Below, one piece after another: positions 1 to 64,000 of a stretch of 64,000 nucleotides of DNA. The stretch comes from Actinomycetota bacterium. Its GTDB lineage: Bacteria; Actinomycetota; Actinomycetes; Actinomycetales; Microbacteriaceae. The DNA lies in contig JAIUPK010000002.1 of NCBI GenBank assembly GCA_020160915.1, forward strand, positions 1 through 64,000, given 5' to 3'. The position numbers and the translations under genes were made by a program. Numbering within the stretch: position 1 is the first letter of the stretch; every line of letters begins with the position of its first letter. The notes below the pieces were generated by a model, which ran no database searches, was not told where the DNA came from, and saw only the letters and a program-made list of their open reading frames with translations.

Positions 1-1266
1 GCCACGGCTGCCGCCCTGGCTGCGGAGATCGAGCACCGCTCCCGCCGCGAACTCGGGCATGCCGGTCTAGCCCAACGACTGGGCGCACGCACCCCGGAGC
101 GGTTGGTGCAACACCTGACCGGGTCAACGTCTCGGGAAGCATCGACGATGGTGCGTGTCGGGGCGTTGATGGCCTCAGCCACTGATGCACAGACGCAATC
201 ACAGACGTCGGGCTCGGACTCCGCAGCCGAGCCCGACCCCCACCCCTGGCTGCACGACGTCGGGGCTGCAGTCGCTGCAGGGCAGCTGTCGTTGGAGGCT
301 GCTGAGGCGATCCGCTCCGGGTTGGGGATACCCGACGACACCGTGTCGGTCGAGTCTCTGGCACACGCTGCGGCAACCCTGCTAGCTGAGGCCACGACCC
401 TCACCGTCGAGAAGCTCGCCGCCCGCGCCCGCGACCTCAGGGTCGGGTTGGACCTGGACCGGGTCGCCGAACGTGAACAGTTCCTGCGATCCAAGCGATA
501 CCTGCACCTGTTCGCCCAACCCGACGGCATGACCCGCCTGTCGGGGCTGCTGGATCCGGAGTCCGCGGCGATCGTCACCGCCACCTTCGATGCCGTCACC
601 TCACCACGCCGCGGCGGACCCCGCTTCGTCGACCCCACCCTCGCCGACCGTGCCGAGCAGGTTGTCGCCGACGACCGCACCACCGAACAGTTGGTGCTGG
701 ATGCGTTCGTCGAGCTGATCCGCATCGGCACCGCCGCCGACACCAAAGTTGTCCTCGGAGCCAAGCGTCCCGGAATCAAACTCCTCGTCACCGACCGTGA
801 CCTGCGTCAACGGCGCGGGGTCGGATTCATCGAAGGTCACACCGAACCGGTGTCCATCGCCACCATCGAACGACACGCCTGCACCACCGGGGTCATCCCC
901 ATCAAGTTCGACACCGAGGGCGAGATCCTGAACCTCGGCCGGGAACATCGACTATTCGGCAGCCGACAAGGCATCGGCATCGCCGCCCGCGACGGCGGCT
1001 GCCAACTCGGAGACTGCGACCGACCACCCAGCTGGTGCGAAATCCACCACATCGACCACTGGACCCGCGACCACGGCTCGACGAACACCGACCGCGGAAT
1101 CCTGCTCTGCCGACACCACCACATGCTCGTGCACAACAACGGCTGGGAAATCACCCGCACCAACGGGATCACCCACTTCATCCCCCCACCCGACATCGAC
1201 CCCGAGCAGAGACCCATCCGAGCACGGTCGAAAAGCCCAGCACTCACGCGACTACTCGGCACGTGA
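1..1266 (+). CDS. DUF222/HNH endonuclease domain protein (5' partial)
   Basis: The reading frame is open from the first base of the window, so the gene begins upstream; an internal ATG exists at 103 but the residues before it continue the same helical DUF222 (13E12 repeat) region. The C-terminal part carries an HNH nuclease motif with CQLGDCD, then EIHHIDHW and LLCRHHHMLVHNNGW, giving the Cys/His zinc sites and catalytic histidines expected of the family. Such proteins are multicopy in actinobacterial genomes; their role is uncertain. It converges on the metallopeptidase gene, separated by 69 bases that contain a 13-bp direct repeat (1307-1319 and 1325-1337). Confidence 0.85.
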   Translation, partial: ATAAALAAEIEHRSRRELGHAGLAQRLGARTPERLVQHLTGSTSREASTMVRVGALMASATDAQTQSQTSGSDSAAEPDPHPWLHDVGAAVAAGQLSLEAAEAIRSGLGIPDDTVSVESLAHAAATLLAEATTLTVEKLAARARDLRVGLDLDRVAEREQFLRSKRYLHLFAQPDGMTRLSGLLDPESAAIVTATFDAVTSPRRGGPRFVDPTLADRAEQVVADDRTTEQLVLDAFVELIRIGTAADTKVVLGAKRPGIKLLVTDRDLRQRRGVGFIEGHTEPVSIATIERHACTTGVIPIKFDTEGEILNLGREHRLFGSRQGIGIAARDGGCQLGDCDRPPSWCEIHHIDHWTRDHGSTNTDRGILLCRHHHMLVHNNGWEITRTNGITHFIPPPDIDPEQRPIRARSKSPALTRLLGT

Positions 1267-1335
1267 GCTCGAGGGCGACGCCGCAGGTAGTGGGGAGCAG
1301 CGCCCCGTCACTGACTGCTCGCCAGTCACTGACTG

Positions 1336-2205
1336 CTACAGCTGGTCGCCGCTCACCGAGAAGGTGTCGCACGCGTTCGGTCCGCCGTTGTAGCCGGCGG
1401 TGAACCAGCGCTGACGCATCTCGCTCGACCCGTGAGTCCACGTCTCAGGCGTGACCTGGCCCTGAGTGGCCTCCTGGATGCGATCGTCACCCACCGCCGA
1501 TGCAGCGCTCAGGGCATCCGCCACCTGGGTGTCGGTAACAGGCTGCAGGAAGGTGACCCCGTTGCTGTCCTTGATCGTGGATGCCGCCCCCACCCATGCG
1601 CCCGCGAAGCAGTCGGCCTGCACCTCGAGTCGCACCCCGTCGGAGGTCGGTCCGGTGTTCTGCAGGTCGAGACCGTTCATGATGCCCACGATGTTCTGGA
1701 TGTGGTGCCCCCACTCATGGGCGACCACGTACATCTGCGCGAGCGAGCCGCCGGACGCCCCGAACCGCGAGGTGAGCTCGTCGTAGAAAGCGGTGTCCAA
1801 GTAGATGGTCTGGTCGTTGGGGCAGTAGAAGGGACCGACAGCGCTGGTCGCACCGCCGCAGCCCGTGTTCGTGGCATCCGTGAACAGCACGATGTTCGTC
1901 GATGTGTAACCCTCGACCTGGCTCGCCCAGTAGGTGTCCAGCGAGTCTGCGGCGCCAGCCATGCGGCAGTCGATGCTGTCGTTCGCGGCGGCCCCCGTGG
2001 TGCACTCGGTCAGCGGCGCACCCTGCTCCTGAGTCGTCGGCTGACCGGCACCGGCGAGCCCGGTGAGGTCGACACCGAGCACCTGCGACAGCACGAACAG
2101 TCCGATGAGCAGGAGGCCTCCACCACCACCGACTGCGATGCCCGTGTTGCGCCCGCGGCGGCTGATGTGGCTGGGGTCGATGTTGGCGTTGTCGTTGAAC
2201 GTCAT
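1336..2205 (-). CDS. YpfJ-family neutral zinc metallopeptidase
   Basis: A 289-residue protein with one membrane-spanning segment near residues 24-43 (preceded by a glycine run) and an extracytoplasmic catalytic domain. The HEWGHH sequence at residues 163-168 supplies the two zinc histidines and the catalytic glutamate, and LEVQADCFAG about 30 residues later fits the third ligand region of this family (putative neutral zinc metallopeptidase, KPN_02809/YpfJ type). Six cysteines in the outer domain could form disulfides. Substrate is unknown. It is divergent from the glycosyltransferase gene. Confidence 0.88.
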   Translation of the reverse strand: MTFNDNANIDPSHISRRGRNTGIAVGGGGGLLLIGLFVLSQVLGVDLTGLAGAGQPTTQEQGAPLTECTTGAAANDSIDCRMAGAADSLDTYWASQVEGYTSTNIVLFTDATNTGCGGATSAVGPFYCPNDQTIYLDTAFYDELTSRFGASGGSLAQMYVVAHEWGHHIQNIVGIMNGLDLQNTGPTSDGVRLEVQADCFAGAWVGAASTIKDSNGVTFLQPVTDTQVADALSAASAVGDDRIQEATQGQVTPETWTHGSSEMRQRWFTAGYNGGPNACDTFSVSGDQL

Positions 2206-2282
2206 GCCACGAAACTACGCCAGAATCGGGCATCCCGGTCAACCGCGCGGAGGACTCAGCCGGGCAGGGTAGGTTGCCCCTC

Positions 2283-3461
2283 ATGATCAAGGATGCCGTG
2301 ACGAGGGCTCGGGCCGAGGCATCCTGGCAACAGTGGGCGCTGCTCGCCGTCGGACTGGCGTGTGCCATCGCGGTGCGCTTCACCCTGGGACCGCTCAGCA
2401 CCGGCGACTACACCCACTTCATGAAGGGCTGGATCGAGGTGCTGCGCGAGCAGGGGTTCGCCGCTTTCGGCACCTCGTTCGCCAACTACAACCCGCCGTT
2501 CCTCTACCTGCTGTACCTGTTCGGCCTGCTGCCGATCGACGGCCTCGCGGTCGTGAAGGTGATCGCCGCGCTGTTCGACTTCGCGCTGGCGGCGGGGGTG
2601 GCGGCGATCGCCTACCGGCTGCGAGGCAGCATCATCGTGGCTGCGTTCGCGGGTGTGGGCGCGCTGTTCATCCCCGAGGTGCTCATCAATTCCGGGATGT
2701 GGGGGCAGGTCGACGCGACCTACACGGCGTTCCTCGTCTGGAGCGTTTACTTCGTTCTCGCCCGCCGCGACATTCCCGCATGGGTGCTCTTCGCCCTCGC
2801 GCTCTCCTTCAAGCTGCAGGCGATCTTCCTGATGCCCTGGCTGGCCCTCGCGTTCGTGCTGCAGAAGCAGCGCTGGCGCGCGGTGGCGATCGGTGTCGGC
2901 GTGTTCCTGCTGACCTATGTTCCCGCCCTGCTCGCCGGCCGCTCTCCGGGCAGCCTTGCTGGCATCTATCTCGCGCAGGCGCAAGGCTACAAGCACCTCA
3001 CCGATCGCGCCGCCAACCTCTATCAGTGGGTCCCGGACTCCCTGTACGAGCCCGTCGCGGCGGCAGGCGTGATCCTGGCCGTCGGGATCGTCGCCCTACT
3101 GTGTGTGCTCTACCTCCACCGAGCCCGCGATGTCGACCGACCCGAGGTGTGGCTGGTGCAGATCGCCGCCGCGTTCGCCGTGCTCGTGCCCTTCGTGCTG
3201 CCCGCCATGCACGAGCGCTACTTCTACGCCGGCGGGGTACTTGCGATCGTCTGCCTGCTGCTCGATCGCCGCTACCTCCTCCCGGCGATCGCGCTGCAAC
3301 TCACGGCCGTTCTGAGCTACGCACCGTTCCTGTTCCGCACGACGATCGTGCCGTTGCCGTACGTCGCCGTGCTGCAGCTGGCGTCGGTCGTCGCCGTCGT
3401 CGTGCTGTCGCTGTCGCATCCGCGTCAGGATGCCCAGCCGCTCTTCGCTCGCCGGGACTAG
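2283..3461 (+). CDS. Polytopic GT-C-type glycosyltransferase
   Basis: About 392 residues with roughly ten hydrophobic segments. The first loop carries DYTHF and the segment NSGMWGQVDATYTAF resembles the acidic-loop and membrane motifs of lipid-linked-sugar glycosyltransferases (GT39/GT87-like integral membrane enzymes). This suggests transfer of a sugar from a polyprenyl-phosphate donor to an envelope acceptor. I chose the ATG at 2283; a TTG nine bases upstream is possible. The stop shares a CTAG with the convergent marR-type gene. Acceptor and donor cannot be told from the sequence. Confidence 0.72.
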   Translation: MIKDAVTRARAEASWQQWALLAVGLACAIAVRFTLGPLSTGDYTHFMKGWIEVLREQGFAAFGTSFANYNPPFLYLLYLFGLLPIDGLAVVKVIAALFDFALAAGVAAIAYRLRGSIIVAAFAGVGALFIPEVLINSGMWGQVDATYTAFLVWSVYFVLARRDIPAWVLFALALSFKLQAIFLMPWLALAFVLQKQRWRAVAIGVGVFLLTYVPALLAGRSPGSLAGIYLAQAQGYKHLTDRAANLYQWVPDSLYEPVAAAGVILAVGIVALLCVLYLHRARDVDRPEVWLVQIAAAFAVLVPFVLPAMHERYFYAGGVLAIVCLLLDRRYLLPAIALQLTAVLSYAPFLFRTTIVPLPYVAVLQLASVVAVVVLSLSHPRQDAQPLFARRD

Positions 3462-3898
3462 TCCCAGCGGCCCTCCGCGGCCCGGTGGATGATCTCCAGC
3501 AGTTTCGCGCGCAACTCCGGGCTGTCGCTGTGCGCCGGGAAGACCTCGCTCTCGACGCTGCGAATGGATGCCCACGCCTCGTCGCCCGCGGGGGTGCGGG
3601 TCACGAGCATCCGCCGCCTGTCGCTCTCGTCGGCTCGGCGCTCGATGAAGCCGGCGCGCTCGAGCCGCTCGACCGTGCGCGACATCGTCTGGGTCTCGAC
3701 CTTGGCCAGGCGCGCCATGTCGGTCTGACTGAGCGGCCCGGCGTCGAGGAAGTGCAGCGCGATCATGCCTGCATGGGTGAGTCCGCGCTTCTCGAGCGCC
3801 TCAGTCCAGGCGTGCTCGACCAGACGAGCCGCCGTCGAGAGCAGGCGACCCGTCGGCCACTTCTGCATCGGGTCGGGCGGGTCTGTCACGGTTTCCAC
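3458..3898 (-). CDS. MarR family transcriptional regulator
   Basis: A 146-residue winged-helix protein. The DNA-binding part shows GPLSQTDMARLAKVETQTM followed by the wing ADESDRRRMLVTRT, typical of MarR. The start is a GTG at 3898. It is divergent from the TspO-like gene and the DHA2 exporter, an arrangement usual for MarR repressors of drug efflux (EmrR-like). A 24-bp interrupted palindrome lies 16 bases upstream of its start. Autorepression and control of the exporter are inferred. Confidence 0.9.
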   Translation of the reverse strand: METVTDPPDPMQKWPTGRLLSTAARLVEHAWTEALEKRGLTHAGMIALHFLDAGPLSQTDMARLAKVETQTMSRTVERLERAGFIERRADESDRRRMLVTRTPAGDEAWASIRSVESEVFPAHSDSPELRAKLLEIIHRAAEGRWD

Positions 3899-3913
3899 TG
3901 TAGTGATAGCGTA

Positions 3914-3937
3914 AATTAGTAAGCCAGCTTATCAATT
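3914..3937. promoter_or_regulatory. Candidate MarR operator (24-bp palindrome)
   Basis: The sequence reads AATT-2-TAAGC-2-GCTTA-2-AATT, nine of twelve paired positions symmetrical, in the space between the MarR gene and the TspO/exporter genes. On the minus strand it overlaps a possible -35 TTGATA, followed after 16 bases by TACGCT, so a bound dimer would block marR transcription. AT content is clearly above the surroundings. The functional assignment is inferred. Confidence 0.6.
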
Positions 3938-4045
3938 CGGCGTGGTCGATCGTGGGTCGGTCGGGCGAGGGTCGCTCGACGGGTTGTCGGTCGACGGCCC
4001 GGGCGGTCGGCGAAAGTCGGCAGACGAAAGTAAGTCGGGAGCAAC

Positions 4046-4837
4046 ATGCGTGAAACGAAGGACATCGTCCGCCAGATCACCGTCGCCGCGAGCGCCGTCT
4101 TCGCGCTGATCGGCGCGTTCGTGGGCTCCGGCGCCGCGGGCGGTACCCCGATCCAGAACGCCGCCGGCGGAGCCCTCGCCGCCGACGCCACCCTCATTGC
4201 GCCGGCAACGCCCGCCTTCTCGGTGTGGTCCGTCATCTACCTGGGACTGATCATCTACGCCGTGTGGCAGCTTCTGCCCGGCCAGTCGAGCGCCGAGCGT
4301 CACCGACGGCTCGGCTACTGGATCGCGGCATCCCTCGTGCTCAACGCGTTCTGGATTCTCAGCATCCAGTTCGATCTGCTGCCGCTCAGCGTGCCCATCA
4401 TCGTGGTGTTGCTCGCGGTGCTCGTGCAGGCGTTCCTGCAGGCGATCGCCTACCCGCCCACGTCTGTCGCCGACGGCATCATCACGGATGCCACGATCGG
4501 CCTCTACCTCGGCTGGGTCTGTGTCGCGACCGCCGCCAACGTGACCGCCCTTCTCGTCGCCAGCGGATTCACCGGCTGGGGTCTGCCGCCGGAGCTCTGG
4601 TCGGTCGTGGTCGTCGGCGTGGCCGCCGCCGTGGGCGTCGTGCTCGCCGTCGTCAGCCGCGGACGCATCTCGCCCGCCCTCACGCTGGCCTGGGGTCTGA
4701 CCTGGGTGGCCGTCGGCCGCCTCGCCGGTGAGCCCGCGTCGCTGGCCACCGGCATCGCCGCCGCTGCCGCCGCCGCCCTCGTTCTCATCGTCACCATCGT
4801 CATCCGTCTCACCCGTCGAAAGGCACTCCCCGCGTGA
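4046..4837 (+). CDS. TspO/MBR-like tryptophan-rich membrane protein
   Basis: 263 residues, almost entirely hydrophobic, with the TspO-like stretch TPAFSVWSVIYLGLIIYAVWQ near residues 55-75 and further conserved tryptophans in later helices. It is longer than the usual five-helix TspO of about 160 residues because extra membrane segments follow, as in the actinobacterial tryptophan-rich sensory protein group. Its stop overlaps the GTG of the downstream MFS exporter by four bases, so the two are translationally coupled and probably share MarR control. The ligand is unknown. Confidence 0.75.
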   Translation: MRETKDIVRQITVAASAVFALIGAFVGSGAAGGTPIQNAAGGALAADATLIAPATPAFSVWSVIYLGLIIYAVWQLLPGQSSAERHRRLGYWIAASLVLNAFWILSIQFDLLPLSVPIIVVLLAVLVQAFLQAIAYPPTSVADGIITDATIGLYLGWVCVATAANVTALLVASGFTGWGLPPELWSVVVVGVAAAVGVVLAVVSRGRISPALTLAWGLTWVAVGRLAGEPASLATGIAAAAAAALVLIVTIVIRLTRRKALPA

Positions 4838-6438
4838 CATCCGCAGACTCCGACATCACCAATACCCGCATGCACAAGCGCCGGTGGGCGGGGCTGGTCT
4901 TCATCAGCGTCGCGGTCGCCCTCATCATCGTCGACTCGACGATCGTCAATGTCGCCATCCCGTCGATCGTCGCCGACCTCGGAATCTCGTCCACCCAGGT
5001 GCAGTGGGTGCAGGAGAGCTACACCCTCGTATTCGCGGCGCTGCTGCTCGTGTTCGGCACCCTCGCGGACCGCTACGGGCGCAGGCTCATGGTGCTGCTC
5101 GGCGTTGTGCTGTTCGCCGTGGCATCCGTCTTCGCGGCGCTGGCGAGCACTGGTGACCTGCTGATCCTGTCGCGCCTGATTCAGGGTGTGGGCGGGGCGA
5201 TGATCCTGACGTCGTCGCTGTCGATCATCAACGCGACCTTCCGTGGCCGGGAGCGCGCCATCGCGTTCGCCGTCTGGGGCTCCACCATCGGAGGCATGGC
5301 GGCCGTCGGCCCACTGCTCGGCGGCTGGCTGACCACGTACTTCTCGTGGCGCTGGGCATTCGGCATCAACGTGCCGCTCGGCGTGATCATCATCATCGGA
5401 ATCCTGTACGCGGTCGTCGAGTCGAAGGAGGCGGGCATTCCCCGACGGGTGGATGTCGTCGGCGCCCTGCTCTCGGTCGTGCTGTTCGGCACGCTCGTGT
5501 TCGGTCTCATCGAGGGCCGCACCTACGGCTGGTGGCTGAGCAACAAGCCGCCGTCGTTCTGGACGCTGGATGTCTCGCCCATCCCGTTCGTCTTCGGCAT
5601 CACCCTCGTCGCGCTCGCCGCATTCATCGCCTGGGGCGTGCACCGTGAGCGCCAGGGCAAGTCGACGATGCTCGCGTTCGGGCTCCTGCGCATCCCGTCG
5701 TTCCGCAACGGCAACATCGCGGCGCTCATCGTGTCGCTCGGTGAGTTCGGCCTCATCCTCTCGCTACCGCTGTGGCTTCAGAACGTGCTCGGCTACGACG
5801 CCCTGCAGGCCGGGTTCATCATCCTCGCGCTCGCGATCGGCTCGTTCGTCTCGAGCGGATTCGCCGGCGCATTCGGCAACCGGGTCTCCCCCGTCACGAT
5901 CGTGCGCGTCGGTATCCTCGCGGAGATCGTGGGCATCATCATCGTCGCCTTCAACATCACGCCGACCGCGCAGTGGTGGCAGATCGTGCCCGGAATCTTC
6001 ATCTACGGCTTCGGTGTCGGGCTCGCGACGGCGCAGCTGACCAGCGTCGTGCTCAAGGATGTGCCGCTCGACCAGAGCGGCCAAGGCTCGGGCACGCAGA
6101 GCACGGCCCGCCAGATCGGCTCGGCCCTCGGCATCGCGATCCTCGGAACCGTGCTCTTCACGAACCTCGGCGCTGGGCTCCAGGCCAAGCTCGATGCGCG
6201 GCCCGAGATCCCTGCGGCTGCGGCCACGCAGATCGTCGACGCCGTCGTCGATTCGGCGGGCGGCGCCATCCCCGGTCTCGATGCCCAGTCAGCGGATGTG
6301 GCGGCCGACGCCCGTCAGGCCTTCAGCGACGCGACCCGGCTCGGTGCATTCACGGCGGCGGGATTCCTCGCGCTCGGCTTCGTGGCGACGCTGCGTCTCA
6401 CCGGCAGCGGCCGCCGCGAGGAGCACCTGGAGAAGTAG
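4834..6438 (+). CDS. MFS transporter, DHA2 (EmrB/QacA) drug exporter family
   Basis: 534 residues with about 14 membrane segments. Motif A is seen as GTLADRYGRRLMVLLG and motif C-like residues in GGMAAVGPLLGGWLT; DSTIVNVAIPSI in the first helix is the DHA2 signature. It starts with a GTG overlapping the upstream stop. Members expel hydrophobic drugs by proton antiport; the real substrate here is not known. The divergent MarR gene and the palindrome between them suggest ligand-induced expression. Confidence 0.9.
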   Translation: MTSADSDITNTRMHKRRWAGLVFISVAVALIIVDSTIVNVAIPSIVADLGISSTQVQWVQESYTLVFAALLLVFGTLADRYGRRLMVLLGVVLFAVASVFAALASTGDLLILSRLIQGVGGAMILTSSLSIINATFRGRERAIAFAVWGSTIGGMAAVGPLLGGWLTTYFSWRWAFGINVPLGVIIIIGILYAVVESKEAGIPRRVDVVGALLSVVLFGTLVFGLIEGRTYGWWLSNKPPSFWTLDVSPIPFVFGITLVALAAFIAWGVHRERQGKSTMLAFGLLRIPSFRNGNIAALIVSLGEFGLILSLPLWLQNVLGYDALQAGFIILALAIGSFVSSGFAGAFGNRVSPVTIVRVGILAEIVGIIIVAFNITPTAQWWQIVPGIFIYGFGVGLATAQLTSVVLKDVPLDQSGQGSGTQSTARQIGSALGIAILGTVLFTNLGAGLQAKLDARPEIPAAAATQIVDAVVDSAGGAIPGLDAQSADVAADARQAFSDATRLGAFTAAGFLALGFVATLRLTGSGRREEHLEK

Positions 6439-6517
6439 CCGTGGCACGCCGCCCGCGAGTCGGGGCAGGTGGTGGGGCGCGATGCCGCGCAGCCAACCGA
6501 GTGCCCCGACTCGGCGG

Positions 6518-6583
6518 GGTTTCGATATGCCGCGGTTTCGATACGCCGCGGTTTCGATACGCCGCTGAAGCGGCTACTCAACC
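6518..6583. repeat. Type A palindromic repeat cluster
   Basis: Three consecutive 16-bp units of the form GGTTTCGATAYGCCGC start at 6518, 6534 and 6550; the last continues into CGGCTACTCAACC, completing one full palindrome. The right end (CTACTCAACC) contains the TGA stop of the aldehyde dehydrogenase on the minus strand. The same element recurs at eight more places in this window. Confidence 0.9.
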
Positions 6584-8032
6584 AGCGCGCCGGTGCACCG
6601 ACTTCAGGCGCAGGTACGCGTTCAGGCCCTCGGGGCCGTACTCGACGCCGAGGCCCGAGTCCTTCCAGCCGCCGAACGGGGCGGCGTGGTTGGAGCCGAA
6701 GAAGTTGACGCCGATGCTGCCGGTCTCGATCGTGCGCGCGAGAGCGGCGGCGCGTGCCTCGTCGGCGGAGAAGATCGAACCGCCGAGGCCGAACTGGCTG
6801 TCGTTGGCGATGCGCGCGGCATCAACGTCGTCGTCGAACGGGATGACCACGAGCACCGGACCGAAGATCTCCTCCTGGGCGATACGCATGCGGTTGTCGA
6901 CGTCGCTGAAGACGGTGGGCTGCACGTAGAAGCCGCGATCGAACGCCGGCCGCCCGCCACCGGTCGCGACAGTGGCGCCCTCCGCGCGGCCGAGCGCGAT
7001 GTAGCCCTCGACCCGGTCGCGCTGCCGCGCCGAGACCGTCGGCCCGTAGACCGTGTCCAGCTCGAGCGGGTCACCCTGCTTGGTCGACGCGACGACGCCC
7101 GCCACCAGCTCTACGATCTCGCCGTACCGCGAGCGCGGCGCGAGGATGCGCGTCGAGTTGTAGCAGGTCTGGCCGGTGTTGCGCAGGCAGGTGCGGTTGA
7201 GCATCGTGCCGAAGTGGTCGAGATCGACGTCATCCAACAGGATCGCCGCCGACTTGCCGCCGAGCTCGAGGGTCACCGGCCGCAGCAGCGAGCCGCACTG
7301 CTGCGCGATGATGCGCCCCGCCTCGGTCGATCCCGTGAACGCGACCTTGTCGACCAGTGGGTGCTGCACGAGCAGGCTCCCCGTCTCGCGTCCGCCCGTG
7401 ATCACATTGATGACTCCCGCGGGGATGCCCGCGGCGACCGCAGCCTCCAGGAGCACCCTGAGGTCGAGAGGCGTCTCGGCCGCGGGCTTGATCACGACGG
7501 TGCATCCCGCGAGCAGGGCCGGGGCGAGCTTGACCATCACGAGCCCGAGCGGGAAGTTCCACGGCGCGATCAGCGCGCACACCCCGACCGCCTCGCGGCT
7601 GACCTCCGTGTACGAGCCGGGCGCGTTCGGGAACGGCCGCGCGTCGACAGCATCGACGAGGTCGGCGAGAGTCGCAAAGTAGCGCAGTATGCCCGCCGAG
7701 TGGGATGCCGCAGCCGACGTCTCGGCGATCGGGCTACCGTTCTCCGCTGTGATCACCCGTGCCATCCCCTCGCCGCGCGCCGCGAGCTCGTCGGCGAAGC
7801 GCAGCACCACCTCGGCGCGCGCCGCAGCACCCATGCCACGCCAGTCCGGCAGTGCGGCGCGGGCGGCGAGCACCGCGGCATCCACATCGGCTTCATCAGC
7901 GTCAGGCACCGACGCCCAGATCTCCTCGGTGGCGGGATTCACGACGTCGATTCGGCCGGCCGCCGATGCCGCGCGCCACTGACCACCGATGAACAGGTCG
8001 GTGTGCTCGCCTCCCAGGCTCACGGAGGTCAC
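6578..8032 (-). CDS. creC: Aldehyde dehydrogenase, CreC-like
   Basis: 484 residues of an NAD(P)-dependent aldehyde dehydrogenase. The general base lies in LELGGK (Glu256) and the nucleophile in NTGQTC (Cys290); PWNFP and GFTGS-type cofactor segments are present. By position in the operon it should oxidise the aryl aldehyde formed after dephosphorylation, such as 4-hydroxybenzaldehyde, to the acid, as CreC does in the Corynebacterium 4-cresol pathway. The GTG at 8032 is one base after the preceding stop; a GTG at 8023 with GAGGTGA five bases upstream is a better-supported start. Its stop codon lies inside a repeat. Family call is firm, the substrate is inferred. Confidence 0.85.
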   Translation of the reverse strand: MTSVSLGGEHTDLFIGGQWRAASAAGRIDVVNPATEEIWASVPDADEADVDAAVLAARAALPDWRGMGAAARAEVVLRFADELAARGEGMARVITAENGSPIAETSAAASHSAGILRYFATLADLVDAVDARPFPNAPGSYTEVSREAVGVCALIAPWNFPLGLVMVKLAPALLAGCTVVIKPAAETPLDLRVLLEAAVAAGIPAGVINVITGGRETGSLLVQHPLVDKVAFTGSTEAGRIIAQQCGSLLRPVTLELGGKSAAILLDDVDLDHFGTMLNRTCLRNTGQTCYNSTRILAPRSRYGEIVELVAGVVASTKQGDPLELDTVYGPTVSARQRDRVEGYIALGRAEGATVATGGGRPAFDRGFYVQPTVFSDVDNRMRIAQEEIFGPVLVVIPFDDDVDAARIANDSQFGLGGSIFSADEARAAALARTIETGSIGVNFFGSNHAAPFGGWKDSGLGVEYGPEGLNAYLRLKSVHRRAG

Positions 8033-8033
8033 C

Positions 8034-8684
8034 TCAGATCACATCGAGCTTGAGAAGCTCAACCGACCGTGCAAGTTCTGCAGCCGCAATCTCCCGTGCC
8101 GAATCCGTGATCAGCTCACGGAAGGTGCCCGTCTTCAGCTGCTCGTGATACTGACTCGGGGTCTTTCCGAACCAGCCGGAGGCGAGTCCGATGCCGGTCG
8201 GTGTGAACCGCCACAGTCGGTCGGCGTCGCGCACCAGGGCATCCTCGATGGAGTGGTGCTGCAGCCTCGTGTCGTGACCGTCGATGATGTCGGTAACCCG
8301 TGTGATGAACGCGTCCTCGTAGCCGAGACCGGGCAGGATCTCGCGGGCGATGTTGCACCCCTCGAGCTCGTGAAGGTACCGCACATCGCTCGTGCGCCAG
8401 TCGCCACGGAAGCCCTCGGAGATGATCTTCGACTCATCCACCCGCGACCAGCCCGAATCGTGCAGGAGGATCGCAACCCGGACTACGAGGGGGTCCGCCT
8501 CCGGGTGGGTTTCCAGCAGCAGCTCGGCGAACGCGAACGACAGCGGGGTGTGGATGTCGTTGGAGCGGGCACGAAGGGCGGGTTCGGCGGCACGCCAGAC
8601 ATCGTCGAGCGAAGGCCAGTCACCGTCGGGGGAAAACCCCGAAGCGAGCGTTCGGATGGTTGGTGAAGGGGACTGCGATGGCAT
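8034..8684 (-). CDS. creD: HD-domain phosphohydrolase, CreD-like
   Basis: 216 residues with the HD metal site: His45, His75-Asp76 (ILLHDSGW), His137-Asp138 (IIDGHD) and Asp153/Asp155. In the C. glutamicum 4-cresol pathway CreD, an HD protein, removes the phosphate from the P450-oxidised aryl phosphate. Position between creC- and creE-like genes matches. A second, related HD protein is encoded at 11032-11733 in the same operon. Gene gaps are 12 bases upstream and one base downstream. Confidence 0.75.
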   Translation of the reverse strand: MPSQSPSPTIRTLASGFSPDGDWPSLDDVWRAAEPALRARSNDIHTPLSFAFAELLLETHPEADPLVVRVAILLHDSGWSRVDESKIISEGFRGDWRTSDVRYLHELEGCNIAREILPGLGYEDAFITRVTDIIDGHDTRLQHHSIEDALVRDADRLWRFTPTGIGLASGWFGKTPSQYHEQLKTGTFRELITDSAREIAAAELARSVELLKLDVI

Positions 8685-8696
8685 GGGGGACCTTTT

Positions 8697-9935
8697 CTAC
8701 GCCGGGCTGGGGACGACGAGGGACTTGAGAGGACGGCTGGTGTCGGGGGCCTGATCAGCGGGGATGGTCGCGTTCTGACCGAGCGCACGACGCACGGCCA
8801 TGTAGTCCGGTGCGTCGTTGACGGAGTCGATCGCGATGAGTTGCCCGTCGCGGTAGTAGAGCACCGAGAAGTGCTCGTCATCGGGGTTGCCGCGAAGCAC
8901 AGCCTCATCGAAGCCGGAAGAGAGACCCGCGATCTGTAGCTTCAGGTCGGCCTGGTCTGACCAGAACCACGGCACAGCTCGATAGGGCTCGAGTTTGCCG
9001 ATGAGCGTCGCGGCGGCGACCTTGGCTTGGTCGACGGCATTCTGCACGGACTCGAGACGTACACGCCCTTCACCGCCAAGGGGGTGCGGAAGCAGCACGG
9101 CATCTCCCGCAGCGACGATGCGAGGGTCGCTGGTGCGAGCGAACTCATCAACGACTATCGCGCCGCCCGAGAGCTCGAGTCCCAGTTGCTCAGCAAGACC
9201 GGAGCGAGGAACCACGCCGATACCGATCAGCACCAGGTCGGCGGGGATGAGCTCGCCGTCCTCGAGTTCGACGCCAGCGACTGCCGTCTCACCGACGAGG
9301 CGAGCGATCCGCGCGTCGAGACGCACGTCGGTTCCGCGGCGACGGTGGGCTTGCCGGTAGAACTCGCTCGTGATCGGCGAGACCGCGCGGGCGATGAGCC
9401 GGTCCGCGGCCTCAAGCACTGTCACAGCCTTCCCGGCCTTACGTGCGGCAGCAGCGACCTCGAGGCCGATGAACCCGCCTCCGATGACGACGACGTTGGC
9501 CGCGGCATCCCACCGCCCCTTGAGTTCGTCAGCGTCACTGAGATCACGGAGGTAGAGCACGCCGTCGAGATCGCCGCCCTCGATCTGCAACCGACGGGGT
9601 TCGGAACCCGGCGTGAGTGCGAGCTGGGCGAATTCGATGCGAGCGCCGGATGCGGTGGTCGCGACCCCGCGCTCGCCCGTGAACTCGACGGCGACGACGG
9701 CGTCATCGCAGCGGAGGGTGATGTGCTTGTCGTCGTAGAAGGACGGGGCACGCAGCTCGAGGGTCTCGACATCGGCTTCGCCGGAGAGGTATGCCTTGGA
9801 CAGCGGCGGTCGCTGATACGGTCCGGATGCCTCGCTCCCACTGAGCGTGATGGGTCCCGTGAACCCGAGGTCGCGAAGGCTGACCGCGAGCTGCATCCCC
9901 GCCTGGCCGGCTCCGATGATCAGGATGTCGTCCAT
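8697..9935 (-). CDS. creE: FAD-dependent ferredoxin reductase of P450 system, CreE-like
   Basis: 412 residues of the rubredoxin/ferredoxin reductase family. FAD binding is shown by ILIIGAGQAGMQLA at the N-terminus and the late AAGDAV motif; the NAD(P)H fold is VVIGGGFIGLEVAA mid-protein. It passes electrons from NAD(P)H to the adjacent ferredoxin and so to the P450. The longer open frame starts upstream, but the ATG at 9935 begins the dinucleotide fold directly and is two bases after the ferredoxin stop. Confidence 0.85.
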   Translation of the reverse strand: MDDILIIGAGQAGMQLAVSLRDLGFTGPITLSGSEASGPYQRPPLSKAYLSGEADVETLELRAPSFYDDKHITLRCDDAVVAVEFTGERGVATTASGARIEFAQLALTPGSEPRRLQIEGGDLDGVLYLRDLSDADELKGRWDAAANVVVIGGGFIGLEVAAAARKAGKAVTVLEAADRLIARAVSPITSEFYRQAHRRRGTDVRLDARIARLVGETAVAGVELEDGELIPADLVLIGIGVVPRSGLAEQLGLELSGGAIVVDEFARTSDPRIVAAGDAVLLPHPLGGEGRVRLESVQNAVDQAKVAAATLIGKLEPYRAVPWFWSDQADLKLQIAGLSSGFDEAVLRGNPDDEHFSVLYYRDGQLIAIDSVNDAPDYMAVRRALGQNATIPADQAPDTSRPLKSLVVPSPA

Positions 9936-9937
9936 GG

Positions 9938-10261
9938 TTACAACTGCTCGGGGGCGATGCGCACGAGGAGTCCGTCGAGTTCGTCGCGCATCTTGATCTG
10001 GCACGACAGGCGACTGTTGGGCAGGCGTTCGGCCGCGGCGCCGTCGAGCATGTCATCCTCGAGGTCGCCCGCGCCGCCGACCCGATCGGTGAAGGCCTCG
10101 TCGACGTAGACGTGGCAGGTCGCACACGAGCACGCCCCGCCACACTCCGCGACGATTCCCTCGACGCCGTGCTTCACGGCGACCTCCATCACGGAGTCCC
10201 CGAGACGCGCCTCGAGCGTCGTCGAGGTCCCGTCGGGGGAGATGTAGGTGATGTCGGGCAT
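9938..10261 (-). CDS. creF: [2Fe-2S] ferredoxin, CreF-like
   Basis: 107 residues, adrenodoxin/putidaredoxin type. Cluster ligands are Cys40, Cys46, Cys49 and Cys87 in the C-x5-C-x2-C plus distal C pattern, with an additional Cys44 inside the loop. It shuttles electrons from the reductase encoded two bases downstream to the P450 of the operon. AAGGAG lies eight bases before the ATG. Confidence 0.9.
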   Translation of the reverse strand: MPDITYISPDGTSTTLEARLGDSVMEVAVKHGVEGIVAECGGACSCATCHVYVDEAFTDRVGGAGDLEDDMLDGAAAERLPNSRLSCQIKMRDELDGLLVRIAPEQL

Positions 10262-10288
10262 TCTGGGCTCCTTGAGTTGGCTGGTCGG

Positions 10289-11035
10289 TCAGAGGAACTG
10301 CTTGCCACCGTCTACGACGATGGTCTGGCCGGTGAGGTATCCCGCCTGATCGGAGGCGAGGAAGAGTGCAGCGCCGACGATGTCGTCGGGCTGGCCAGCA
10401 CGTTTGATGGCTCCGCGATCGACACCGTAGGTCTCGGCATCCTCGAGCAGGCCGAGGCTGGCTTCGGTCAAGGTGAAGCCGGGGGCGATCGCGTTCACGG
10501 TGACGCCCGCCGCGCCGACCTCGCGCGCCATGACGCGCGTCATCCCAATCACGGCCGCTTTCGAGGCGACATAGTGCATCCAGAGCGGTGACCCGCTCAT
10601 CACGGTCGCCGAGGCGATGTTGATGATGCGCCCGCCGGGACTGGTCAGGTGTGGGAAGGCCGCCGCCGAGACCAGCCACGTGCCTTTGGCGTTGACGCCC
10701 ATCACCCGATCCCACTCGGTCGGATCGATGTCGGTGAACGGCGTGCGGGTCAGCGTCGCGTAGATCGCAGCGTTGTTGACAACCACATCGAGCCGACCGA
10801 AGTGTGCGATGAGCGAGTCGACCATCGCTCGCACCGAGTCGGCGGATGTCACATCCACCGTCACTGCGAGCGCCTGAGCACCGCGGCCCAGGAGTACCTC
10901 GACCGTGCGCTCGGCGCCGGGACCATCGATGTCGGCGACGACCACACGATCCCCCTGGGCCGCGAAGCCCTCGGCGAAAGCCCGCCCCAGGCCCCCGCCG
11001 GCGCCGGTGATGAGAACCACGCGTGACTCGGTCAT
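10289..11035 (-). CDS. creG: SDR family alcohol dehydrogenase, CreG-like
   Basis: 248 residues of a classical short-chain dehydrogenase: TGAGGGLG at residues 10-17 binds NAD(P), NNAA at 87-90 is structural, and Tyr155-x3-Lys159 (YVASK) is catalytic. Its place in the operon suggests oxidation of the benzylic alcohol released by the HD phosphohydrolase to the aldehyde, the CreG step. The ATG overlaps the stop of the upstream HD gene by four bases and is preceded by GGGAGC. Confidence 0.75.
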   Translation of the reverse strand: MTESRVVLITGAGGGLGRAFAEGFAAQGDRVVVADIDGPGAERTVEVLLGRGAQALAVTVDVTSADSVRAMVDSLIAHFGRLDVVVNNAAIYATLTRTPFTDIDPTEWDRVMGVNAKGTWLVSAAAFPHLTSPGGRIINIASATVMSGSPLWMHYVASKAAVIGMTRVMAREVGAAGVTVNAIAPGFTLTEASLGLLEDAETYGVDRGAIKRAGQPDDIVGAALFLASDQAGYLTGQTIVVDGGKQFL

Positions 11036-11733
11036 GACTGCTCCCGCTGATGTACTAGTTCCAGCTGTGGACTGTTCTGCATCGAGCCGACCGCCACGAG
11101 CGCCCGGGACATCGCCCGGGCGGGCTCGGTGAAGAGCTCCGAGTAGGCGCGGTAGGCGCAGAGCCTCAGTGATTCGTCATCGTCGATGCCGAACCAATCG
11201 CAGACGACGGCGCGGCCGTGGGGAGTGACTCTCCACAGCTTGTCGGCATCCTTGACGATCGAGTCCTCCAGGCTCATCGAGTCGGGTCGGCTGTCATGGC
11301 CATCGATGATCTCGGTGATTCGGTCGATGTCGCTGGCGGGCAGCCCGACGGTGGTGAGGATCTCACGCGCGATACGAGCGCCTTCCTTCTCGTGCTTCAG
11401 CACAAGCTCGGGGACACCTCCGCCGGGTGCGATCGCCTCCAACGCCTCGCGCTCGTCGACGGTCGACCATCCGGTGTCGTGAAGCAGGATGGCCGGCAAC
11501 ACGATCCCCTCGTTCGCCTCTGGCAGTTGCGACAGCAACGCCGCCGCTAGCCCATAGGAGAACAGCGAGTGTGCGTCATTGTCACGCACCGTCAGATAGG
11601 GGGCCGCGAGAGCCCAGATCGCCTCATCCCGCTCGCCGAGCGCGACCAGGCCGGGCACGGCATCCCACGCGGGGATCCGCGAGGAGACATCGCGACCGAG
11701 GTGGTTCACTCGGGGGCGGGATGAGGTGGTCAT
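11032..11733 (-). CDS. Second HD-domain phosphohydrolase of the cre-like operon
   Basis: 233 residues from the ATG at 11733; the frame continues upstream but that part overlaps the creH-like gene and has no HD-family character. Metal residues are kept: His55, His85-Asp86 (ILLHDTGW), His146-Asp147 (IIDGHD), Asp162/Asp164. It aligns by eye with the CreD-like protein at 8034-8684 over most of its length, so the two look like paralogues. It could have a different alkylphenyl phosphate preference or act on the unoxidised phosphate; this is inference. It overlaps the SDR start. Confidence 0.75.
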   Translation of the reverse strand: MTTSSRPRVNHLGRDVSSRIPAWDAVPGLVALGERDEAIWALAAPYLTVRDNDAHSLFSYGLAAALLSQLPEANEGIVLPAILLHDTGWSTVDEREALEAIAPGGGVPELVLKHEKEGARIAREILTTVGLPASDIDRITEIIDGHDSRPDSMSLEDSIVKDADKLWRVTPHGRAVVCDWFGIDDDESLRLCAYRAYSELFTEPARAMSRALVAVGSMQNSPQLELVHQREQS

Positions 11734-11749
11734 GGTGATCTGCCGCTCT

Positions 11750-13585
11750 CTACTCGAGGATGGTGACGATGCCCTGCGAGCCGTCCACCCGCAGTCGCAT
11801 CCCCGTCTTGATCTTCGTCGATGCACTGCCGGTGCCGGTGACGGCGGGCAGCCCGTACTCGCGGCAGACGATGGCCGCGTGGCTCATCATGCCGCCGATG
11901 TCGGTGACCGTCGCCGTGATCTTGCCGAAGACGGGACCCCAACTCGGTGCCGTGACGGGAGCGACGAGGATCTCGCCCTGCTGCAGCTCGCCGAGCTGTT
12001 CCGGCCCGGTGATGACGCGTGCGAAACCTTCGACCACTCCCGGGGACGCAGCCATGCCCTTGAGCCCGGGGTTCTCCTGGTCGTCGCCGGCGAGCCACTG
12101 CTGCACCTGCTCCGTCGTGATGCCCCACAGCATGATCGTGAACGGCTCGTTGATCGTCTCGGGCGGCGTGTTGAAGGCCGGCTCGGGGCGGGCCGTCGCA
12201 AGGGCCGCAACGATACCGCGACGACGCTCGATCTCTGCTGGCCAATAGGTCGGACCGATCGGGTCGGCACCCACGCCCCAGCCGGTGGCGAGGTCGAAGA
12301 TCACCGGGCGTACCTCGTCGCGCGTGAGGTACAGCATGTCGTCGGTGTTCTCCCAGAAGCCGTAGCTGTGGAACAGCGCCGAGAGCTGGCGTACTTTGCG
12401 CCAGAACACGCCCATCGTCCAGTGCTCGATATAGAAGTTGTGGTCCTCCACGTAGGGGTAAACCGTGCGAGCGAGCCCCAGCTTGCCCTGGAAGGTGGCC
12501 AGCGCGTCGCCGGACAGGAAGTCCGAGTATTCACCGACGATGCGGTCGCGTTCGGCGATGAGGTCGTCGGTCGGGCGGCGCAGGACGTCGCCGCGGGCAG
12601 CGCGCGCTACGTAGTCCTTGATGTAACCGATCGGCAGATCGAGGTTGTCACGCCAGTAGACGTCGGACCCATAGAAGCCGTTGCCCGAGGTGTAGTTGAA
12701 CCACGGCTCCTGCGCCTTCTCCCAGGCGGCGAGCCACTCGGCGCCACCATCGGAGGCGGCAATGGCGGCGAGCCTCTGCTCAGCGCCCTCGTGCACCGCA
12801 AAGATCTCAGCGAGGTTCAGCTTCACCGCCAATTCGGCGAGGCCCTTGAGCTCGTCGTCGGGGCGGAACAGTACCGAGTCGACACCCTGCACCATGCGGG
12901 CAATCGCGAGGTCAGGGATGCCCGGGAACGACTCCTTGCAGAAGCCGAAGAAGTCGAGGTAGGCAACGTAGCCGAGGTTGAGGAACTCGAAGTGGTACTC
13001 CCAGTTCTGGTAGGCGAGCTGGATGAGGCGGTCGTAGTCGGCCATCATCTTCGCGCTCGGGTCGATGCCGGCGCCGCTCGTGATCACCTCGAGGTCTACC
13101 ATCTCGGGCAGGGCCTCGAAGTTGATGGCATCCATCTCCTCGATCGTGCCGAGCACCTTCTTCTTCCAGTTCTCCAGAAGCGAATCCCAGTTCGCGAAGT
13201 AGTAACCTGCGCGCTCCATGAAGTGGGGCACGCGGTCGCCGATGAGCTCGGGCGCAACGGCGACCGGGCTCATGTAGCAGAAGCCGTTGTGGATGCGGAA
13301 CTCGATGCCGTTGGCCGGCGGAATGATGTAGTGCCGCGTGTTGAACGCACCAAGGCAGCGCACGGCGAACTCGACGCCGACTGTCTCGAACGGCTTGAAC
13401 ACGTTGGGCCAGTGCTGGCTGTCGCAGAACCAGAACTTGGCGTTCTCCTTGTCACGCAGGTTCTCCTGGAAGACGAGGTTGTAGGGGTAGAGCTCCTTCC
13501 AGCCCTCTGCGCCGGGAGGTGCCTCCAGGTCGTAGGGGGAGTCGAAGCTCTTGCGAGCGACGGTCTGCGTCATTGCGTTCGTCAT
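11750..13585 (-). CDS. creH: PEP-synthase-like phosphohistidine subunit, CreH-like
   Basis: 611 residues from the ATG at 13585, which has AGAAAGG nine bases upstream. The C-terminal 120 or so residues form the swivelling phosphohistidine domain, with GGMMSHAAIVCREYG placing the phospho-carrier histidine at residue 569; the long N-terminal part should be the phenol-binding domain. There is no ATP-grasp domain, which is supplied by the next gene. This split matches phenylphosphate synthase and CreH/CreI of C. glutamicum, which phosphorylate 4-cresol with ATP. The substrate in this organism is inferred from that similarity. Confidence 0.8.
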   Translation of the reverse strand: MTNAMTQTVARKSFDSPYDLEAPPGAEGWKELYPYNLVFQENLRDKENAKFWFCDSQHWPNVFKPFETVGVEFAVRCLGAFNTRHYIIPPANGIEFRIHNGFCYMSPVAVAPELIGDRVPHFMERAGYYFANWDSLLENWKKKVLGTIEEMDAINFEALPEMVDLEVITSGAGIDPSAKMMADYDRLIQLAYQNWEYHFEFLNLGYVAYLDFFGFCKESFPGIPDLAIARMVQGVDSVLFRPDDELKGLAELAVKLNLAEIFAVHEGAEQRLAAIAASDGGAEWLAAWEKAQEPWFNYTSGNGFYGSDVYWRDNLDLPIGYIKDYVARAARGDVLRRPTDDLIAERDRIVGEYSDFLSGDALATFQGKLGLARTVYPYVEDHNFYIEHWTMGVFWRKVRQLSALFHSYGFWENTDDMLYLTRDEVRPVIFDLATGWGVGADPIGPTYWPAEIERRRGIVAALATARPEPAFNTPPETINEPFTIMLWGITTEQVQQWLAGDDQENPGLKGMAASPGVVEGFARVITGPEQLGELQQGEILVAPVTAPSWGPVFGKITATVTDIGGMMSHAAIVCREYGLPAVTGTGSASTKIKTGMRLRVDGSQGIVTILE

Positions 13586-13679
13586 TGCGTTGGGCCTTTC
13601 TCGGTTCGTCGGGACTGGTGGTGATGACAGCACGGTTCACGGATCGCTCGTGGCGACCCGAACGGCGGTCGGGGTGTGG

Positions 13680-14750
13680 CTAGGTGCGGGTGCCCATCTG
13701 AGCGAGGAGTGATCGGGTGATCGCCTCGATTCCGGATCCGCCGGAGGTGTAGTTCACCGGAGTCTCCTTCTGCGACCAGACCGTCTCCGGTCGCGATTGC
13801 AGGAGCAGCACGTTCTGACCGGGCGGGAGATCGGCGTCGATCGCCCACTCGACGTCCTGCACACTGCCGTAGTGCTTCTCTGCACTCTTCGCCAGCCGCG
13901 CCACGGCGATGAGTTCCTCATCACTGAGGCTCGGCGAGTTGCGCCGCTCCGCCTCGACTTCGCGTCGGGCGACTGTGCCGTGACCTGTCGGCACGAGCTC
14001 CTCATGCTTGTCGCTGATGATGCGATCGATCACGTGCAGCAGAACCTTGTCGATGAGGAAGTTGTCGGGCGTCACCTCGCCTGAGACCACCAATTCGCCA
14101 AGGCCCCAACTGGAGTCGATGACGATCTTGGAGCGATCGCCATTCTTCGGGTCGATCGTCATGGCTACCCCCGATGTGCGGGAGTTGACCATCTTTTGGA
14201 CAGCCACAGCCATCGACAATCCCTCGTCAGAGATACCGTTGGCTGCGCGGTAGGTGATGGCTCGAGCCGTGTACAGGCTCGCCCAGCACTCGCGCACCCG
14301 CTGGAGAACGTTCTGCTGTCCAGTGATCCACAGATAGGTGTCTTGTTGACCTGCGAAGCTCGCATCGGGCAGGTCCTCGGCGGTCGCGCTCGACCGCACC
14401 GCGACGGGAACCTCACCGCCGCACACCGTCATGAGCGCGTCGTAGGCGGCGATAGTGTCGTCACGCACATCATCTGGAACCGCCTGCGTGAGGATGAGCT
14501 CGCGGATGTGAGCGGCGCGCGTGTCGACCTCAGCGACATCGTCGTGGTCGAGTCCGTCGAGCACCCGCGCGATGTGTTCGCGAAGGGTGGTCTGGTTCAT
14601 CACGGCGTCGAACGCGTCGGTCGTGATCGCGAACCCGGGCGGTACGGGGGCACCGGCTGACGTCATGATCGCGAGGCTTGTGCACTTGCCGCCGAGGCGC
14701 TCATGCTCGGGAGTCTCGGAGCTGTCGAAGGGGAAGGTGTAGATACTCAT
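13680..14750 (-). CDS. creI: PEP/pyruvate-binding-type ATP-grasp subunit, CreI-like
   Basis: 356 residues equal to the N-terminal nucleotide-binding domain of PEP synthase/PPDK alone. LGGKCTSLAIM near the start, VPPGFAITTDAF, and VRSSATAEDLPDASFAGQQ are family landmarks; no swivel histidine domain follows. It would transfer a phosphoryl group from ATP to the histidine of the CreH-like subunit. Its ATG overlaps the P450 stop by four bases; 94 bases without an open gene separate its end from creH. Confidence 0.82.
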   Translation of the reverse strand: MSIYTFPFDSSETPEHERLGGKCTSLAIMTSAGAPVPPGFAITTDAFDAVMNQTTLREHIARVLDGLDHDDVAEVDTRAAHIRELILTQAVPDDVRDDTIAAYDALMTVCGGEVPVAVRSSATAEDLPDASFAGQQDTYLWITGQQNVLQRVRECWASLYTARAITYRAANGISDEGLSMAVAVQKMVNSRTSGVAMTIDPKNGDRSKIVIDSSWGLGELVVSGEVTPDNFLIDKVLLHVIDRIISDKHEELVPTGHGTVARREVEAERRNSPSLSDEELIAVARLAKSAEKHYGSVQDVEWAIDADLPPGQNVLLLQSRPETVWSQKETPVNYTSGGSGIEAITRSLLAQMGTRT

Positions 14751-15994
14751 GAGCGACCTCCTTCACCCCAGGTGACGGCCACAGCGGTCGGCGCGCGGAA
14801 CGACAGGTTGTCGCCAAAGGCGATCTCCTGACCTGGTACGAGAGCGAGATCAGGGATCTTCGCGGTGATCTCCTCGAGAACGACACGCACCTGCAGCTTG
14901 GCCAGCAGGTTGCCCAAGCAGTAGTGGATCCCGAAGCCGAAGGAGAGGTGGCTGCGGGCATTCTTGCGGGCGATATCGAACAGGTCCGGCTCGGCGAACA
15001 CCGACTCGTCGCGGTTCGCCGACCCCATGACCAGGAGCACATTCGACCCCGCCGGAATCGGCACTCCGCCAATCTCTGTATCGATGACGGCCTTGCGCCG
15101 CCAGGCAACAATGCTCGGGCTGAAGCGAAGCACCTCATCGATTGCGGCCGGGATGACCGAATTGTCCTCGCCAAGCTGGCGGTACTGCTCCGGATGAGCG
15201 AGGAGCACTCGGAGGGCGTTCGAGATCAGGGTCGTCGTTGTCTCGTGACCAGCGAAGAGCAGGCTGTAGAGGAAGGACGCGATCTCGTGATCGTTGATCT
15301 CGTTGCCCTCGGCCTGAAGGCGCACCATGTCTCCGACGAGATCGTCACCGGGGTTCGCCTTCGCCTCGGAGACGAGTTGCTGACAGTAGTTCCAGTACTC
15401 GACGAGGTTGATGGCGTGGGGGATCTGGTCCTCGTCGCTGAGGTCTCCCCACGTCATTGCCGCGCGGCTGCCCGCCCACTCCTTGACTTGGGGGATCATG
15501 TCGATCGGAACGCCGAGCAGGGTGAGGATCGTGATGGTGGGAACATCCCACGCGAGAGACGCGACGATGTCCGCGGGCGCGCCGTCCGCGAGCATCCGGT
15601 CGATCAGGCGATCCACGTTCTCGCGGATCAGAGGCTCGAGTACCTTGTAGCGACGCGGCGTGAATGCCTTGGTCGCGACATCCCGGATGCGCGTGTGCTC
15701 GGGAGGCACGCGAGCGGACAGTCCGGAGTATGCCGTGAAGCCGCCCTCGGTCATGATGCGCTTGGCCGGTTCGCCAGCTGGTCGTACGGGAGCCTGGGCG
15801 TTCTCGGAGGAGAACTGCTCCCAGTTGGCGAAAGTCGCCTTGATGTCGTCGTAACGGGTCACAACGTAGTAGCCGATGCGTTCGTCGAACATCACCGGCT
15901 CCTCGCGACGAAGTTCGGCATAGATCGGGAATGGGTCCGCCATGGCGAACGGCTCGAACCCGTGGTGCTCATGCACCGCTACGTCAACGCTCAT
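14747..15994 (-). CDS. creJ: Cytochrome P450, CreJ-like
   Basis: 415 residues from the ATG at 15994, chosen because AAGGAGG lies six bases before it. The I-helix is AGHETT at residues 248-253, the ExxR helix precedes, and the heme signature FGFGIHYCLG places the thiolate at Cys359. The ferredoxin and its reductase are encoded downstream, so it is a class I system. In the C. glutamicum pathway CreJ oxidises the methyl group of the phosphorylated cresol. It is the first gene after the IclR regulator and the palindrome at 16062. Confidence 0.88.
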   Translation of the reverse strand: MSVDVAVHEHHGFEPFAMADPFPIYAELRREEPVMFDERIGYYVVTRYDDIKATFANWEQFSSENAQAPVRPAGEPAKRIMTEGGFTAYSGLSARVPPEHTRIRDVATKAFTPRRYKVLEPLIRENVDRLIDRMLADGAPADIVASLAWDVPTITILTLLGVPIDMIPQVKEWAGSRAAMTWGDLSDEDQIPHAINLVEYWNYCQQLVSEAKANPGDDLVGDMVRLQAEGNEINDHEIASFLYSLLFAGHETTTTLISNALRVLLAHPEQYRQLGEDNSVIPAAIDEVLRFSPSIVAWRRKAVIDTEIGGVPIPAGSNVLLVMGSANRDESVFAEPDLFDIARKNARSHLSFGFGIHYCLGNLLAKLQVRVVLEEITAKIPDLALVPGQEIAFGDNLSFRAPTAVAVTWGEGGRS

Positions 15995-16061
15995 CACGTT
16001 CCTCCTTGAACCGAAGTGATGCTTCATGGTGCGCTTCCTGTGGGCGTGCACCTAGCACCAC

Positions 16062-16078
16062 TTCTCACTCAGTGAGAA
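16062..16078. promoter_or_regulatory. Candidate IclR operator upstream of the cre-like operon
   Basis: A perfect palindrome TTCTCACT-C-AGTGAGAA, eight-base arms about one central base, lies 68 bases before the P450 start and overlaps the stop codon of the IclR gene. IclR-family operators are often palindromes of about this size. No second copy was seen near the regulator's own start. Its role is inferred from position and symmetry. Confidence 0.55.
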
Positions 16079-16881
16079 TCGCTACGCCGAGCGGGATGAC
16101 GCGGCCACGCCGACGGCACCGCAAGCGCCCGCTCCACCCGCTCGGCGGTCGACTGCAGTAGCGGGAGGAACCGCCGCGCCTCCCCGGACCGCGCGGCCTC
16201 GATCACTACTCCGATCGCGGCAACCACCTCCTCAGCGACGACGATCGGTACCGCGATGGAGCACGAGCCCACCCGCATCTGGTTGATAGTGATCGAGTAG
16301 TGGTCATGGGCGGCGGCGGCGACCGCCGCACGAAGCCCATCGGGATCCACGAGGGTGCGCTCAGTTGGCGCCTCGAGCTCGCGCTCGACGTACGCCTCAA
16401 CGAACCACTTCGGTTCGGCTGCGAGCAGCACGCGACCAACCGCGGTCGTGTGCAGTGGCAGCCGCCCGCCGACTCGCGAGACCATCGGCACCTTGCGGGA
16501 CCCGTAGATCTTGTCGATGTAGAGCACCTGCGTGCCCTCGCGAACGGCGAGATGCACGTTCTCGTGGGTCAGGTCGAAGAGATCCTGGAGGAACGGATGC
16601 GCCCGGTCCCGCAGCCGGCGCCCCGCAAGCTGGCCGAGCTCCCAGATGCGCATCCCGACCTGGTAGTGACCGTCGGCGGTGCGGTCGAGCCCGCCCCACG
16701 CCTCGAGCTCGTGCACGAGACGATACGTCGTAGAAAGTGGGAGGCGAGCCCGCTGCGCGATCCGGGCGACCGTGAGCGCACCTGTCGTCGACTCGAACGC
16801 GGCCAGCACAGCCAGAGACCGCGACGTCACGCTGGTGCTGCGCGCAGTGACGGCGCCCGCTCCGGCATCCATGTCGGCCAT
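16069..16881 (-). CDS. IclR family transcriptional regulator
   Basis: 270 residues from the ATG at 16881, four bases after GAGGAGG. Residues 20-80 form the winged helix (SLAVLAAFES, LTVARIAQRARLPLSTTYRLV) and the remainder the IclR effector domain (HLAVREGTQVLYIDKIYG, TAVGRVLLA, SCSIAVPI). IclR proteins commonly respond to aromatic acids or phenols. Its position directly upstream of and codirectional with the cre-like operon makes it the likely controller. Further upstream open frame is not protein-like. Confidence 0.88.
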   Translation of the reverse strand: MADMDAGAGAVTARSTSVTSRSLAVLAAFESTTGALTVARIAQRARLPLSTTYRLVHELEAWGGLDRTADGHYQVGMRIWELGQLAGRRLRDRAHPFLQDLFDLTHENVHLAVREGTQVLYIDKIYGSRKVPMVSRVGGRLPLHTTAVGRVLLAAEPKWFVEAYVERELEAPTERTLVDPDGLRAAVAAAAHDHYSITINQMRVGSCSIAVPIVVAEEVVAAIGVVIEAARSGEARRFLPLLQSTAERVERALAVPSAWPRHPARRSDSH

Positions 16882-17011
16882 TCTGCCTCCTCGCGTGCTC
16901 ATTGTGAACGCCAGAAGGCGATCGACGCCACCCGGGCCGCTCCGACGCTCGCGAGGTGCGCCGTCCCGTCCTGGCGGAGCCTGCCACCGGGCAGGACGGC
17001 TGACGTCAGAG

Positions 17012-19084
17012 TCAGCGGGACCGGACGGCCTTGGCGGGTGCCTTCTCCGCGATGGGTGCGGTGCCCGACTCGCGCTGCGCGCGGTAGTACTCCATGGCCT
17101 CGTCCTGCCGCTCCTTCTCGGCACCGAGCGCGATCGGGGCGCCGATGTGCTCCGGCGTGAACTCGAAGGCCGCGACCAGGGGCAGCGCGTGCTCGCGCAG
17201 GCGCGGCAGCAGACGGTCGTCGATGTAGCTGGTGATCGCCTGAGCGCGCTGCGTCGAGATGCGGCCGTGGATGAGGTACCACGCCGCGTTCTTCTCGATC
17301 AGGCCGAGTCCGAACAGGTCACGCAACCAGGTGAGCACCTGGCGTGTGCCGTCGTCTTCGATGCGCTCCACGGCATCCGTGAATGCCTCCCACTGCAGCA
17401 ACTCGCCGTGGGCGCGGGCGGCCTCGATGAGCGCGTTCTGGTTGCTGTTGAACAGCTGCGCGGCCTCCATCTTCGGCAGCTTGCTCGCCGGACGCAGGCG
17501 TGCCGCGATCTCCGCGACCATGGTCTGCACGCGGTCGGTGAGCAGCTGGCGCTGCGAGTCGGTGTCGCGGATGTATCCCACGCTGCGCGCGGTGGAGCCC
17601 CAGTCGACAATGGACTGACCGAGTCGACGCAGGCCGGTGCGGTTGATCGCGGCATCCCCCACCTGCTCGGCGACGAAGGCCGCCATGGCACCCGCGTCGG
17701 CGGTCGCGAACTTGCGCGAGTAGTCGGTGAGCAGGCGCTTGGCCACGAGCTGCAGAAGCACGTTGTTGTCGCCCTCGAAGGTCGCGTAGATGTCCATGTC
17801 GGCGCGCAGGCTGGTGAGACGGTTCTCGACGAGGAAGCCGTTGCCGCCACAGGCCTCGCGAGCCTCCTGCAGGATGTCGAGTGCGGCCCACGTGCTCAGC
17901 GGCTTGAGGGCCGCGGCGAGGGTCTCGAGATCCTGGCGGTCGGCGTCGGTGTCGTGCGCGCCCGAGAACACGTCGTCGAACTTGTCGAGGAACACGTCGT
18001 GAGCGAACGACATCGCGTAAGTCTCGGCCAGTCGCGGCAACAGGCGCCGCTGGTGGCGCTGGTAGTCGAGGATGACCTCCTCCTCGGTGTCGCTCGCCGC
18101 CGTGAACTGGCGGCGCTGCGAGCCGTAGGAGATTGCGATCGTCAGGGCGAGCTTGCTCACGACAGTCGCCGCACCGTCGAGCGAGACCCGACCCTGCACG
18201 AGCGTGCCGAGCATCGTGAAGAAGCGGCGGCCCGGGCTCGCGATCGGCGAGCTGTAGGTGCCGTCCTCGGCGACGTCGCCGTACTTGTTGAGCAGGTTGG
18301 TGCGGGGCACGCGCACACCGGTGAAGTGCAGACGCCCGTTGTCGATTCCGTTGAGACCGCCCTTGAGGCCGTCATCCTCGCCGCCCACACCCGGCAGGAA
18401 GTTCTTCTTCTTGTCGCGGATCGGAACGTAGAACGCGTGAACGCCGTGGTTGACGCCCTTCGTGATGAGCTGCGCGAAGACGACGGCCGCCTCGCCGTGC
18501 AGGGCGGCGTTGCCCAGGTAGTCCTTCCAGGCCGCGCGGAACGGGGTGTCGATGACGAACTCGTGGGTCGCCTCGTCGTAGGTGGCCGTGGTGCCGACTG
18601 CCGAGACATCCGAGCCGTGGCCCGTCTCGGTCATCGCGAAGGCGCCGGGGATCTCGAGGCTCATGATGCCGGGAAGCCACTTCGTGTGGTGCTCCTCGGT
18701 GCCCAGGTGCATGACGGCCGAGCCGAACAGTCCCCACTGCACTCCCGCCTTGATCTGCAGCGACGGGTCGGCGAGCACGAGCTCCTCGAACTGGGCGATG
18801 TTGCCGCCCGCGTCTTCGAGGCCGCCGACCGACTTCGGGAAGGCCTTGTGCACGGCACCCTCCTTGACGAGCAGGCCGAGCTGGTCGAGCACGCGGGCGC
18901 GGTGGTCTGCCATCGAGAGGCCTTCGACCCGCTTCATCTCGGGGCGGGCCGCCACGGCGCGGGAGACGCGGCGGATGTCGGCCCAACGGCCCATGAGGTG
19001 CTGGCCGAGCGCGGCGACGTCAACGACGGGCGGCGCGGGCTGGGTTGCGGGAGTACGCGGTGCGCGATCGACAGTCTGGCTCAT
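17012..19084 (-). CDS. Acyl-CoA oxidase/dehydrogenase family protein
   Basis: 690 residues, the length of acyl-CoA oxidases rather than the 380 of ordinary acyl-CoA dehydrogenases. FAMTETGHGSDVSAVGTTA is the FAD-binding and substrate loop, QRRQFTAASDTEEEVILDYQ the central signature, and EACGGNGFLVENRL the second flavin motif. It would oxidise acyl-CoA to enoyl-CoA. It starts with an ATG and stands alone, upstream of the IclR gene with a 130-base gap. Whether it works as oxidase or dehydrogenase cannot be read from the sequence. Confidence 0.88.
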   Translation of the reverse strand: MSQTVDRAPRTPATQPAPPVVDVAALGQHLMGRWADIRRVSRAVAARPEMKRVEGLSMADHRARVLDQLGLLVKEGAVHKAFPKSVGGLEDAGGNIAQFEELVLADPSLQIKAGVQWGLFGSAVMHLGTEEHHTKWLPGIMSLEIPGAFAMTETGHGSDVSAVGTTATYDEATHEFVIDTPFRAAWKDYLGNAALHGEAAVVFAQLITKGVNHGVHAFYVPIRDKKKNFLPGVGGEDDGLKGGLNGIDNGRLHFTGVRVPRTNLLNKYGDVAEDGTYSSPIASPGRRFFTMLGTLVQGRVSLDGAATVVSKLALTIAISYGSQRRQFTAASDTEEEVILDYQRHQRRLLPRLAETYAMSFAHDVFLDKFDDVFSGAHDTDADRQDLETLAAALKPLSTWAALDILQEAREACGGNGFLVENRLTSLRADMDIYATFEGDNNVLLQLVAKRLLTDYSRKFATADAGAMAAFVAEQVGDAAINRTGLRRLGQSIVDWGSTARSVGYIRDTDSQRQLLTDRVQTMVAEIAARLRPASKLPKMEAAQLFNSNQNALIEAARAHGELLQWEAFTDAVERIEDDGTRQVLTWLRDLFGLGLIEKNAAWYLIHGRISTQRAQAITSYIDDRLLPRLREHALPLVAAFEFTPEHIGAPIALGAEKERQDEAMEYYRAQRESGTAPIAEKAPAKAVRSR

Positions 19085-19415
19085 GAAATCAACGGTACGT
19101 CCGGGTTCATGCGGGGTCGAGTTGTCCGTCGGTAGGCGCTAAAGGTCCCCGCGCGCCGCCGATCCGAGCTTGGTGGTTTCGTGCAACCAGCCGGTATTCG
19201 CTTGTCGGAATCGCGCGGGTTGCGGAGCCCGATCCGGTGCGTGGTATCGGCTTCGCTGTGTCGGTAACTCCTGCAATAACTGTTCAGTCGAGTTGAGACC
19301 GGCATGTTTCCGGGGGTCACGGCTGGCCCAGCAGCAAGTTTGCAGGAGTTATGGACATCGGAGGTCGGTCACGGTCGCCGGACGGGGAGGCTACGGCTGG
19401 CGGGTGCGGAGAGTA
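19085..19415. other. 331-base gap with a 12-bp inverted repeat
   Basis: No convincing gene is present; the open frame crossing it has no domain character. It holds a perfect inverted repeat: TAACTCCTGCAA at 19265-19276 and TTGCAGGAGTTA at 19340-19351, 63 bases apart. A spaced IR of this kind could be a small mobile remnant or a dispersed motif; the core TGCAGGAGTTAT also occurs inside the kinase gene at 61138. Confidence 0.6.
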
Positions 19416-19937
19416 CTACGGTCGGGCACGGTAGAGCACGTGCCGACGCAGCGGATGCCCGGGCTCGATGCTCGGGTGGTCGAAGTCCTCAGCGGGGTCG
19501 CGGGTCATGCCGAGACGCTCCATCACGGCACGCGAGCGGACGTTGGCGACCGTCGTGAATGACACCACCTCGGGCAGCCCCAGCTCGCTGAACGCGTGCT
19601 CGAGCACCGCGCGGGCCGCCTCCGTCGCGTACCCGTGGCCCCAGGCCTCGCGCGCGAACCGCCAGCCGATCTCGGTCGCGGGCATGAAGGGCGCCTCGAA
19701 GCGCGGCACCGACAGGCCGGTGAATCCGACGAAGTGCCCGTCGAGGGCGACGGCCCAGAGGCCCCAGCCCCGCTCGGCCAGCTGCGACGAGAAACAGTCG
19801 AAGGCGGCATCCGCTTGCTCACGATCGAGGGTCGAGGGGAAGAACTCCATGACCGCGGGGTCGGTGTTGAGCGCGGCCCAGGGCTCACGATCCTCGTTGC
19901 GCCACTCGCGCAGCACCAGCCGCTCGGTGCGGATCAC
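19416..19937 (-). CDS. GNAT family N-acetyltransferase (RimJ/RimL type)
   Basis: 173 residues with the RimJ/RimL-like opening TERLVLREWRNEDREPWAAL, the acetyl-CoA loop region GWRFAREAWGHGYATEA and the late SRAVMERLGMTRDPAEDFDH. It likely transfers an acetyl group to a protein N-terminus or small amine; the target is unknown. It begins with a GTG that overlaps the recQ stop by four bases, so the two are co-expressed. Confidence 0.85.
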   Translation of the reverse strand: MIRTERLVLREWRNEDREPWAALNTDPAVMEFFPSTLDREQADAAFDCFSSQLAERGWGLWAVALDGHFVGFTGLSVPRFEAPFMPATEIGWRFAREAWGHGYATEAARAVLEHAFSELGLPEVVSFTTVANVRSRAVMERLGMTRDPAEDFDHPSIEPGHPLRRHVLYRARP

Positions 19938-21730
19938 AGGCCCGACACTACTTCGAGCAGTGACTCGCCGTACTGCTCCAGCTTCTTCTCACCGACGCCG
20001 GAGATGCCGCCGAGTTCGGCGAGCGTCGCGGGTCGGGTGACCGCGATGCCGCGCAGCGTGGCATCCCCGAAGACGATGTAGGCGGGCACGCCCTGCTCGC
20101 GCGCCTGCTCGGCGCGCCACGACCGCAGCCGCTCGAACAGCGGCAGTGCCTCGCCCGGCAGGTCGGCCGCGATCGCGCGCTTGGCGGCCTTGGACGGGCG
20201 AGGCGCCTCGCGCCGCAGCATCACCTTGCGCGACCCCGACAGCACTGTCGCCGACGCCACGGTGAGCACGAGGATGCCGTACTCCCCCTGCACCGCCAGC
20301 AGCCCCTGAGCGAGAAGCTGCCGCACGACCCCGCGCCACTCCTGCTCGCTGAGTTCCTGCCCGAGGCCGTACGTGCTCAGCTCGTCGTGACTGTGCTGAC
20401 GCACCCGATCGTTGGACTTGCCGAGCAGGATGTCGATGAGGTGGCCGGCACCGAAGCTCTGGTTGCGTTCACGCTTGAGGCGGACCACCGTGGAGAGCAG
20501 CTTCTGGGCGGGCACCGTGCCGTCCCAGGTCTCCGGCGGCGACAGGCACGTGTCGCAGTTGCCGCACGCCGTCGAGGCCTGCCCGAAGTAGGCGAGCAGC
20601 TGCACCCGGCGGCACTCGATCGTCTCGCAGAGGGCGAGCATCGCGTCGAGATGCGCGGTGAGGTTGCGACGGTGGGCGAGATCGCCCTCGCTCTGGTCGA
20701 TCATGCGGCGCTGCTGCACCACATCCTGCAGTCCGTAGGCGAGCCAGGCCGTCGCAGGCAACCCGTCGCGCCCGGCGCGACCGGTCTCCTGGTAGTAGCC
20801 CTCGACGGACTTCGGCAGGTCGAGGTGGGCGACGAACCGCACGTCGGGCTTGTCGATGCCCATGCCGAACGCGATGGTGGCGACCATCACGAGGCCCTCC
20901 TCGCGCAGGAAGCGGCTCTGGTTGCTGGCCCGCACCCGGGCGTCGAGACCCGCGTGGTACGGCAGGGCGGGGATGCCGTTCTCAACGAGGAACTCCGCCG
21001 CCTTCTCCACGGATGCTCGCGACAGGCAGTACACGATGCCCGCGTCTCCGGCGTGCTCGGTGCGCAGCAGGGACAGCAGTTGCTGCAGCGGCTGCTGCTT
21101 GGCCTCGATGCGGTACTGGATGTTGGGCCGGTCGAAGCTGGACACGAACTGCTTCGCCTGTGTGAGGTCGAGCCGCTGGGCGATCTCCTTGCGGGTGGCA
21201 TCCGTCGCCGTGGCGGTGAGCGCGATGCGCGGCACGCTCGGCCAGCGCTCGTGCAGCATCGACAGCTGCAGGTAGTCGGGCCTGAAGTCGTGGCCCCACT
21301 GCGAGACGCAGTGCGCCTCATCGATCGCGAACAGCGCGATGGTGCCGCGGTCGAGCAGGTCGGCCGTGGATGACACGCGCAGCCGCTCCGGCGCGAGGTA
21401 GAGCAGGTCCAGCTCGCCGGCGACGAACGCCGCTTCGACGCGGGCGCGTTCCTCGGGCCCCTGTGTCGAGTTGAGGAACGCCGCACGTGCCCCGACGGCG
21501 GCCAGGGCATCCACCTGGTCCTGCATCAGGGCGATGAGCGGCGAGATGACGACGCCCGTGCCCTGACGCACGAGCGCGGGAATCTGGTAGCACAGCGACT
21601 TGCCGCCGCCGGTGGGCATGAGCACGAGGGCGTCGCCGCCGTCGATGACGGTCTGGATGATCTCCGCCTGCTGCCCGCGAAAACTCGAGTACCCGAAGGT
21701 CTTCTCGAGTACTGACAGTGCGGGGGGCAT
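19934..21730 (-). CDS. recQ: ATP-dependent DNA helicase RecQ
   Basis: 598 residues. The superfamily 2 motifs are in order: Walker A PTGGGKS, DEAHCVSQWGHDFRPDY (DEAH box plus the RecQ aromatic loop), TATA and GRAGRDG. The zinc site follows (CETIECRRVQLLAYFGQ and CGNCDTC), then the winged helix and a C-terminal HRDC domain. It unwinds DNA with 3'-5' polarity in recombination repair. It is followed by the overlapping GNAT gene; its leader is the hairpin-rich region 21771-21959. Confidence 0.93.
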   Translation of the reverse strand: MPPALSVLEKTFGYSSFRGQQAEIIQTVIDGGDALVLMPTGGGKSLCYQIPALVRQGTGVVISPLIALMQDQVDALAAVGARAAFLNSTQGPEERARVEAAFVAGELDLLYLAPERLRVSSTADLLDRGTIALFAIDEAHCVSQWGHDFRPDYLQLSMLHERWPSVPRIALTATATDATRKEIAQRLDLTQAKQFVSSFDRPNIQYRIEAKQQPLQQLLSLLRTEHAGDAGIVYCLSRASVEKAAEFLVENGIPALPYHAGLDARVRASNQSRFLREEGLVMVATIAFGMGIDKPDVRFVAHLDLPKSVEGYYQETGRAGRDGLPATAWLAYGLQDVVQQRRMIDQSEGDLAHRRNLTAHLDAMLALCETIECRRVQLLAYFGQASTACGNCDTCLSPPETWDGTVPAQKLLSTVVRLKRERNQSFGAGHLIDILLGKSNDRVRQHSHDELSTYGLGQELSEQEWRGVVRQLLAQGLLAVQGEYGILVLTVASATVLSGSRKVMLRREAPRPSKAAKRAIAADLPGEALPLFERLRSWRAEQAREQGVPAYIVFGDATLRGIAVTRPATLAELGGISGVGEKKLEQYGESLLEVVSGL

Positions 21731-21770
21731 GCCGCGAGTTTAGGCGAGACGGCCGACGGCCCGGCGCTCC

Positions 21771-21959
21771 TGTCCCCCGAAGGGGGAGTCCCCCCGACTG
21801 GGGCCTCGAACTGGGGTACAGTCCCCGGTACTTTCGGGAGGACCTCGTAAGTTTTTGGGGGACGGTCTCACACTCATTCGGGTGAGTGGGAAACCAAGGC
21901 CAGGGTAAGGGCCGAGCGTGCGGGTGGGGGTGACCGGGGGGTCGCTGACCCACCCGCAC
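21771..21959. ncRNA. Candidate structured RNA or leader
   Basis: A 190-base intergenic stretch packed with hairpins: CCCCC-gaa-GGGGG at 21774-21786, CCCC-6-GGGG at 21790-21803, GGGG-tacagt-CCCC at 21813-21826, CACTCA-ttcggg-TGAGTG at 21871-21888, and an 11-bp perfect stem GTGCGGGTGGG/CCCACCCGCAC at 21918-21928 and 21949-21959. One strand would make it a recQ leader; it also contains C-rich loops reminiscent of actinobacterial 6C RNA. It lacks known SRP, RNase P or tmRNA signatures. Transcription and strand are not known. Confidence 0.35.
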
Positions 21960-21970
21960 TGCGTTAAGGG

Positions 21971-22453
21971 CTAGAGCTCGCGGCCGCGGTTGCGGCGCCG
22001 GGTCGACTTAGGCGCGCGACCCCCGACGAACGAGCGAGCGGATGACACGTCGAAGCCGTGACGCAGCGCCTCACGGCCGATGAGCATCCGAAAGCCCATC
22101 TGGTCGCGGTTGCTCAGTGTGACCTCAGCGAGCACCTCGTGCCCGACCAGCAACACCCGCATCAGCACGACGTACCGCTCCTGCACGTGCCCGGACGAGC
22201 TGCGCACGCGCCGGCGATCGTGCACCGGGCACTCGACGACGACCTCATCGTCGACGGACTCCTGCCACGGCCGCACGCGGAATCGCACCCAGTCGACACC
22301 ATCGCGCTCGAACACCGTCGTGGCGTAGGCGTGGATCGACGACGTGCGCGCCCCGGTGTCGAGCTTGGCCTTGATCCAGGGGATGCCCACATCCGGTAGC
22401 TGCACCCATTCCCGCCACCCCGCAAGGGTGTTTGAATGGGGGAGCTTGCTCAC
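21971..22453 (-). CDS. RimB-like ATP-dependent zinc protease family protein
   Basis: 160 residues of the retropepsin-like family linked to RimK (Zn_protease, PF05618). LDTGARTSSIHA carries the DTG active-site triad of aspartic-type folds, and NRDQMGFRMLIGREAL the conserved C-terminal half. In pseudomonads the homologue RimB works with RimK in processing glutamate tails. It starts with GTG only 26 bases from the divergent rimK start, so the two promoters must overlap the coding regions or be very compact. Confidence 0.82.
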   Translation of the reverse strand: MSKLPHSNTLAGWREWVQLPDVGIPWIKAKLDTGARTSSIHAYATTVFERDGVDWVRFRVRPWQESVDDEVVVECPVHDRRRVRSSSGHVQERYVVLMRVLLVGHEVLAEVTLSNRDQMGFRMLIGREALRHGFDVSSARSFVGGRAPKSTRRRNRGREL

Positions 22454-22479
22454 CGCTCCATCATGACAGGGCCACTCCC

Positions 22480-23676
22480 ATGAAACTCGCGATCCTGTCG
22501 CGCGCGCCGCGCTCGTACTCCACCCAACGTCTGCGTGCCGCCGCGGCCCAACGGGGGCACGAGGTACGGGTTCTGAACACCCTGCGCTTCGCGATCGACC
22601 TCTCCGGGGATGACCCCGACCTCCAGTACCGTGGCAAGCCGCTCAGCGACTACGACGCGATCCTGCCGCGCATCGGCAACTCGATCACCTACTTCGGCAC
22701 GGCCGTGGTGCGCCAGTTCGAGCAGATGGATGTCTACACCCCCAACACCGCGAACGGCATCTCGAGCGCCCGCGACAAGCTGCGGGCGACGCAGATCCTG
22801 TCCCGGCACAACATCGCGATGCCCGAAACCGCCTTCGTGCGCAACCGGGCCGATGTGCGGCCGGCGATCGAGCGGGTGGGCGGCGCTCCGGTCGTGATCA
22901 AGTTGCTCGAGGGCACTCAGGGCATCGGCGTCATCCTTGCCCCCGAAGTGAAGGTCGCCGAGGCGATCATCGAGACGCTGCACTCCACCAACCAGAACGT
23001 GCTGATCCAGCGGTTCGTGAGCGAGAGTCGCGGGCGCGACATCCGTGCGCTCGTCGTCGGCGACCGGGTGGTCGCGGCCATGCGGCGCACCGCGCAGGGC
23101 GACGAGTTCCGGTCCAACGTGCACCGAGGCGGCAGCGTGGAGCCGGTCGAACTCTCCGCCGACTACGAGCAGGTGGCGGTGCGCTCGGCCCAGATCATGG
23201 GGCTGCGCGTCGCCGGCGTCGACATGCTCGAGGGCCCGGACGGGCCACTGGTGATGGAGGTCAACTCGTCGCCGGGCCTTGAGGGTATCGAGTCGGCCAC
23301 ACAGCTGGATGTCGCGGGCGCCATCATCGACTACATCGCCAACCAGGTGGCGTTCCCCGAGATCGATGTGCGGCAGCGCCTCAGTGTCTCGACGGGCTAC
23401 GGCGTGGCCGAGCTGCTCGTGCACAACAACGGCGAGTTCGTCGGCCAGAAGCTCGGCGACCTCGACCTGTGGGAGCGCGACATCACCGTGCTCACCGTGC
23501 ATCGCGGCACGACGGTCATCCCGAATCCGCGCAAGGGCGTCGTGCTCGAGGCGGGCGACCGGTTGCTGTGCTTCGGAAAGCTCGAGGAGATGCGCTCGAT
23601 GATCCCGGAGCGCCGTCGGCGCCGCGCGAAGGTACGGAAGCTGCCGCCGGAGGCGCTGCCCACCGACCCGCGGTAG
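22480..23676 (+). CDS. rimK: RimK family alpha-L-glutamate ligase with C-terminal RCK_C domain
   Basis: 398 residues from the ATG at 22480. Residues 1-290 are a RimK ATP-grasp ligase: the N-terminal LAILSRAPRSYSTQRL, KLLEGTQGIGVIL nucleotide loop, and VMEVNSSPGLEGIE metal site. It would add glutamates to a protein or peptide C-terminus, such as ribosomal S6. Residues 307-375 (GYGVAELLV to LLCFGKLEEM) look like a TrkA-C/RCK_C ligand-binding domain, absent from E. coli RimK. This tail may sense a nucleotide; that is inference. Divergent from the RimB-like gene. Confidence 0.85.
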   Translation: MKLAILSRAPRSYSTQRLRAAAAQRGHEVRVLNTLRFAIDLSGDDPDLQYRGKPLSDYDAILPRIGNSITYFGTAVVRQFEQMDVYTPNTANGISSARDKLRATQILSRHNIAMPETAFVRNRADVRPAIERVGGAPVVIKLLEGTQGIGVILAPEVKVAEAIIETLHSTNQNVLIQRFVSESRGRDIRALVVGDRVVAAMRRTAQGDEFRSNVHRGGSVEPVELSADYEQVAVRSAQIMGLRVAGVDMLEGPDGPLVMEVNSSPGLEGIESATQLDVAGAIIDYIANQVAFPEIDVRQRLSVSTGYGVAELLVHNNGEFVGQKLGDLDLWERDITVLTVHRGTTVIPNPRKGVVLEAGDRLLCFGKLEEMRSMIPERRRRRAKVRKLPPEALPTDPR

Positions 23677-23702
23677 GGCAGCGCCCCGAGGGGCGACTGT
23701 GT

Positions 23703-23762
23703 GGTCTCGATACGCGGCTGCGCCGCTACTCGACCGGCTGACAGACTGGCAGCTACTCGACC
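23703..23762. repeat. Type A palindromic repeat plus half copy
   Basis: A 33-bp copy (GGTCTCGATACGC...CTACTCGACC, 23703-23735) is followed by a half copy, AGCTACTCGACC, at 23751-23762, between the convergent rimK and helicase genes. Here the ends read GGTC rather than GGTT. It may act as a bidirectional terminator-like hairpin. Confidence 0.85.
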
Positions 23763-23767
23763 GGCTG

Positions 23768-25918
23768 CTACAGGGCGGCGAGCGTGACCAGCAGCTCGTC
23801 GCCGGGGGCGACGTGGCTCATGGTGGCCTCGATCTCGGCGCGGCCGAGCAGCTCGTCCATCTTGCGACGGCGGTTCTTGTTCACCAGCGTGACGACGGTG
23901 CCGACCTTGCCGGCGCGGCCGGTACGTCCCGAGCGGTGCAGGTAGGTCTTGTACTCCTCCGGCGCGTCGGCCTGGATCACGAGCGAGATGTCATCGACGT
24001 GGATGCCGCGGGCAGCGACATCCGTCGCCACCAGCACGTTGACCCGGCCGCTGGTGAGCAGCTGCAGGTTGCGCGTGCGGCGGCTCTGGTTGAGGTCACC
24101 GTGCAGGCTCGTCGCGGGGATGCCGGCGTCCTCGAGGTAGTCGCTCATCTCCTCGGCGAACGCGCGCGTGCGGGTGAAGATGAGGGTCTTGCCCTCGCCC
24201 GACGCGAGCTGCTCGATGATCTCGCGCTTGTCGCGCTGCTCGATCAGCAGCACGCGGTGGTCGATCGTGGATGACGCCTGGTCTTCACCGGCGACCTCGT
24301 GCACGGCGGGCTCGACGAGGAACTCCTTGACGAGGGTGGCAACACCCTTGTCGAGAGTCGCGGAGAACAGCAGCTTCTGGCCGCCCTCCTTGGTCTCGTG
24401 CAGGATGCGCTGCACCGGCTCGAGGAAGCCCAGGTCGCACATGTGGTCGGCTTCGTCGAGCACCGTGACGAACACGTTGGACAGGTCGAGTCGACCCTGC
24501 TCAACGAGGTCCTCGACGCGGCCGGGCGTGGCGATCACGATGTCGACGCCGCGCTGCAGGGCTGAGACCTGCTTGTATTGGGGCACGCCACCGACGATGG
24601 TCGTGGTGAACAGTCCGACGCTGCGCGCGATGGGCTGTACAGTGCGGTCGATCTGCTGAGCGAGCTCGCGGGTGGGGGCGAGGATCAGCGCGCGGGGCTT
24701 GCGGCCCATCTGGCGATCCTTGCCACCGTTGTTCTCCATGAGGCGCTCGACGAGCGGCGCACCGAAGGCGATGGTCTTGCCGGAGCCGGTCTTGCCGCGG
24801 CCGAGCACGTCCTTGCCGGCGAGCACGTCGGGGATGGTCGCGGCCTGGATCGCGAAGGGAGCCTCGGCGCCCATGCTCGCGAGCTGGCGCACGATGTTGT
24901 TGCCGAGACCGAGATCTCCGAAGGTCACGCCCTCGACCTCACCGGCGGTGATGACAGCGGCCTCGAGGCGCTCGAGCACCACGTCCTCCTGCGGCTGGAA
25001 GGAGCTCTTCGCGTCGCGGTCGGGGTAGTAGCTGCTCTCGCGGCGAACGGGACGCTCGTCGAAGTCGCGGCGGGGTGCGCGGTCGGCGCGGTCGTAGCTG
25101 GGGCGCTCGGTGCGGGCCGGGCGGTCTGCACGGTCGTAGCTCGGGCGGGCCGGACGGTCGCTGCGGTCGTACGCCGGGCGGGCGGGACGCTCCGTGCGCT
25201 CGGCACGGTCGTAGGCCGGACGGGCCGGACGGTCGCTGTTGTACGCGGGACGCTCCGTGCGGGCCGGGCGGTCGTTGTACGCCGGACGCTCGGTGCGGTC
25301 GTACGCGGGGCGGGCCGGGCGGTCGCTGTTGTAGGCGGGGCGCTCGGTGCGCGCGGGACGGTCGTTGTATGCGGGACGGGGCGGGCGCTCAGTGCGGTCG
25401 GCGCGGTCGTTGTACGCCGGGCGGGCCGGACGGTCGCCGTAGGCGGGACGTTCGGAACGCTGCGCGCGGTCGCCGTACGCGGGACGCTCGGGCCGGTCGG
25501 TGCGGTCGCTGTACGACGGACGCTCGATGCGGTCACCGTATGACGGGCGCGCGGGACGGTCGCCGTAGCTCGGACGCTCCGTGCGGTCGCCGTAGGCGGG
25601 ACGCGCAGTGCGGTCACCGTAGGCAGGACGCTCGCCGCGATTGGCGGCAGGCTTCTCGCGAGGGGTCCAGTCGGGGCGGCGGTCGGCGGCGGGGCGAGCC
25701 GAACCGGTCGGGCGGTCGCCGGTGCGGGCGGCACGATCATCCTGGGTCCAGCGCTTCTTGGGCGCGGCGGAGGCCTGGTCGGCGCGGTAGCCGCGGTGAC
25801 CCTCGCGCTGTGCACCCTTCGGAGCTGCGCCCTTGGGGGCGGCACCCTTCGAGTAGGGCTTCTTGTTGTCGCGGCCAGCGGCCGGCTTGGAGTCGCGTGA
25901 ATTTGAATACGTGGGCAT
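23768..25918 (-). CDS. DEAD-box RNA helicase with long repeat-rich N-terminus
   Basis: 716 residues from the ATG at 25918, preceded by AGGAAG. Residues about 60-290 are low-complexity and contain 17 copies of RP[AS]Y set in Arg/Asp/Tyr-rich units such as RPAYNDRPART. The helicase core follows: GRGKTGSGKT, PTRELAQQI, DEADHMCDLGF, SAT, and HRSGRTGRAG. It should remodel RNA or ribosome precursors. The disordered Arg/Tyr tail is the sort that drives RNA binding and condensate formation. Most actinobacterial homologues carry their basic tails elsewhere or shorter; this is a recollection, not a search result. Confidence 0.9.
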   Translation of the reverse strand: MPTYSNSRDSKPAAGRDNKKPYSKGAAPKGAAPKGAQREGHRGYRADQASAAPKKRWTQDDRAARTGDRPTGSARPAADRRPDWTPREKPAANRGERPAYGDRTARPAYGDRTERPSYGDRPARPSYGDRIERPSYSDRTDRPERPAYGDRAQRSERPAYGDRPARPAYNDRADRTERPPRPAYNDRPARTERPAYNSDRPARPAYDRTERPAYNDRPARTERPAYNSDRPARPAYDRAERTERPARPAYDRSDRPARPSYDRADRPARTERPSYDRADRAPRRDFDERPVRRESSYYPDRDAKSSFQPQEDVVLERLEAAVITAGEVEGVTFGDLGLGNNIVRQLASMGAEAPFAIQAATIPDVLAGKDVLGRGKTGSGKTIAFGAPLVERLMENNGGKDRQMGRKPRALILAPTRELAQQIDRTVQPIARSVGLFTTTIVGGVPQYKQVSALQRGVDIVIATPGRVEDLVEQGRLDLSNVFVTVLDEADHMCDLGFLEPVQRILHETKEGGQKLLFSATLDKGVATLVKEFLVEPAVHEVAGEDQASSTIDHRVLLIEQRDKREIIEQLASGEGKTLIFTRTRAFAEEMSDYLEDAGIPATSLHGDLNQSRRTRNLQLLTSGRVNVLVATDVAARGIHVDDISLVIQADAPEEYKTYLHRSGRTGRAGKVGTVVTLVNKNRRRKMDELLGRAEIEATMSHVAPGDELLVTLAAL

Positions 25919-26162
25919 GATTCTTCCTGGGTTGCTTTCTAACGCATGGCAGAACGCAGGGAATCTGTTCTTCCCTCGCACCACTAGAACCCGGGCAGTC
26001 TTTGACCGAGGCCGTCACATACATTCGTGATTGTCACCAGCAGGATTAGCTGGCAAACCGGCCCGCAAGACTTACAAACCCATGCGGAGATCTCCGCTGT
26101 CTTGAGCCGACCTTGCAACGTTACTCCATTCGGGCTCCGAGCGCACTAGATTGGCGGGAATC

Positions 26163-27119
26163 ATGAGCGTGTCGATCCGGGCCTTCGTCGCGGTGGGCCT
26201 GGCGCTCACCCTGGCCGGCTGCACGCCCGCGGCGAGCGCAGGCGTCGAGAGCGAGCTCGTGACAACGACGGCGACCGAGCTGCATCCCACGCTGCCGATC
26301 GACCCCGGCGTCACCGTCATCTCCGACGTGCAGTACGGCACCGCGGACGGCACGCCCCTGCTCCTCGACGTCTGCCTGCCACCGGATGCCACGACCGCCG
26401 CACCCGAGGCCTCGCCTCGCGCCGCCATCGTCGCCATCCACGGCGGCAGCTGGCGGCGCGGCGACAAGGCGGACCTCGACTTCGGTCCGGCGTGCCGCTG
26501 GCTCGCTTCCGGGGGTTTCGTGGTGATCTCGGTCAACTACCGGCTGGCTCCGGAGTGGAGTTTCCCCGCGCCGCTCGACGATGTGCGGGCGGCGGTGCGC
26601 TGGTTGCGGGCGCCCGAGCAGGTGAGCAGGCTCGACATCGACCCGGCGCGGATCGGGGCGTTCGGGGCATCCGCTGGGGGGAATCTTGCGGCGCTGCTCG
26701 CGCTCGACGGCACTGGCGACTGGGGCACTGGCACGCGCGTCGCGGCGGTCGTGAACATGAGCGGCATATCCGACCTGCGCGAGCCGATCGAGGCGAGCTC
26801 GCTCTACCGCGGCGACTTCGTGCAGGCGCAGCTCGACTACCTGGGCTGCGCAGCGCTGACCGAGTGCGCGACGGCGGCCGAGGCATCCCCCGTGACTCTC
26901 GTGGATGCCAGTGACCCGCCGTTTCTCGTCACCCACTCGCTCGACGAGTTCTTGCCCGTCGCGCAGTCCGGCGCGCTCGTGACCGCCCTGCGTGGGGCGG
27001 GCGTCGCGACGACCTACCTCACGGTGGAGGGCGAGCTGCACGGGGTGAGCGTCCTGGATGACGCGATGGCGGCGCGCGTGGTCGAGTTCTTCAGGGCGGC
27101 GCTCGGGCTGGTTGAGTAG
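26163..27119 (+). CDS. Lipoprotein alpha/beta hydrolase (esterase/lipase, BD-FAE-like)
   Basis: 318 residues. A lipoprotein signal ends in LAGC at about residue 21, so it is membrane-anchored outside the cell. The hydrolase has the HGGSW oxyanion-hole motif, the nucleophile elbow GASAG in FGASAGGNLAALLAL, and likely Asp and His in the C-terminal DPPFLVTHS and GELHGVS. It resembles hormone-sensitive-lipase/feruloyl-esterase type carboxylesterases; the substrate is unknown. The final codons GTT GAG TAG belong to the repeat beginning at 27110. Confidence 0.85.
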   Translation: MSVSIRAFVAVGLALTLAGCTPAASAGVESELVTTTATELHPTLPIDPGVTVISDVQYGTADGTPLLLDVCLPPDATTAAPEASPRAAIVAIHGGSWRRGDKADLDFGPACRWLASGGFVVISVNYRLAPEWSFPAPLDDVRAAVRWLRAPEQVSRLDIDPARIGAFGASAGGNLAALLALDGTGDWGTGTRVAAVVNMSGISDLREPIEASSLYRGDFVQAQLDYLGCAALTECATAAEASPVTLVDASDPPFLVTHSLDEFLPVAQSGALVTALRGAGVATTYLTVEGELHGVSVLDDAMAARVVEFFRAALGLVE

Positions 27120-27158
27120 CGCGGAGCGCGTATCGAAACCGCAGGCCGTATCGAAACC
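27110..27158. repeat. Type A palindromic repeat plus half copy
   Basis: A 31-bp copy, GGTTGAGTAGC...GTATCGAAACC, occupies 27110-27140, followed by a second right half (GCAGGCCGTATCGAAACC) to 27158. It supplies the TAG stop of the esterase gene and lies just before the GNAT gene start. Confidence 0.9.
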
Positions 27159-27172
27159 AGCACAATGGTCAC

Positions 27173-27628
27173 GTGAGTGTGACCATCGCCATCGAGCCCC
27201 CGCGCCAACCCGAGGTGGAGGCGCTGCTCGCCGGGAGTGAGGCATTCGCAGCCGAGCTGTACCCGCCCGACAGCTGCTACCTGATGAACGTCTCAGAGCT
27301 CGAGGCACCCGAGGTCGAGGTGTTCGTCGCCCGTATCGACGGGGTCGCCCTCGGTATGGCGGCGTTGGTGAGCCGCGGTGACGGGACCGCCGAGCTGAAA
27401 CGCCTGTTCGTGGATGACCGCGCCCGCGGGCAGCGTCTCGCCGGCGGCCTGCTCGACGCGATCGAGGAGCATGCCCGGGACGCGGGGGTGGGCGTCATCC
27501 AGTTGGAGACCGGCCCGCAGTCTTTCGCGGCCCTCGCCCTCTATGACCGGCACGGCTACCAGCGCATCCCGAACTTCGGGCCCTACGTGGGCGACGAGTT
27601 CAGCGTGTGCATGGAGAAGACCCTCTAG
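27173..27628 (+). CDS. GNAT family N-acetyltransferase
   Basis: 151 residues, GTG start. The acetyl-CoA signature is seen in ELKRLFVDDRARGQRLAGGLLDAIEEHA, with LETGPQSFAALALYDRHGYQRIP closing the fold. This is the YhbS/ElaA-like small GNAT type, target unknown. It converges on the RND gene with a large imperfect inverted repeat and a type A repeat between them. Confidence 0.85.
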   Translation: MSVTIAIEPPRQPEVEALLAGSEAFAAELYPPDSCYLMNVSELEAPEVEVFVARIDGVALGMAALVSRGDGTAELKRLFVDDRARGQRLAGGLLDAIEEHARDAGVGVIQLETGPQSFAALALYDRHGYQRIPNFGPYVGDEFSVCMEKTL

Positions 27629-27643
27629 CCCGCTGCGCAGCGT

Positions 27644-27709
27644 CCGCGCGGATGCTGCGGACTCACGCGGGCGTTGTTCCTCCCCCGATTGTCCGCAGCG
27701 ACCGCGCGG
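27644..27709. repeat. Long imperfect inverted repeat between convergent genes
   Basis: The 19-base arms at 27644-27662 (CCGCGCGG, then AT, then GCTGCGGAC) and 27691-27709 pair at 17 of 19 positions around a 28-base loop. There is no T-run on either side, so it is not a standard intrinsic terminator, but its place between two convergent genes suggests a transcription barrier. Confidence 0.65.
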
Positions 27710-27718
27710 GCGTCATTG

Positions 27719-27751
27719 GGTTGCGCTACGCCGCTGCGCGGCTACTCAACC
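27719..27751. repeat. Degenerate type A palindromic repeat
   Basis: A 33-bp copy whose left end is degenerate (GGTTGCGCTACGCC) and whose right end is the canonical CGGCTACTCAACC. The right end contains the TGA stop codon of the RND transporter on the minus strand. Confidence 0.8.
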
Positions 27752-30700
27752 GGCCTTCGCCGCCCGCTTCGCGTCGCGCCGCTCCTTGCGACCCTCCACC
27801 AGGTAGTACAGCGTCGGCAGCACGATCAGCGTGAGGATCGTGGATGACACGAGCCCACCGATCACGATGATGGCCAGCGGCTGGGAGATGAAACCACCAT
27901 TGCCGGTTATGCCGATTCCGAGTGGGAGCAGCGCGAAGATCGTCGCCGCCGCGGTCATGAGAATCGGGCGGAGGCGTCGCGCCGCACCGTGCTCGATCGC
28001 GTCGCGCGCCGACATCCCGCGTTCTCGGTACTGGTTGATGAGGTCGACCAGCACGATCGCGTTGGTCACGACGATACCGATCAGCATGAGCACACCGATC
28101 AGCGAGGCGGTGCCGAGCGGGATGCCCGAGATCACCTGCAGCGCGATCGCACCGGTCGCCGCGAACGGCACAGACACGAGCAGCAGCAGCGGCTGGCGGA
28201 GGCTCTTGAAGGTGGCCACCATCACGACGTAGACGATGAGGATCGCCACGAGCAGCGCGAGCCCGAGCTGGCTGAACGCGTCGGCCTGCTGTGCGGTGAC
28301 GCCGCCGATGGTCGCGGATGCCCCGGCCGGCAGGTTCACGTCGGCAAGCGCCGCGGCTACCGCAGCCGAGGCCGTGCCGACGTCGTCGCTGTTCGGAGTG
28401 ACCGCCACGGTCGCGCTGCGCACACCCTTGATGGTCGTGATGCTCGACGGCCCGTTGGTCTGCTCGACCGTGGCCAGGTCGCTGAGCGGCACGATGCCCT
28501 TGGCGGTCGGGATGTCGAAGTTCTTGAGCTCCTCGATCGTCGTCGGCGCCGAGTCGTTGAGGATGTAGATCGACAGCGTCTTCTCATCGATCACCACCGA
28601 GCCGACAGCGCTCGGGTTCATCGCCGCGGTCACGATTCCGCCCACCTGGATCTCGCTGAGACCCGCCTCGGCGGCCTTGTCGCGATCCACGGTGATGCCG
28701 ATGAACGGCTGCTCGTTCGACAGGTTGCTGGTCGCCTCGGCAGTCACCGAGAGGTCCTTCACTGCGGCGAGTACGGCATCCGAGGCATCCCGGAGCTCCT
28801 GCTCGCTCGTCGCCGTGATGTTGACATTGATGGTGGATGACCCGAACCCACCCTGCGATGCCGCCAGCGTGATCTCGCCCGCGTTGTCGATCTTCGCAAC
28901 TTCATCGCGAATGGTCGCCTGCAGCTTGACCTGGTCGACGGCCGGATCGGTCGTCAGCGAGAACGTCGTCGCCCCCGAACCGGTGAAGGCGGCGCGCAGG
29001 GAGCTGCCGCTCGATCCGATCGACAGCTGCACGGTCTCGACCCCCGCGGTGTCGATGAGCACGCTCTCGACCTTCTTGGCGGCGGTGTCGCGCGCCTCGA
29101 GGCTGGTGCCGAGCGGCATGGTCTGGCGCACGGTGACGGTGTTCTGGCCGGAGTCGCCGATGAAGTTGGTCTTCATGAACGGAACGAGTGCGACGGTTCC
29201 GCCGAGCAGCAGCACCGCTACGAGGATCGTGGCGATCGGGCGCTTGAGCGTCCAGCGGATGATCGGCAGGTAGGCCTTCTGCAGACGCGTGGGCGTGTCG
29301 AGCTCGTCGGCGGCGCTGTCGACAGCCACCCCCTCGTGCTTGTGGGCTTTGTTGCCGAGGAACCAGTACGCGAGCACCGGAACGATCGTCAGCGAGACGA
29401 AGAGGGATGCCGCGAGCGCAATCGTCACCGTGAGGGCGAAGGGCCTGAACAGCTCGCCCGTGATGTCGCCGACCAGCGCGAGGGGCAGGAACACGGCCAC
29501 CGTCGTGATCGTCGACGCGGTCACAGCGCCAGCGACCTCGCGCACGGCGCTGAGGATCGCAGTGCGTTTCTCCTCGCCGAGGCCGATGTGACGTTTGATG
29601 TTCTCGATGACGACGATCGAGTCATCCACCACACGGCCGATGGCGATCGTCAAAGCACCGAGCGTGATGATGTTGAGGGTGTAGCCGGCTGCGAGCATCC
29701 CGATGAAGGTGATGAGCACCGAGACGGGGATCGAGATCGCCGCGACGATCGTCGAACGGAACGAGAACAGGAACAGGAAGATCACGACCACCGCGAAGGC
29801 GAGACCGAGCAGACCCTCGGTCGCGAGCGAGTTGATCGACTCCTCGATGAAGGGTGCCTGATCGAAGACCGGGGTGAGCTTCGTGTTCGAGCCGATAGCG
29901 GCCTCGAGGTCGGGGATGGCGGCCATGACGGCGCGCGACACGGCGACGGTGTTGCCCGCCGGGGTCTTGGTGATGGCGATGGTGACCGACGGCTCGCCGT
30001 TGACGCGGGAGATGCCGGTGACGGGGTCGTCGACGACCTCGACGGTCGCGACATCCGCGAGGGTGGTCAGGTCGAGCGAGTTGCCGCCCAACAGCGGCAG
30101 GGCGGCCACCTCGTCGGCGGTCGTGACCCGGGCGCCGGCCTGCACGGTGAGCGTGAGGTCGTTCTCCGTGATCTGACCGGCGGGCAGCAGCACGCCGTTG
30201 TCGTCGAGGGCGTCCCGAATCGACTGGTTCGACAGCCCGCGGGCGAACAACTCGTCAGGGTCGGGGGTGATGACGACGCGCTGCGTGGTCGAGCCCAGCA
30301 GGCTCGCGTCGCTGACGTCGTTGATCTTCTTGAGCTCGACGATCGTCGAGGCGTTGAGCTTGGCGGTGAGATCGAGGGGGTCCAGGTCGCTGGTGACGGC
30401 GAGCTGGATGACCGGCAGGTCGGAGAAGTTGAAGGTGAGCACCTGGGTGTCGGCGCCATCCGGAAGGTTCTGCAGCCGGTTGATCGCCAGCTGCACCTTC
30501 TGCTCGGCGGTGGCGATGTTGGTGCCGTAGTCGAACGAGGCCGTGACCTGCGAGACGTTCGCGCTCGACGTCGCGGTGGTCGAGTCGAGCCCGGCGACAG
30601 TCTGAATCGCCGCCTCGATGGGCGTCGAGACATCCTTGTCGACAACCGCAGGGCTGGCGCCCGGGTAGCTCGTGATGATGAAGATCTGCGGCAGCGAGAG

Positions 30701-30820
30701 GCTGGGGATCAGCTCCTGCTTGAGCGAGGTGAGCGCGACACCGCCAAAGAGACCGACAACGATCGTGACGAGAGCGATGAGTGCGCGGTTGCGCAGGCTG
30801 AAGACTGAGAGAAGATGCAC
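27746..30820 (-). CDS. RND family efflux transporter permease
   Basis: 1024 residues with the twofold AcrB/SwrC-like organisation: an N-terminal helix (FSLRNRALIALVTIVVGLFG), a large extracytoplasmic domain, a membrane block with the proton-relay region GRVVDDSIVVIENIKRHIG near residue 400, and the same plan repeated. It should pump lipophilic compounds by proton antiport. No membrane fusion partner or outer-membrane channel is encoded nearby, as expected for a monoderm, where SwrC of Bacillus works alone. The stop lies in a repeat. Confidence 0.9.
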   Translation of the reverse strand: MHLLSVFSLRNRALIALVTIVVGLFGGVALTSLKQELIPSLSLPQIFIITSYPGASPAVVDKDVSTPIEAAIQTVAGLDSTTATSSANVSQVTASFDYGTNIATAEQKVQLAINRLQNLPDGADTQVLTFNFSDLPVIQLAVTSDLDPLDLTAKLNASTIVELKKINDVSDASLLGSTTQRVVITPDPDELFARGLSNQSIRDALDDNGVLLPAGQITENDLTLTVQAGARVTTADEVAALPLLGGNSLDLTTLADVATVEVVDDPVTGISRVNGEPSVTIAITKTPAGNTVAVSRAVMAAIPDLEAAIGSNTKLTPVFDQAPFIEESINSLATEGLLGLAFAVVVIFLFLFSFRSTIVAAISIPVSVLITFIGMLAAGYTLNIITLGALTIAIGRVVDDSIVVIENIKRHIGLGEEKRTAILSAVREVAGAVTASTITTVAVFLPLALVGDITGELFRPFALTVTIALAASLFVSLTIVPVLAYWFLGNKAHKHEGVAVDSAADELDTPTRLQKAYLPIIRWTLKRPIATILVAVLLLGGTVALVPFMKTNFIGDSGQNTVTVRQTMPLGTSLEARDTAAKKVESVLIDTAGVETVQLSIGSSGSSLRAAFTGSGATTFSLTTDPAVDQVKLQATIRDEVAKIDNAGEITLAASQGGFGSSTINVNITATSEQELRDASDAVLAAVKDLSVTAEATSNLSNEQPFIGITVDRDKAAEAGLSEIQVGGIVTAAMNPSAVGSVVIDEKTLSIYILNDSAPTTIEELKNFDIPTAKGIVPLSDLATVEQTNGPSSITTIKGVRSATVAVTPNSDDVGTASAAVAAALADVNLPAGASATIGGVTAQQADAFSQLGLALLVAILIVYVVMVATFKSLRQPLLLLVSVPFAATGAIALQVISGIPLGTASLIGVLMLIGIVVTNAIVLVDLINQYRERGMSARDAIEHGAARRLRPILMTAAATIFALLPLGIGITGNGGFISQPLAIIVIGGLVSSTILTLIVLPTLYYLVEGRKERRDAKRAAKAG

Positions 30821-30885
30821 ACCCGATTATGGCCCGGGTCATAGGTGCGAGGCGTACTCCCGCAGGAGTAACCCGCCCGACCGGC

Positions 30886-32301
30886 CTACACGACCCCCGC
30901 GAAGTCGTTCGCCGATTCTGCCACCGGATGCCGCCCCACATTCGTCCAGGCGACCGCCAACGCAGCCACGGCTCGCGCCGTCTCCTCCGCCGGGTAGGAG
31001 AAGGGGATGCGGATGAAGCGCTCGAACGCGCCGTCGACGCCGAACCGCGGGCCAGCCGCGATCACGAGTCCCTCGTTTCGGGCCGCGAGAGCGAGCTGCG
31101 AACTGACCGGGGCACCGAGGTTGGCCCAGACCGTGAGTCCGCCGGCGGCATGAGGTACCTGCCAGTCGGGGAGGCTCTCGCCGAGCATCCGCACCAGGCG
31201 GTCGCGGCCGGTGCGCAGGGTCGCGCGACGGGCCTCGAGGATGCCGTCGAAGTCGGTGAGCAGGTTGGTGACGATGAGCTGCTCGACGAGCGGCGTGCCC
31301 AGGTCGCCCGACATGCGTGCGCGAGCGAGGCGCTGGATGATGGTGCGGTCGGCGCGGATCCATCCGATGCGCAGGCCGCCCCACACCGTCTTGCCCACGG
31401 AACCGATCAGGATCGCCGGCCCGTGCACGGCGAATGGCACCGGCTCGGGCAAGCCATCGAGGCCGAGCTCGCCCATCGTCTCGTCGGCGATCAGCGTCGT
31501 GCCCTGGCGTGCCGCGAGTTCGATCACCCGCACGCGCTGCTCGAGCGGCATCGTGCGGCCGGTCGGGTTGTGGTTGTCGGGCATCAGGTAGCCGAGCGAC
31601 GGGCTGGTGCGCTGGATGCCCTGCTCGAGCCCCACGTCATCCCACCCCTCATCGCTCGTGACACTCACGGGCACCAGCCGCGCCCCCGCGACCTTCAGCG
31701 CCTCGATCGCGTGCGGGTAGCTCGGATTCTCGACGAGCGCCCGATCGCCGCGCGCCATGATCGTGCGAGCGATCAGTGCGATGGCGTGCTGGGCTCCGAC
31801 AGTGACCATGATCTGGTCGGCCGTGGTGGGGAGCCCTCGAGCGGTGTACCGGGCGGCGAGCGCCTCGCGCAGCACCGGCAGGCCCACCGGGTCGAAGCCG
31901 GACTCACCGATGTACTGCGGCAACTGCTGCGCCGCGAGCTGAGCGGCCGCGAGCACCTGCGGGATCGCGGGCAGGGCTGCCTTGCTGAAGTCCAGCATGT
32001 CGCCCCGCACCGGGTCAGGCAGAAGGGGCGAGCGGATCGGAAGCTGCGCGAGACTGCCGGAACCGCGCACGCTCGACAGGTAGCCGGCATCCCGCAGCTC
32101 GGCGTAGGCGGCGGTCACGGTCGTGCGGCTCACGCCCAACTGGGCGGCCAGCTCGCGCTCGGCGGGCAGGCGCGTCGACGGTGCGATGCGCCCGTCGAGG
32201 ATCAGCAGTCGGATGCGGTCGGCGAGCGCCGCGTACGCGACCCCCGCGTCACGCCAGCCGTCCAATAGCAATGCCAATACCCGCGCCGAGAGCGAACCCA
32301 T
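30886..32301 (-). CDS. MocR-type (GntR/aminotransferase fusion) regulator
   Basis: 471 residues. Residues 15-85 are a GntR winged helix (LADRIRLLILDGRIAPSTRLPAERELA, VSRTTVTAAYAEL) and the rest a fold-type I aminotransferase; GSVGKTVWGGLRIGW contains the PLP lysine. Such proteins bind PLP and regulate rather than transaminate. It is divergent from a YczE-like gene, an arrangement known for the YczR subgroup of MocR regulators. A leaderless promoter with overlapping ATTGG/CCAAT repeats suggests autoregulation. Confidence 0.9.
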   Translation of the reverse strand: MGSLSARVLALLLDGWRDAGVAYAALADRIRLLILDGRIAPSTRLPAERELAAQLGVSRTTVTAAYAELRDAGYLSSVRGSGSLAQLPIRSPLLPDPVRGDMLDFSKAALPAIPQVLAAAQLAAQQLPQYIGESGFDPVGLPVLREALAARYTARGLPTTADQIMVTVGAQHAIALIARTIMARGDRALVENPSYPHAIEALKVAGARLVPVSVTSDEGWDDVGLEQGIQRTSPSLGYLMPDNHNPTGRTMPLEQRVRVIELAARQGTTLIADETMGELGLDGLPEPVPFAVHGPAILIGSVGKTVWGGLRIGWIRADRTIIQRLARARMSGDLGTPLVEQLIVTNLLTDFDGILEARRATLRTGRDRLVRMLGESLPDWQVPHAAGGLTVWANLGAPVSSQLALAARNEGLVIAAGPRFGVDGAFERFIRIPFSYPAEETARAVAALAVAWTNVGRHPVAESANDFAGVV

Positions 32302-32307
32302 GGTGCC

Positions 32308-32355
32308 ACTTTAGGCAGATTGGCCTCTGGTTGCCAAGCCAATTCGGGGATTGGA
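32308..32355. promoter_or_regulatory. Shared mocR/yczE control region with leaderless minus-strand promoter
   Basis: On the minus strand TTGGCA (32332-32337) and TAAAGT (32308-32313) are 18 bases apart, and the regulator ATG begins six bases after the -10, so its mRNA is probably leaderless. Inside and beside it are ATTGGC at 32319, GCCAAT at 32338 and ATTGGA at 32350; the two ATTGG copies are 31 bases, about three turns, apart. MocR proteins bind spaced direct repeats, so these are candidate operator halves. Confidence 0.6.
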
Positions 32356-32362
32356 TTGCTCC

Positions 32363-32980
32363 ATGGTTCTCACACGACGAATTGGCCAGCTGGTGGTCGG
32401 ACTGTTCCTCTACGGCTTCGGCATCGCCCTCATGGTGCGCGGCGCCATCGGTGTGCCCCCGTGGGACGTGCTCTCTCAGGGCATCTCGCTGCGCACCGGT
32501 CTGCCGTTCGGGCTCGTGACCAACATCATCGGTGCGGCCGTGCTGCTGCTGTGGATTCCGATCCGCCAGAAGCCCGGCATCGGAACCGTGGCCAACGTGC
32601 TGCTGATCGGCCCGAGCGCACAGTTCGGACTCTGGGTGCTGCCGGTGCTCACCGACCTCGTGCCGCGCATCCTCGTGTTCGCACTCGGACTGGCCGTCGT
32701 CGCCCTCGCGACGGGCCTCTATATCGGTGCGCGCATGGGGCCGGGCCCGCGCGATGGGCTCATGACGGGCATCCACCGCCGCTACGGCTGGAAGCTGTGG
32801 ATCGCGCGCACCACCATCGAGGTGAGCGTGCTCATCATCGGCTGGATTCTCGGCGGCAACGTCGGCATCGGAACTCTCGCCTTCGCACTGCTCATCGGCC
32901 CGATGGTCAACGTGACCATCCCGTGGCTGATGGTGCCGGCCGCCGTGCGCGATCCAGAACTCGAGGAGGTGCCAACATGA
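32363..32980 (+). CDS. YczE/YyaS/YitT-family membrane protein
   Basis: 205 residues with five to six hydrophobic helices and the family landmarks GVPPWDVLSQGIS near residue 35 and GPGPRDGLMTGIHRRYG near residue 130. The ATG at 32363 starts directly with LTRRIGQL. YczE proteins are coupled to MocR-type YczR regulators in several Gram-positive groups; their transport or maturation role is not settled. Its stop overlaps the start of a 35-codon gene. Confidence 0.82.
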   Translation: MVLTRRIGQLVVGLFLYGFGIALMVRGAIGVPPWDVLSQGISLRTGLPFGLVTNIIGAAVLLLWIPIRQKPGIGTVANVLLIGPSAQFGLWVLPVLTDLVPRILVFALGLAVVALATGLYIGARMGPGPRDGLMTGIHRRYGWKLWIARTTIEVSVLIIGWILGGNVGIGTLAFALLIGPMVNVTIPWLMVPAAVRDPELEEVPT

Positions 32981-33084
32981 TCGCATTCTGGATGCTCGGT
33001 GCGCTCGCCGCGGCGGCGATCGTTGCCACCGTGCGCAGCGTCGTCACCGACGGCTACCGGAGGGTGCCGACCCGCTACCGGTGA
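32977..33084 (+). CDS. 35-residue membrane micro-protein
   Basis: The ATG overlaps the YczE-like stop (ATGA) and has GAGGAGGTG seven bases upstream, a very strong ribosome-binding site. The peptide starts MIAFWMLGALAAAAIVATV, one membrane helix, then a basic tail ending RVPTRYR. The TGA stop is part of a GGTGATCGAG repeat unit. Single-helix peptides of this sort often modulate a neighbouring transporter; function here is not known. Confidence 0.6.
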   Translation: MIAFWMLGALAAAAIVATVRSVVTDGYRRVPTRYR

Positions 33085-33158
33085 TCGAGCGGCCGGTGAT
33101 CGAGTTTGTCGAGATCCGGTGATCGAGCGTGTCGAGATCTCGACCTCGCTCGATCACC
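33080..33158. repeat. Type B palindromic repeat with two partial copies
   Basis: The full 41-bp copy at 33118-33158 begins GGTGATCGAGC and ends GCTCGATCACC around a GAGATCTC centre. Partial copies start at 33080 and 33094. The first GGTGATCGAG supplies the micro-ORF stop. A full copy also occurs at 42133-42173. Confidence 0.88.
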
Positions 33159-33166
33159 GGCTCCCT

Positions 33167-33922
33167 CTACAGGTTGCGCTCCGCGTACACCGCGAGCGCA
33201 TCGCGCACGAAGCTCGCGCCCTCGGCGCCGCCGTAATTCGCGCCGAAACGGTAATCCGCGACATACATCTCGCCGAGTCCGACCAGGTACTGCTTCGCCG
33301 GCCGACCGTTCACCTGGGGCGTTCCCGGGATGCCCGCCAGCCAGTCCGCGTGTCGGGTCGCCAAGGCCTGTGCCTCGGCCCCGTCCGGCGCAAGCCCTGC
33401 GGCCGCCGCAGCGGACCAGTCCGCCGCCAGCTGCTTCTGCCGCTGCTGCCACTCGGCCTTCTCGGCCGCCGACTTGGAGCGCCACCAGCGGTCGCCGTCG
33501 GCGTATGCGGCGGCGCCCCAACGCTCCTCGACCTCCTCGCGGTACGCGGTGTGGTCGAAACCATCGAACATGTTCTCTGCCATGAGTTGTTCACCTCCTT
33601 CCAGTGTGAGCATCGTCATCTCGACCGAGGCGATCTGTCGATCGAGTCGGTCCTTCTCCTGATGGAGCCAGCGCAGATGCACCGCGAGCGCCTCGGCGCC
33701 ATCGGTCTGCCCCGCGAGCACATCGGCGATGGCCGGGATGCCCAGCCCCAGGTCGCGCAGCATCAGGATGCGCTGCAGCCGCACGAGCGCGAGCTCGTCG
33801 TAGTAGCGGTACCCGTTGTCGCCGACGCGGGACGCGGGCAGCAACCCGACGTCGCCGTAGTGCCGCAGCGTGCGGGACGTGGTGCCCGCCAGCCGCGCGA
33901 TGTCCTGAATCGACCAGTCCAT
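33167..33922 (-). CDS. MerR family regulator with TipAS ligand-binding domain
   Basis: 251 residues from the ATG at 33922 (GGAGG eight bases upstream). The MerR head is WSIQDIARLAGTTSRTLRHYGDVGLLPASR, followed by the dimer coiled coil and a C-terminal TipAS domain (MFDGFDHTAYREEVEERWG, then YLVGLGEMYVADYRFGANYGG). TipAL-type proteins bind thiopeptide or other drugs and activate their own promoter. No efflux gene is adjacent, so it probably acts mainly on itself or distant targets. The frame upstream of 33922 is not coding. Confidence 0.88.
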   Translation of the reverse strand: MDWSIQDIARLAGTTSRTLRHYGDVGLLPASRVGDNGYRYYDELALVRLQRILMLRDLGLGIPAIADVLAGQTDGAEALAVHLRWLHQEKDRLDRQIASVEMTMLTLEGGEQLMAENMFDGFDHTAYREEVEERWGAAAYADGDRWWRSKSAAEKAEWQQRQKQLAADWSAAAAAGLAPDGAEAQALATRHADWLAGIPGTPQVNGRPAKQYLVGLGEMYVADYRFGANYGGAEGASFVRDALAVYAERNL

Positions 33923-33944
33923 GTGCCTGCCTCCTTCTGCAACC

Positions 33945-33975
33945 ACGCTAGAGGTTGACGCAGCGTCAATGTCAA
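33945..33975 (-). promoter_or_regulatory. MerR-type promoter/operator
   Basis: On the minus strand TTGACA (33970-33975) and TAGCGT (33945-33950) are separated by 19 bases, the long spacer typical of MerR-activated promoters. The spacer contains the perfect palindrome TTGACGC-A-GCGTCAA at 33955-33969. This predicts autoregulation of the TipA-like gene 23 bases downstream. Confidence 0.75.
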
Positions 33976-34011
33976 GCGGCGGCATCCGGCCACCTCGACG
34001 GCCCGGAAGAT

Positions 34012-34089
34012 GCGAAATGAAGGAGATTTCGCGAACCAGGAGCCAGGGATGCGGCAGAACGGCCCGCCCCGACACAATCTCCTTCATTT
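34012..34089. repeat. Nested inverted repeats
   Basis: A perfect 14-bp inverted repeat, AAATGAAGGAGATT at 34015-34028 and its complement at 34076-34089, is separated by 47 bases. The left arm overlaps a second hairpin, GCGAAAT-gaaggag-ATTTCGC (34012-34032). The two structures are mutually exclusive in RNA. The region lies upstream of the DUF4097 gene and is otherwise empty. Confidence 0.65.
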
Positions 34090-34131
34090 GGTAGGACCGG
34101 GGGGCCGCGGCGGTCACGCCGGAAGCAACTC

Positions 34132-34197
34132 GCGATATAGCTTGACTTGCGACAGAACGCGATATAACGTGAGTCGCAACAGACGCGATATAACGCG
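34132..34197 (+). promoter_or_regulatory. Triplicate GCGATATA operator/promoter region
   Basis: GCGATATA occurs at 34132, 34159 and 34185, spaced 27 and 26 bases; the last two read GCGATATAACG and include TATAAC -10-like hexamers, with TTGACT at 34142. The third copy, CGCGATATAACGCG, is nearly palindromic. TTGCGAC (34147) and GTCGCAA (34173) form a further inverted pair around the second copy. These are the best candidates for binding by the PadR regulator of the operon. Confidence 0.5.
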
Positions 34198-34210
34198 AGA
34201 GGAGGGCCAC

Positions 34211-35014
34211 ATGGCTCAGGAGAAGTGGCTGGTCGACGGTCCCAAGGTGATCGACATCGACGGCATCAACAAACTCAAGGTCGGCCTCATCGGCGGACAG
34301 GTCAACATCGTCGGCCACGACGAGCCCGGCGTGCGCGTCGAGGTCAACTCAGTGCAGGGTCGCGAGCTCAAGATCACCGTCGACGGCGACACCCTCGGCA
34401 TCGACCACGTGCAGCTGAGCTGGGACAACTTCATCGACGTGTTCAAGAGCTTCCGCGGCAGCGCCCGAGTCGACGTGAGCATCCAGGTGCCGCGCGACAT
34501 AGCGCTCACCTTCGGCGTCGTCTCGGCGAGCGCGCTCATCACCGGCATCTCCGCGGATGCCTCGATCAGCACCGTCAACGGCGACGTCGTCGTCGACAGC
34601 GTGACCGGCGACATCCAGCTCAACGCCGTCAACGGCGAGCTGTCGGTGCTCGGACACAGCGGAAGCATCTTCGCCCACACCATCAGCGGTGACATCACCG
34701 CTGCCGGCGAGATCACCAAGTTCACGGGCGACACCGTCTCGGGTGATGTCTTCCTCGACATCGCTGGCATGCCCGACCAGGTGCGGGTCAACACCGTCGC
34801 AGGCTCCATCACCACCCGTCTCGCCGCCGACGTTGCCGCGAAGTACTCGATCAACACTGTGAGCGGGCGTCTGCAGCTCGACGACTCAGAGATTCGCGGG
34901 GTGCGCGGCGCCTACTCGGGCAAGTACGGCACGCTCGAGAAGCACTGGCTCGACTTCAAGGCCAACACGGTCTCCGGCAACATCTCGGTGCTGCACGCTG
35001 CGGTGACGGTATGA
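34211..35014 (+). CDS. DUF4097 family beta-strand repeat protein
   Basis: 267 residues from the ATG at 34211 (GGAGG six bases upstream). The chain is a regular succession of short valine/isoleucine-rich strands (ISTVNGDVVVDSVTGDIQLNAV, HTISGDITAAGEI, NTVSGDVFLDI) typical of the DUF4097/adhesin-like right-handed beta fold. There is no signal peptide or membrane anchor. It is translationally coupled to a PadR gene (ATGA overlap), a common actinobacterial pairing; envelope-stress sensing has been proposed for relatives but is not shown here. Confidence 0.8.
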   Translation: MAQEKWLVDGPKVIDIDGINKLKVGLIGGQVNIVGHDEPGVRVEVNSVQGRELKITVDGDTLGIDHVQLSWDNFIDVFKSFRGSARVDVSIQVPRDIALTFGVVSASALITGISADASISTVNGDVVVDSVTGDIQLNAVNGELSVLGHSGSIFAHTISGDITAAGEITKFTGDTVSGDVFLDIAGMPDQVRVNTVAGSITTRLAADVAAKYSINTVSGRLQLDDSEIRGVRGAYSGKYGTLEKHWLDFKANTVSGNISVLHAAVTV

Positions 35015-35637
35015 CCCCGCCCGTCTTCGCCCACGGCCACCTGCGTCTCTACCTGCTGAGCCTGCTCGCCGAGTCGGACCACCCCATGCACGGCTACGAG
35101 CTGATCCAGGCGCTCGGCGACCGCTTCGGCGGCACCTACGTGCCGAGCGCCGGCACCATCTACCCGCGGCTCGCCAAGCTCGAGGACGAGGGGATGGTCA
35201 CCAAGGTCGCCGACGGCCGCAAGACCGTCTACGAGATCACGGATGCCGGACGCGCCGAGCTCGCCGCGCGCGAGTCCGAACTCGACAGCATCGAGAGCGA
35301 CGTCACCGACTCGGTGCGTCGGCTCGCCGACGAGGTGCGCACCTCGGTGACCGACGCGATGCGCACCCTGCGCGCCGACCTCGCCGCCGCCGCGCGGGAC
35401 GCTCGGGCCGGCACCAGCGAGTTCAACAAGAGCTACACCTCGGGTTCCCCTACGACGACGACCAGCGGCAGTCAGCTGCAGGAGGCGGAGTCCGCTTTGG
35501 CGAGCTTCCGGGCATCCGTGCGCACCGACCTTCGCACCCAGCAGACCAAGGGCGGAATCACCGACGAGACGATCGCCGTGCTGACCGAGGGTCTCGAGCA
35601 GGTGCGGGCAGCGGTGAAGGCGTCGCTGGGACGCTAG
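35011..35637 (+). CDS. PadR family transcriptional regulator
   Basis: 208 residues. The PadR winged helix is LRLYLLSLLAESDHPMHGYELIQALGDRFGG with the wing PSAGTIYPRLAKLEDEGMV. Beyond residue 90 it has an unusually long helical and Ser/Thr-rich extension (SGSPTTTTSGS) that could mediate dimerisation or respond to the DUF4097 partner. It overlaps the upstream gene by four bases. Autoregulation through the GCGATATA repeats is inferred. Confidence 0.88.
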   Translation: MTPPVFAHGHLRLYLLSLLAESDHPMHGYELIQALGDRFGGTYVPSAGTIYPRLAKLEDEGMVTKVADGRKTVYEITDAGRAELAARESELDSIESDVTDSVRRLADEVRTSVTDAMRTLRADLAAAARDARAGTSEFNKSYTSGSPTTTTSGSQLQEAESALASFRASVRTDLRTQQTKGGITDETIAVLTEGLEQVRAAVKASLGR

Positions 35638-35643
35638 CGGCTG

Positions 35644-36546
35644 CTACCCCTTCTCGGCACCGCCGGTGTTGTTCATGATCCGCTTCTGGAAGATGAAGAA
35701 GATGATCGCCACCGGAATCGTCATGAGCGTCGCGGCCGCCAGCTGAAGCGGGTACTGGTTGCCCGATCCGAGCTGGCCCGAGACGAGGGATGCCACACCC
35801 GTCGTGAGGGTGTTCAGGTCGGCACTCTGGCGCGAGACGATGAAGTGGCCGAACTCGTTCCACGAGCCCTGGAAGCTCAGGATGAACAGGGTGATGAGGG
35901 CGGGCCGCGCCATCGGCAGCACGATCGTGCGATAGGTGCGGAAGATGCTCGCGCCGTCGATGCGCGCGGCCTCCTCCACGCTCACCGGTATCGAGTCGAA
36001 GAACTGCTTCATGATGAAGATGCCGGCGGCGCTCGTGAGCAGCGGGATGATCATGCCGCCGTAGGTGTCGTACAGCCCCAGCTGTTGGAGGATCAGGAAC
36101 CGCGGTATCAGCAGCACCACGCCCGGCACCGACATGACACCGATGAAGACGGCGAAGATCACCGTGCGACCGCGGAACTGCAGTCGGGAGAGTGCGTATC
36201 CCGCGAGCGAATCGAAGAACACCCGCCCGCAGGTGACGATCACGGTGATGAACGCCGTGTTGAAGGTCCACAGCGGCAGGGGCACGTCGGTGAACAGGCG
36301 GTTGTACGCCGCCAGGCTCCACACCTCGGGTATCAGCTGCAGCGGGTTGGCTGTGGCGTCGGCATCCGTCTTGAAGCTCGATGAGACGGCCACGAGGAAC
36401 GGGTAGATGTAGATCATCGCGAGGGCGATGAGCATCAGGTAGCTGAAGACCGCGATCGTGCGCACTCGGGGCGACAGTCGCTTCTTGCGGTGGGGCGGCG
36501 GCGCTGGCAGCCGAGTGGTCACCTCGGCATCGGTCAGGCTGGTCAT
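35644..36546 (-). CDS. Carbohydrate ABC transporter permease (MalG type)
   Basis: 300 residues with six membrane helices and the ABC EAA loop in VSVEEAARIDGASIFRTYRTIVLP, which docks with the ATPase. It pairs with the MalF-type permease whose start codon region overlaps its own by four bases. Together with the binding lipoprotein it forms a CUT1 sugar importer. No ATPase gene is present here, as usual for actinobacterial importers that share an MsiK-type ATPase. Confidence 0.92.
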   Translation of the reverse strand: MTSLTDAEVTTRLPAPPPHRKKRLSPRVRTIAVFSYLMLIALAMIYIYPFLVAVSSSFKTDADATANPLQLIPEVWSLAAYNRLFTDVPLPLWTFNTAFITVIVTCGRVFFDSLAGYALSRLQFRGRTVIFAVFIGVMSVPGVVLLIPRFLILQQLGLYDTYGGMIIPLLTSAAGIFIMKQFFDSIPVSVEEAARIDGASIFRTYRTIVLPMARPALITLFILSFQGSWNEFGHFIVSRQSADLNTLTTGVASLVSGQLGSGNQYPLQLAAATLMTIPVAIIFFIFQKRIMNNTGGAEKG

Positions 36547-37649
36547 CGCACGTCCCCTTCGCTCACGGCCGCGGTCACCCGTGCGGCTCTCGCCGGCTTC
36601 GGCGTTCTGACTTTCGCGTCGCGGTCACGCAGTATCCAGCGCTGCAGCAGCGTGAGGGCCACGATGATCGCGAAGAGGATGAACGCGATGGCCGCGCCCT
36701 GCCCCCACTGCAGATCCTTGAAGGAGGTCTGGTACGCGAGGTAGGCGGGCGTCAGCAGGGTCTTGCCCGGGGCGCCACCCCCGGTGAGGTAGATCTGGTC
36801 GAACACCTGCCAAGTGCCGATCAGTCCCAGCGTGAGCACGGTGAACAGTGTGGGCTTGAGCATCGGCAGGGTCACGGAGAAGAACTTGCGGAACGCGCCA
36901 GCGCCATCCATGAGGGCGGCCTCGTCGATCTCGGCCCCGATGTTCTGAAGTGCCGCGAGGAACAGGAGCATGAACGTGCCCGAGGTGGTGAACACGGCCA
37001 GCGTGATGAGCGCGCACATCGCGACGGACGGCCCAGAGAGCCACTCCCACCACGTGATGCCGAGGGGGCCGATCACGTCGAGTACCGGCGGTGGCGAGGT
37101 GACGCCGACCCCAGCGAGCAGATTGTGGATGACGCCGCTCGGGTCAGCGAACCAGTTCGGCCCGTTGATGCCGAGCCAGGCGAGGATGCTGTTGATGGTT
37201 CCGGATGCGGTGAACAGGAATATGAAGACCGTCGTGATCGCGATCGAGCTGGTGACCGACGGGAAGTAGAAGGCGGTGCGGAAGAAGCCGCGGCCCCGAA
37301 GGATCGCCCGGTTCATCTGCACGGCGAGGAAGAGCGCGAGTGCGGTCTGCAGGGGCACCACGAGCAGCACGTAGTACAGGTTGTTTCGGATCGAGGTGCC
37401 GAAGTCCTTCTGGGCGAGCCCGGGGTCGGTGAGCACCGATGCATAGTTCTCGGCTCCGATGAACTGCGCCCGGCCGCCGAGCGGGGAGCCCAGACCATTC
37501 CAGTTGCTCACGCTGACCCACGCGGCGAGCGCGATGGGCAGAATGAGGAAGACCCCGATGATCACTATGGATGGCGCAGTGAACAGCCACCCATAGCGGG
37601 TCTCGCCGCGGCGGATTCCTCCGCGGCGAGACCGCGCCATGGTTGCCAT
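36543..37649 (-). CDS. Carbohydrate ABC transporter permease (MalF type)
   Basis: About 368 residues from the ATG at 37649, four bases after the binding-protein stop; the ATG at 37640 is an alternative, and upstream frame overlaps the binding protein. Six membrane segments follow a basic N-terminus; the EAA loop is IDEAALMDGAGAFRKFFSVTLP. Subunit of a CUT1 importer for an oligosaccharide. The substrate may be a starch- or glucoside-type sugar because the divergent gene is a debranching-type hydrolase; this is inference. Confidence 0.9.
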   Translation of the reverse strand: MATMARSRRGGIRRGETRYGWLFTAPSIVIIGVFLILPIALAAWVSVSNWNGLGSPLGGRAQFIGAENYASVLTDPGLAQKDFGTSIRNNLYYVLLVVPLQTALALFLAVQMNRAILRGRGFFRTAFYFPSVTSSIAITTVFIFLFTASGTINSILAWLGINGPNWFADPSGVIHNLLAGVGVTSPPPVLDVIGPLGITWWEWLSGPSVAMCALITLAVFTTSGTFMLLFLAALQNIGAEIDEAALMDGAGAFRKFFSVTLPMLKPTLFTVLTLGLIGTWQVFDQIYLTGGGAPGKTLLTPAYLAYQTSFKDLQWGQGAAIAFILFAIIVALTLLQRWILRDRDAKVRTPKPARAARVTAAVSEGDVR

Positions 37650-37653
37650 TCTG

Positions 37654-38877
37654 TTAGCCGTTCGCCTTGGTGTACGCGGCTTCGAGGTTGCCCTGCAGTG
37701 CATCGAGGAGGGTCGCGGCATCCGCCGTCGCCAACCCCTCGAGGCTCGCGTTGAAGTCACCGAGCACTGCCGAGGCGCCAGCGAAGGCGACCGGGCTCAC
37801 CGCGTAGTCGTTGCCGGCCACGAACGATGCGTTCTCGGGGAACTTCTCCGCGTAGGCCGCGGCTCCGCTCTCGGTCGACGGGATGACGCCGAACGCCTCG
37901 GAGAACGCGAGCTGCTGCTCGTCCGTCGTGAGGTACTCCACGAGCGACTTGGTGACATCGAGCGTCGGAGAACCGACCGGGATGCCCCAGCAGTTGCTGA
38001 AGGTGAACGTCGAGCTGCCACCAGGACCGGCCGGCAGTTCCGCCGCGACGTACTTCACGTCGGGGTAGTCGTTCTTCAGCGCACCGTTGATCCAGGGACC
38101 CTCGATGACCATGGCCGCCTTGCCGAGACCGAAGGCCTCGCCACCCCAGCCCGCTTCGAGCTGCGGTGGGAACTTCAGCACGCCCGCGGAGATGAGGGAC
38201 TGCACGTACTTCAGGCCGTCGACGTTGCCCTGACTGGATGCCGTGATCGAGTCGCCGTCGACGAGCTTGCCCCCAGCCTGGTTCATGAACACGCCGATGC
38301 GGGCGTACTCCTGTCCGAAGGAGAGACCAACGGTGTCAGCCGTGGTCAGCTTGGTGGCTGCCGCCGTGAGGCCGTCCCAGTCGGTCGGGATGTCGGCATC
38401 CGTGAGCCCTGCTGCAGCCCACATGTCGGTGTTGATGATCAGACCGAGGGTGGAGAAGTCCTTCGGGGCGCAGTAGAACTTGCCGTCGTAGGTGAATGCA
38501 TCCTTGAGGGCCGGGTAGAACTGGTCGGCGTTGCTCAGGCTGTCGGCGTAGGGCTCGAGGTAGCCGTTGGACGCGTAGGTCTGGAACTGGTCCCAGCCCA
38601 TGTAGAACAGGTCGGGCGGGTTGTTGCCCGAGAAGCCCTGGCCGAGCTGCTGGTTGAGGTCGCTCGCGGCGATCACCTCGACGGTGTTGCCGGTCTCGGC
38701 ACCCCAGGCGTCGGCGGCGGCCTGAACGGCCGACGTCTCGGCGTCACCGCTGGATCCGATGAGCATGGTGAGCTTCTGGCCCTCTGAACTTGCACCATCG
38801 CCCCCGGAACTGCAGGCCACTAGGCTAACGGCGAGGCCAGCGGCGACAGCCACTGACATCCATTGTGTTGATCTCAC
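37654..38877 (-). CDS. Sugar ABC transporter substrate-binding lipoprotein
   Basis: 407 residues starting with the GTG at 38877, six bases after AAGGGA. The signal peptide ends in a lipobox (LVAC) followed by a Ser/Gly linker. The mature protein is a group 1 solute-binding protein with PPDLFYMGWDQFQTYASNG near residue 90 and GKAAMVIEGPWINGAL as the conserved hinge region. It delivers a sugar to the two permeases downstream. It lies 31 bases after the LacI-type gene on the same strand. Confidence 0.9.
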   Translation of the reverse strand: MRSTQWMSVAVAAGLAVSLVACSSGGDGASSEGQKLTMLIGSSGDAETSAVQAAADAWGAETGNTVEVIAASDLNQQLGQGFSGNNPPDLFYMGWDQFQTYASNGYLEPYADSLSNADQFYPALKDAFTYDGKFYCAPKDFSTLGLIINTDMWAAAGLTDADIPTDWDGLTAAATKLTTADTVGLSFGQEYARIGVFMNQAGGKLVDGDSITASSQGNVDGLKYVQSLISAGVLKFPPQLEAGWGGEAFGLGKAAMVIEGPWINGALKNDYPDVKYVAAELPAGPGGSSTFTFSNCWGIPVGSPTLDVTKSLVEYLTTDEQQLAFSEAFGVIPSTESGAAAYAEKFPENASFVAGNDYAVSPVAFAGASAVLGDFNASLEGLATADAATLLDALQGNLEAAYTKANG

Positions 38878-38908
38878 AGTGTTCCCTTTCGATATGTGAT
38901 TGCCGGCG

Positions 38909-39967
38909 CTACAAGCCGGTGTTCTCGTCAAGTGCAAGATGGGTTGATCTGCGCTCGACAAGTCGTGGGGCGAGGAGCCGATTCGTCGGCTCCTCGCTAA
39001 ACTCCCCGCGCGTTCGCACGGAGTTGCCGGTCGGCCCCAGGAGCAACTCCAGCACGCCAGCGGCGACGCCTTCGAGGGGTTGACTGATGCTGGACAGACC
39101 CACGGCCTCAGCGACGGGCGTGTTGTCGAAGCCGATGATGGGCAGGTCGTCGAGACCGACGGCTGACGCGGCGAGCCGCGCACCGAGAGCCAGGGTGTCG
39201 CTCGCGCACACGATCGCATCGGGGCGGCGTGCGCTGGAGAGCAGCTGCTCCGCGGCCGCCCGTCCGTTGGCTACGGAGTCTTCGACTGCGACGTGAAGGT
39301 CGCCGGATGCGAGTCCCCGCTCCTCGAGAGCCTCCCGCCAGCCGCGGTGCCGGTCATCGCCCGCGCCAGAGCCGCTGGGCCAGCCGATGTAGGCCACGGC
39401 CTGGGCTCCGCCATCGAGAAGGTGGCGAGTGGCCTCGCTCACTCCGGCCCGACCGTCGACGTCGACCCAGAGATGCCGCGGGTCGGGGTTGTCCTCGGTG
39501 CCCCACGGGCGCCCGAAGGTGGCGAAGGGCACGTTGTTCTCGATCAGCCATTCGACCCGCGCGTCCTGGTACGACGTGGAGGTCAGGACGAATGCATCGA
39601 CGTCGGCGCCGTCGCGCAGTCGGCGGATCTGTTCGATCTCGGCGGCCGCATCGTCGGCAGTGAACAGCAGCACGCGCATCCCGCGGCGGTCGGCCTGTTC
39701 GGTGAGAGCGTGCAGGAACGTGTCGAGCACCGAGCCGGAGATTCCGTTGCGCACCGGCTCCAGTCGGATTCCGATCGTCGAGGACTTCTGCGTGCGCAGC
39801 CTGCGGGCGGATGCGTGCGGACGGTATCCCAGCTCACCGATCGCCGCGAGTACCCGGGTGCGTGTCGCCTCTTTGACGATCTCAGGCGAGTTCAGCACAT
39901 TCGACACGGTCTGGCGCGACACATTGGCAACGCGCGCAACGTCTTCGACGGTGGGCAGCTGTGCCAT
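38909..39967 (-). CDS. LacI family transcriptional regulator
   Basis: 352 residues. The N-terminal helix-turn-helix is TVEDVARVANVSRQTVSNVLN with the hinge helix YRPHASARRLRTQKS; the rest is a periplasmic-binding-protein-like effector domain. AAAGGAGG lies five bases before the ATG. It heads the sugar ABC operon and is divergent from the debranching enzyme gene, with two identical palindromic operators between them. It should repress both until the sugar or its breakdown product is bound. Confidence 0.92.
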   Translation of the reverse strand: MAQLPTVEDVARVANVSRQTVSNVLNSPEIVKEATRTRVLAAIGELGYRPHASARRLRTQKSSTIGIRLEPVRNGISGSVLDTFLHALTEQADRRGMRVLLFTADDAAAEIEQIRRLRDGADVDAFVLTSTSYQDARVEWLIENNVPFATFGRPWGTEDNPDPRHLWVDVDGRAGVSEATRHLLDGGAQAVAYIGWPSGSGAGDDRHRGWREALEERGLASGDLHVAVEDSVANGRAAAEQLLSSARRPDAIVCASDTLALGARLAASAVGLDDLPIIGFDNTPVAEAVGLSSISQPLEGVAAGVLELLLGPTGNSVRTRGEFSEEPTNRLLAPRLVERRSTHLALDENTGL

Positions 39968-40002
39968 CGGTGCCTCCTTTGGCCACGATCGTGGGTGCTG
40001 TT

Positions 40003-40014
40003 TGATCGATCAAG
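40003..40014. promoter_or_regulatory. LacI-type operator O1
   Basis: TTGATCGATCAA is a perfect palindrome on the lacI side. On the minus strand its TTGATC half would be the -35 of the regulator's own promoter, followed after 17 bases by GATCGT at 39986-39991. The centre-to-centre distance to O2 is 54 bases. Confidence 0.75.
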
Positions 40015-40055
40015 CAGCCGCCCGAGTTCACGCCGATGGTGGCTCCGGGAAAAGT

Positions 40056-40085
40056 TTGATCGATCAAATTCTGAGTGTTATGTTA
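40056..40085 (+). promoter_or_regulatory. LacI-type operator O2 and promoter of the debranching gene
   Basis: TTTGATCGATCAAA (40056-40069) is a 14-bp perfect palindrome. Its TTGATC is a -35 hexamer, and TATGTT at 40080-40085 is a -10 hexamer 17 bases later. The operator therefore covers the promoter of the hydrolase gene, giving simple repression. Confidence 0.75.
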
Positions 40086-40151
40086 CCTGCACAGCCCGGC
40101 ATGTCAATGGGGCGAGCCGCACCGGAGTCAACGAGGAGTCGTGAGCGCACC

Positions 40152-42137
40152 ATGAGCACGCCACTGCAGCCGCTGCTGCACAACGAGATCGTGGTCATGC
40201 GGGCGCCCACCCAGGTGTGGTCTGACCGATCGGGTGAACTGGGCTCGAACCCCATCCACGGTGTGTACTTCTCCGACGTGCGCGTGCTCTCGACCCTGGC
40301 CCTCGCCGTCGGCGGCGACCGGCCCGAGGCTATTGCCGTACTCCCCTCGGGGGCCGATGAGGCCGTCTTCGTGTCGCTGGTGCGCAGCCACGACGACGGC
40401 AACCCCGACCCCGGGGTGCGGGTCGAGCAGAGCAGGGTCGTGACCGGTCAGGGCATGAGCGAGATGCTCACGGTGCGCAGCCGTCACGGTGTGCCGCTCG
40501 CGCTCGACCTGGCAGTGCGCTTCACGCCTGACCTGAGCAACCTCGACCGCATCAAGGCGGGAATCGGCTCTGCGGGCATCCCGCCGGTTGTCGCGACCGC
40601 CACCGAAGTTCGCTGGGCGGGCGACGGGGTCGGCGTCACTGTCACGGCGCCGGATGCCGACATCCTCACGGTCGGTGCGTCGGTCGAACTTCGGTGGTCA
40701 CTTCATGTTCCCGCTCGGGGCGAGACGCAGGTCTCCTGGTCGTTGGGCGCGGTGGACAACTCCGCAGTCGCGGCCGCGGACCCGCGCCCGGTGCCTTGGT
40801 CGACCCCGGTGATCGAAGGAGACGAACGACTCGCGCGCTGGGTATCGACGGCCCTGGGCGACCTCGACGGATTGCGCATGACCACGACCGCTCGGCCCGA
40901 TCTCGGCTTCCTCGCCGCCGGTGCCCCGTGGTTCTTCACCCTCTTCGGCCGGGACTCGCTGTGGGCCGCCCGCTTCTTGTTGCCCCTGGGCACCGAGCTC
41001 GCCGCCCAGACCCTCCGGGTGCTCGCGCACTTCCAGGGCACCGAGGTCGTGGTCGACCGCGCAGAGGAACCGGGCAAGATCCTGCACGAGCTGCGGCGCG
41101 GCGTCGTGCACCTCGAGGGTGACGACGTCTACCTGCCGCCGCTCTACTTCGGCACAGTGGATGCGACGCCCCTGTGGATCCTGCTGCTTCACGACGCGTG
41201 GCGCTGGGGCCTCGATGACACCGAGGTGCGGGAGTTGCTGCCCAACCTCCGTGCGGCGCTGGGCTGGCTGCGCGACCACGCCGATGCCGACGGTGACGGC
41301 CTGCTCGAGTACGTCGACCGATCGGGACACGGTCTGGCCAATCAGGGCTGGAAGGACTCCGGCGACTCGGTGCAGTGGCGCGACGGAACTCTCGCTGAGG
41401 GTCCCATCGCTTTGTGCGAGGTGCAGGCCTACGCCTACGAAGCCGCACTCGCCGGTGCCGCGCTGCTGGAGCACTTCGGTGAGGACGGCGACTCCTGGCG
41501 GGCCTGGGCCGCACGGTTGAAGGCCGAGTTCGCACTGCGGTTCTGGCTAGAGGACGAGCACGGGCCGTACCCGGCCATCGCCCTCGACTCGCGCAAGCGG
41601 GCGGTTGACACGGTCACGAGCAACATCGGCCACCTTCTCGGCACGGGAATCCTCGAACCCGAGCAGGAGGCCCTGGTCGCGGCAAGGCTGATCTCGCCGG
41701 AGCTCAACAGCGGCTACGGCCTGCGCACGATGTCGACGACGGCGGCGGGCTACTGGCCGCTCAGCTACCACGGCGGCAGCGTCTGGACCCATGACACGGC
41801 CATCGCGATCGCGGGCCTGAGCCGGGCGGGGTTCGCCGCCGAGGCAGCGGTGCTCACCGAGGGACTTCTCGCCGCTGCATCCTGCTTCGACTACCGGATG
41901 CCCGAACTCCACTCGGGCGATGCCGCCTCGGTCTCGAGTCGGCCGGTTCCCTACCCTGCCGCCTGCCGCCCCCAGGCGTGGTCAGCGGCAGCAGCCGTGT
42001 CGGTGCTCGCGAGCACCCTGGGCCTGTCGGCCGACGCGCAGAGTGACGAGCTGGCCGCGACCAACGCCGGCGCCGGCATCACGGTGCAGGGGCTGCGCTT
42101 CAACTCGCGTGAGGTGTCGCTCGATCAGCTGCGGTGA
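40152..42137 (+). CDS. Glycogen-debranching-type glycoside hydrolase (amylo-alpha-1,6-glucosidase family)
   Basis: 661 residues from the ATG at 40152; GAGGAG is 13 bases upstream. Residues 1-190 form the glycogen-debranching N-terminal beta domain (MRAPTQVWSDRSGELGSNPIHGVYFSDVR), and the rest an alpha/alpha barrel with PWFFTLFGRDSLWAARFLLPLG and HGLANQGWKDSGDSVQWRDG, where Asp/Glu catalytic residues are expected. It is cytoplasmic and probably cleaves the sugar imported by the divergent ABC system. The TGA stop belongs to the left end of a 41-bp repeat. Confidence 0.85.
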   Translation: MSTPLQPLLHNEIVVMRAPTQVWSDRSGELGSNPIHGVYFSDVRVLSTLALAVGGDRPEAIAVLPSGADEAVFVSLVRSHDDGNPDPGVRVEQSRVVTGQGMSEMLTVRSRHGVPLALDLAVRFTPDLSNLDRIKAGIGSAGIPPVVATATEVRWAGDGVGVTVTAPDADILTVGASVELRWSLHVPARGETQVSWSLGAVDNSAVAAADPRPVPWSTPVIEGDERLARWVSTALGDLDGLRMTTTARPDLGFLAAGAPWFFTLFGRDSLWAARFLLPLGTELAAQTLRVLAHFQGTEVVVDRAEEPGKILHELRRGVVHLEGDDVYLPPLYFGTVDATPLWILLLHDAWRWGLDDTEVRELLPNLRAALGWLRDHADADGDGLLEYVDRSGHGLANQGWKDSGDSVQWRDGTLAEGPIALCEVQAYAYEAALAGAALLEHFGEDGDSWRAWAARLKAEFALRFWLEDEHGPYPAIALDSRKRAVDTVTSNIGHLLGTGILEPEQEALVAARLISPELNSGYGLRTMSTTAAGYWPLSYHGGSVWTHDTAIAIAGLSRAGFAAEAAVLTEGLLAAASCFDYRMPELHSGDAASVSSRPVPYPAACRPQAWSAAAAVSVLASTLGLSADAQSDELAATNAGAGITVQGLRFNSREVSLDQLR

Positions 42138-42173
42138 TCGAGCCTGTCGAGATCTCGACTTCGCTCGATCACC
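42133..42173. repeat. Type B 41-bp palindromic repeat between convergent genes
   Basis: It begins GGTGATCGAGC and ends CGCTCGATCACC around GAGATCTCGA. Its left TGA is the stop of the debranching gene on the plus strand, and its right end gives the TGA of the neocarzinostatin-like gene on the minus strand. Confidence 0.92.
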
Positions 42174-42810
42174 CGGCGAACGCGACCGGCACGTAGAGGT
42201 CCTGCACCCGGTCGCTGAGCGCGGTGTGGTCGTTCCTCGTGAAGATGCCGCAGGCATCCACTCGGCAGTCGAAGTCTTTGCCCTTCGGATCGCCGACCTC
42301 GACGTAGGCGGTGAAGGTGCCCTTGGCGATGTCGTCGTAGCTGCGGGCGCCGAAGAGTTTCCAGGCCCAGTCGTCGTTGATCCAGTTGCTCGGCGCGTAC
42401 TGCACCGTGCCGGCATCCACCGCGGTGGGCGTCTGCTCGGGAACCCCGCCGATGCAGGGGCCAGGCTTCACGCTGGGGTTTGACGGGATGACGCAGATCG
42501 CCACATAGATGCCTCGCGCCCCGTCGAACCCGCTTCCACTCACGACGAGGTGCTGGCCGACCGTGAGCGCGGAGGTGTCGACTGCTGCGCCGTCCTCGCC
42601 GCTGACGGTGAAGGTGCGGGTGCGACCGTCGGCGCCGTTACCGGTGACAGTGAGCGGCCAGGGCTCGGTGGCATCCACCTGCCCTGAGGCTCCCTGGTTC
42701 TGGTGAAGCAGAATCGGCACACCGAGCACCGCCACGGGAACGAGCAGCAGCACGACGACACCCGCGACGATCCACGGCCACCGCCTGCGCCGGGAATCAG
42801 TTGAGGCCAT
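42169..42810 (-). CDS. Membrane-anchored neocarzinostatin-like protein
   Basis: 213 residues: a basic cytoplasmic start (SRRRRWPW), a membrane helix near 14-33 and an extracellular part. The latter contains VSGSGFDGARGIYVAIC and DCRVDACGIFTRNDHTALSDRVQDLYVPVAF, which resemble the neocarzinostatin/macromomycin-type immunoglobulin fold with paired cysteines. Such domains occur in actinobacterial surface proteins and need not bind enediynes. Function unknown. The C-terminus ends in the repeat. Confidence 0.65.
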   Translation of the reverse strand: MASTDSRRRRWPWIVAGVVVLLLVPVAVLGVPILLHQNQGASGQVDATEPWPLTVTGNGADGRTRTFTVSGEDGAAVDTSALTVGQHLVVSGSGFDGARGIYVAICVIPSNPSVKPGPCIGGVPEQTPTAVDAGTVQYAPSNWINDDWAWKLFGARSYDDIAKGTFTAYVEVGDPKGKDFDCRVDACGIFTRNDHTALSDRVQDLYVPVAFAG

Positions 42811-42837
42811 GGGGGAATTCTAAGCGGCCTGATCGAG

Positions 42838-42865
42838 TTGACTGGCTTTCTCATAGGAGTAAGCT
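42838..42865 (+). promoter_or_regulatory. Leaderless promoter of the potassium permease gene
   Basis: TTGACT (42838-42843) and TAAGCT (42860-42865) are 16 bases apart, and the GTG at 42874 begins eight bases after the -10. The mRNA would start at or next to this GTG. The TTG of the -35 box is in frame but is not a likely start codon. Confidence 0.6.
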
Positions 42866-42873
42866 CGCCCCTC

Positions 42874-44940
42874 GTGACAGACGAAGCCCGGTCGCCCAAA
42901 CGGTGGTTGATCGGAGACCCACTGCCGTCCGAGAAATTGGAAGGCCAGCTCCTACCCAAGCACCTCGCGCTACCCATTTTCGCGAGCGACCCGCTCTCCT
43001 CCGTGGCCTACGCGCCGCAGGAACTGCTCATGATCCTGCTCATCGGCGGGCTCGCGTTCCTCTCCTTCGCCCCGTGGGTGGCGATGGCCGTCGTGATCCT
43101 CATGATCGTCGTGGTGCTGTCGTACCGCCAGCTGGTGCGGGCCTACCCGAGTGGCGGCGGCGACTACGAGGTCGCGTCCAAGAACCTCGGCGAGAAGGCC
43201 GGTCTGGTCGTCGCATCCGCTCTGCTCGTCGACTACGTGATGACCGTTGCGGTGTCGGTGGCCTCGGGTGTCGACAACATCATCTCCGCGATCCCTGCGC
43301 TCAACCCGTTCCGTGTGGAGATCGCCGTCGGCTTCATCATCCTGCTCGCCGCTGTCAACCTGCGTGGCGTTCGCGAGTCGAGCAAGGCGTTCGCCGTGCC
43401 GACCTACCTGTTCATCGGCAGCATCGGCGTGATGATCGTCGTCGGCCTGATCCGCACCATCAGCGGCGACGCCCCGATCGCCGAAAGCGCCGGCTTCGAG
43501 GTGCAGGCCGAGTCCCTCACCCAGGCGGCGATCATCCTGCTGCTGCTGCGATCCTTCGCGAGCGGGTGCGCCGCCCTGACCGGTGTCGAGGCGATCGCCA
43601 ACGGCGTGCCGGCCTTCCGCAAGCCGAAGGTTCAGAATGCCCAGAAGACGCTCGTGGCGATGGGCCTCATCGCCATCACGCTGTTCTCGGGACTGGTGAT
43701 CCTCGCTCTCGTCTCCGGCGTGCACTACGCCGAGGATGCCTGCCACCTCATCGGCTTCGACAACTGCGAGACCGTGCCGCAGCGCAGCCTGATCGCGCAG
43801 ATCGCGTCGGCGACGTTCGGCAACAACTCGATCCCGTTCTTCATCATCCAGACCGCCACGGCGACCGTGCTGCTGCTGGCCGCGAACACGGCGTTCAACG
43901 GATTCCCCCTGCTCGGCTCGATCCTCGCTGCCGACCACTACGCGCCCAAGTCCCTCTCGACCCGCGGTGACCGCCTGATCTTCTCCAACGGCGTGATCGC
44001 ACTCGCGATCGTCGCGGGCGTGATCCTGGTGATCTTCGGGGCGGATGTCACGAGCCTCATCCAGCTCTACATCATCGGCGTCTTCGTGTCGTTCACGCTC
44101 GGACAGACCGGCATGGTGCGGCACTGGATCAGGCTGCTGAAGGAGGGCGCGACGAATCGCGGCCAGATCATCCGGAGTCTGGCGACCAACGCGGTCGGCG
44201 CAACGATGACCGCGAGCGTGCTGATCGTGGTGACGATCACCAAGTTCACTCACGGCGCGTGGGTCGTCTTCGTGATCATGCCGATCCTCTTCATGTTGAT
44301 GCTTGGCGTCAACCGCTACTACCGCGACGTGGACAAGGAGATCGAGGCCGACCCCACCACGCGCTTCGGTGCGAAGGGCGACCACGCCATCGTGCTCGTC
44401 GGTCGCATGCAGAAACCCGTGCTCAAGGCGCTCGACTACGCGATCGCTGCGCGCCACGGCTCAATCGAGGCCGTGCACGTGTCGATCGACGATGCGGCCA
44501 CCGAGCAGCTCGAGAAGGACTGGGTCGAGCAGAACATCAAGGTTCCGCTCAACGTGCTCGAGTCGCCGTACCGCGATATCAGCGCCCCGCTGGCGAAGTA
44601 CATCAAGTCGCGTCGCCAGACGCACGGCTCCGAGGTCGTCACGGTCTACACACCGCAGTACATCGTCGGCCACTGGTGGGAGAACATCCTGCACAACCAC
44701 AAGGCCCGTCGCATCCGCCAGAAGCTGTCGCTCGTGCACGGTGTCGTCATTGCGCTCGTGCCGTGGCTGCTCGACTCCTCGACCCTCATCTACGGCCGCC
44801 GCTCCCGCCCGCTTCCGGGTGAGGATCGTCGTGGTGAGCCGCGGCGTCCCGTGGTGCGCAAGCCCATGCCGCCGGCCGACCCGAGCGCCGCGGTGAAGAC
44901 CGTCGTGCGCCCGAAGACCCAGGCCGAGAAGAAGAAGTAG
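42874..44940 (+). CDS. KimA-like APC-superfamily permease
   Basis: 688 residues from the GTG at 42874. Twelve membrane helices follow FASDPLSSVAYAPQELL, an APC unwound-helix segment, with YPSGGGDYEVASKNLG in the next loop. The C-terminal 180 residues are cytoplasmic and resemble a universal-stress-like regulatory domain (AIVLVGRMQKPVLKALDYAIAA). This plan matches KimA/YdaO, a high-affinity potassium importer inhibited by c-di-AMP. It ends one base before the first fluoride channel gene. Confidence 0.8.
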   Translation: MTDEARSPKRWLIGDPLPSEKLEGQLLPKHLALPIFASDPLSSVAYAPQELLMILLIGGLAFLSFAPWVAMAVVILMIVVVLSYRQLVRAYPSGGGDYEVASKNLGEKAGLVVASALLVDYVMTVAVSVASGVDNIISAIPALNPFRVEIAVGFIILLAAVNLRGVRESSKAFAVPTYLFIGSIGVMIVVGLIRTISGDAPIAESAGFEVQAESLTQAAIILLLLRSFASGCAALTGVEAIANGVPAFRKPKVQNAQKTLVAMGLIAITLFSGLVILALVSGVHYAEDACHLIGFDNCETVPQRSLIAQIASATFGNNSIPFFIIQTATATVLLLAANTAFNGFPLLGSILAADHYAPKSLSTRGDRLIFSNGVIALAIVAGVILVIFGADVTSLIQLYIIGVFVSFTLGQTGMVRHWIRLLKEGATNRGQIIRSLATNAVGATMTASVLIVVTITKFTHGAWVVFVIMPILFMLMLGVNRYYRDVDKEIEADPTTRFGAKGDHAIVLVGRMQKPVLKALDYAIAARHGSIEAVHVSIDDAATEQLEKDWVEQNIKVPLNVLESPYRDISAPLAKYIKSRRQTHGSEVVTVYTPQYIVGHWWENILHNHKARRIRQKLSLVHGVVIALVPWLLDSSTLIYGRRSRPLPGEDRRGEPRRPVVRKPMPPADPSAAVKTVVRPKTQAEKKK

Positions 44941-44941
44941 C

Positions 44942-45340
44942 GTGCCCTGGCGTGACCTGCTGGCCGTGCTCGTGGGCGGCGCGGTGGGCACGGCCCTGAG
45001 GCTCGGCATCGACACCCTGCTTCCGCACGGCGACACCGACTTCCCGGTCTCGACGCTCGCGATCAACACCCTCGGTGCAGTCGTGCTGGGGGTGCTCGTC
45101 GGTCGAGTGTGGTCCACGGCACCTGGCTGGCTGCGGGCCGGCCTCGGGGCCGGACTCCTCGGTTCGTTCACGACCTTCTCCGCGTTGGCCGTCTCGCTCG
45201 TCTCGCTCACCGCCGCCGGGTTCGGGATGCTCGCCCTCGCCTACCTCGCAGCGACGCTGGTGCTCGGCCTCGCCGCCGCCGCGCTCGGCCTGCGCCTGGG
45301 CTCGCCGCGCGTCACCGACGTGGATCTGGTGGACGAGTGA
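44942..45340 (+). CDS. crcB: Fluoride channel FluC/CrcB, subunit 1
   Basis: 132 residues, four helices. GGAVGTALRLGID at the N-terminus, NTLGAVVLG in helix 2 and GLLGSFTTFSALAVS (the FTTFS fluoride-pore motif) identify FluC. It exports fluoride passively. The GTG start comes one base after the permease stop, and its own stop overlaps the second fluC GTG, so the two probably form a heterodimer. No fluoride riboswitch space exists in front of it. Confidence 0.9.
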   Translation: MPWRDLLAVLVGGAVGTALRLGIDTLLPHGDTDFPVSTLAINTLGAVVLGVLVGRVWSTAPGWLRAGLGAGLLGSFTTFSALAVSLVSLTAAGFGMLALAYLAATLVLGLAAAALGLRLGSPRVTDVDLVDE

Positions 45341-45705
45341 TCGCCGCCGCCGTCATCGTCGCGGGTGCCCTCGCGGCGGTCGCACGCTGGCTCGTCGCCC
45401 GCTGGTTGAGTAGCGCCGAAGGCGCGTATCGAAACCTGCCGATCGCGGTGCTCATCGTCAACGTCGTGGGTTCGGCGTTGGGGGGTGCGGTGCTGGGACT
45501 CGCGACCGCCGGGGGCGTCGACGCGGGCATCCGTCTGGTGCTGCTCACCGGCCTGTGCGGGGGGCTGACGACCTTCAGCACGTTCAGCGTCGAGACCGTG
45601 CAGTACGTCACCGAGGGCAAGTGGCGCATCGCCCTCGCGAGCGTCGTGGCCAACCTCGTGCTCGGCATCGGCGCGGCCGCCGGCGCCTACGCGCTCACCG
45701 TCTAG
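45337..45705 (+). CDS. crcB: Fluoride channel FluC/CrcB, subunit 2 with in-frame repeat
   Basis: 122 residues from the GTG at 45337 (GTGA overlap). IVNVVGSALGG and GLCGGLTTFSTFSVETV are FluC signatures. Between helix 1 and helix 2 the residues LSSAEGAYRN are encoded by a 33-bp type A repeat at 45404-45436, exactly eleven codons, read in its only stop-free frame. The loop normally varies in length, so the protein may tolerate it. The stop shares CTAG with the convergent flavoprotein gene. Confidence 0.85.
   Translation: MIAAAVIVAGALAAVARWLVARWLSSAEGAYRNLPIAVLIVNVVGSALGGAVLGLATAGGVDAGIRLVLLTGLCGGLTTFSTFSVETVQYVTEGKWRIALASVVANLVLGIGAAAGAYALTV
45404..45436. repeat. Type A repeat inside fluC2
   Basis: A 33-bp copy running GGTTGAGTAGCGCCG to CGCGTATCGAAACC lies entirely within the coding region. 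Frames starting with its first or second base meet TGA or TAG; the third frame, which fluC2 uses, is open. Confidence 0.92.
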
Positions 45706-46808
45706 CGCGAGGCCTGGATCTTGCTCAGGGTTGCCACGACCTGACGGGCGATCATGCGGCCCGCTCGGTTGGCCCCGATCGTGGATGCCTGCGGTCCATA
45801 CCCGGCGAAGAATATGCGGGGGTCCTTCCACGATGCGCCCTGCGCAACCACGACGCCGCCCTCCTTCTCCCGGAGCTTCAGCGGTGCGAGATGTCTCAGC
45901 TCCGGGCGGAATCCCGTGGACCAGATGATCGCATCCGCCCTCTTGAAGGCGCCGTCTTTCCAGCGCACGCCGTGCGGTTCGATCGAGTCGAAGATCGGCC
46001 GGGGCGTGAGCACCCCGCGCTCGATGCCGGCTTGGATGCGCCGGGTGCGCGGCACCCCCGTGCCCGACACGATGCTCGGCAGGGCACGACCGGCTCGGGC
46101 CGCCTCGTCCTGCATGCGCACGGCCTCGATGCGGGCCTCGAGGTTGAGGTCGCCGTCTTCGAGGAAGTCGATCGGGCGGCGGCTCACCCAGGTGGTGTCG
46201 CTGGCGATGCCCTCCAGTTCGAGGAGGAAGCCGATCGCGCTCGTGCCGCCACCCACGACGATCACGCTCTGGTCGCGATAGTCCTCGGCGCTCTTGTAAT
46301 CGTTGGTGTGAACGTGGCGGCCCTCGAAGCTCTTGAGCCCCGGGTACCACGGGATGAAGGGCGCCCCCCACGTGCCCGTCGCGTTGACTACGGTGACGGT
46401 CGAGACCTCCTTCTCCTCGTCATCGAGGGTGAAGTTGACCATGAGGTCCATGCCGAAGTTCTCGACGCTGACGACGTCGGCTGGACGCACGACCTGCAGG
46501 CCGTAGTGATCCTCGTACCGACGGTAGTAGTCGGCGACGACGTCCTTGGCCGGGGCGTGACGGTCGGCGGTCTCGAAGCTCAGGCCGAGCGCATCCAGAC
46601 CCGGAAGATCGTTGATCTTGTGTGCCGAGCCGATGCGCAGGGCCTCCCAGCGGAACTGCCAGGCACCGCCGGTTCCCGGCCCCCGATCGAGCACGACGAA
46701 GTCATTTCCCGCATCGAGACCGAGCCTCTGCAGGTAGTACGACACCGACAGCCCGGCCTGCCCAGCGCCGATCACCACTACTGAGGTATCGGTGCCTGCT
46801 GACGTCAC
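45702..46808 (-). CDS. FAD/NAD(P)-binding oxidoreductase, flavin-monooxygenase-like
   Basis: 368 residues. FAD binding: VVVIGAGQAGLSVSYYL near the start; NAD(P) binding: VIVVGGGTSAIGFLLEL near residue 190; ATGTWG and the late FAGYGPQASTIGANRAG are further conserved segments. It belongs to the CzcO/Baeyer-Villiger-like flavin monooxygenase group but is shorter than classical enzymes. The substrate is unknown. It converges on the fluC pair with overlapping stops. Confidence 0.8.
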   Translation of the reverse strand: MTSAGTDTSVVVIGAGQAGLSVSYYLQRLGLDAGNDFVVLDRGPGTGGAWQFRWEALRIGSAHKINDLPGLDALGLSFETADRHAPAKDVVADYYRRYEDHYGLQVVRPADVVSVENFGMDLMVNFTLDDEEKEVSTVTVVNATGTWGAPFIPWYPGLKSFEGRHVHTNDYKSAEDYRDQSVIVVGGGTSAIGFLLELEGIASDTTWVSRRPIDFLEDGDLNLEARIEAVRMQDEAARAGRALPSIVSGTGVPRTRRIQAGIERGVLTPRPIFDSIEPHGVRWKDGAFKRADAIIWSTGFRPELRHLAPLKLREKEGGVVVAQGASWKDPRIFFAGYGPQASTIGANRAGRMIARQVVATLSKIQASR

Positions 46809-46963
46809 CCGACAACGTTACCCGTCAGCGGGATGAGCGTGGAGAACCGCCCCGGCTGGCTAGGTGCCGCATGCTAAACTGAGCGCTAGTTTTTCCACCA
46901 TCCCTATTCGCACAATCCCTGCGTGGTAGCAGCGCATCGGGACTGATCCAGAGGGGGTCTCGC

Positions 46964-47179
46964 ATGGGGCGTGGCCGTCAGAAGGCAAAGCACACCAAGG
47001 TGGCGCGGGACCTGAAGTACTTCAGTCCTGACACCAACTACAACGCGCTTGCCCAAGAGCTCTCCGGAGCGCCCAGCGACCCTCGCCTCGCCGAGGATCT
47101 CGAGAAGTGGCCGGAGTACGTGGCTGGCAGCTACGAAGAGGATGAGTTCGACACCGACGACGAGTCGAAGACCGCCTAA
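46964..47179 (+). CDS. DUF3073 domain-containing protein
   Basis: 71 residues with the highly conserved actinobacterial opening MGRGRQKAKHTKVARDLKYFSP, basic at the N-terminus and strongly acidic at the C-terminus (EEDEFDTDDES). GAGGGGGT lies before the ATG. It is usually next to purM, as here where the two converge. The function is unknown; the charge pattern suggests nucleic acid or protein binding. Confidence 0.9.
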   Translation: MGRGRQKAKHTKVARDLKYFSPDTNYNALAQELSGAPSDPRLAEDLEKWPEYVAGSYEEDEFDTDDESKTA

Positions 47180-47183
47180 GGCC

Positions 47184-47314
47184 GGTTGAGTAGGCCGCAG
47201 GCCGTATCGAAACCTGCGTGCCGAACGCAGGCCGGTTGAGTAGGCCGCAGGCCGTATCGAAACCTGCGTGCCGAATCGCCTGGTTTCGATACACCGCTTC
47301 GCGGCTACTCAACC
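47184..47314. repeat. Tandem type A repeats between DUF3073 and purM
   Basis: Two 31-bp copies at 47184-47214 and 47234-47264 are part of a 50-base unit repeated almost exactly, including the spacer TGCGTGCCGAA. A third copy in the opposite orientation spans 47282-47314. They fill the space between two convergent genes. Confidence 0.92.
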
Positions 47315-47316
47315 AA

Positions 47317-48420
47317 CTACACGTAGCTCCCGGTCAGCCGCACCGCTCCACCCTTGACGCCCTTCGCTTCGCTCTCGAAGCCGCTGAGGTCGCGTGGACT
47401 CATCGACACTTCGCCGAGCTTCCACGACGGGATGCCGCTGCGCTCCAGCGACGCAATGACGCCGTCGGCCGCCGCCGGGGTGACCACCGCGATCATCCCC
47501 ACCCCGAGATTCCAGGTGCCTTCGGCGCTCACGAGCGTGCTTCCCGCCATGTCGCTCAGCACACGGAACACGGCCGGGGGCGACCAGCTGCCGCGATCGA
47601 GCTCGACCCACGAGCCCACCGGCAGCACGCGCGCGAGGTTCGCGGCGATGCCGCCGCCGGTCACGTGACTGAGGGCGTGTACCCCGCCAGGATGCTCCGC
47701 CAGCACGTCGAGGAGCGGGGTCGTGTAGAGCCGGGTCGGCTCGAGCAGGATCTCGCCGACGGTTCCGCCTAGTTCTGCCGAGGCATCCGTGTAGCCGATG
47801 CCTCGCTGGGCGAGGATGTGGCGCACCAGCGAGAACCCGTTGGAGTGCAGGCCGCTCGAGGCCAGGCCGATCACGATGTCGCCGTCGGCGACCCGGTCGG
47901 GTCCGAGCAGGTCGGCCGCCTCGACCGCGCCCACGGCAGCGCCAGCAACGTCGTAGTCATCAGGACCGAGCAGCCCCGGGTGTTCGGCGGTCTCGCCGCC
48001 GACGAGCGCCGTGCCGGTCGCCTCGCAGGCGCGGGCGATTCCCGCCACGATGTCGGCGATGCGCTGCGGGATGACGCGCCCGCACGCGATGTAGTCGGTC
48101 ATGAACATCGGCCGCGCCCCGACCACCACGATGTCGTCCACGACCATGCCTACGAGGTCCTGCCCGATGGTGTCGTGCTTGTCGATCGCCTGGGCGATCG
48201 CGACCTTCGTGCCCACCCCGTCGGTGGAGCTTGCCAACAGCGGTCGGTCGAATGACTTGAGGAAGCTCACGTCGAACATTCCGGCGAAGCCGCCGACGCC
48301 CCCGAGCACCTGTGGCCCGTGCGTGCGCGAGACCGCGGACTTCATGAGTTCGACGGCCAGATCGCCTGCCGCGGTGTCGACTCCGGCGTCACGGTAGCTG
48401 CGGGAGGAGTCCTCGGTCAC
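47317..48420 (-). CDS. purM: Phosphoribosylformylglycinamidine cyclo-ligase PurM
   Basis: 367 residues, GTG start. It converts FGAM to AIR with ATP, step five of purine synthesis. SYRDAGVDTAAGDLAVELMK opens the fold, FDRPLLASSTDGVGTK is the signature metal/ATP loop, GGETAEHPG and HVTGGGIAANLARVLP follow. It is divergent from purF across 125 bases, the two likely sharing a control region. Confidence 0.96.
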   Translation of the reverse strand: MTEDSSRSYRDAGVDTAAGDLAVELMKSAVSRTHGPQVLGGVGGFAGMFDVSFLKSFDRPLLASSTDGVGTKVAIAQAIDKHDTIGQDLVGMVVDDIVVVGARPMFMTDYIACGRVIPQRIADIVAGIARACEATGTALVGGETAEHPGLLGPDDYDVAGAAVGAVEAADLLGPDRVADGDIVIGLASSGLHSNGFSLVRHILAQRGIGYTDASAELGGTVGEILLEPTRLYTTPLLDVLAEHPGGVHALSHVTGGGIAANLARVLPVGSWVELDRGSWSPPAVFRVLSDMAGSTLVSAEGTWNLGVGMIAVVTPAAADGVIASLERSGIPSWKLGEVSMSPRDLSGFESEAKGVKGGAVRLTGSYV

Positions 48421-48545
48421 CCGACCAGCGTACCGGGGTGTCGCGCGATGACGACGATCGGCCGCCCGGCGCCACCGGTATGGGAGACTTGACCGTACCC
48501 GCTTCGGGTGCGCGCCCTTCGAACACCAGGGAGCAACCGGCCAGT

Positions 48546-50003
48546 ATGTGCGGCATCGTCGGAATCGTCTCGTCCCACCCGGTCAATCAGCAGGTCTATG
48601 ACGCACTCGCGCTCCTGCAGCACCGGGGGCAGGACTCGACCGGCATTGCGACGGCCGAGGGCAGCATCATCCACATGTTCAAGGCCAAGGGCCAGGTGCG
48701 CGAGGCGTACCGCACGCGCGACATGCGCACCCTGCTCGGCAACGTCGGCCTCGGCCACGTGCGCTACGCCACGAAGGGCAGTGCCTCGAGCGAGGAGGAG
48801 GCGCAGCCCTTCTACGTGAATGCGCCCTACGGAATCGTGCTGGTGCACAACGGCAACCTCACGAACACCCGCGAGCTCACGCAGGAGCTGTTCCACATCG
48901 ATCGCCGGCACCTGAACACGTCGAGCGACACCGAACTGCTGGTCAACGTGCTCGCCAACGAGCTGCAGGAACAGATCACCGGAACCGACCTTGACCCCGA
49001 TCAGGTCTTCGCGGCGATCTCGCGGCTGCACGAGCGGGTCGAGGGCTCGTATGCGGCGATCGCGCTGATCGCCGGTCACGGCCTGCTGGCGTTCCGCGAT
49101 CCGTTCGGCATCCGGCCGCTGGTGCTCGGGCGCCGCAATGCTGACTTCGTCGGGGCCGAGTGGGTCGTGGCATCCGAGTCGCTGGTGTTGGAGAGCGCGG
49201 GCTACGAAGTGGTTCGGGATGTCGCGCCCGGAGAGGCCATCTTCATCACCCCCAACGGCGAGATGCACTCACGCCAGTGCGCCGCCAACCCGCGACTGCT
49301 GCCCTGCTCGTTCGAGTACGTCTACCTCGCCCGACCCGACTCGGTGATGAACGGCATCAGCGTGTACGAGGCGCGCTTGCGGCTCGGCGACCGCCTCGCC
49401 GACACGATCGCGCGCTACACCCCGCAGGGCGACATCGACGTGGTCATGCCGATTCCGGACTCCTCGCGCCCCGCCGCGATGCAGGTCGCGCAGAAGCTCG
49501 GCGTCGAGTACCGCGAGGGCTTCTACAAGAACCGCTACGTCGGGCGCACGTTCATCATGCCCGGGCAGGCGGAGCGCAAGAAGAGCGTCAAGCAGAAGCT
49601 CAACGCGATGTCGAGCGAATTCAAGGGCAAGAACATCCTGATCGTCGACGACTCGATCGTGCGCGGCACCACCTCGCGCGAGATCGTGCAGATGGCCCGC
49701 GAGGCCGGCGCCAACAAGGTGACCTTCACGTCGGCCGCACCGCCGGTGCGCTTCCCGCACGTCTACGGCATCAACATGCCGTCGCGGCACGAGCTCGTCG
49801 CCCACGGCCGCAAGATCCCCGAGATTGCCACCGAGCTCGGCGCCGACTACCTGATCTACCAGGAGGTCGCCGACATGCAGGCTGCCATCATCGAGGGCTC
49901 GGATGTCACGGCGCTCGACATGAGCTGCTTCACGGGTGACTACGTGACCGGCACCGTCACCCCCGAGTACCTCGACTGGGTGGAGCGCACGCAGCTGAGC
50001 TGA
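48546..50003 (+). CDS. purF: Amidophosphoribosyltransferase PurF
   Basis: 485 residues from the ATG at 48546, which places the nucleophile at Cys2 (MCGIVGIVSSHP) after methionine removal. It makes phosphoribosylamine from PRPP and glutamine. The glutaminase half holds LLQHRGQDSTGIA and GHVRYATKGS; the phosphoribosyl half holds the PRPP loop ILIVDDSIVRGTTS. The frame runs further upstream but that part is non-coding. Confidence 0.96.
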   Translation: MCGIVGIVSSHPVNQQVYDALALLQHRGQDSTGIATAEGSIIHMFKAKGQVREAYRTRDMRTLLGNVGLGHVRYATKGSASSEEEAQPFYVNAPYGIVLVHNGNLTNTRELTQELFHIDRRHLNTSSDTELLVNVLANELQEQITGTDLDPDQVFAAISRLHERVEGSYAAIALIAGHGLLAFRDPFGIRPLVLGRRNADFVGAEWVVASESLVLESAGYEVVRDVAPGEAIFITPNGEMHSRQCAANPRLLPCSFEYVYLARPDSVMNGISVYEARLRLGDRLADTIARYTPQGDIDVVMPIPDSSRPAAMQVAQKLGVEYREGFYKNRYVGRTFIMPGQAERKKSVKQKLNAMSSEFKGKNILIVDDSIVRGTTSREIVQMAREAGANKVTFTSAAPPVRFPHVYGINMPSRHELVAHGRKIPEIATELGADYLIYQEVADMQAAIIEGSDVTALDMSCFTGDYVTGTVTPEYLDWVERTQLS

Positions 50004-50047
50004 CGCGCCGCCGTCGGCGCGCGGCCTCCACTCGGTACCGTTGAGCC

Positions 50048-50509
50048 ATGAGCAACCAATGGCGGCGGGTGGTCGCGGCGCTCGACAATCCCGACCGACG
50101 GCGGGTGTACGCCGAGGCCGTGCTGGGACTCGGGGGCGAACCGTCGACGCGTCGCGAGAAGTCGCTCGCGGCCCTGCGCGATGCTGGGCTCCTGGATGCC
50201 GCGGGCGCACCCATCGCCGACGCCTTCGCCCGGCTGCTCGCCGAGACCGCGCCCGTCACACGCCAGGGGCTGGAGCGCTGGGTCACCGCGGGCGTGATCA
50301 CCGAGTGGCCCTCCCGCCCGGCGGACCGCGACGAGCTTCTCGCATGGGTGCTCGAGCGCGTGGCTGAACCGGGCGAGAGCCTCGGCGAGCGCGAACTCAC
50401 CGATCGGCTTGCGGCGCTCGGTCCCGACTCGGTCGCGCTGCGACGGGCACTGGTCGATGCGGAGCTCGTGACCCGCACTGCGGACGGCTCCACCTACCGG
50501 CGAAGCTAG
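50048..50509 (+). CDS. DUF2087 domain-containing protein
   Basis: 153 residues. The C-terminal half (RDELLAWVLERV, then SLGERELTDRL and DSVALRRALVDAELVTRT) is the DUF2087 winged-helix-like module; the N-terminal half looks like a degraded ArsR/MarR-type helical domain (VVAALDNPDRRRVYAEAV). It could be a small DNA-binding regulator. It follows purF by 44 bases and converges on the next gene. Confidence 0.78.
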   Translation: MSNQWRRVVAALDNPDRRRVYAEAVLGLGGEPSTRREKSLAALRDAGLLDAAGAPIADAFARLLAETAPVTRQGLERWVTAGVITEWPSRPADRDELLAWVLERVAEPGESLGERELTDRLAALGPDSVALRRALVDAELVTRTADGSTYRRS

Positions 50510-50820
50510 GACGCGTCGGCAACGCTCTCGTCGGCAATGCTCTCGCGGCCCACACTCTCGCGCGCGGCGACGACCTCGCGGGCCCGCCTGCGCGAGATGC
50601 GGTCAAGAAGCAGCGCCAGCAGCGCGCCCAGCAGCACGCCCGCCGGGATGCCGAACAGGCAGAAGTAGCCGAACAGGGCGATGAACCCGACATTCGGGTC
50701 GACCGGGAACTGCGCGGTCAGCACGAGCGTCACCAGTGCGCCGATCAGCCCACCCACCGCGAGAAAGGCGCCGATCTTGGGCGCTCGGCGGATCTTGACG
50801 GTGCTTTCCGGTTCGCTCAC
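50506..50820 (-). CDS. Small two-to-three-helix membrane protein
   Basis: 104 residues from the GTG at 50820, which overlaps the stop of the sterol-carrier-family gene (GTGA). Hydrophobic segments (GAFLAVGGLIGALVTLVLTA and FIALFGYFCLFGIPAGVLLGALLALLL) are followed by a charged tail with three near-repeats of ARES/IADES. I do not recognise a family. Coupling to the upstream gene suggests a housekeeping role. Confidence 0.7.
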   Translation of the reverse strand: MSEPESTVKIRRAPKIGAFLAVGGLIGALVTLVLTAQFPVDPNVGFIALFGYFCLFGIPAGVLLGALLALLLDRISRRRAREVVAARESVGRESIADESVADAS

Positions 50821-51182
50821 CCCTCCATTGTCTCCCACGCGAGCGGGAGGTATGCCGTGAGGTCGGCCCGGGCCCCCGAGGCCGACACGGCACCGGATGC
50901 CACGGCCAGCGCCCACGTCGTGCCCCCGGTCGCCAGCGCGAGCCAGGTCGGCGCATCCATCTCGATCACATTGGGAGGCGTGCCGCGGGTGTGGCGCGGT
51001 CCCTCGACGGCCTGCACGGCGCCGAACGGCGGCACGCGCACCTCGACGGTGTTGCCCTCGGCGTTCTCCGCGAGCACCTGCAGCAGGTAGCGCGTGGCCG
51101 TGGCCAGCTCGGGCCGCGCGCCCGCGAGCGCACCGGTGACAGCTGCGCGCCCAACGTCGGCGGGGATGCGCTTGGGAGGCAT
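50817..51182 (-). CDS. Sterol carrier family protein (bacterial SCP2-like)
   Basis: 121 residues. VEVRVPPFGAVQAVEGPRHTRGTPPNVIEMDAPTWL and TWALAVASGAVSASGARADLTAYLPL match the short bacterial SCP domain found near purine genes in actinobacteria. It probably binds a hydrophobic ligand; no ligand is known. The stop overlaps the downstream membrane protein gene. Confidence 0.82.
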   Translation of the reverse strand: MPPKRIPADVGRAAVTGALAGARPELATATRYLLQVLAENAEGNTVEVRVPPFGAVQAVEGPRHTRGTPPNVIEMDAPTWLALATGGTTWALAVASGAVSASGARADLTAYLPLAWETMEG

Positions 51183-51186
51183 GCTC

Positions 51187-51639
51187 CTACGTTAGGGGCT
51201 TCTTCGCACCGCCCATCGCCTCGCGGTACTCGGAGAAGCCCGACGCGAGAACCGCGAGGATGGAGATGGAGCCGACGGTGCTGGCGAACCCGCCCGACCA
51301 GTCGACCTCGCTCGACTCGAGGTTCGCGAGCACGGCGACGATCGTGCCGGACACGATGGCCAGCTCGATGAGGATCCAGGCGACTGCAATTGCTCGCACG
51401 GTAGTCGTGCCCTTGATGAATGCCGTCGTGGTCACCCCGGCCCGCACGATTCGGGTCGCGAAGATGGCGCCGATGAGCGTGGACGCCGTCGCGAGCGTCA
51501 CGGCAACCAGTGAAGTGAATGCGAACTCGGATGCGTTGAGCAGCGCCTCCAGAAACAGCAGGAGATTGATGCCGACGGCGATCCAATAGACGATGAACCA
51601 ACCCCGTTGCGTGCGGGGAACAACTGCCTTGTCGGCCAT
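51187..51639 (-). CDS. Four-helix membrane protein, hypothetical
   Basis: 150 residues from the ATG at 51639 (GGGAG eight bases upstream). Four hydrophobic helices are visible (WFIVYWIAVGINLLLFLEAL, LVAVTLATASTLIGAIFA, VAWILIELAIVSGTIVAVLA, VGSISILAVLASGF). No catalytic motif is seen. It is four bases upstream of the sterol-carrier-family gene on the same strand and divergent from purD. Function unknown. Confidence 0.72.
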   Translation of the reverse strand: MADKAVVPRTQRGWFIVYWIAVGINLLLFLEALLNASEFAFTSLVAVTLATASTLIGAIFATRIVRAGVTTTAFIKGTTTVRAIAVAWILIELAIVSGTIVAVLANLESSEVDWSGGFASTVGSISILAVLASGFSEYREAMGGAKKPLT

Positions 51640-51737
51640 GTGATCAACTCCCTGATGCGGAACAGGTTGCGACCATTGTGCTGGGTGAGCACGGCTCATC
51701 CGTGACCACCACGCCGGGGCGTCGGTAGGGTTGACCC

Positions 51738-52979
51738 GTGCGAATCCTCGTCCTCGGCTCCGGTGCCCGCGAGCACGCCATCATCACGTCCCTGCTCAGC
51801 GAGCCGACCGCCCACGAGATCACTGCTGCCCCCGGCAACGCCGGCATCGCTGCGGTCGTGCCGGTCGTCGCACTCGACCCCACCCGCGGTGATGTCGTGA
51901 GCGCCTACGCGCTCGACAACGACATCGACCTGGTGGTGATCGGACCCGAGGCCCCGCTCGTCGCCGGCGTCGCCGACGCCCTGCGCCAGCGCGGCATCGC
52001 AGTCTTCGGGCCGGGCAAGGCGGCCGCAGCCCTCGAGGGCAGCAAGACCTTCGCCAAGCGCATCATGGATGACGCGGGCGTACCCACCGGCAAGGCCACC
52101 CGAGCGGGCACCATCGAGGAGGCCGTGGCAGCCATCGACGAGTACGGCGCGCCCTACGTCGTGAAGGCCGACGGACTCGCTGCCGGCAAGGGCGTGCTCG
52201 TCACCGAGGACAGGGACGCCGCCGTCGCCCACGCCGACTTCTGGCTCGCCCACGGCGCCGTGCTGGTCGAGGAGTTCCTCTCCGGGCAGGAGGTCTCGCT
52301 GTTCCTGCTCAGCGACGGCCACACCGTGCTGCCGCTCTCGCCCGCCCAAGACTACAAGCGGGTGTTCGACGGCGACGAGGGCCCGAACACCGGCGGCATG
52401 GGTGCGTACTCGCCCCTGCCGTGGCTGCCCGAGGGCTTCGTCGACGAGGTGATCGACACCGTCGCCATCCCGACCGTGCGCCAGCTGGCGAGCGAGCGCA
52501 CCCCCTTCATCGGGCTGCTGTACTGCGGCCTGATCGTCACGCCGAAGGGCGTGAAGGTCATCGAGTTCAACGCGCGCTTCGGCGACCCCGAGACGCAGGT
52601 CGTGCTGCCCCGGCTGAAGACCCCGCTCAGCCAGTTGCTGTTCGCGACGGCGAGCGGCGAACTGGCATCGCAGCCGCGCCCCGAGTTCAGCGACGACGTC
52701 GCCGTCACTGTCGTGCTGGCGAGCGAGGGCTATCCCGAGGAGCCCGTCACCGGTCGACCGATCACCGGACTCTCGGACGTGCAGAACGTGACCATCGCAC
52801 ACGCGGCCACCGCCCTCGTCGACGGTACCTATGTCGCCACCGGCGGCCGCGTGCTCAGCGTCGTCGCCACCGGGCGCACCTTCTCCGAGGCCCGCGCCCG
52901 GGTGTACCTCGCACTCGACGCGATCCACCTCCAAGGTGGTCACTACCGCCGCGACATCGCCGTGCGGGTGAGCGAATGA
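51738..52979 (+). CDS. purD: Phosphoribosylamine-glycine ligase PurD
   Basis: 413 residues, GTG start. An ATP-grasp enzyme joining glycine to phosphoribosylamine. [12 protein letters not shown] at the start, [30 protein letters not shown] (ATP loop) and [17 protein letters not shown] (metal ligands) are diagnostic. Its stop overlaps the purC start by four bases. Confidence 0.96.
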
Positions 52980-53815
52980 CGCTGCCGGGCTGGCACCACG
53001 TCTACTCCGGCAAGGTGCGCGACCTCTACGAGAATCCCGACCAACCGGGACGGATGCTCGTGGTGGCGAGCGACCGCGTGAGTGCGTTCGACCACGTGCT
53101 TCAGCCGGGCATCCCGGGTAAGGGCGCACTGCTGACCCGCCTCAGCCTCTGGTGGTTCGCCCAGCTCGACGTTCCCAACCACCTGGTGGCCGATGCGGGA
53201 ACCTTCCCCGCCAACGCGATGCTCGTGAAGAAGCTCGACATGTACCCGATCGAATGCGTGGTGCGCGGCTACCTGTCGGGCAGCGGCTGGATCGAGTACC
53301 AGAGCTCGCAGAGCGTGTGCGGCATCGCCCTGCCCGCGGGACTGAGCGACGGCGACCGCCTGCCCGAGCCGATCTACACGCCCGCGTGGAAGGCCCCGAT
53401 GGGCGAACACGACGAGAACATCACCTACGAGCGCACCGTGGAGTTGGTGGGATCCGCGGCGGCGGCCGCGCTGCGGGAGACGTCGCTGAAGGTGTTCGCC
53501 GCGGCATCCGGGATCGCCGAGGCGAAGGGCGTGATACTCGCCGACACCAAGTTCGAGTTCGGTGCCGACCCGGTGACCGGCGAGTTGACCCTTGCCGACG
53601 AGGTGCTCACCTCCGACAGCAGCCGGTACTGGGATGCCGCGCTCTACTCCACCGGCGAGCGCACCGCGAGCTTCGACAAGCAGATCGTGCGCAACTGGCT
53701 CTCCGCGCACTGGGACAAGCGGGGCACGCCGCCCGCGCTTCCACAGGAGATCGTCGAGCAGACCGCCGCTCGGTACCGCGAGCTCATCGAGCGGCTCACC
53801 GGTTCCGCGGAATAG
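52976..53815 (+). CDS. purC: SAICAR synthetase PurC
   Basis: 279 residues from the ATG at 52976, overlapping the purD stop. It joins aspartate to CAIR with ATP. YSGKVRDLYE (nucleotide loop), DRVSAFDHVL, PIECVVRGYLSGSGW and LADTKFEFG are the family landmarks. The TAG stop lies within the palindrome preceding the VOC gene. In many actinobacteria purS and purQ are close by; here they are 7.6 kb away. Confidence 0.96.
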   Translation: MTLPGWHHVYSGKVRDLYENPDQPGRMLVVASDRVSAFDHVLQPGIPGKGALLTRLSLWWFAQLDVPNHLVADAGTFPANAMLVKKLDMYPIECVVRGYLSGSGWIEYQSSQSVCGIALPAGLSDGDRLPEPIYTPAWKAPMGEHDENITYERTVELVGSAAAAALRETSLKVFAAASGIAEAKGVILADTKFEFGADPVTGELTLADEVLTSDSSRYWDAALYSTGERTASFDKQIVRNWLSAHWDKRGTPPALPQEIVEQTAARYRELIERLTGSAE

Positions 53816-53834
53816 TTGAGAGTTCAACTATGTT
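53813..53834 (+). promoter_or_regulatory. Candidate operator/promoter of the VOC gene
   Basis: TAGTTGA-GAGT-TCAACTA (53813-53830) is a palindrome with seven-base arms, of the TTGA/TCAA kind often bound by MarR-family repressors. It begins on the purC stop codon and overlaps a TATGTT -10 hexamer at 53829-53834; the VOC ATG lies nine bases later behind GGGGGTGA. Control by a MarR protein encoded elsewhere is inferred. Confidence 0.55.
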
Positions 53835-53843
53835 GGGGGTGAC

Positions 53844-54707
53844 ATGAACGACATCCTCGCCGCTGACACCGCCATGGGTCCGGTCACCCTGCGCGTCGGC
53901 AACCTCGACGCCATGACCGCCTACTACCGGGATGGCGTCGCCCTCCAGGTGCTCGAGCAGGCCGGACCGCGCGTCACCCTCGGCCGCGGCACGACTCCCG
54001 TGGTGATCCTCGAGCATGCGCCGGAGCTCGTGCACGCGAGCCCGCGCGACGCCGGACTATTCCACACGGCCATCCTCTTCGATAGCGAGGAGGCGCTCGC
54101 GGCGGCGGTCTACTCCGTCGCGCGCAAGTATCCGAACACGTTCACGGGCAGCAGCGACCATCTCGTGAGCAAGGCGTTCTACTTCTCCGACCCGGAGGGC
54201 AACGGCGTAGAGCTGTACTGGGACCGCGAGCGCTCGGCGTGGAGCTGGGCGCACGGCAGCATCGAGATGTCGACCCTCTACCTCGACCCCAACGCGTTCC
54301 TCCAGGAGAACCTCACCGAGGCCGCCGCCGAGGAGCCGCTCATCGGCGGGGCACGGGTCGGGCATGTGCACCTGCAGGTCGGCGACATCCCGAGTGCCCG
54401 CGACTTCTATGTGACGACCCTCGGATTCGAGGAGACCGCGGCCTACGGACCCCAGGCACTGTTCGTCAGCGCGGGCGGGTACCACCACCACATGGCGATG
54501 AACACCTGGAACAGCGCCGGCGCCGGCCGTCGCGGCGTGGGCCTCGGGCTCGCGCAGGTCGACATCGAGGTGCCGGGTGCTGACGATCTGGGGCAGCTCA
54601 TCGAGCGCGCCAAGCACCACGGAATCGAGACCCGCGACGATGGACGCACGGTGAGCGTGGATGACCCGTGGGGCAATCTGATCCGGGTGGCCGCGCCGGT
54701 CGAGTAG
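53844..54707 (+). CDS. Two-domain VOC family protein (CatE/extradiol dioxygenase-like)
   Basis: 287 residues with two vicinal-oxygen-chelate modules, residues 8-125 (VTLRVGNLDAMTAYYRDGVALQVLE, FHTAILF, DPEGNGVELYW) and 165-283 (VGHVHLQVGDIPSARDFYVTTLGFE, HHHMAMNTW, DPWGNLIRV). The His/Glu metal ligands are in place. Relatives include CatE-type catechol or hydroquinone ring-cleavage enzymes regulated by MarR proteins in response to quinones. The final GTC GAG TAG belongs to a tandem repeat. Confidence 0.82.
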   Translation: MNDILAADTAMGPVTLRVGNLDAMTAYYRDGVALQVLEQAGPRVTLGRGTTPVVILEHAPELVHASPRDAGLFHTAILFDSEEALAAAVYSVARKYPNTFTGSSDHLVSKAFYFSDPEGNGVELYWDRERSAWSWAHGSIEMSTLYLDPNAFLQENLTEAAAEEPLIGGARVGHVHLQVGDIPSARDFYVTTLGFEETAAYGPQALFVSAGGYHHHMAMNTWNSAGAGRRGVGLGLAQVDIEVPGADDLGQLIERAKHHGIETRDDGRTVSVDDPWGNLIRVAAPVE

Positions 54708-54815
54708 CGCCGGTCGTGCCTCAGCCGGTCGAGCAGAGCCGGTCGTACCTCAGCCGGTCGAGTAGCGCCGGTCGTACCTCAGCCGGTCGAGTAGCGCGAA
54801 GCGCGTATCGAGACC
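54695..54815. repeat. 29-bp tandem array ending in a type A repeat
   Basis: Units starting GCCGGTCGAG at 54695, 54724, 54753 and 54782 have an exact 29-base period, with the tail GCCGGTCGTACCTCA. The last unit continues into a full type A palindrome ending GTATCGAGACC at 54815. The first unit gives the TAG stop of the VOC gene. The array looks like slipped duplication of a repeat half. Confidence 0.9.
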
Positions 54816-54826
54816 CCGCTGCCCGC

Positions 54827-55936
54827 TCACTCCGACGAGTGCGGATCCCAGATCGTCCAGAGCGCGGTGGCAATCGGGAAGCGGTTGGAGAGGTGCCCGT
54901 TGCACATCACGGTGATCGTCGTGTGCCGGTCGGCGGAGACGGTGAAGTCGGTTATGAAGCCACCCATGCGGCCGGTGTGCTTGAGGTCACCGTTCGGCTC
55001 GATGTTGATGCCGGCGGCGTAGAGCTCGCCCGGACCCTCCTCGCCCTCGTCGACGGCGCCGACGGAGAAGTCGTCCTGGATGATGTCGCCCGCGCGGTAC
55101 TGGTCGCCCCAGCGGGCCAGCTCCGACGCCGTCGTGATGATGCCGGTGTGGCCGTACGAGGTCCAGCCGGCCTCCTGCAGCTGGATGTCGTCGTCGTAGC
55201 TGAGCGCGATGTCCGCGGCGTGCAGGGTGGGTGCGAGCACCATCTCGAGGTCGAGCGGGGTGAAGATGCGTTCCGCGAGGAAGTCGGGCAGCGTCTGGCC
55301 GCTCACCCGCGCGACCACCTCGGCCAGCAGCACGTAGTTCGAGTTCGAGTACAGGAACCCGGTGCCGGGCTCGAGCTCGGTCTCGCGACGGATCGCATCA
55401 ACGGTCATGGTCTGGTCGGCGAAGTCGGAGAAGCCGACGTCGATGTCGTCGAGCTCGACCCAGTAGTCGGGGATGCGACTGGTCTGATGCATGAGCTGAT
55501 CGAGCGTCACCGAGGCGCCCCAGTCCGGCAGCCCGTCGACGTAGTTCGCGATCGGGTCGGCGAGCGAGAGCTTGCCCTCGCGCTGCAGCATGAGGATCGC
55601 GGTCGCCGTGAACTGCTTCGACACCGAGGCGATGTCGAAGCGGGTGTCGGTGGTCACCGGGATGCCCGCATTCACGTCAGCGAGTCCGCCAGCGCCCGCC
55701 CACAGCACGGTGCCGTCCACCGCAACGGCGGCGGAGCATCCGGGCTGGTCGGCTGGCGCGAGGGCGGTGATCACCCGGTCGCTGGCGCGGGCCTGCTGGA
55801 GCAGCTGGTCACGTGCAGAGGTCGGGCGGGCGCGCAGGTCGACGGGGGTCATGTCGGGTGTTGGGGCGGCGCATCCGGAGAGTGCCACGAGCGCGGCGCC
55901 GACCAGCAGCGCCAGCACAACCCGCGGCGTTCTCAT
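54827..55936 (-). CDS. Secreted serine hydrolase lipoprotein (beta-lactamase family)
   Basis: 369 residues from the ATG at 55936, with a signal peptide ending in the lipobox LSGC. The penicillin-binding-type motifs are SVSK (nucleophile Ser and Lys), YSN and HTG, the usual variants of class C-like esterases/peptidases. It is anchored outside the membrane; it could cleave D-amino-acid peptides or esters. It follows a related gene by one base, suggesting an ancient tandem duplication. Confidence 0.85.
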   Translation of the reverse strand: MRTPRVVLALLVGAALVALSGCAAPTPDMTPVDLRARPTSARDQLLQQARASDRVITALAPADQPGCSAAVAVDGTVLWAGAGGLADVNAGIPVTTDTRFDIASVSKQFTATAILMLQREGKLSLADPIANYVDGLPDWGASVTLDQLMHQTSRIPDYWVELDDIDVGFSDFADQTMTVDAIRRETELEPGTGFLYSNSNYVLLAEVVARVSGQTLPDFLAERIFTPLDLEMVLAPTLHAADIALSYDDDIQLQEAGWTSYGHTGIITTASELARWGDQYRAGDIIQDDFSVGAVDEGEEGPGELYAAGINIEPNGDLKHTGRMGGFITDFTVSADRHTTITVMCNGHLSNRFPIATALWTIWDPHSSE

Positions 55937-55937
55937 C

Positions 55938-56948
55938 TCAGCCGCCGAGCCTCTCGTCGAGCTCCTGGATGACCGGCCACGCGCCCTCCTCGGTGTTGGA
56001 GAGCACGACGATGTCGAGGCCCTCCGCAAGGTAGTGGCGCACGATCCCGGATGCCCCGGGGTTGATGCCGTCCTTGTAGTACGAGCGCACAGTGCCGTCT
56101 TCGTTCATGTCGAACTCGAGGCCGAAGCCGTACCAGGTCGCCTCGTCGTGCTCGACCTGGGGCAGCAGGAACTCGGTCGTGAACTCGGCGTTGAGCAGCT
56201 CACCGCCACGCACCGCCTGGATGAAGCGCACGAGGTCGGCCGCCGTGACGTGCGCGCCACCGTCCGGGGATCCGATCGGCGGGTAGCTGTAGATGTTGGA
56301 GCACCAGACGCCGTCGATGAGGTCCCACCCCTCCGCGACGCGCGGAGCCGCTTCTCGACGGTCGTAGAAGCCGGAGTCGAGCATCCCGGCCCGAATGAAG
56401 ACCTCGTCGAACACGTACTGCCGATACGACTGGCCGGTCACCCGCTCGATGGCGAGCCCGGCAAGCACGTAGCCGACGTTGCAGTACCGGCACTCGACGC
56501 CGGGTGCGGCGAGCGGCTCCTTGTGGGCGAACTGGGGCAGGAAGTCCGCCGTCTCGATGATCGCGTAGTTGGGCTTCTCGAGGAACAGGTCCTCGTACTT
56601 CTCGCCCGCCTCCTCGTCGGCGTCGTCCGCGATGCCGCTCGTGTGCGTGAGCAGATGCAGCAGGGTGACGTCGGGGCTGATCGTCGTGCCCTCGAGGTCG
56701 ACATAGTGGTGGATCGAGGTCTCGAGGTCGAGTTCGCCCTTGCCCACCAGGTGCAGCACCGCCGCGCTCGTGAAGAGCTTGGTGATCGAGGCGGTGTCGA
56801 AACGGGTGTCCAGGGTGTTCGGGATGCCCCACCGCGGCGTCGCGAGGCCGGTCGCCGCCTCGTACACGGTCGTCGGACCGCGGCGCACGAGCACGACCCC
56901 CGAGAACTGCTGCTCGGCCAGGAACTCGTCGAGTCCGGAAGTCTCCAT
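55938..56948 (-). CDS. Serine hydrolase (beta-lactamase family), cytoplasmic
   Basis: 336 residues with no signal peptide. SITK supplies the nucleophile, YCN the second motif; GVVLVRRGPTTVYEAATG opens the fold. It resembles the downstream lipoprotein in plan but differs in location. Cytoplasmic members act on esters or D-peptides. It is the first gene of a two-gene unit, divergent from the SGNH hydrolase gene. Confidence 0.83.
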   Translation of the reverse strand: METSGLDEFLAEQQFSGVVLVRRGPTTVYEAATGLATPRWGIPNTLDTRFDTASITKLFTSAAVLHLVGKGELDLETSIHHYVDLEGTTISPDVTLLHLLTHTSGIADDADEEAGEKYEDLFLEKPNYAIIETADFLPQFAHKEPLAAPGVECRYCNVGYVLAGLAIERVTGQSYRQYVFDEVFIRAGMLDSGFYDRREAAPRVAEGWDLIDGVWCSNIYSYPPIGSPDGGAHVTAADLVRFIQAVRGGELLNAEFTTEFLLPQVEHDEATWYGFGLEFDMNEDGTVRSYYKDGINPGASGIVRHYLAEGLDIVVLSNTEEGAWPVIQELDERLGG

Positions 56949-57015
56949 CCCCCGAGCCTACCGATCGGGTCGGCGGCGGGCGCTAGAGGCAATGGCTTCG
57001 CCCTACGATGGGCGC

Positions 57016-57771
57016 GTGAGCACCCTGCACCGCCTCAGCCGCGTGGCCATGATCCCGGTCGCGCCCGTGCTGGTGGCGCAAGGTCGCCGCCTGCGGCGCG
57101 ACACCCCCCGACTGCCGGATGCCGCCTCCCCCTGGCACGGCACCGTCGCCGGTCCCCGGCCGCTGAGCCTCCTCGTGCTGGGGGATTCGACGGCCGCCGG
57201 CGTGGGCGCCGACACCCAGGATGACGCGCTGCCCGGCCACCTCGGCCGCGAGCTGGCGGCCCGCACCGGCCGCGGCGTGCAGTGGGGCGCGATCGGCGAG
57301 AACGGCGCCGATGCCCGGGAACTCATCGAGCGCTATCTGGATGACGCGACGAGCGCGACCTACGACGTGGTGTTCTTGAGCGTGGGGGCCAACGACGCGC
57401 TCGGCATCCGGTCGCGGGGTGCTTTTGTTCGCGACATCCGCCACCTGCTGAGCCGGCTGCGCGCCGCGAGCCCCGACGCGGTGATTCTGGTGAGCTCGCT
57501 GCCCGCGTTCTTCCGGTTCGAGCTGCTGCCGCAGCCGCTCAAATGGAACCTCTACCTGCACTCCACGAGCCTGGAGAACGCCGCCCGCGCGGTCGTGGCA
57601 ACCATGACCGGCGTACACATGTCACCGCCCCCGCCGCCGTACACCGACGGCTTCTTCGCCAGCGACCTGTTCCACCCGAGCGCTGACGGCTACCGGGACT
57701 GGGCGCGCTTCGCGATCGAGGATGCCGCTGAAGCCGGGGCCCTGCGTAGCCTGATGGCTACCTCAGGCTAG
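57016..57771 (+). CDS. SGNH/GDSL hydrolase family protein
   Basis: 251 residues from the GTG at 57016; an ATG at 56992 is in frame and possible. Block I is LVLGDSTAAGVG (Ser nucleophile), block III SVGANDALG (Asn) and block V DLFHPSADGY (Asp and His). It starts with a hydrophobic but unclear anchor region. It likely removes acyl or acetyl esters. TACGAT six bases before the GTG would suit a leaderless transcript. Its end overlaps the convergent PhnX-like gene by nine bases. Confidence 0.85.
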   Translation: MSTLHRLSRVAMIPVAPVLVAQGRRLRRDTPRLPDAASPWHGTVAGPRPLSLLVLGDSTAAGVGADTQDDALPGHLGRELAARTGRGVQWGAIGENGADARELIERYLDDATSATYDVVFLSVGANDALGIRSRGAFVRDIRHLLSRLRAASPDAVILVSSLPAFFRFELLPQPLKWNLYLHSTSLENAARAVVATMTGVHMSPPPPPYTDGFFASDLFHPSADGYRDWARFAIEDAAEAGALRSLMATSG

Positions 57772-58428
57772 GGCCGCGGGCAACTCAGCAACGCTGCCGA
57801 GCACGAGATCGGCGCCGGCCTCGCGCAGGCGCTGTTCGTCACGCCCGCCGGTGAGAACCCCGACCACCAGACCGGCACCGGCAGCACGGCCGCTCGCGGC
57901 ATCCGACTCGGTGTCGCCCACGACCACCATGGCTGCCACCGAGCTGGTGCCGGTGCGCAGCAGCGCCGTGAGCGGAAGGTCGGGAGCAGGCCGACCGCGA
58001 CCCGCGTCGTCGGGGGTGAGCACGGCATCCGCGAGCCCCACCCAGCCGAGCGACTCGATGATCGCGTCGGCGGTGGCGTGCGAGAACCCGGTGGTGAAGG
58101 CGATCGCCAGTCCGGTGGCCTTGAGCGAGCGGATGGCATCCTCCGCCCCCGGGATCGGCTCGCACCGACCCTCCTCGATGAGCGCGCGGAAAGCGCCCTC
58201 GAACGCCGCGTTCATGGCCTGGGCCGTCTCCTCGTCACCCAGCCCGCGGAAGACATCGATCTTGGACTGCCCCATGGTGGCGCGAACGTGCTCCATGGCG
58301 GCATCGCGGCCTTCCTCGGTGGCGACGACGGTGTCCCAGGCGCGGGCGAAGGCGGCCTCGACGAGGCCGTCGTCGACGACTGTCGTGCCGGCCATGTCGA
58401 GCACGACGAGTTCGAACGGGGTGGTCAT
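57763..58428 (-). CDS. PhnX-like (phosphonatase-like) HAD hydrolase
   Basis: 221 residues. The HAD nucleophile is Asp11 in LDMAGTTV; the cap region has GQSKID with Lys56 where phosphonoacetaldehyde hydrolase forms a Schiff base; GDTESD is the metal site. This is the PhnX-like subgroup that accompanies an FAD oxidoreductase, as here (ATG overlapping its stop). A role in splitting phosphonoacetaldehyde to acetaldehyde and phosphate is likely but a related aldehyde is possible. Confidence 0.75.
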   Translation of the reverse strand: MTTPFELVVLDMAGTTVVDDGLVEAAFARAWDTVVATEEGRDAAMEHVRATMGQSKIDVFRGLGDEETAQAMNAAFEGAFRALIEEGRCEPIPGAEDAIRSLKATGLAIAFTTGFSHATADAIIESLGWVGLADAVLTPDDAGRGRPAPDLPLTALLRTGTSSVAAMVVVGDTESDAASGRAAGAGLVVGVLTGGRDEQRLREAGADLVLGSVAELPAALA

Positions 58429-59525
58429 GGTGCTCCTCTGGTTGATGAGAACAGGTCGCTGATCACGGATTCGCCCAGCCCCAGGCCGGTCGTCATTCCG
58501 ATGCCGGTGGTCACGGCGACCACCCGAACCCCGTCGGCGGGTGCCTCGATCAGGAACTCGGCCGGCGCCGACGCGTAGACCCCCTGCCAGCGTTCGCGCA
58601 CGGTGATCGGGCGGCCGAATAGGTCGACGGTCAACCCCTCCAGAACCGAAAATGATGCCTCGGGCTGGAATGGCGAGACCGCTGCATCACGCACGTGGGT
58701 GTCGCCGATCACGAGCGTTCCGTCGGGACGCTCGGTGTACATCTGGTTGATGTCCAGTTCGAGCAGTTCCGGATGCTCGCGCTCGAACCTCGCTCGCACC
58801 GCCGCCGCCGAGGGTGCCGACGCGAACGCCGAGTAGCGCAGCATCGTCGATCCGGTCAGCAGGGGCAGCCCCAGCCCGACACCCTCGGCGAGAAGCATGT
58901 CGAGGGCGCAGCGCACGACGCCGTAGCGCTCAGCGAGTTCCGGATAGAGCTGGTCGACATCGAAGTTGACGGCAACGACGATCGCCTGAGCCCGGATCGG
59001 TCCGCGACTGGTGTGGAGCACCCCGGTCTCCGCCCCCAGCGCCGCGGTGCGCCAGCGGAACTCGACGCCCCGCTCGCCGAGATGCCGCGCGATGGCCGGT
59101 GCGGCCTCGCGCGGGTCGACCTGCAGATCGAGTGGGCTGCGCATGCCGCCGATCGCACCCACGACGGGCGCGGCGTCTGTCACCTCGCGGGCAGTGAGCA
59201 GCTCGCCGACGCCCGACTCCTCGAGCACGGCCAGCTCGTCGTCGGCCCGCGCGACCATGAGCGAGCCGCTCTCGCGCAGCCAGAATCCCGCGGCCTCGGC
59301 CAGGCGCATCCAGATGCCGCGGGACAGGTCGGCGTAGTGGCGGGCATCCCCGACGTGCATCCCGACGCCGACATGCCCGAAGTTGCGCACGCTCGACCCG
59401 GTGATCTGGGTGGATCTCTCGACCACGACGACGCGCAGGCCTCGCCGCGCGGCCGCCTCCGCGTGGGCGAGGCCGACGATTCCGGCGCCCACGACCGCGA
59501 GATCGAAGCTGTCGTCGTCAGCCAT
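58425..59525 (-). CDS. FAD-dependent oxidoreductase, HpnW/PbfD-like
   Basis: 366 residues of the DAO superfamily: FDLAVVGAGIVGLAHAEAA binds FAD, SSVRNFGHVGVG and the closing ATTGIGMTTGLGLG-type segment are typical. It is the TIGR03364-type enzyme linked to PhnX-like hydrolases; characterised relatives oxidise 2-aminoethylphosphonate or N-methylated forms to phosphonoacetaldehyde. It lies between an MFS gene and the PhnX-like gene, all on one strand, with a 4-base overlap. Substrate is inferred. Confidence 0.78.
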   Translation of the reverse strand: MADDDSFDLAVVGAGIVGLAHAEAAARRGLRVVVVERSTQITGSSVRNFGHVGVGMHVGDARHYADLSRGIWMRLAEAAGFWLRESGSLMVARADDELAVLEESGVGELLTAREVTDAAPVVGAIGGMRSPLDLQVDPREAAPAIARHLGERGVEFRWRTAALGAETGVLHTSRGPIRAQAIVVAVNFDVDQLYPELAERYGVVRCALDMLLAEGVGLGLPLLTGSTMLRYSAFASAPSAAAVRARFEREHPELLELDINQMYTERPDGTLVIGDTHVRDAAVSPFQPEASFSVLEGLTVDLFGRPITVRERWQGVYASAPAEFLIEAPADGVRVVAVTTGIGMTTGLGLGESVISDLFSSTRGAP

Positions 59526-59540
59526 CGATGCTCGCAGTCA

Positions 59541-60749
59541 CTAGCGCACCGTCGCCACGCGTTGGCCCATCACGCCAGAGGCGAGCAGGATCACCAGCAC
59601 CAGCGCACCCGCCGCCCACGCGACGCCGGCGTAGCCGAGGAGGGCCAGCACCGGGCCGGCACTGGCGCCACCGACCGCGCCCGCGAGACTCATGATCGTG
59701 TCGGTGCGACCCTGCACCCGCACGCGGGCCTCACCCGTGACGAGGTCGGAGACCAGCGCGGAGCCGGACACCGTCGAGGCGCTCCACCCCAGCCCCAACA
59801 GCACGAGCGCGACGGTCACGGCGGCCGTGTTCTCCGGGGAGGTGCCGATCAGAAGCACCGAGATCGCGAACATCCCCTGGCCCGCCAGAATCACCGTGAG
59901 TCTGCCGAACCGGTCGCTGGCCCACCCGAACAGCGGCGACAGCGCGTACATGCCCGCGATGTGCAGGCTGATCGTGAAGCCGACGATCGTCAGGCTCGCG
60001 CCGTGGCTCGTCATGTGCACGGGGGTCATAGCCATGATCGAGACCATGACCGCGTGGCTGAGAGCGATCGTGCCGATGGCGAAGACGAGCGCCGACCGAC
60101 CGCGCACGATGCCCGCGTCCGCCGCCGGGGCCAGTGCGACCTCGCGGCCGCGGGCCAGGACGAGCGGGTCGGGGCGCAGGGCCACGAGGTAGAGACCGGC
60201 CGCTGCGAGCTGCGCGACGATCGCGATGACGAACGACCCGGTGTGTTCGGGCAGGCCGAGGGCGTTCTGGATGACGGTGCCCGGTCCCCACAGGTTGGGT
60301 CCGACGACCGCGCCGATCGTGGTCGACCACACCACGAGCGACAGGTCACGTCCGCGCCGCTCGGGGGAGGCGACATCCGTGGCCGCGAAGCGTGCCTGCA
60401 GGCCCACCGACGTGCCGACCCCCAGCAGGGCGAACGCGACGAGCAGCAGCGGGAAGGCGGAGAGCCCGGTCGCGACGACGGTGAGCACCGAGCCGAGCGC
60501 GGCGATCATCGCACCGAGCGCGAGGGCGGGTCGACGCCCGAGCCGAAGCGCGAAGCGAGCGAGCGGTATGGATGCCGCTGCCGCACCGAGAGTGCTGGCC
60601 ACCGCCGCGGCACCCGCGAACGCCTCCCCCGCCATCTCGGCGGCGATCACAGCACCGATCGCGAGGGTCGCACCCTGCCCGAGTCCCGCAAGCACCTGAC
60701 CGGTGACGAGCACCCGCACGATTCGGGTCTGCACTGCGGTATCACTCAC
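59541..60749 (-). CDS. MFS transporter of the phosphonate-like module
   Basis: 402 residues from the GTG at 60749; the longer open frame overlaps the divergent kinase gene and is not coding there. Twelve helices, with FGWASDRFGRLTVILAG as motif A. It is 15 bases upstream of the FAD oxidoreductase and probably imports or exports its substrate. The unrelated kinase gene starts 27 bases away on the other strand. Family is clear; substrate is a guess. Confidence 0.82.
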   Translation of the reverse strand: MSDTAVQTRIVRVLVTGQVLAGLGQGATLAIGAVIAAEMAGEAFAGAAAVASTLGAAAASIPLARFALRLGRRPALALGAMIAALGSVLTVVATGLSAFPLLLVAFALLGVGTSVGLQARFAATDVASPERRGRDLSLVVWSTTIGAVVGPNLWGPGTVIQNALGLPEHTGSFVIAIVAQLAAAGLYLVALRPDPLVLARGREVALAPAADAGIVRGRSALVFAIGTIALSHAVMVSIMAMTPVHMTSHGASLTIVGFTISLHIAGMYALSPLFGWASDRFGRLTVILAGQGMFAISVLLIGTSPENTAAVTVALVLLGLGWSASTVSGSALVSDLVTGEARVRVQGRTDTIMSLAGAVGGASAGPVLALLGYAGVAWAAGALVLVILLASGVMGQRVATVR

Positions 60750-60776
60750 CCGCCCAGTCTGCTCTAGCGTGAGGGC

Positions 60777-61403
60777 GTGAGCACGCTGCGTTCGATCGAG
60801 TCGCTGGCGCAGTTCGTCGAATCCCTGCCAACCTCGCCCCGACGCATCATCGGTATCGCCGGCAGCCCCGGCGCCGGTAAGTCGACGATCGCCGAGGCGC
60901 TGGTCGCCAGGCTGCACTCGGCCGTCGTGCTGCCGATGGACGGGTACCACCTGCCGCAGGCCCGCCTCGTCGAGCTCGGCCGCCGCGACCGCATGGGCGC
61001 GCCCGACACGTTCGACGTCGACGGCTTCCTCGCCACCCTCACTGCCCTCCGCGCTGTCGATAACTCCGGCAATCCGGTGCTCGCGCCCGGGTTCGACCGC
61101 GGAATCGAGGAGCCCGTGCACGATGGCATCAGAATTCTGCAGGAGTTATCGACAGTGGTGGTGGAGGGCAACTACCTGCTGCTCGAGTCCGGCGGGTGGG
61201 GGCGCGTTGCGCCGCTGCTGGATGCCACGGTCTTCGTACGGGTCGACCGCGGCATCCGTCTCGACCGCCTGATCGAGCGCCACGAGCGCTTCGGCAAGAG
61301 CCCCGCGGATGCCCGTGCCTGGGCCCTCGGCCCCGACGAACGCAACGCGCAACTCATCGAGGCGACCGCCACCCGCGCAGACCGCGTGATGGAGCTCCCG
61401 TGA
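60777..61403 (+). CDS. P-loop nucleoside/sugar kinase family protein
   Basis: 208 residues, GTG start with TAGCGT six bases before it, so possibly leaderless. Walker A is GSPGAGKST at residues 29-37; MDGYHLP at about 60 and VVEGNYLLL at about 128 match the uridine-kinase/pantothenate-kinase-like group (YfdP/FrcK-like). The substrate is a nucleoside, fructose or similar. Residues RILQELST just before VVVEGNYLL use rare AGA and TTA codons and are encoded by the TGCAGGAGTTAT motif. It precedes purS by 64 bases. Confidence 0.8.
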   Translation: MSTLRSIESLAQFVESLPTSPRRIIGIAGSPGAGKSTIAEALVARLHSAVVLPMDGYHLPQARLVELGRRDRMGAPDTFDVDGFLATLTALRAVDNSGNPVLAPGFDRGIEEPVHDGIRILQELSTVVVEGNYLLLESGGWGRVAPLLDATVFVRVDRGIRLDRLIERHERFGKSPADARAWALGPDERNAQLIEATATRADRVMELP

Positions 61404-61467
61404 CCGCGACGCGCCGCCGGTAGACTGGTGCACAAATCCACCACCGACCCACGAGCGGGAGCCACGC

Positions 61468-61746
61468 ATGCCCACCATCGTCGTCGAGGTCATGCCTAAG
61501 GCTGAACTTCTCGACCCAGCAGGCAAGGCCGTCGCCGGGGCACTCCACCGGCTCGGCAAGGGTCACTTCACCGCGGTGCGCATCGGCAAGCGGTTCGAGC
61601 TCACCGTCGATGGTCCGGTGGATGACGCGACGCTCGCCGAGGTGCGCGAACTCGCCGAGGAGATGCTCGCCAACACCGTGATCGAAGATGTTCTCAGCGT
61701 GCACACCCTCGACACCGAGACGGTCACCGCAGGGGAGACTCACTGA
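61468..61746 (+). CDS. purS: FGAM synthase subunit PurS
   Basis: 92 residues. PurS is the small dimeric subunit that bridges PurQ and PurL in Gram-positive FGAM synthase. [18 protein letters not shown] at the start and VRIGKRFEL in the centre are diagnostic; GAGCGGGAG lies before the ATG. It is followed by purQ after two bases. purL is not in the window. Confidence 0.94.
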
Positions 61747-61748
61747 GC

Positions 61749-62444
<696 letters not shown>

Positions 62445-62450
<6 letters not shown>

Positions 62451-62477
62451 GTAGCGGCGAAGCCGCGTAACGAAACC
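62445..62477. repeat. Type A palindromic repeat after purQ
   Basis: A 33-bp copy, GGTTGAGTAGCGG...GCGTAACGAAACC, gives purQ its TGA stop and ends 48 bases before the DUF3817 gene. Confidence 0.92.
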
Positions 62478-62525
62478 GCCTCTCGGTCCATCCCCACCCC
62501 ACCCACCCCGACCCGCAGGATCGCC

Positions 62526-62990
62526 ATGCCCCCCAAGTCCCTCTTCCGTCTCGCCGCCTTCGCCGAAGCCGTCACCTGGACTCTCCTGATCGCCGCGCTC
62601 ATCATTCGCGCGGTGACCGGGTTCGCGCCGGTCGTGACGATCGCGGGGGGCATCCACGGTTTCGTCTTCCTCGCCTACGGCGCGACTGCTGTGCTGCTCG
62701 CCGTGAACCAGCGCTGGCACCCGGGTGTCGCCGCCATCGCGATCGTGAGCGCGATCGTGCCCTACGCGACGATCCCGGTCGAGCTCTGGCTCGCCCGCAC
62801 CGGCCGTCTCGACGGCGAGTGGCGTCGCGAGACGACGGATGATCCGCGCGACAAGGTCTGGATCGACCGGCTCGCGAGGTGGTTCATCCGCCATCCCGTG
62901 CTGCTGATCCTCGCGATCGCCGCGGCCGTGGTCGTGCTGTTCGTGGTGCTGCTGAGCCTCGGTCCGCCCCAGCTGCCCGGGCAGGGCTAG
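62526..62990 (+). CDS. DUF3817 domain-containing membrane protein
   Basis: 154 residues: three membrane helices in the first 100 residues (FRLAAFAEAVTWTLLIAALI, GGIHGFVFLAYGATAVLLAV, GVAAIAIVSAIVPYATIPVEL), which is the DUF3817 pattern, a charged loop with DGEWRRETTDD and a final helix. The function is unknown. It converges on the DUF1801 gene with a shared CTAG at the stops. Confidence 0.85.
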   Translation: MPPKSLFRLAAFAEAVTWTLLIAALIIRAVTGFAPVVTIAGGIHGFVFLAYGATAVLLAVNQRWHPGVAAIAIVSAIVPYATIPVELWLARTGRLDGEWRRETTDDPRDKVWIDRLARWFIRHPVLLILAIAAAVVVLFVVLLSLGPPQLPGQG

Positions 62991-63382
62991 GGCCGCTCCC
63001 AGGCCTGTCGCACGAGGCGCTCGAGCACGCTCGGGTCGACCGCGTCGAGTCGCTTCACGTAGAGGCATCCCTTGCCTGTGGTGTGCGGCCCGAGCTGGTC
63101 CATGAGCGGATCGGGTGTGCCGTGGTACACGCCGTAGATCGACAGGGCCGCCTTGCGAGGGGAGAACCCCACGGTGAACCAGTCCGACGTGCCGCTGCCG
63201 CTCGGATAGGGTCGCGAGCCGAATCCGACCAGCGAGCTCCCCCACAGCGTCGCCGGGGCTCCGGTGACGCGCTCCATGAGCTGCCGCAGTGCGTGACCCT
63301 CGGAACGGCGCTGCTCGCTCTCGATGGAGTCGAGGAAGGCCGTGACATCCGCGTCGGTGGGCTTGGTCTTGTTCTCTGCCAT
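62987..63382 (-). CDS. DUF1801 domain-containing protein
   Basis: 131 residues. TDADVTAFLDSIESEQRRSEGHALRQLM and LWGSSLVGFGSRPYPSGSGTSDWFTVGFSPRK are the DUF1801 (YdhG-like) segments, with GKGCLYVKRLDAVD near the end. A small soluble protein with a ligand-binding fold similar to iron-chaperone-like YdhG; no function is assigned. Confidence 0.85.
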   Translation of the reverse strand: MAENKTKPTDADVTAFLDSIESEQRRSEGHALRQLMERVTGAPATLWGSSLVGFGSRPYPSGSGTSDWFTVGFSPRKAALSIYGVYHGTPDPLMDQLGPHTTGKGCLYVKRLDAVDPSVLERLVRQAWERP

Positions 63383-63405
63383 GGCGGGATGCTAGCGCCG
63401 ACCCG

Positions 63406-64000
63406 TCACAACAGGAAGATCGGCAGCGCCCCCGGGTTACGCGCGTGCACGATCACGAGGAACACGATCGCGTCGAACAGCAGGTGCACGGTCAGCACGT
63501 AGGGCAGTGACTTCGTCTTGGAGTAGATCCAACCCTGAAGCAGCGCGAACGGGATCGTCAGCAGCGGCCCCCAGGCCTGATACCCGAGCTCCCAGAGGAA
63601 GGACACGAAGATCGTCGCCTGCAGCAGGTTCGCCTGCCACACCGGGAAGTGGCGCTTGAACAGCACGAACACCGTAAGGATGAAGAACAGCTCGTCCCAC
63701 GTTCCGACCGCGTTGACGCCGATGAACAGTCGCAGGATCTCGTGCCACTCGGTGACGGCCGGCCAATTGAGGTAGACACCCGAGGAGATGAAGTAGAAGG
63801 GCAGGATGAGCCATCCGAGCCCCAGCACGAGTGCGATGTAACCCCACTGCACGCGCGACCACGGCCACCCGCCGCGCCACGGGAAGCGGATGACGCGGTC
63901 GCGGAACACGAACCGCGAGATCAGGTACGGCACCGCGACAGCGGCCGCGAGCACGAAGCCCAGAAGGAAGAAGTTGCCCCACGAGATATCCGCCTCGACG
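63406..64000 (-). CDS. CPBP-like membrane protein (5' partial)
   Basis: At least 198 residues; the frame stays open to the end of the window, so the start is beyond it. At least six hydrophobic segments are seen. GTWDELFFILTVFVLFKRHFP and the later HLLFD resemble the CPBP/Rce1-type intramembrane protease motifs, but the usual EExxxR is replaced by DE, so catalysis is uncertain. I take it as a divergent member or pseudo-enzyme. Confidence 0.6.
   Translation of the reverse strand, partial: VEADISWGNFFLLGFVLAAAVAVPYLISRFVFRDRVIRFPWRGGWPWSRVQWGYIALVLGLGWLILPFYFISSGVYLNWPAVTEWHEILRLFIGVNAVGTWDELFFILTVFVLFKRHFPVWQANLLQATIFVSFLWELGYQAWGPLLTIPFALLQGWIYSKTKSLPYVLTVHLLFDAIVFLVIVHARNPGALPIFLL

What the first reader, a model, noticed from the sequence alone, without database searches (positions are those of the whole stretch)
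6578..16881. Complete cre-like operon for phosphorylation-initiated alkylphenol breakdown
Ten codirectional genes follow the order creC, D, E, F, G, extra HD, H, I, J, regulator, matching the C. glutamicum 4-cresol operon. A split dikinase (ATP-grasp subunit plus phosphohistidine subunit, carrier His569 by my count) would phosphorylate a phenol. The class I P450 would oxidise its side chain, an HD enzyme would remove phosphate, and SDR and ALDH would finish. No ring-cleavage genes for the product lie in the window. A Microbacteriaceae-type version with a duplicated HD gene is, to my knowledge, not characterised.
Basis: partly seen in the sequence, partly recalled or inferred. Interest (0 to 1): 0.78.

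Follow-up and report, generated by a model that had tools for sequence, protein, structure and literature searches.

The report
Cresol-type operon with second phosphatase
An actinobacterium carries, as one probably transplanted block, the genes for breaking down cresol-like phenols by first tagging them with phosphate, plus a second likely phosphate-removing enzyme that is not part of the well-studied model operon but that many other bacteria keep beside theirs.

Summary
The ten genes are there, intact and in the stated order, and belong to the 4-cresol (cre) pathway: CreH is 66% and the P450 67% identical to those of the genome taken as C. glutamicum, and the CreH tree places the window inside the cre clade, away from hpe- and pps-type kinases. 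The product's route lies elsewhere in the genome: a 4-hydroxybenzoate hydroxylase and an apparently full protocatechuate 4,5-cleavage cluster. It is an old second family (HD2), beside cre in 50 of 80 relatives from three phyla, at most 169 bp from another cre gene, with the HD motif residues kept and one fixed difference (Lys for Arg). It is not in the described C. glutamicum operon. I propose a second aryl-phosphate phosphohydrolase (inferred). The cassette fills a site that is short in 17 of 20 congeners, so it was probably acquired. A 17-bp palindrome before the P450 gene, conserved in 46 of 51 loci, is the likely operator. Substrate and activities are untested.

The parts
16069..16881 (-). 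IclR-family regulator (CreR position), PcaR/PobR-like
   Evidence: PF01614 122 bits, PF09339 45 bits; TIGR02431 132 bits, under its cut-off of 285
16062..16078 (-). candidate operator, perfect palindrome TTCTCACT-G-AGTGAGAA overlapping the regulator's stop codon, 67 bp before the P450 start
   Evidence: only place in the genome at up to 2 mismatches, itself without mismatch (the backwards control pattern also had one match per strand) and in the window (0.04 expected); a site between regulator and P450 gene in 46 of 51 cre loci at up to 3 mismatches against 0.8% of random sequences
14747..15994 (-). class I cytochrome P450 (CreJ type)
   Evidence: PDB 5xjn/5gwe 608/606 bits, next P450 264 bits; 266/399 identical to the cre P450 of G124, taken as C. 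glutamicum
13680..14750 (-). ATP-grasp subunit of the phenol dikinase (CreI type)
   Evidence: PF01326 368 bits; 57% to G124 CreI; best PDB match 9goj, an entry code that occurs once in PMC12167813 (passage not shown), so presumably HpeI
11750..13585 (-). substrate/phosphohistidine subunit of the phenol dikinase (CreH type), His569
   Evidence: PF00391 81 bits; NF006150 1080 bits over cut-off 650; 66.4% to G124 CreH; tree
11032..11733 (-). HD2, second HD-domain hydrolase, not in the described C. glutamicum cre operon
   Evidence: PF01966 38 bits; own side of the HD tree; HD motif residues kept, Lys161; AlphaFold pLDDT 95
10289..11035 (-). short-chain alcohol dehydrogenase (CreG type)
   Evidence: PF13561 208 bits; 65% to G124
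9938..10261 (-). [2Fe-2S] ferredoxin (CreF type)
   Evidence: PF00111 39 bits; 55% to G124
8697..9935 (-). ferredoxin reductase (CreE type)
   Evidence: PF07992 209 bits and PF14759 104 bits; 49% to G124
8034..8684 (-). HD1, phosphohydrolase of the CreD type
   Evidence: PF01966 25.7 bits over cut-off 22; 52% to G124 CreD against 34% for HD2; HD1 side of the tree
6578..8032 (-). aldehyde dehydrogenase (CreC type)
   Evidence: PF00171 510 bits; 56% to G124

Best explanation
This is a horizontally acquired cre cassette for aerobic breakdown of 4-alkylphenols, most likely 4-cresol. CreI presents ATP, His569 of CreH is phosphorylated and passes phosphate to the phenol oxygen. The P450, fed by the ferredoxin reductase and ferredoxin, oxidises the methyl group of the aryl phosphate to alcohol and further. 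CreD (HD1) and the second HD hydrolase (HD2) remove the phosphate, probably from different phosphorylated intermediates. The SDR and aldehyde dehydrogenase finish the oxidation to 4-hydroxybenzoate, which goes through a 4-hydroxybenzoate hydroxylase and the protocatechuate 4,5-cleavage cluster on another contig to central metabolism. An IclR-type regulator controls the unit at a palindrome before the P450 gene. Shown here: gene content, order, homology, clade membership, lower-pathway genes, variable insertion site, conserved palindrome. Inferred from the characterised homologues: the reactions. Inferred from genomics alone: HD2's role, the operator, the acquisition and the substrate.
For: Families and identities to the genome taken as C. 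glutamicum. CreH tree of 93 rows: window with 87 other cre rows, split from 5 rows without cre context (SH-aLRT 100), among them a phenylphosphate-carboxylase locus (L125) and a biotin-carboxylase/HAD locus (L126). P450 stretches that I placed as substrate-recognition sites, window against the G124 P450: 33/41, 28/40, 26/29, 16/21, 12/17, whole chain 266/399. Lower pathway: PRK08243 459 bits over 351, PRK13366 461 over 317, 4-oxalomesaconate tautomerase 529 over 440, LigK 311 over 304.5, LigA domain 120 bits. Context: pobA-like genes in the flanks of 14 of 80 cre loci, a pcaG-like cluster in 10 of 80, lig-type genes beside cre in L023, L062, L091 and congener L102; toluene-4-monooxygenase genes next to a plasmid cre operon. 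HD2: 50 of 80 loci, at most 169 bp from another cre gene; 23 columns kept at 95% or more in both HD families (metal-binding roles recalled). A P450 cluster with HD2 and no HD1 in 24 kb exists (L164/L166). Operator. Insertion.
Against: No activity, expression or growth was tested. HD2 is missing near cre in 22 of the 80 loci that have at least 17 kb fetched (8 more are shorter), and in 8 of 11 genomes searched whole no HD2 was found at E 1e-5, one of the 8 (G124) being partly masked, so it is dispensable. The operator forms were defined partly on loci that were then counted, and the backwards control pattern had as many genome matches at up to 2 mismatches. The hydroxylase is under the strict TIGR02360 cut-off. 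Lower-pathway genes are not linked to cre in this genome. The model enzymes act on several p- and m-alkylphenols (PMC9549646 passages), so 4-cresol is not singled out. Three of the five P450 stretches are not much more conserved than the whole chain. The window's subclade is separate from the characterised one.
Confidence: 0.82

Rival explanations
1. Same chemistry, other natural substrate: the enzymes act mainly on another alkylphenol (for example 4-ethylphenol or a meta-alkylphenol), and 4-cresol is a side substrate.
For: The C. glutamicum system oxidises a range of p- and m-alkylphenols (PMC9549646, passages); the window's subclade is separate in the CreH tree.
Against: Two recognition stretches of the P450 are nearly those of CreJ (33/41 and 26/29); flanking pobA-like, pca and lig-type genes in part of the relatives point to 4-hydroxybenzoate as product; toluene-4-monooxygenase genes beside one cre operon point to 4-cresol (product recalled).
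Confidence: 0.25
2. HD2 is not a second catabolic phosphatase but an editing or inducer-clearing hydrolase: it undoes phosphorylation of downstream phenols (4-hydroxybenzaldehyde, 4-hydroxybenzoate) or removes the inducer.
For: The related kinase HpeHI also transforms 4-hydroxybenzaldehyde and phenol (PMC12167813 abstract); in many actinobacterial loci HD2 sits next to the regulator; its linked presence needs at least 9 changes on the CreH tree.
Against: In Pseudomonadota HD2 sits behind the aldehyde dehydrogenase; one P450 cluster has HD2 as its only HD gene in the 24 kb examined.
Confidence: 0.3
3. The kinase belongs to a carboxylating pathway (hpe/acv or pps/ppc) and the P450 genes are unrelated neighbours.
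For: CreH is 46.2% and 44.9% identical to CreH-like proteins of such clusters (L125, L126).
Against: No carboxylase among the ten genes; tree split; the P450-CreI-CreH neighbourhood recurs in relatives of three phyla.
Confidence: 0.03
4. The kinase inactivates a phenolic toxin or antibiotic, as rifampin phosphotransferase does, rather than serving catabolism.
For: Shared ATP-grasp and swivel domains with 5fbs/5hv1-type chains (named as rifampin phosphotransferase in PMC12167813).
Against: Two-chain form, oxidation genes in the same operon, lower-pathway genes in the genome.
Confidence: 0.03

Closest known systems
C. glutamicum cre operon (creC-J, cg0637-cg0645), 4-cresol pathway
   Same: Gene set and order, class I P450 with ferredoxin and reductase, split dikinase, CreD-type HD hydrolase, SDR and ALDH (functions from PMC7764795 passages)
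   Different: Extra HD2 gene between creH and creG; 17-bp operator form where the Corynebacterium kin L043, L113, L114 have the 15-bp form; protocatechuate 4,5-cleavage genes and no intradiol dioxygenase match in the genome, while the C. glutamicum control has one
HpeHI / AcvAB two-component kinases (hydroxyphenylethanone pathways)
   Same: Same two-chain dikinase family; phosphohistidine mechanism (PMC12167813 sections 8 and 10)
   Different: Followed by a biotin carboxylase and a NagD-like phosphatase (PMC9618137 passages), not by P450 and HD hydrolases; a cluster of this kind (L126) is separate in the tree
PpsAB phenylphosphate synthase (anaerobic phenol pathway)
   Same: Kinase family (PMC12167813)
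   Different: Beside phenylphosphate carboxylase genes (L125); anaerobic
Rifampin phosphotransferase
   Same: ATP-grasp and swivel domains
   Different: One chain; antibiotic resistance

Membership tests
cre (phosphorylation-initiated 4-cresol) operon | gene set and order C-D-E-F-G-H-I-J plus regulator | tested here: met
   one extra gene, HD2. The regulator of G124 itself lies in a masked stretch; kin L113 and L114 have an IclR there
cre (phosphorylation-initiated 4-cresol) operon | CreH and P450 in the cre clade | tested here: met
   CreH tree, 88 cre rows against 5 outgroup rows, SH-aLRT 100; P450 608 bits to the CreJ structure, next 264. No P450 tree with outgroups was built
cre (phosphorylation-initiated 4-cresol) operon | phosphohistidine motif in CreH | tested here: met
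   GGMMSH motif, His569; Ser before His as reported for CreH and PpsA (PMC12167813)
cre (phosphorylation-initiated 4-cresol) operon | CreD-type HD phosphohydrolase | tested here: met
   HD1, 52% and HD1 side of the tree
cre (phosphorylation-initiated 4-cresol) operon | ATP-dependent phosphorylation of 4-cresol and P450 oxidation of the phosphate | not testable with these tools
   needs purified enzymes
cre (phosphorylation-initiated 4-cresol) operon | route from 4-hydroxybenzoate to central metabolism in the genome | tested here: met
   PobA-type and 4,5-cleavage genes on contig C6; LigC, LigI and LigJ roles rest on family and position
hpe/acv pathway | biotin-dependent carboxylase and HAD phosphatase beside the kinase | tested here: not met
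   none among the ten genes
pps/ppc pathway | phenylphosphate carboxylase beside the kinase | tested here: not met
   none among the ten genes

The most novel reading that the evidence does not exclude
The cre pathway as described from C. glutamicum is a reduced form. Over much of its range it has two dedicated HD phosphohydrolases, split early, with a fixed Arg/Lys difference next to a presumed metal-binding Asp, each for its own set of phosphorylated intermediates (or HD2 as an editing enzyme that undoes wrong phosphorylation by the kinase). The same kinase lineage has a sister group wired to a Rieske oxygenase, so aerobic phosphate tagging of phenols is a wider strategy than described.
Probability: 0.37. 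Interest if true: 0.62.

Novelty: new variant of a known kind. Interest (0 to 1): 0.5.

Why it matters
Why bacteria spend ATP to tag phenols with phosphate before oxidising them is called unclear in the papers read (PMC12167813 section 10; PMC9618137 section 11). A second, old, cre-linked HD hydrolase is a testable piece of that question: two enzymes suggest that dephosphorylation is a control or editing point. The conserved palindrome gives a ready reporter and a way to find cre genes, and HD2 could be tried in alkylphenol oxidation systems that use CreD alone (PMC9549646 passages).

Tried and rejected
Rejected: HD2 as a recent local duplication (HD1 and HD2 each one side of a branch, SH-aLRT 100, 87 and 53 rows; quick tree, no bootstrap, long-branch warnings printed, rows labelled by their better score to the window's HD1 or HD2). 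Rejected: hpe- or pps-type pathway. Rejected: missing ring cleavage; genes for it are on another contig.

Led nowhere: PDB sequence searches with HD2 (10 weak matches) and HD1 (2 weak matches); the fold search with the HD2 model found only weak matches to HD proteins such as PgpH and YpgQ (best E 0.0049, none at 0.001; TMq 0.38-0.56 in the first 14 rows), so no substrate hint; the HD1 model was not searched; the promoter/terminator scan was at or below chance level; window frames of the first 40 kb outside the ten-gene block have no match in the eight nearest loci, whose flanks end about 5 kb beyond the block. The C. glutamicum papers by Du et al. (2016, 2017) are not held; their content beyond cited passages is recalled. 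I saw no paper on a second HD gene in the listings of five searches, which cover only the held open-licence library; PMC13101518 (passages) treats p-cresol in Rhodococcus opacus and has no hit for creH or phosphorylat.

Rows dropped: of 86 rows examined for the operator, 51 had regulator and P450 on one strand within 800 bp and were counted; 8 rows cut by contig ends and the duplicate L104 of L038 were left out of the HD2 change count; 20 of the 26 other congeners have both neighbour genes at E 1e-100.
Full report
What is there. His569 of the 611-residue CreH is the carrier histidine by position and motif. A search of the whole genome finds one CreH match only. The host is a 2.93-Mb genome in 8 contigs, 99.75% complete. 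A congener (G013) shares contig length and CreH sequence with a record titled Salinibacterium sp. (L104 and L038), so the genus is probably near Salinibacterium; this is an inference.

Is it cre? Against its cre region the window's proteins are 66.4% (CreH), 57% (CreI), 65% (SDR), 56% (ALDH), 55% (ferredoxin), 52% (HD1), 49% (reductase) identical and 266/399 for the P450. HD2 has no counterpart in the readable part; 5000 bases of the fetched stretch, behind the P450 and covering the regulator, are masked, so that side of G124 cannot be judged. The close kin L113 (P450 96% to CreJ) and L114 have no HD2 in 18 kb. The order and roles of creC to creJ, with one phosphohydrolase, are given in a C. 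glutamicum transcriptome table (PMC7764795, passages). In these 80: CreH 80, HD1 80, ALDH 79, SDR 79, CreI 78, P450 77, ferredoxin 72, reductase 71, HD2 50, IclR 50, some loci being cut by contig ends. The CreH tree of 93 rows puts the window in a 9-row subclade (support 100) of Microbacteriaceae such as Aurantimicrobium, Rhodoluna and Alpinimonas, beside the other actinobacterial cre rows.

The second HD gene. HD1 and HD2 share 73 of 176 aligned residues. In a tree of 140 HD proteins each forms one side of a branch (SH-aLRT 100), and each holds Actinomycetota, Pseudomonadota and Bacteroidota. So the pair is older than the spread of the operon among these phyla, or spread with it. Twenty-three columns are kept at 95% or more in both, the H, HD and D positions among them (motif recalled); one column is fixed differently, Arg152 in HD1 and Lys161 in HD2 (also invariant in the smaller alignments). 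HD2 lies at most 169 bp from another cre gene in all 50 loci that have it, but in different places: between CreH and SDR (the window's subclade), before or divergent from the regulator, between regulator and P450 (L032), behind the aldehyde dehydrogenase. On the CreH tree its linked presence needs at least 9 changes (53 yes, 26 no, 8 not counted). Of 11 other genomes searched whole because the fetched flank showed no HD2, 3 carry HD2 elsewhere and 8 gave only the CreD type, among them C. gallinarum (G060) and the partly masked G124. The HD2 model is all-helical and confident (pLDDT 95) but has only weak PDB matches. I conclude that HD2 is a real, accessory part of the pathway and most likely a phosphohydrolase; its substrate is unknown.

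Where the product goes. The genome has no PF00775 intradiol dioxygenase match at E 0.001 (the same search rings in the C. glutamicum control). On contig C6 it has a 4-hydroxybenzoate 3-monooxygenase (PRK08243, 459 bits over 351; under the stricter TIGR02360 cut-off) and a cluster with LigB-type (461 over 317) and LigA-type (120 bits) dioxygenase subunits, a GFO/IDH/MocA dehydrogenase, a protein like 4-sulfomuconolactone hydrolase (227 bits, under its cut-off of 500), an Amidohydro_2 protein, 4-oxalomesaconate tautomerase (529 over 440), LigK aldolase (311 over 304.5) and a PcaR/PobR-like regulator (164 bits, under its cut-off). The LigC, LigI and LigJ roles of the less specific ones are inferred. 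In the congener G011 such genes lie beside cre (L102); in the congener G013 the flank holds pobA-like and pcaG genes (L104/L038). Over the 80 loci, pobA-like genes are in the flanks of 14 and the pcaG-like cluster in 10 (one representative identified). No random-flank control was run. A plasmid of Rhodococcus oxybenzonivorans has toluene-4-monooxygenase genes directly before its cre operon.

How it got here. In the genus, 3 of 27 genomes hold a full-length CreH, of two different subclades. The genes on either side, an acyl-CoA oxidase and an MFS transporter, are neighbours in all 20 other congeners in which both were found; their gap is 46-999 bp in 17 and 2.6, 3.6 and 7.6 kb in three; here it is 10,579 bp and is filled by the cassette. 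In the six congeners aligned, the sequence match ends in the last 50 bp or so of the two neighbour genes. The other two cre-positive congeners carry cre elsewhere: G011 about 0.4 Mb away, G013 on another contig. This argues for acquisition into a variable site; no mobile-element gene was identified.

Control. A 17-bp perfect palindrome lies between regulator and P450 gene. It is the only place in the genome at up to 2 mismatches, though a control pattern read backwards also gave one match per strand. Between regulator and P450 gene, 46 of 51 loci have a site within 3 mismatches of either of two forms (17 bp in the window's subclade, mostly 15 bp elsewhere), against 0.8% of random sequences with the same base-step make-up. 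The forms were taken from about ten of these rows, so the count is partly circular; the remaining rows are the test. This makes it likely that the nine genes behind the regulator have their own control site.

Prevalence. In 394 genomes of the class, 3 (own included) have a cre-type CreH at 65% or more; 14 lie at 51-56% and 4 at 45-46%. The fourteen form a sister group described under Noticed in passing.

Verdict. A genuine cre operon, new as a member with an uncharacterised but widespread second HD hydrolase. Shown: anatomy, relationship, lower-pathway genes, variable site, conserved palindrome. Inferred: every reaction. Interest 0.5.

Noticed in passing
L147-L150, L153-L162 (unnamed class-mates; e.g. 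L153 whole cluster): A sister clade of CreH (14 genomes of 394, 51-56% identity; cre side 100/100, this side 98/98) sits in another conserved cluster: CreHI with a Rieske oxygenase (13 of 14; L150 ends at a contig end), a histidine-phosphatase-type protein (13 of 14), two catechol-2,3-dioxygenase-like proteins (12 of 14) and often meta-cleavage genes. It looks like an undescribed aerobic route: phenol to aryl phosphate, Rieske hydroxylation, catechol, meta cleavage. Reactions are inferred; no literature search was made for it.
   Followed up: partly
L164 / L166 (G336): A cre-like P450 cluster with HD2 but, in 24 kb, no HD1 and no cre-type kinase, with a kinase of the other (45% identity) type divergent beside it.
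   Followed up: partly
L123 (R. oxybenzonivorans plasmid pRB98): Toluene-4-monooxygenase genes directly upstream of a cre operon: a possible toluene to 4-cresol to 4-hydroxybenzoate unit.
   Followed up: no
18 loci such as L044:5689-7356: 17 Pseudomonadota and one Bacteroidota locus share a large protein beside cre; the one tested has a BTAD regulatory domain. It may stand in for the IclR regulator.
   Followed up: no
window 6518-6560 and 9 other places: GTATCGAAACC repeats, 12 at up to 1 mismatch against 0.32 expected; three copies 16 bp apart just behind the operon, REP-like.
   Followed up: no
window 27749-30820 (-): Full-length AcrB/D/F-type RND transporter (PF00873, 722 bits) in an actinobacterium.
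   Followed up: no
L140 (G014) and L142-L144: The acyl-CoA oxidase/MFS gap is a variable site: it holds other DNA in congeners, up to 7.6 kb; in G014 an acyltransferase-like reading frame by eye.
   Followed up: partly
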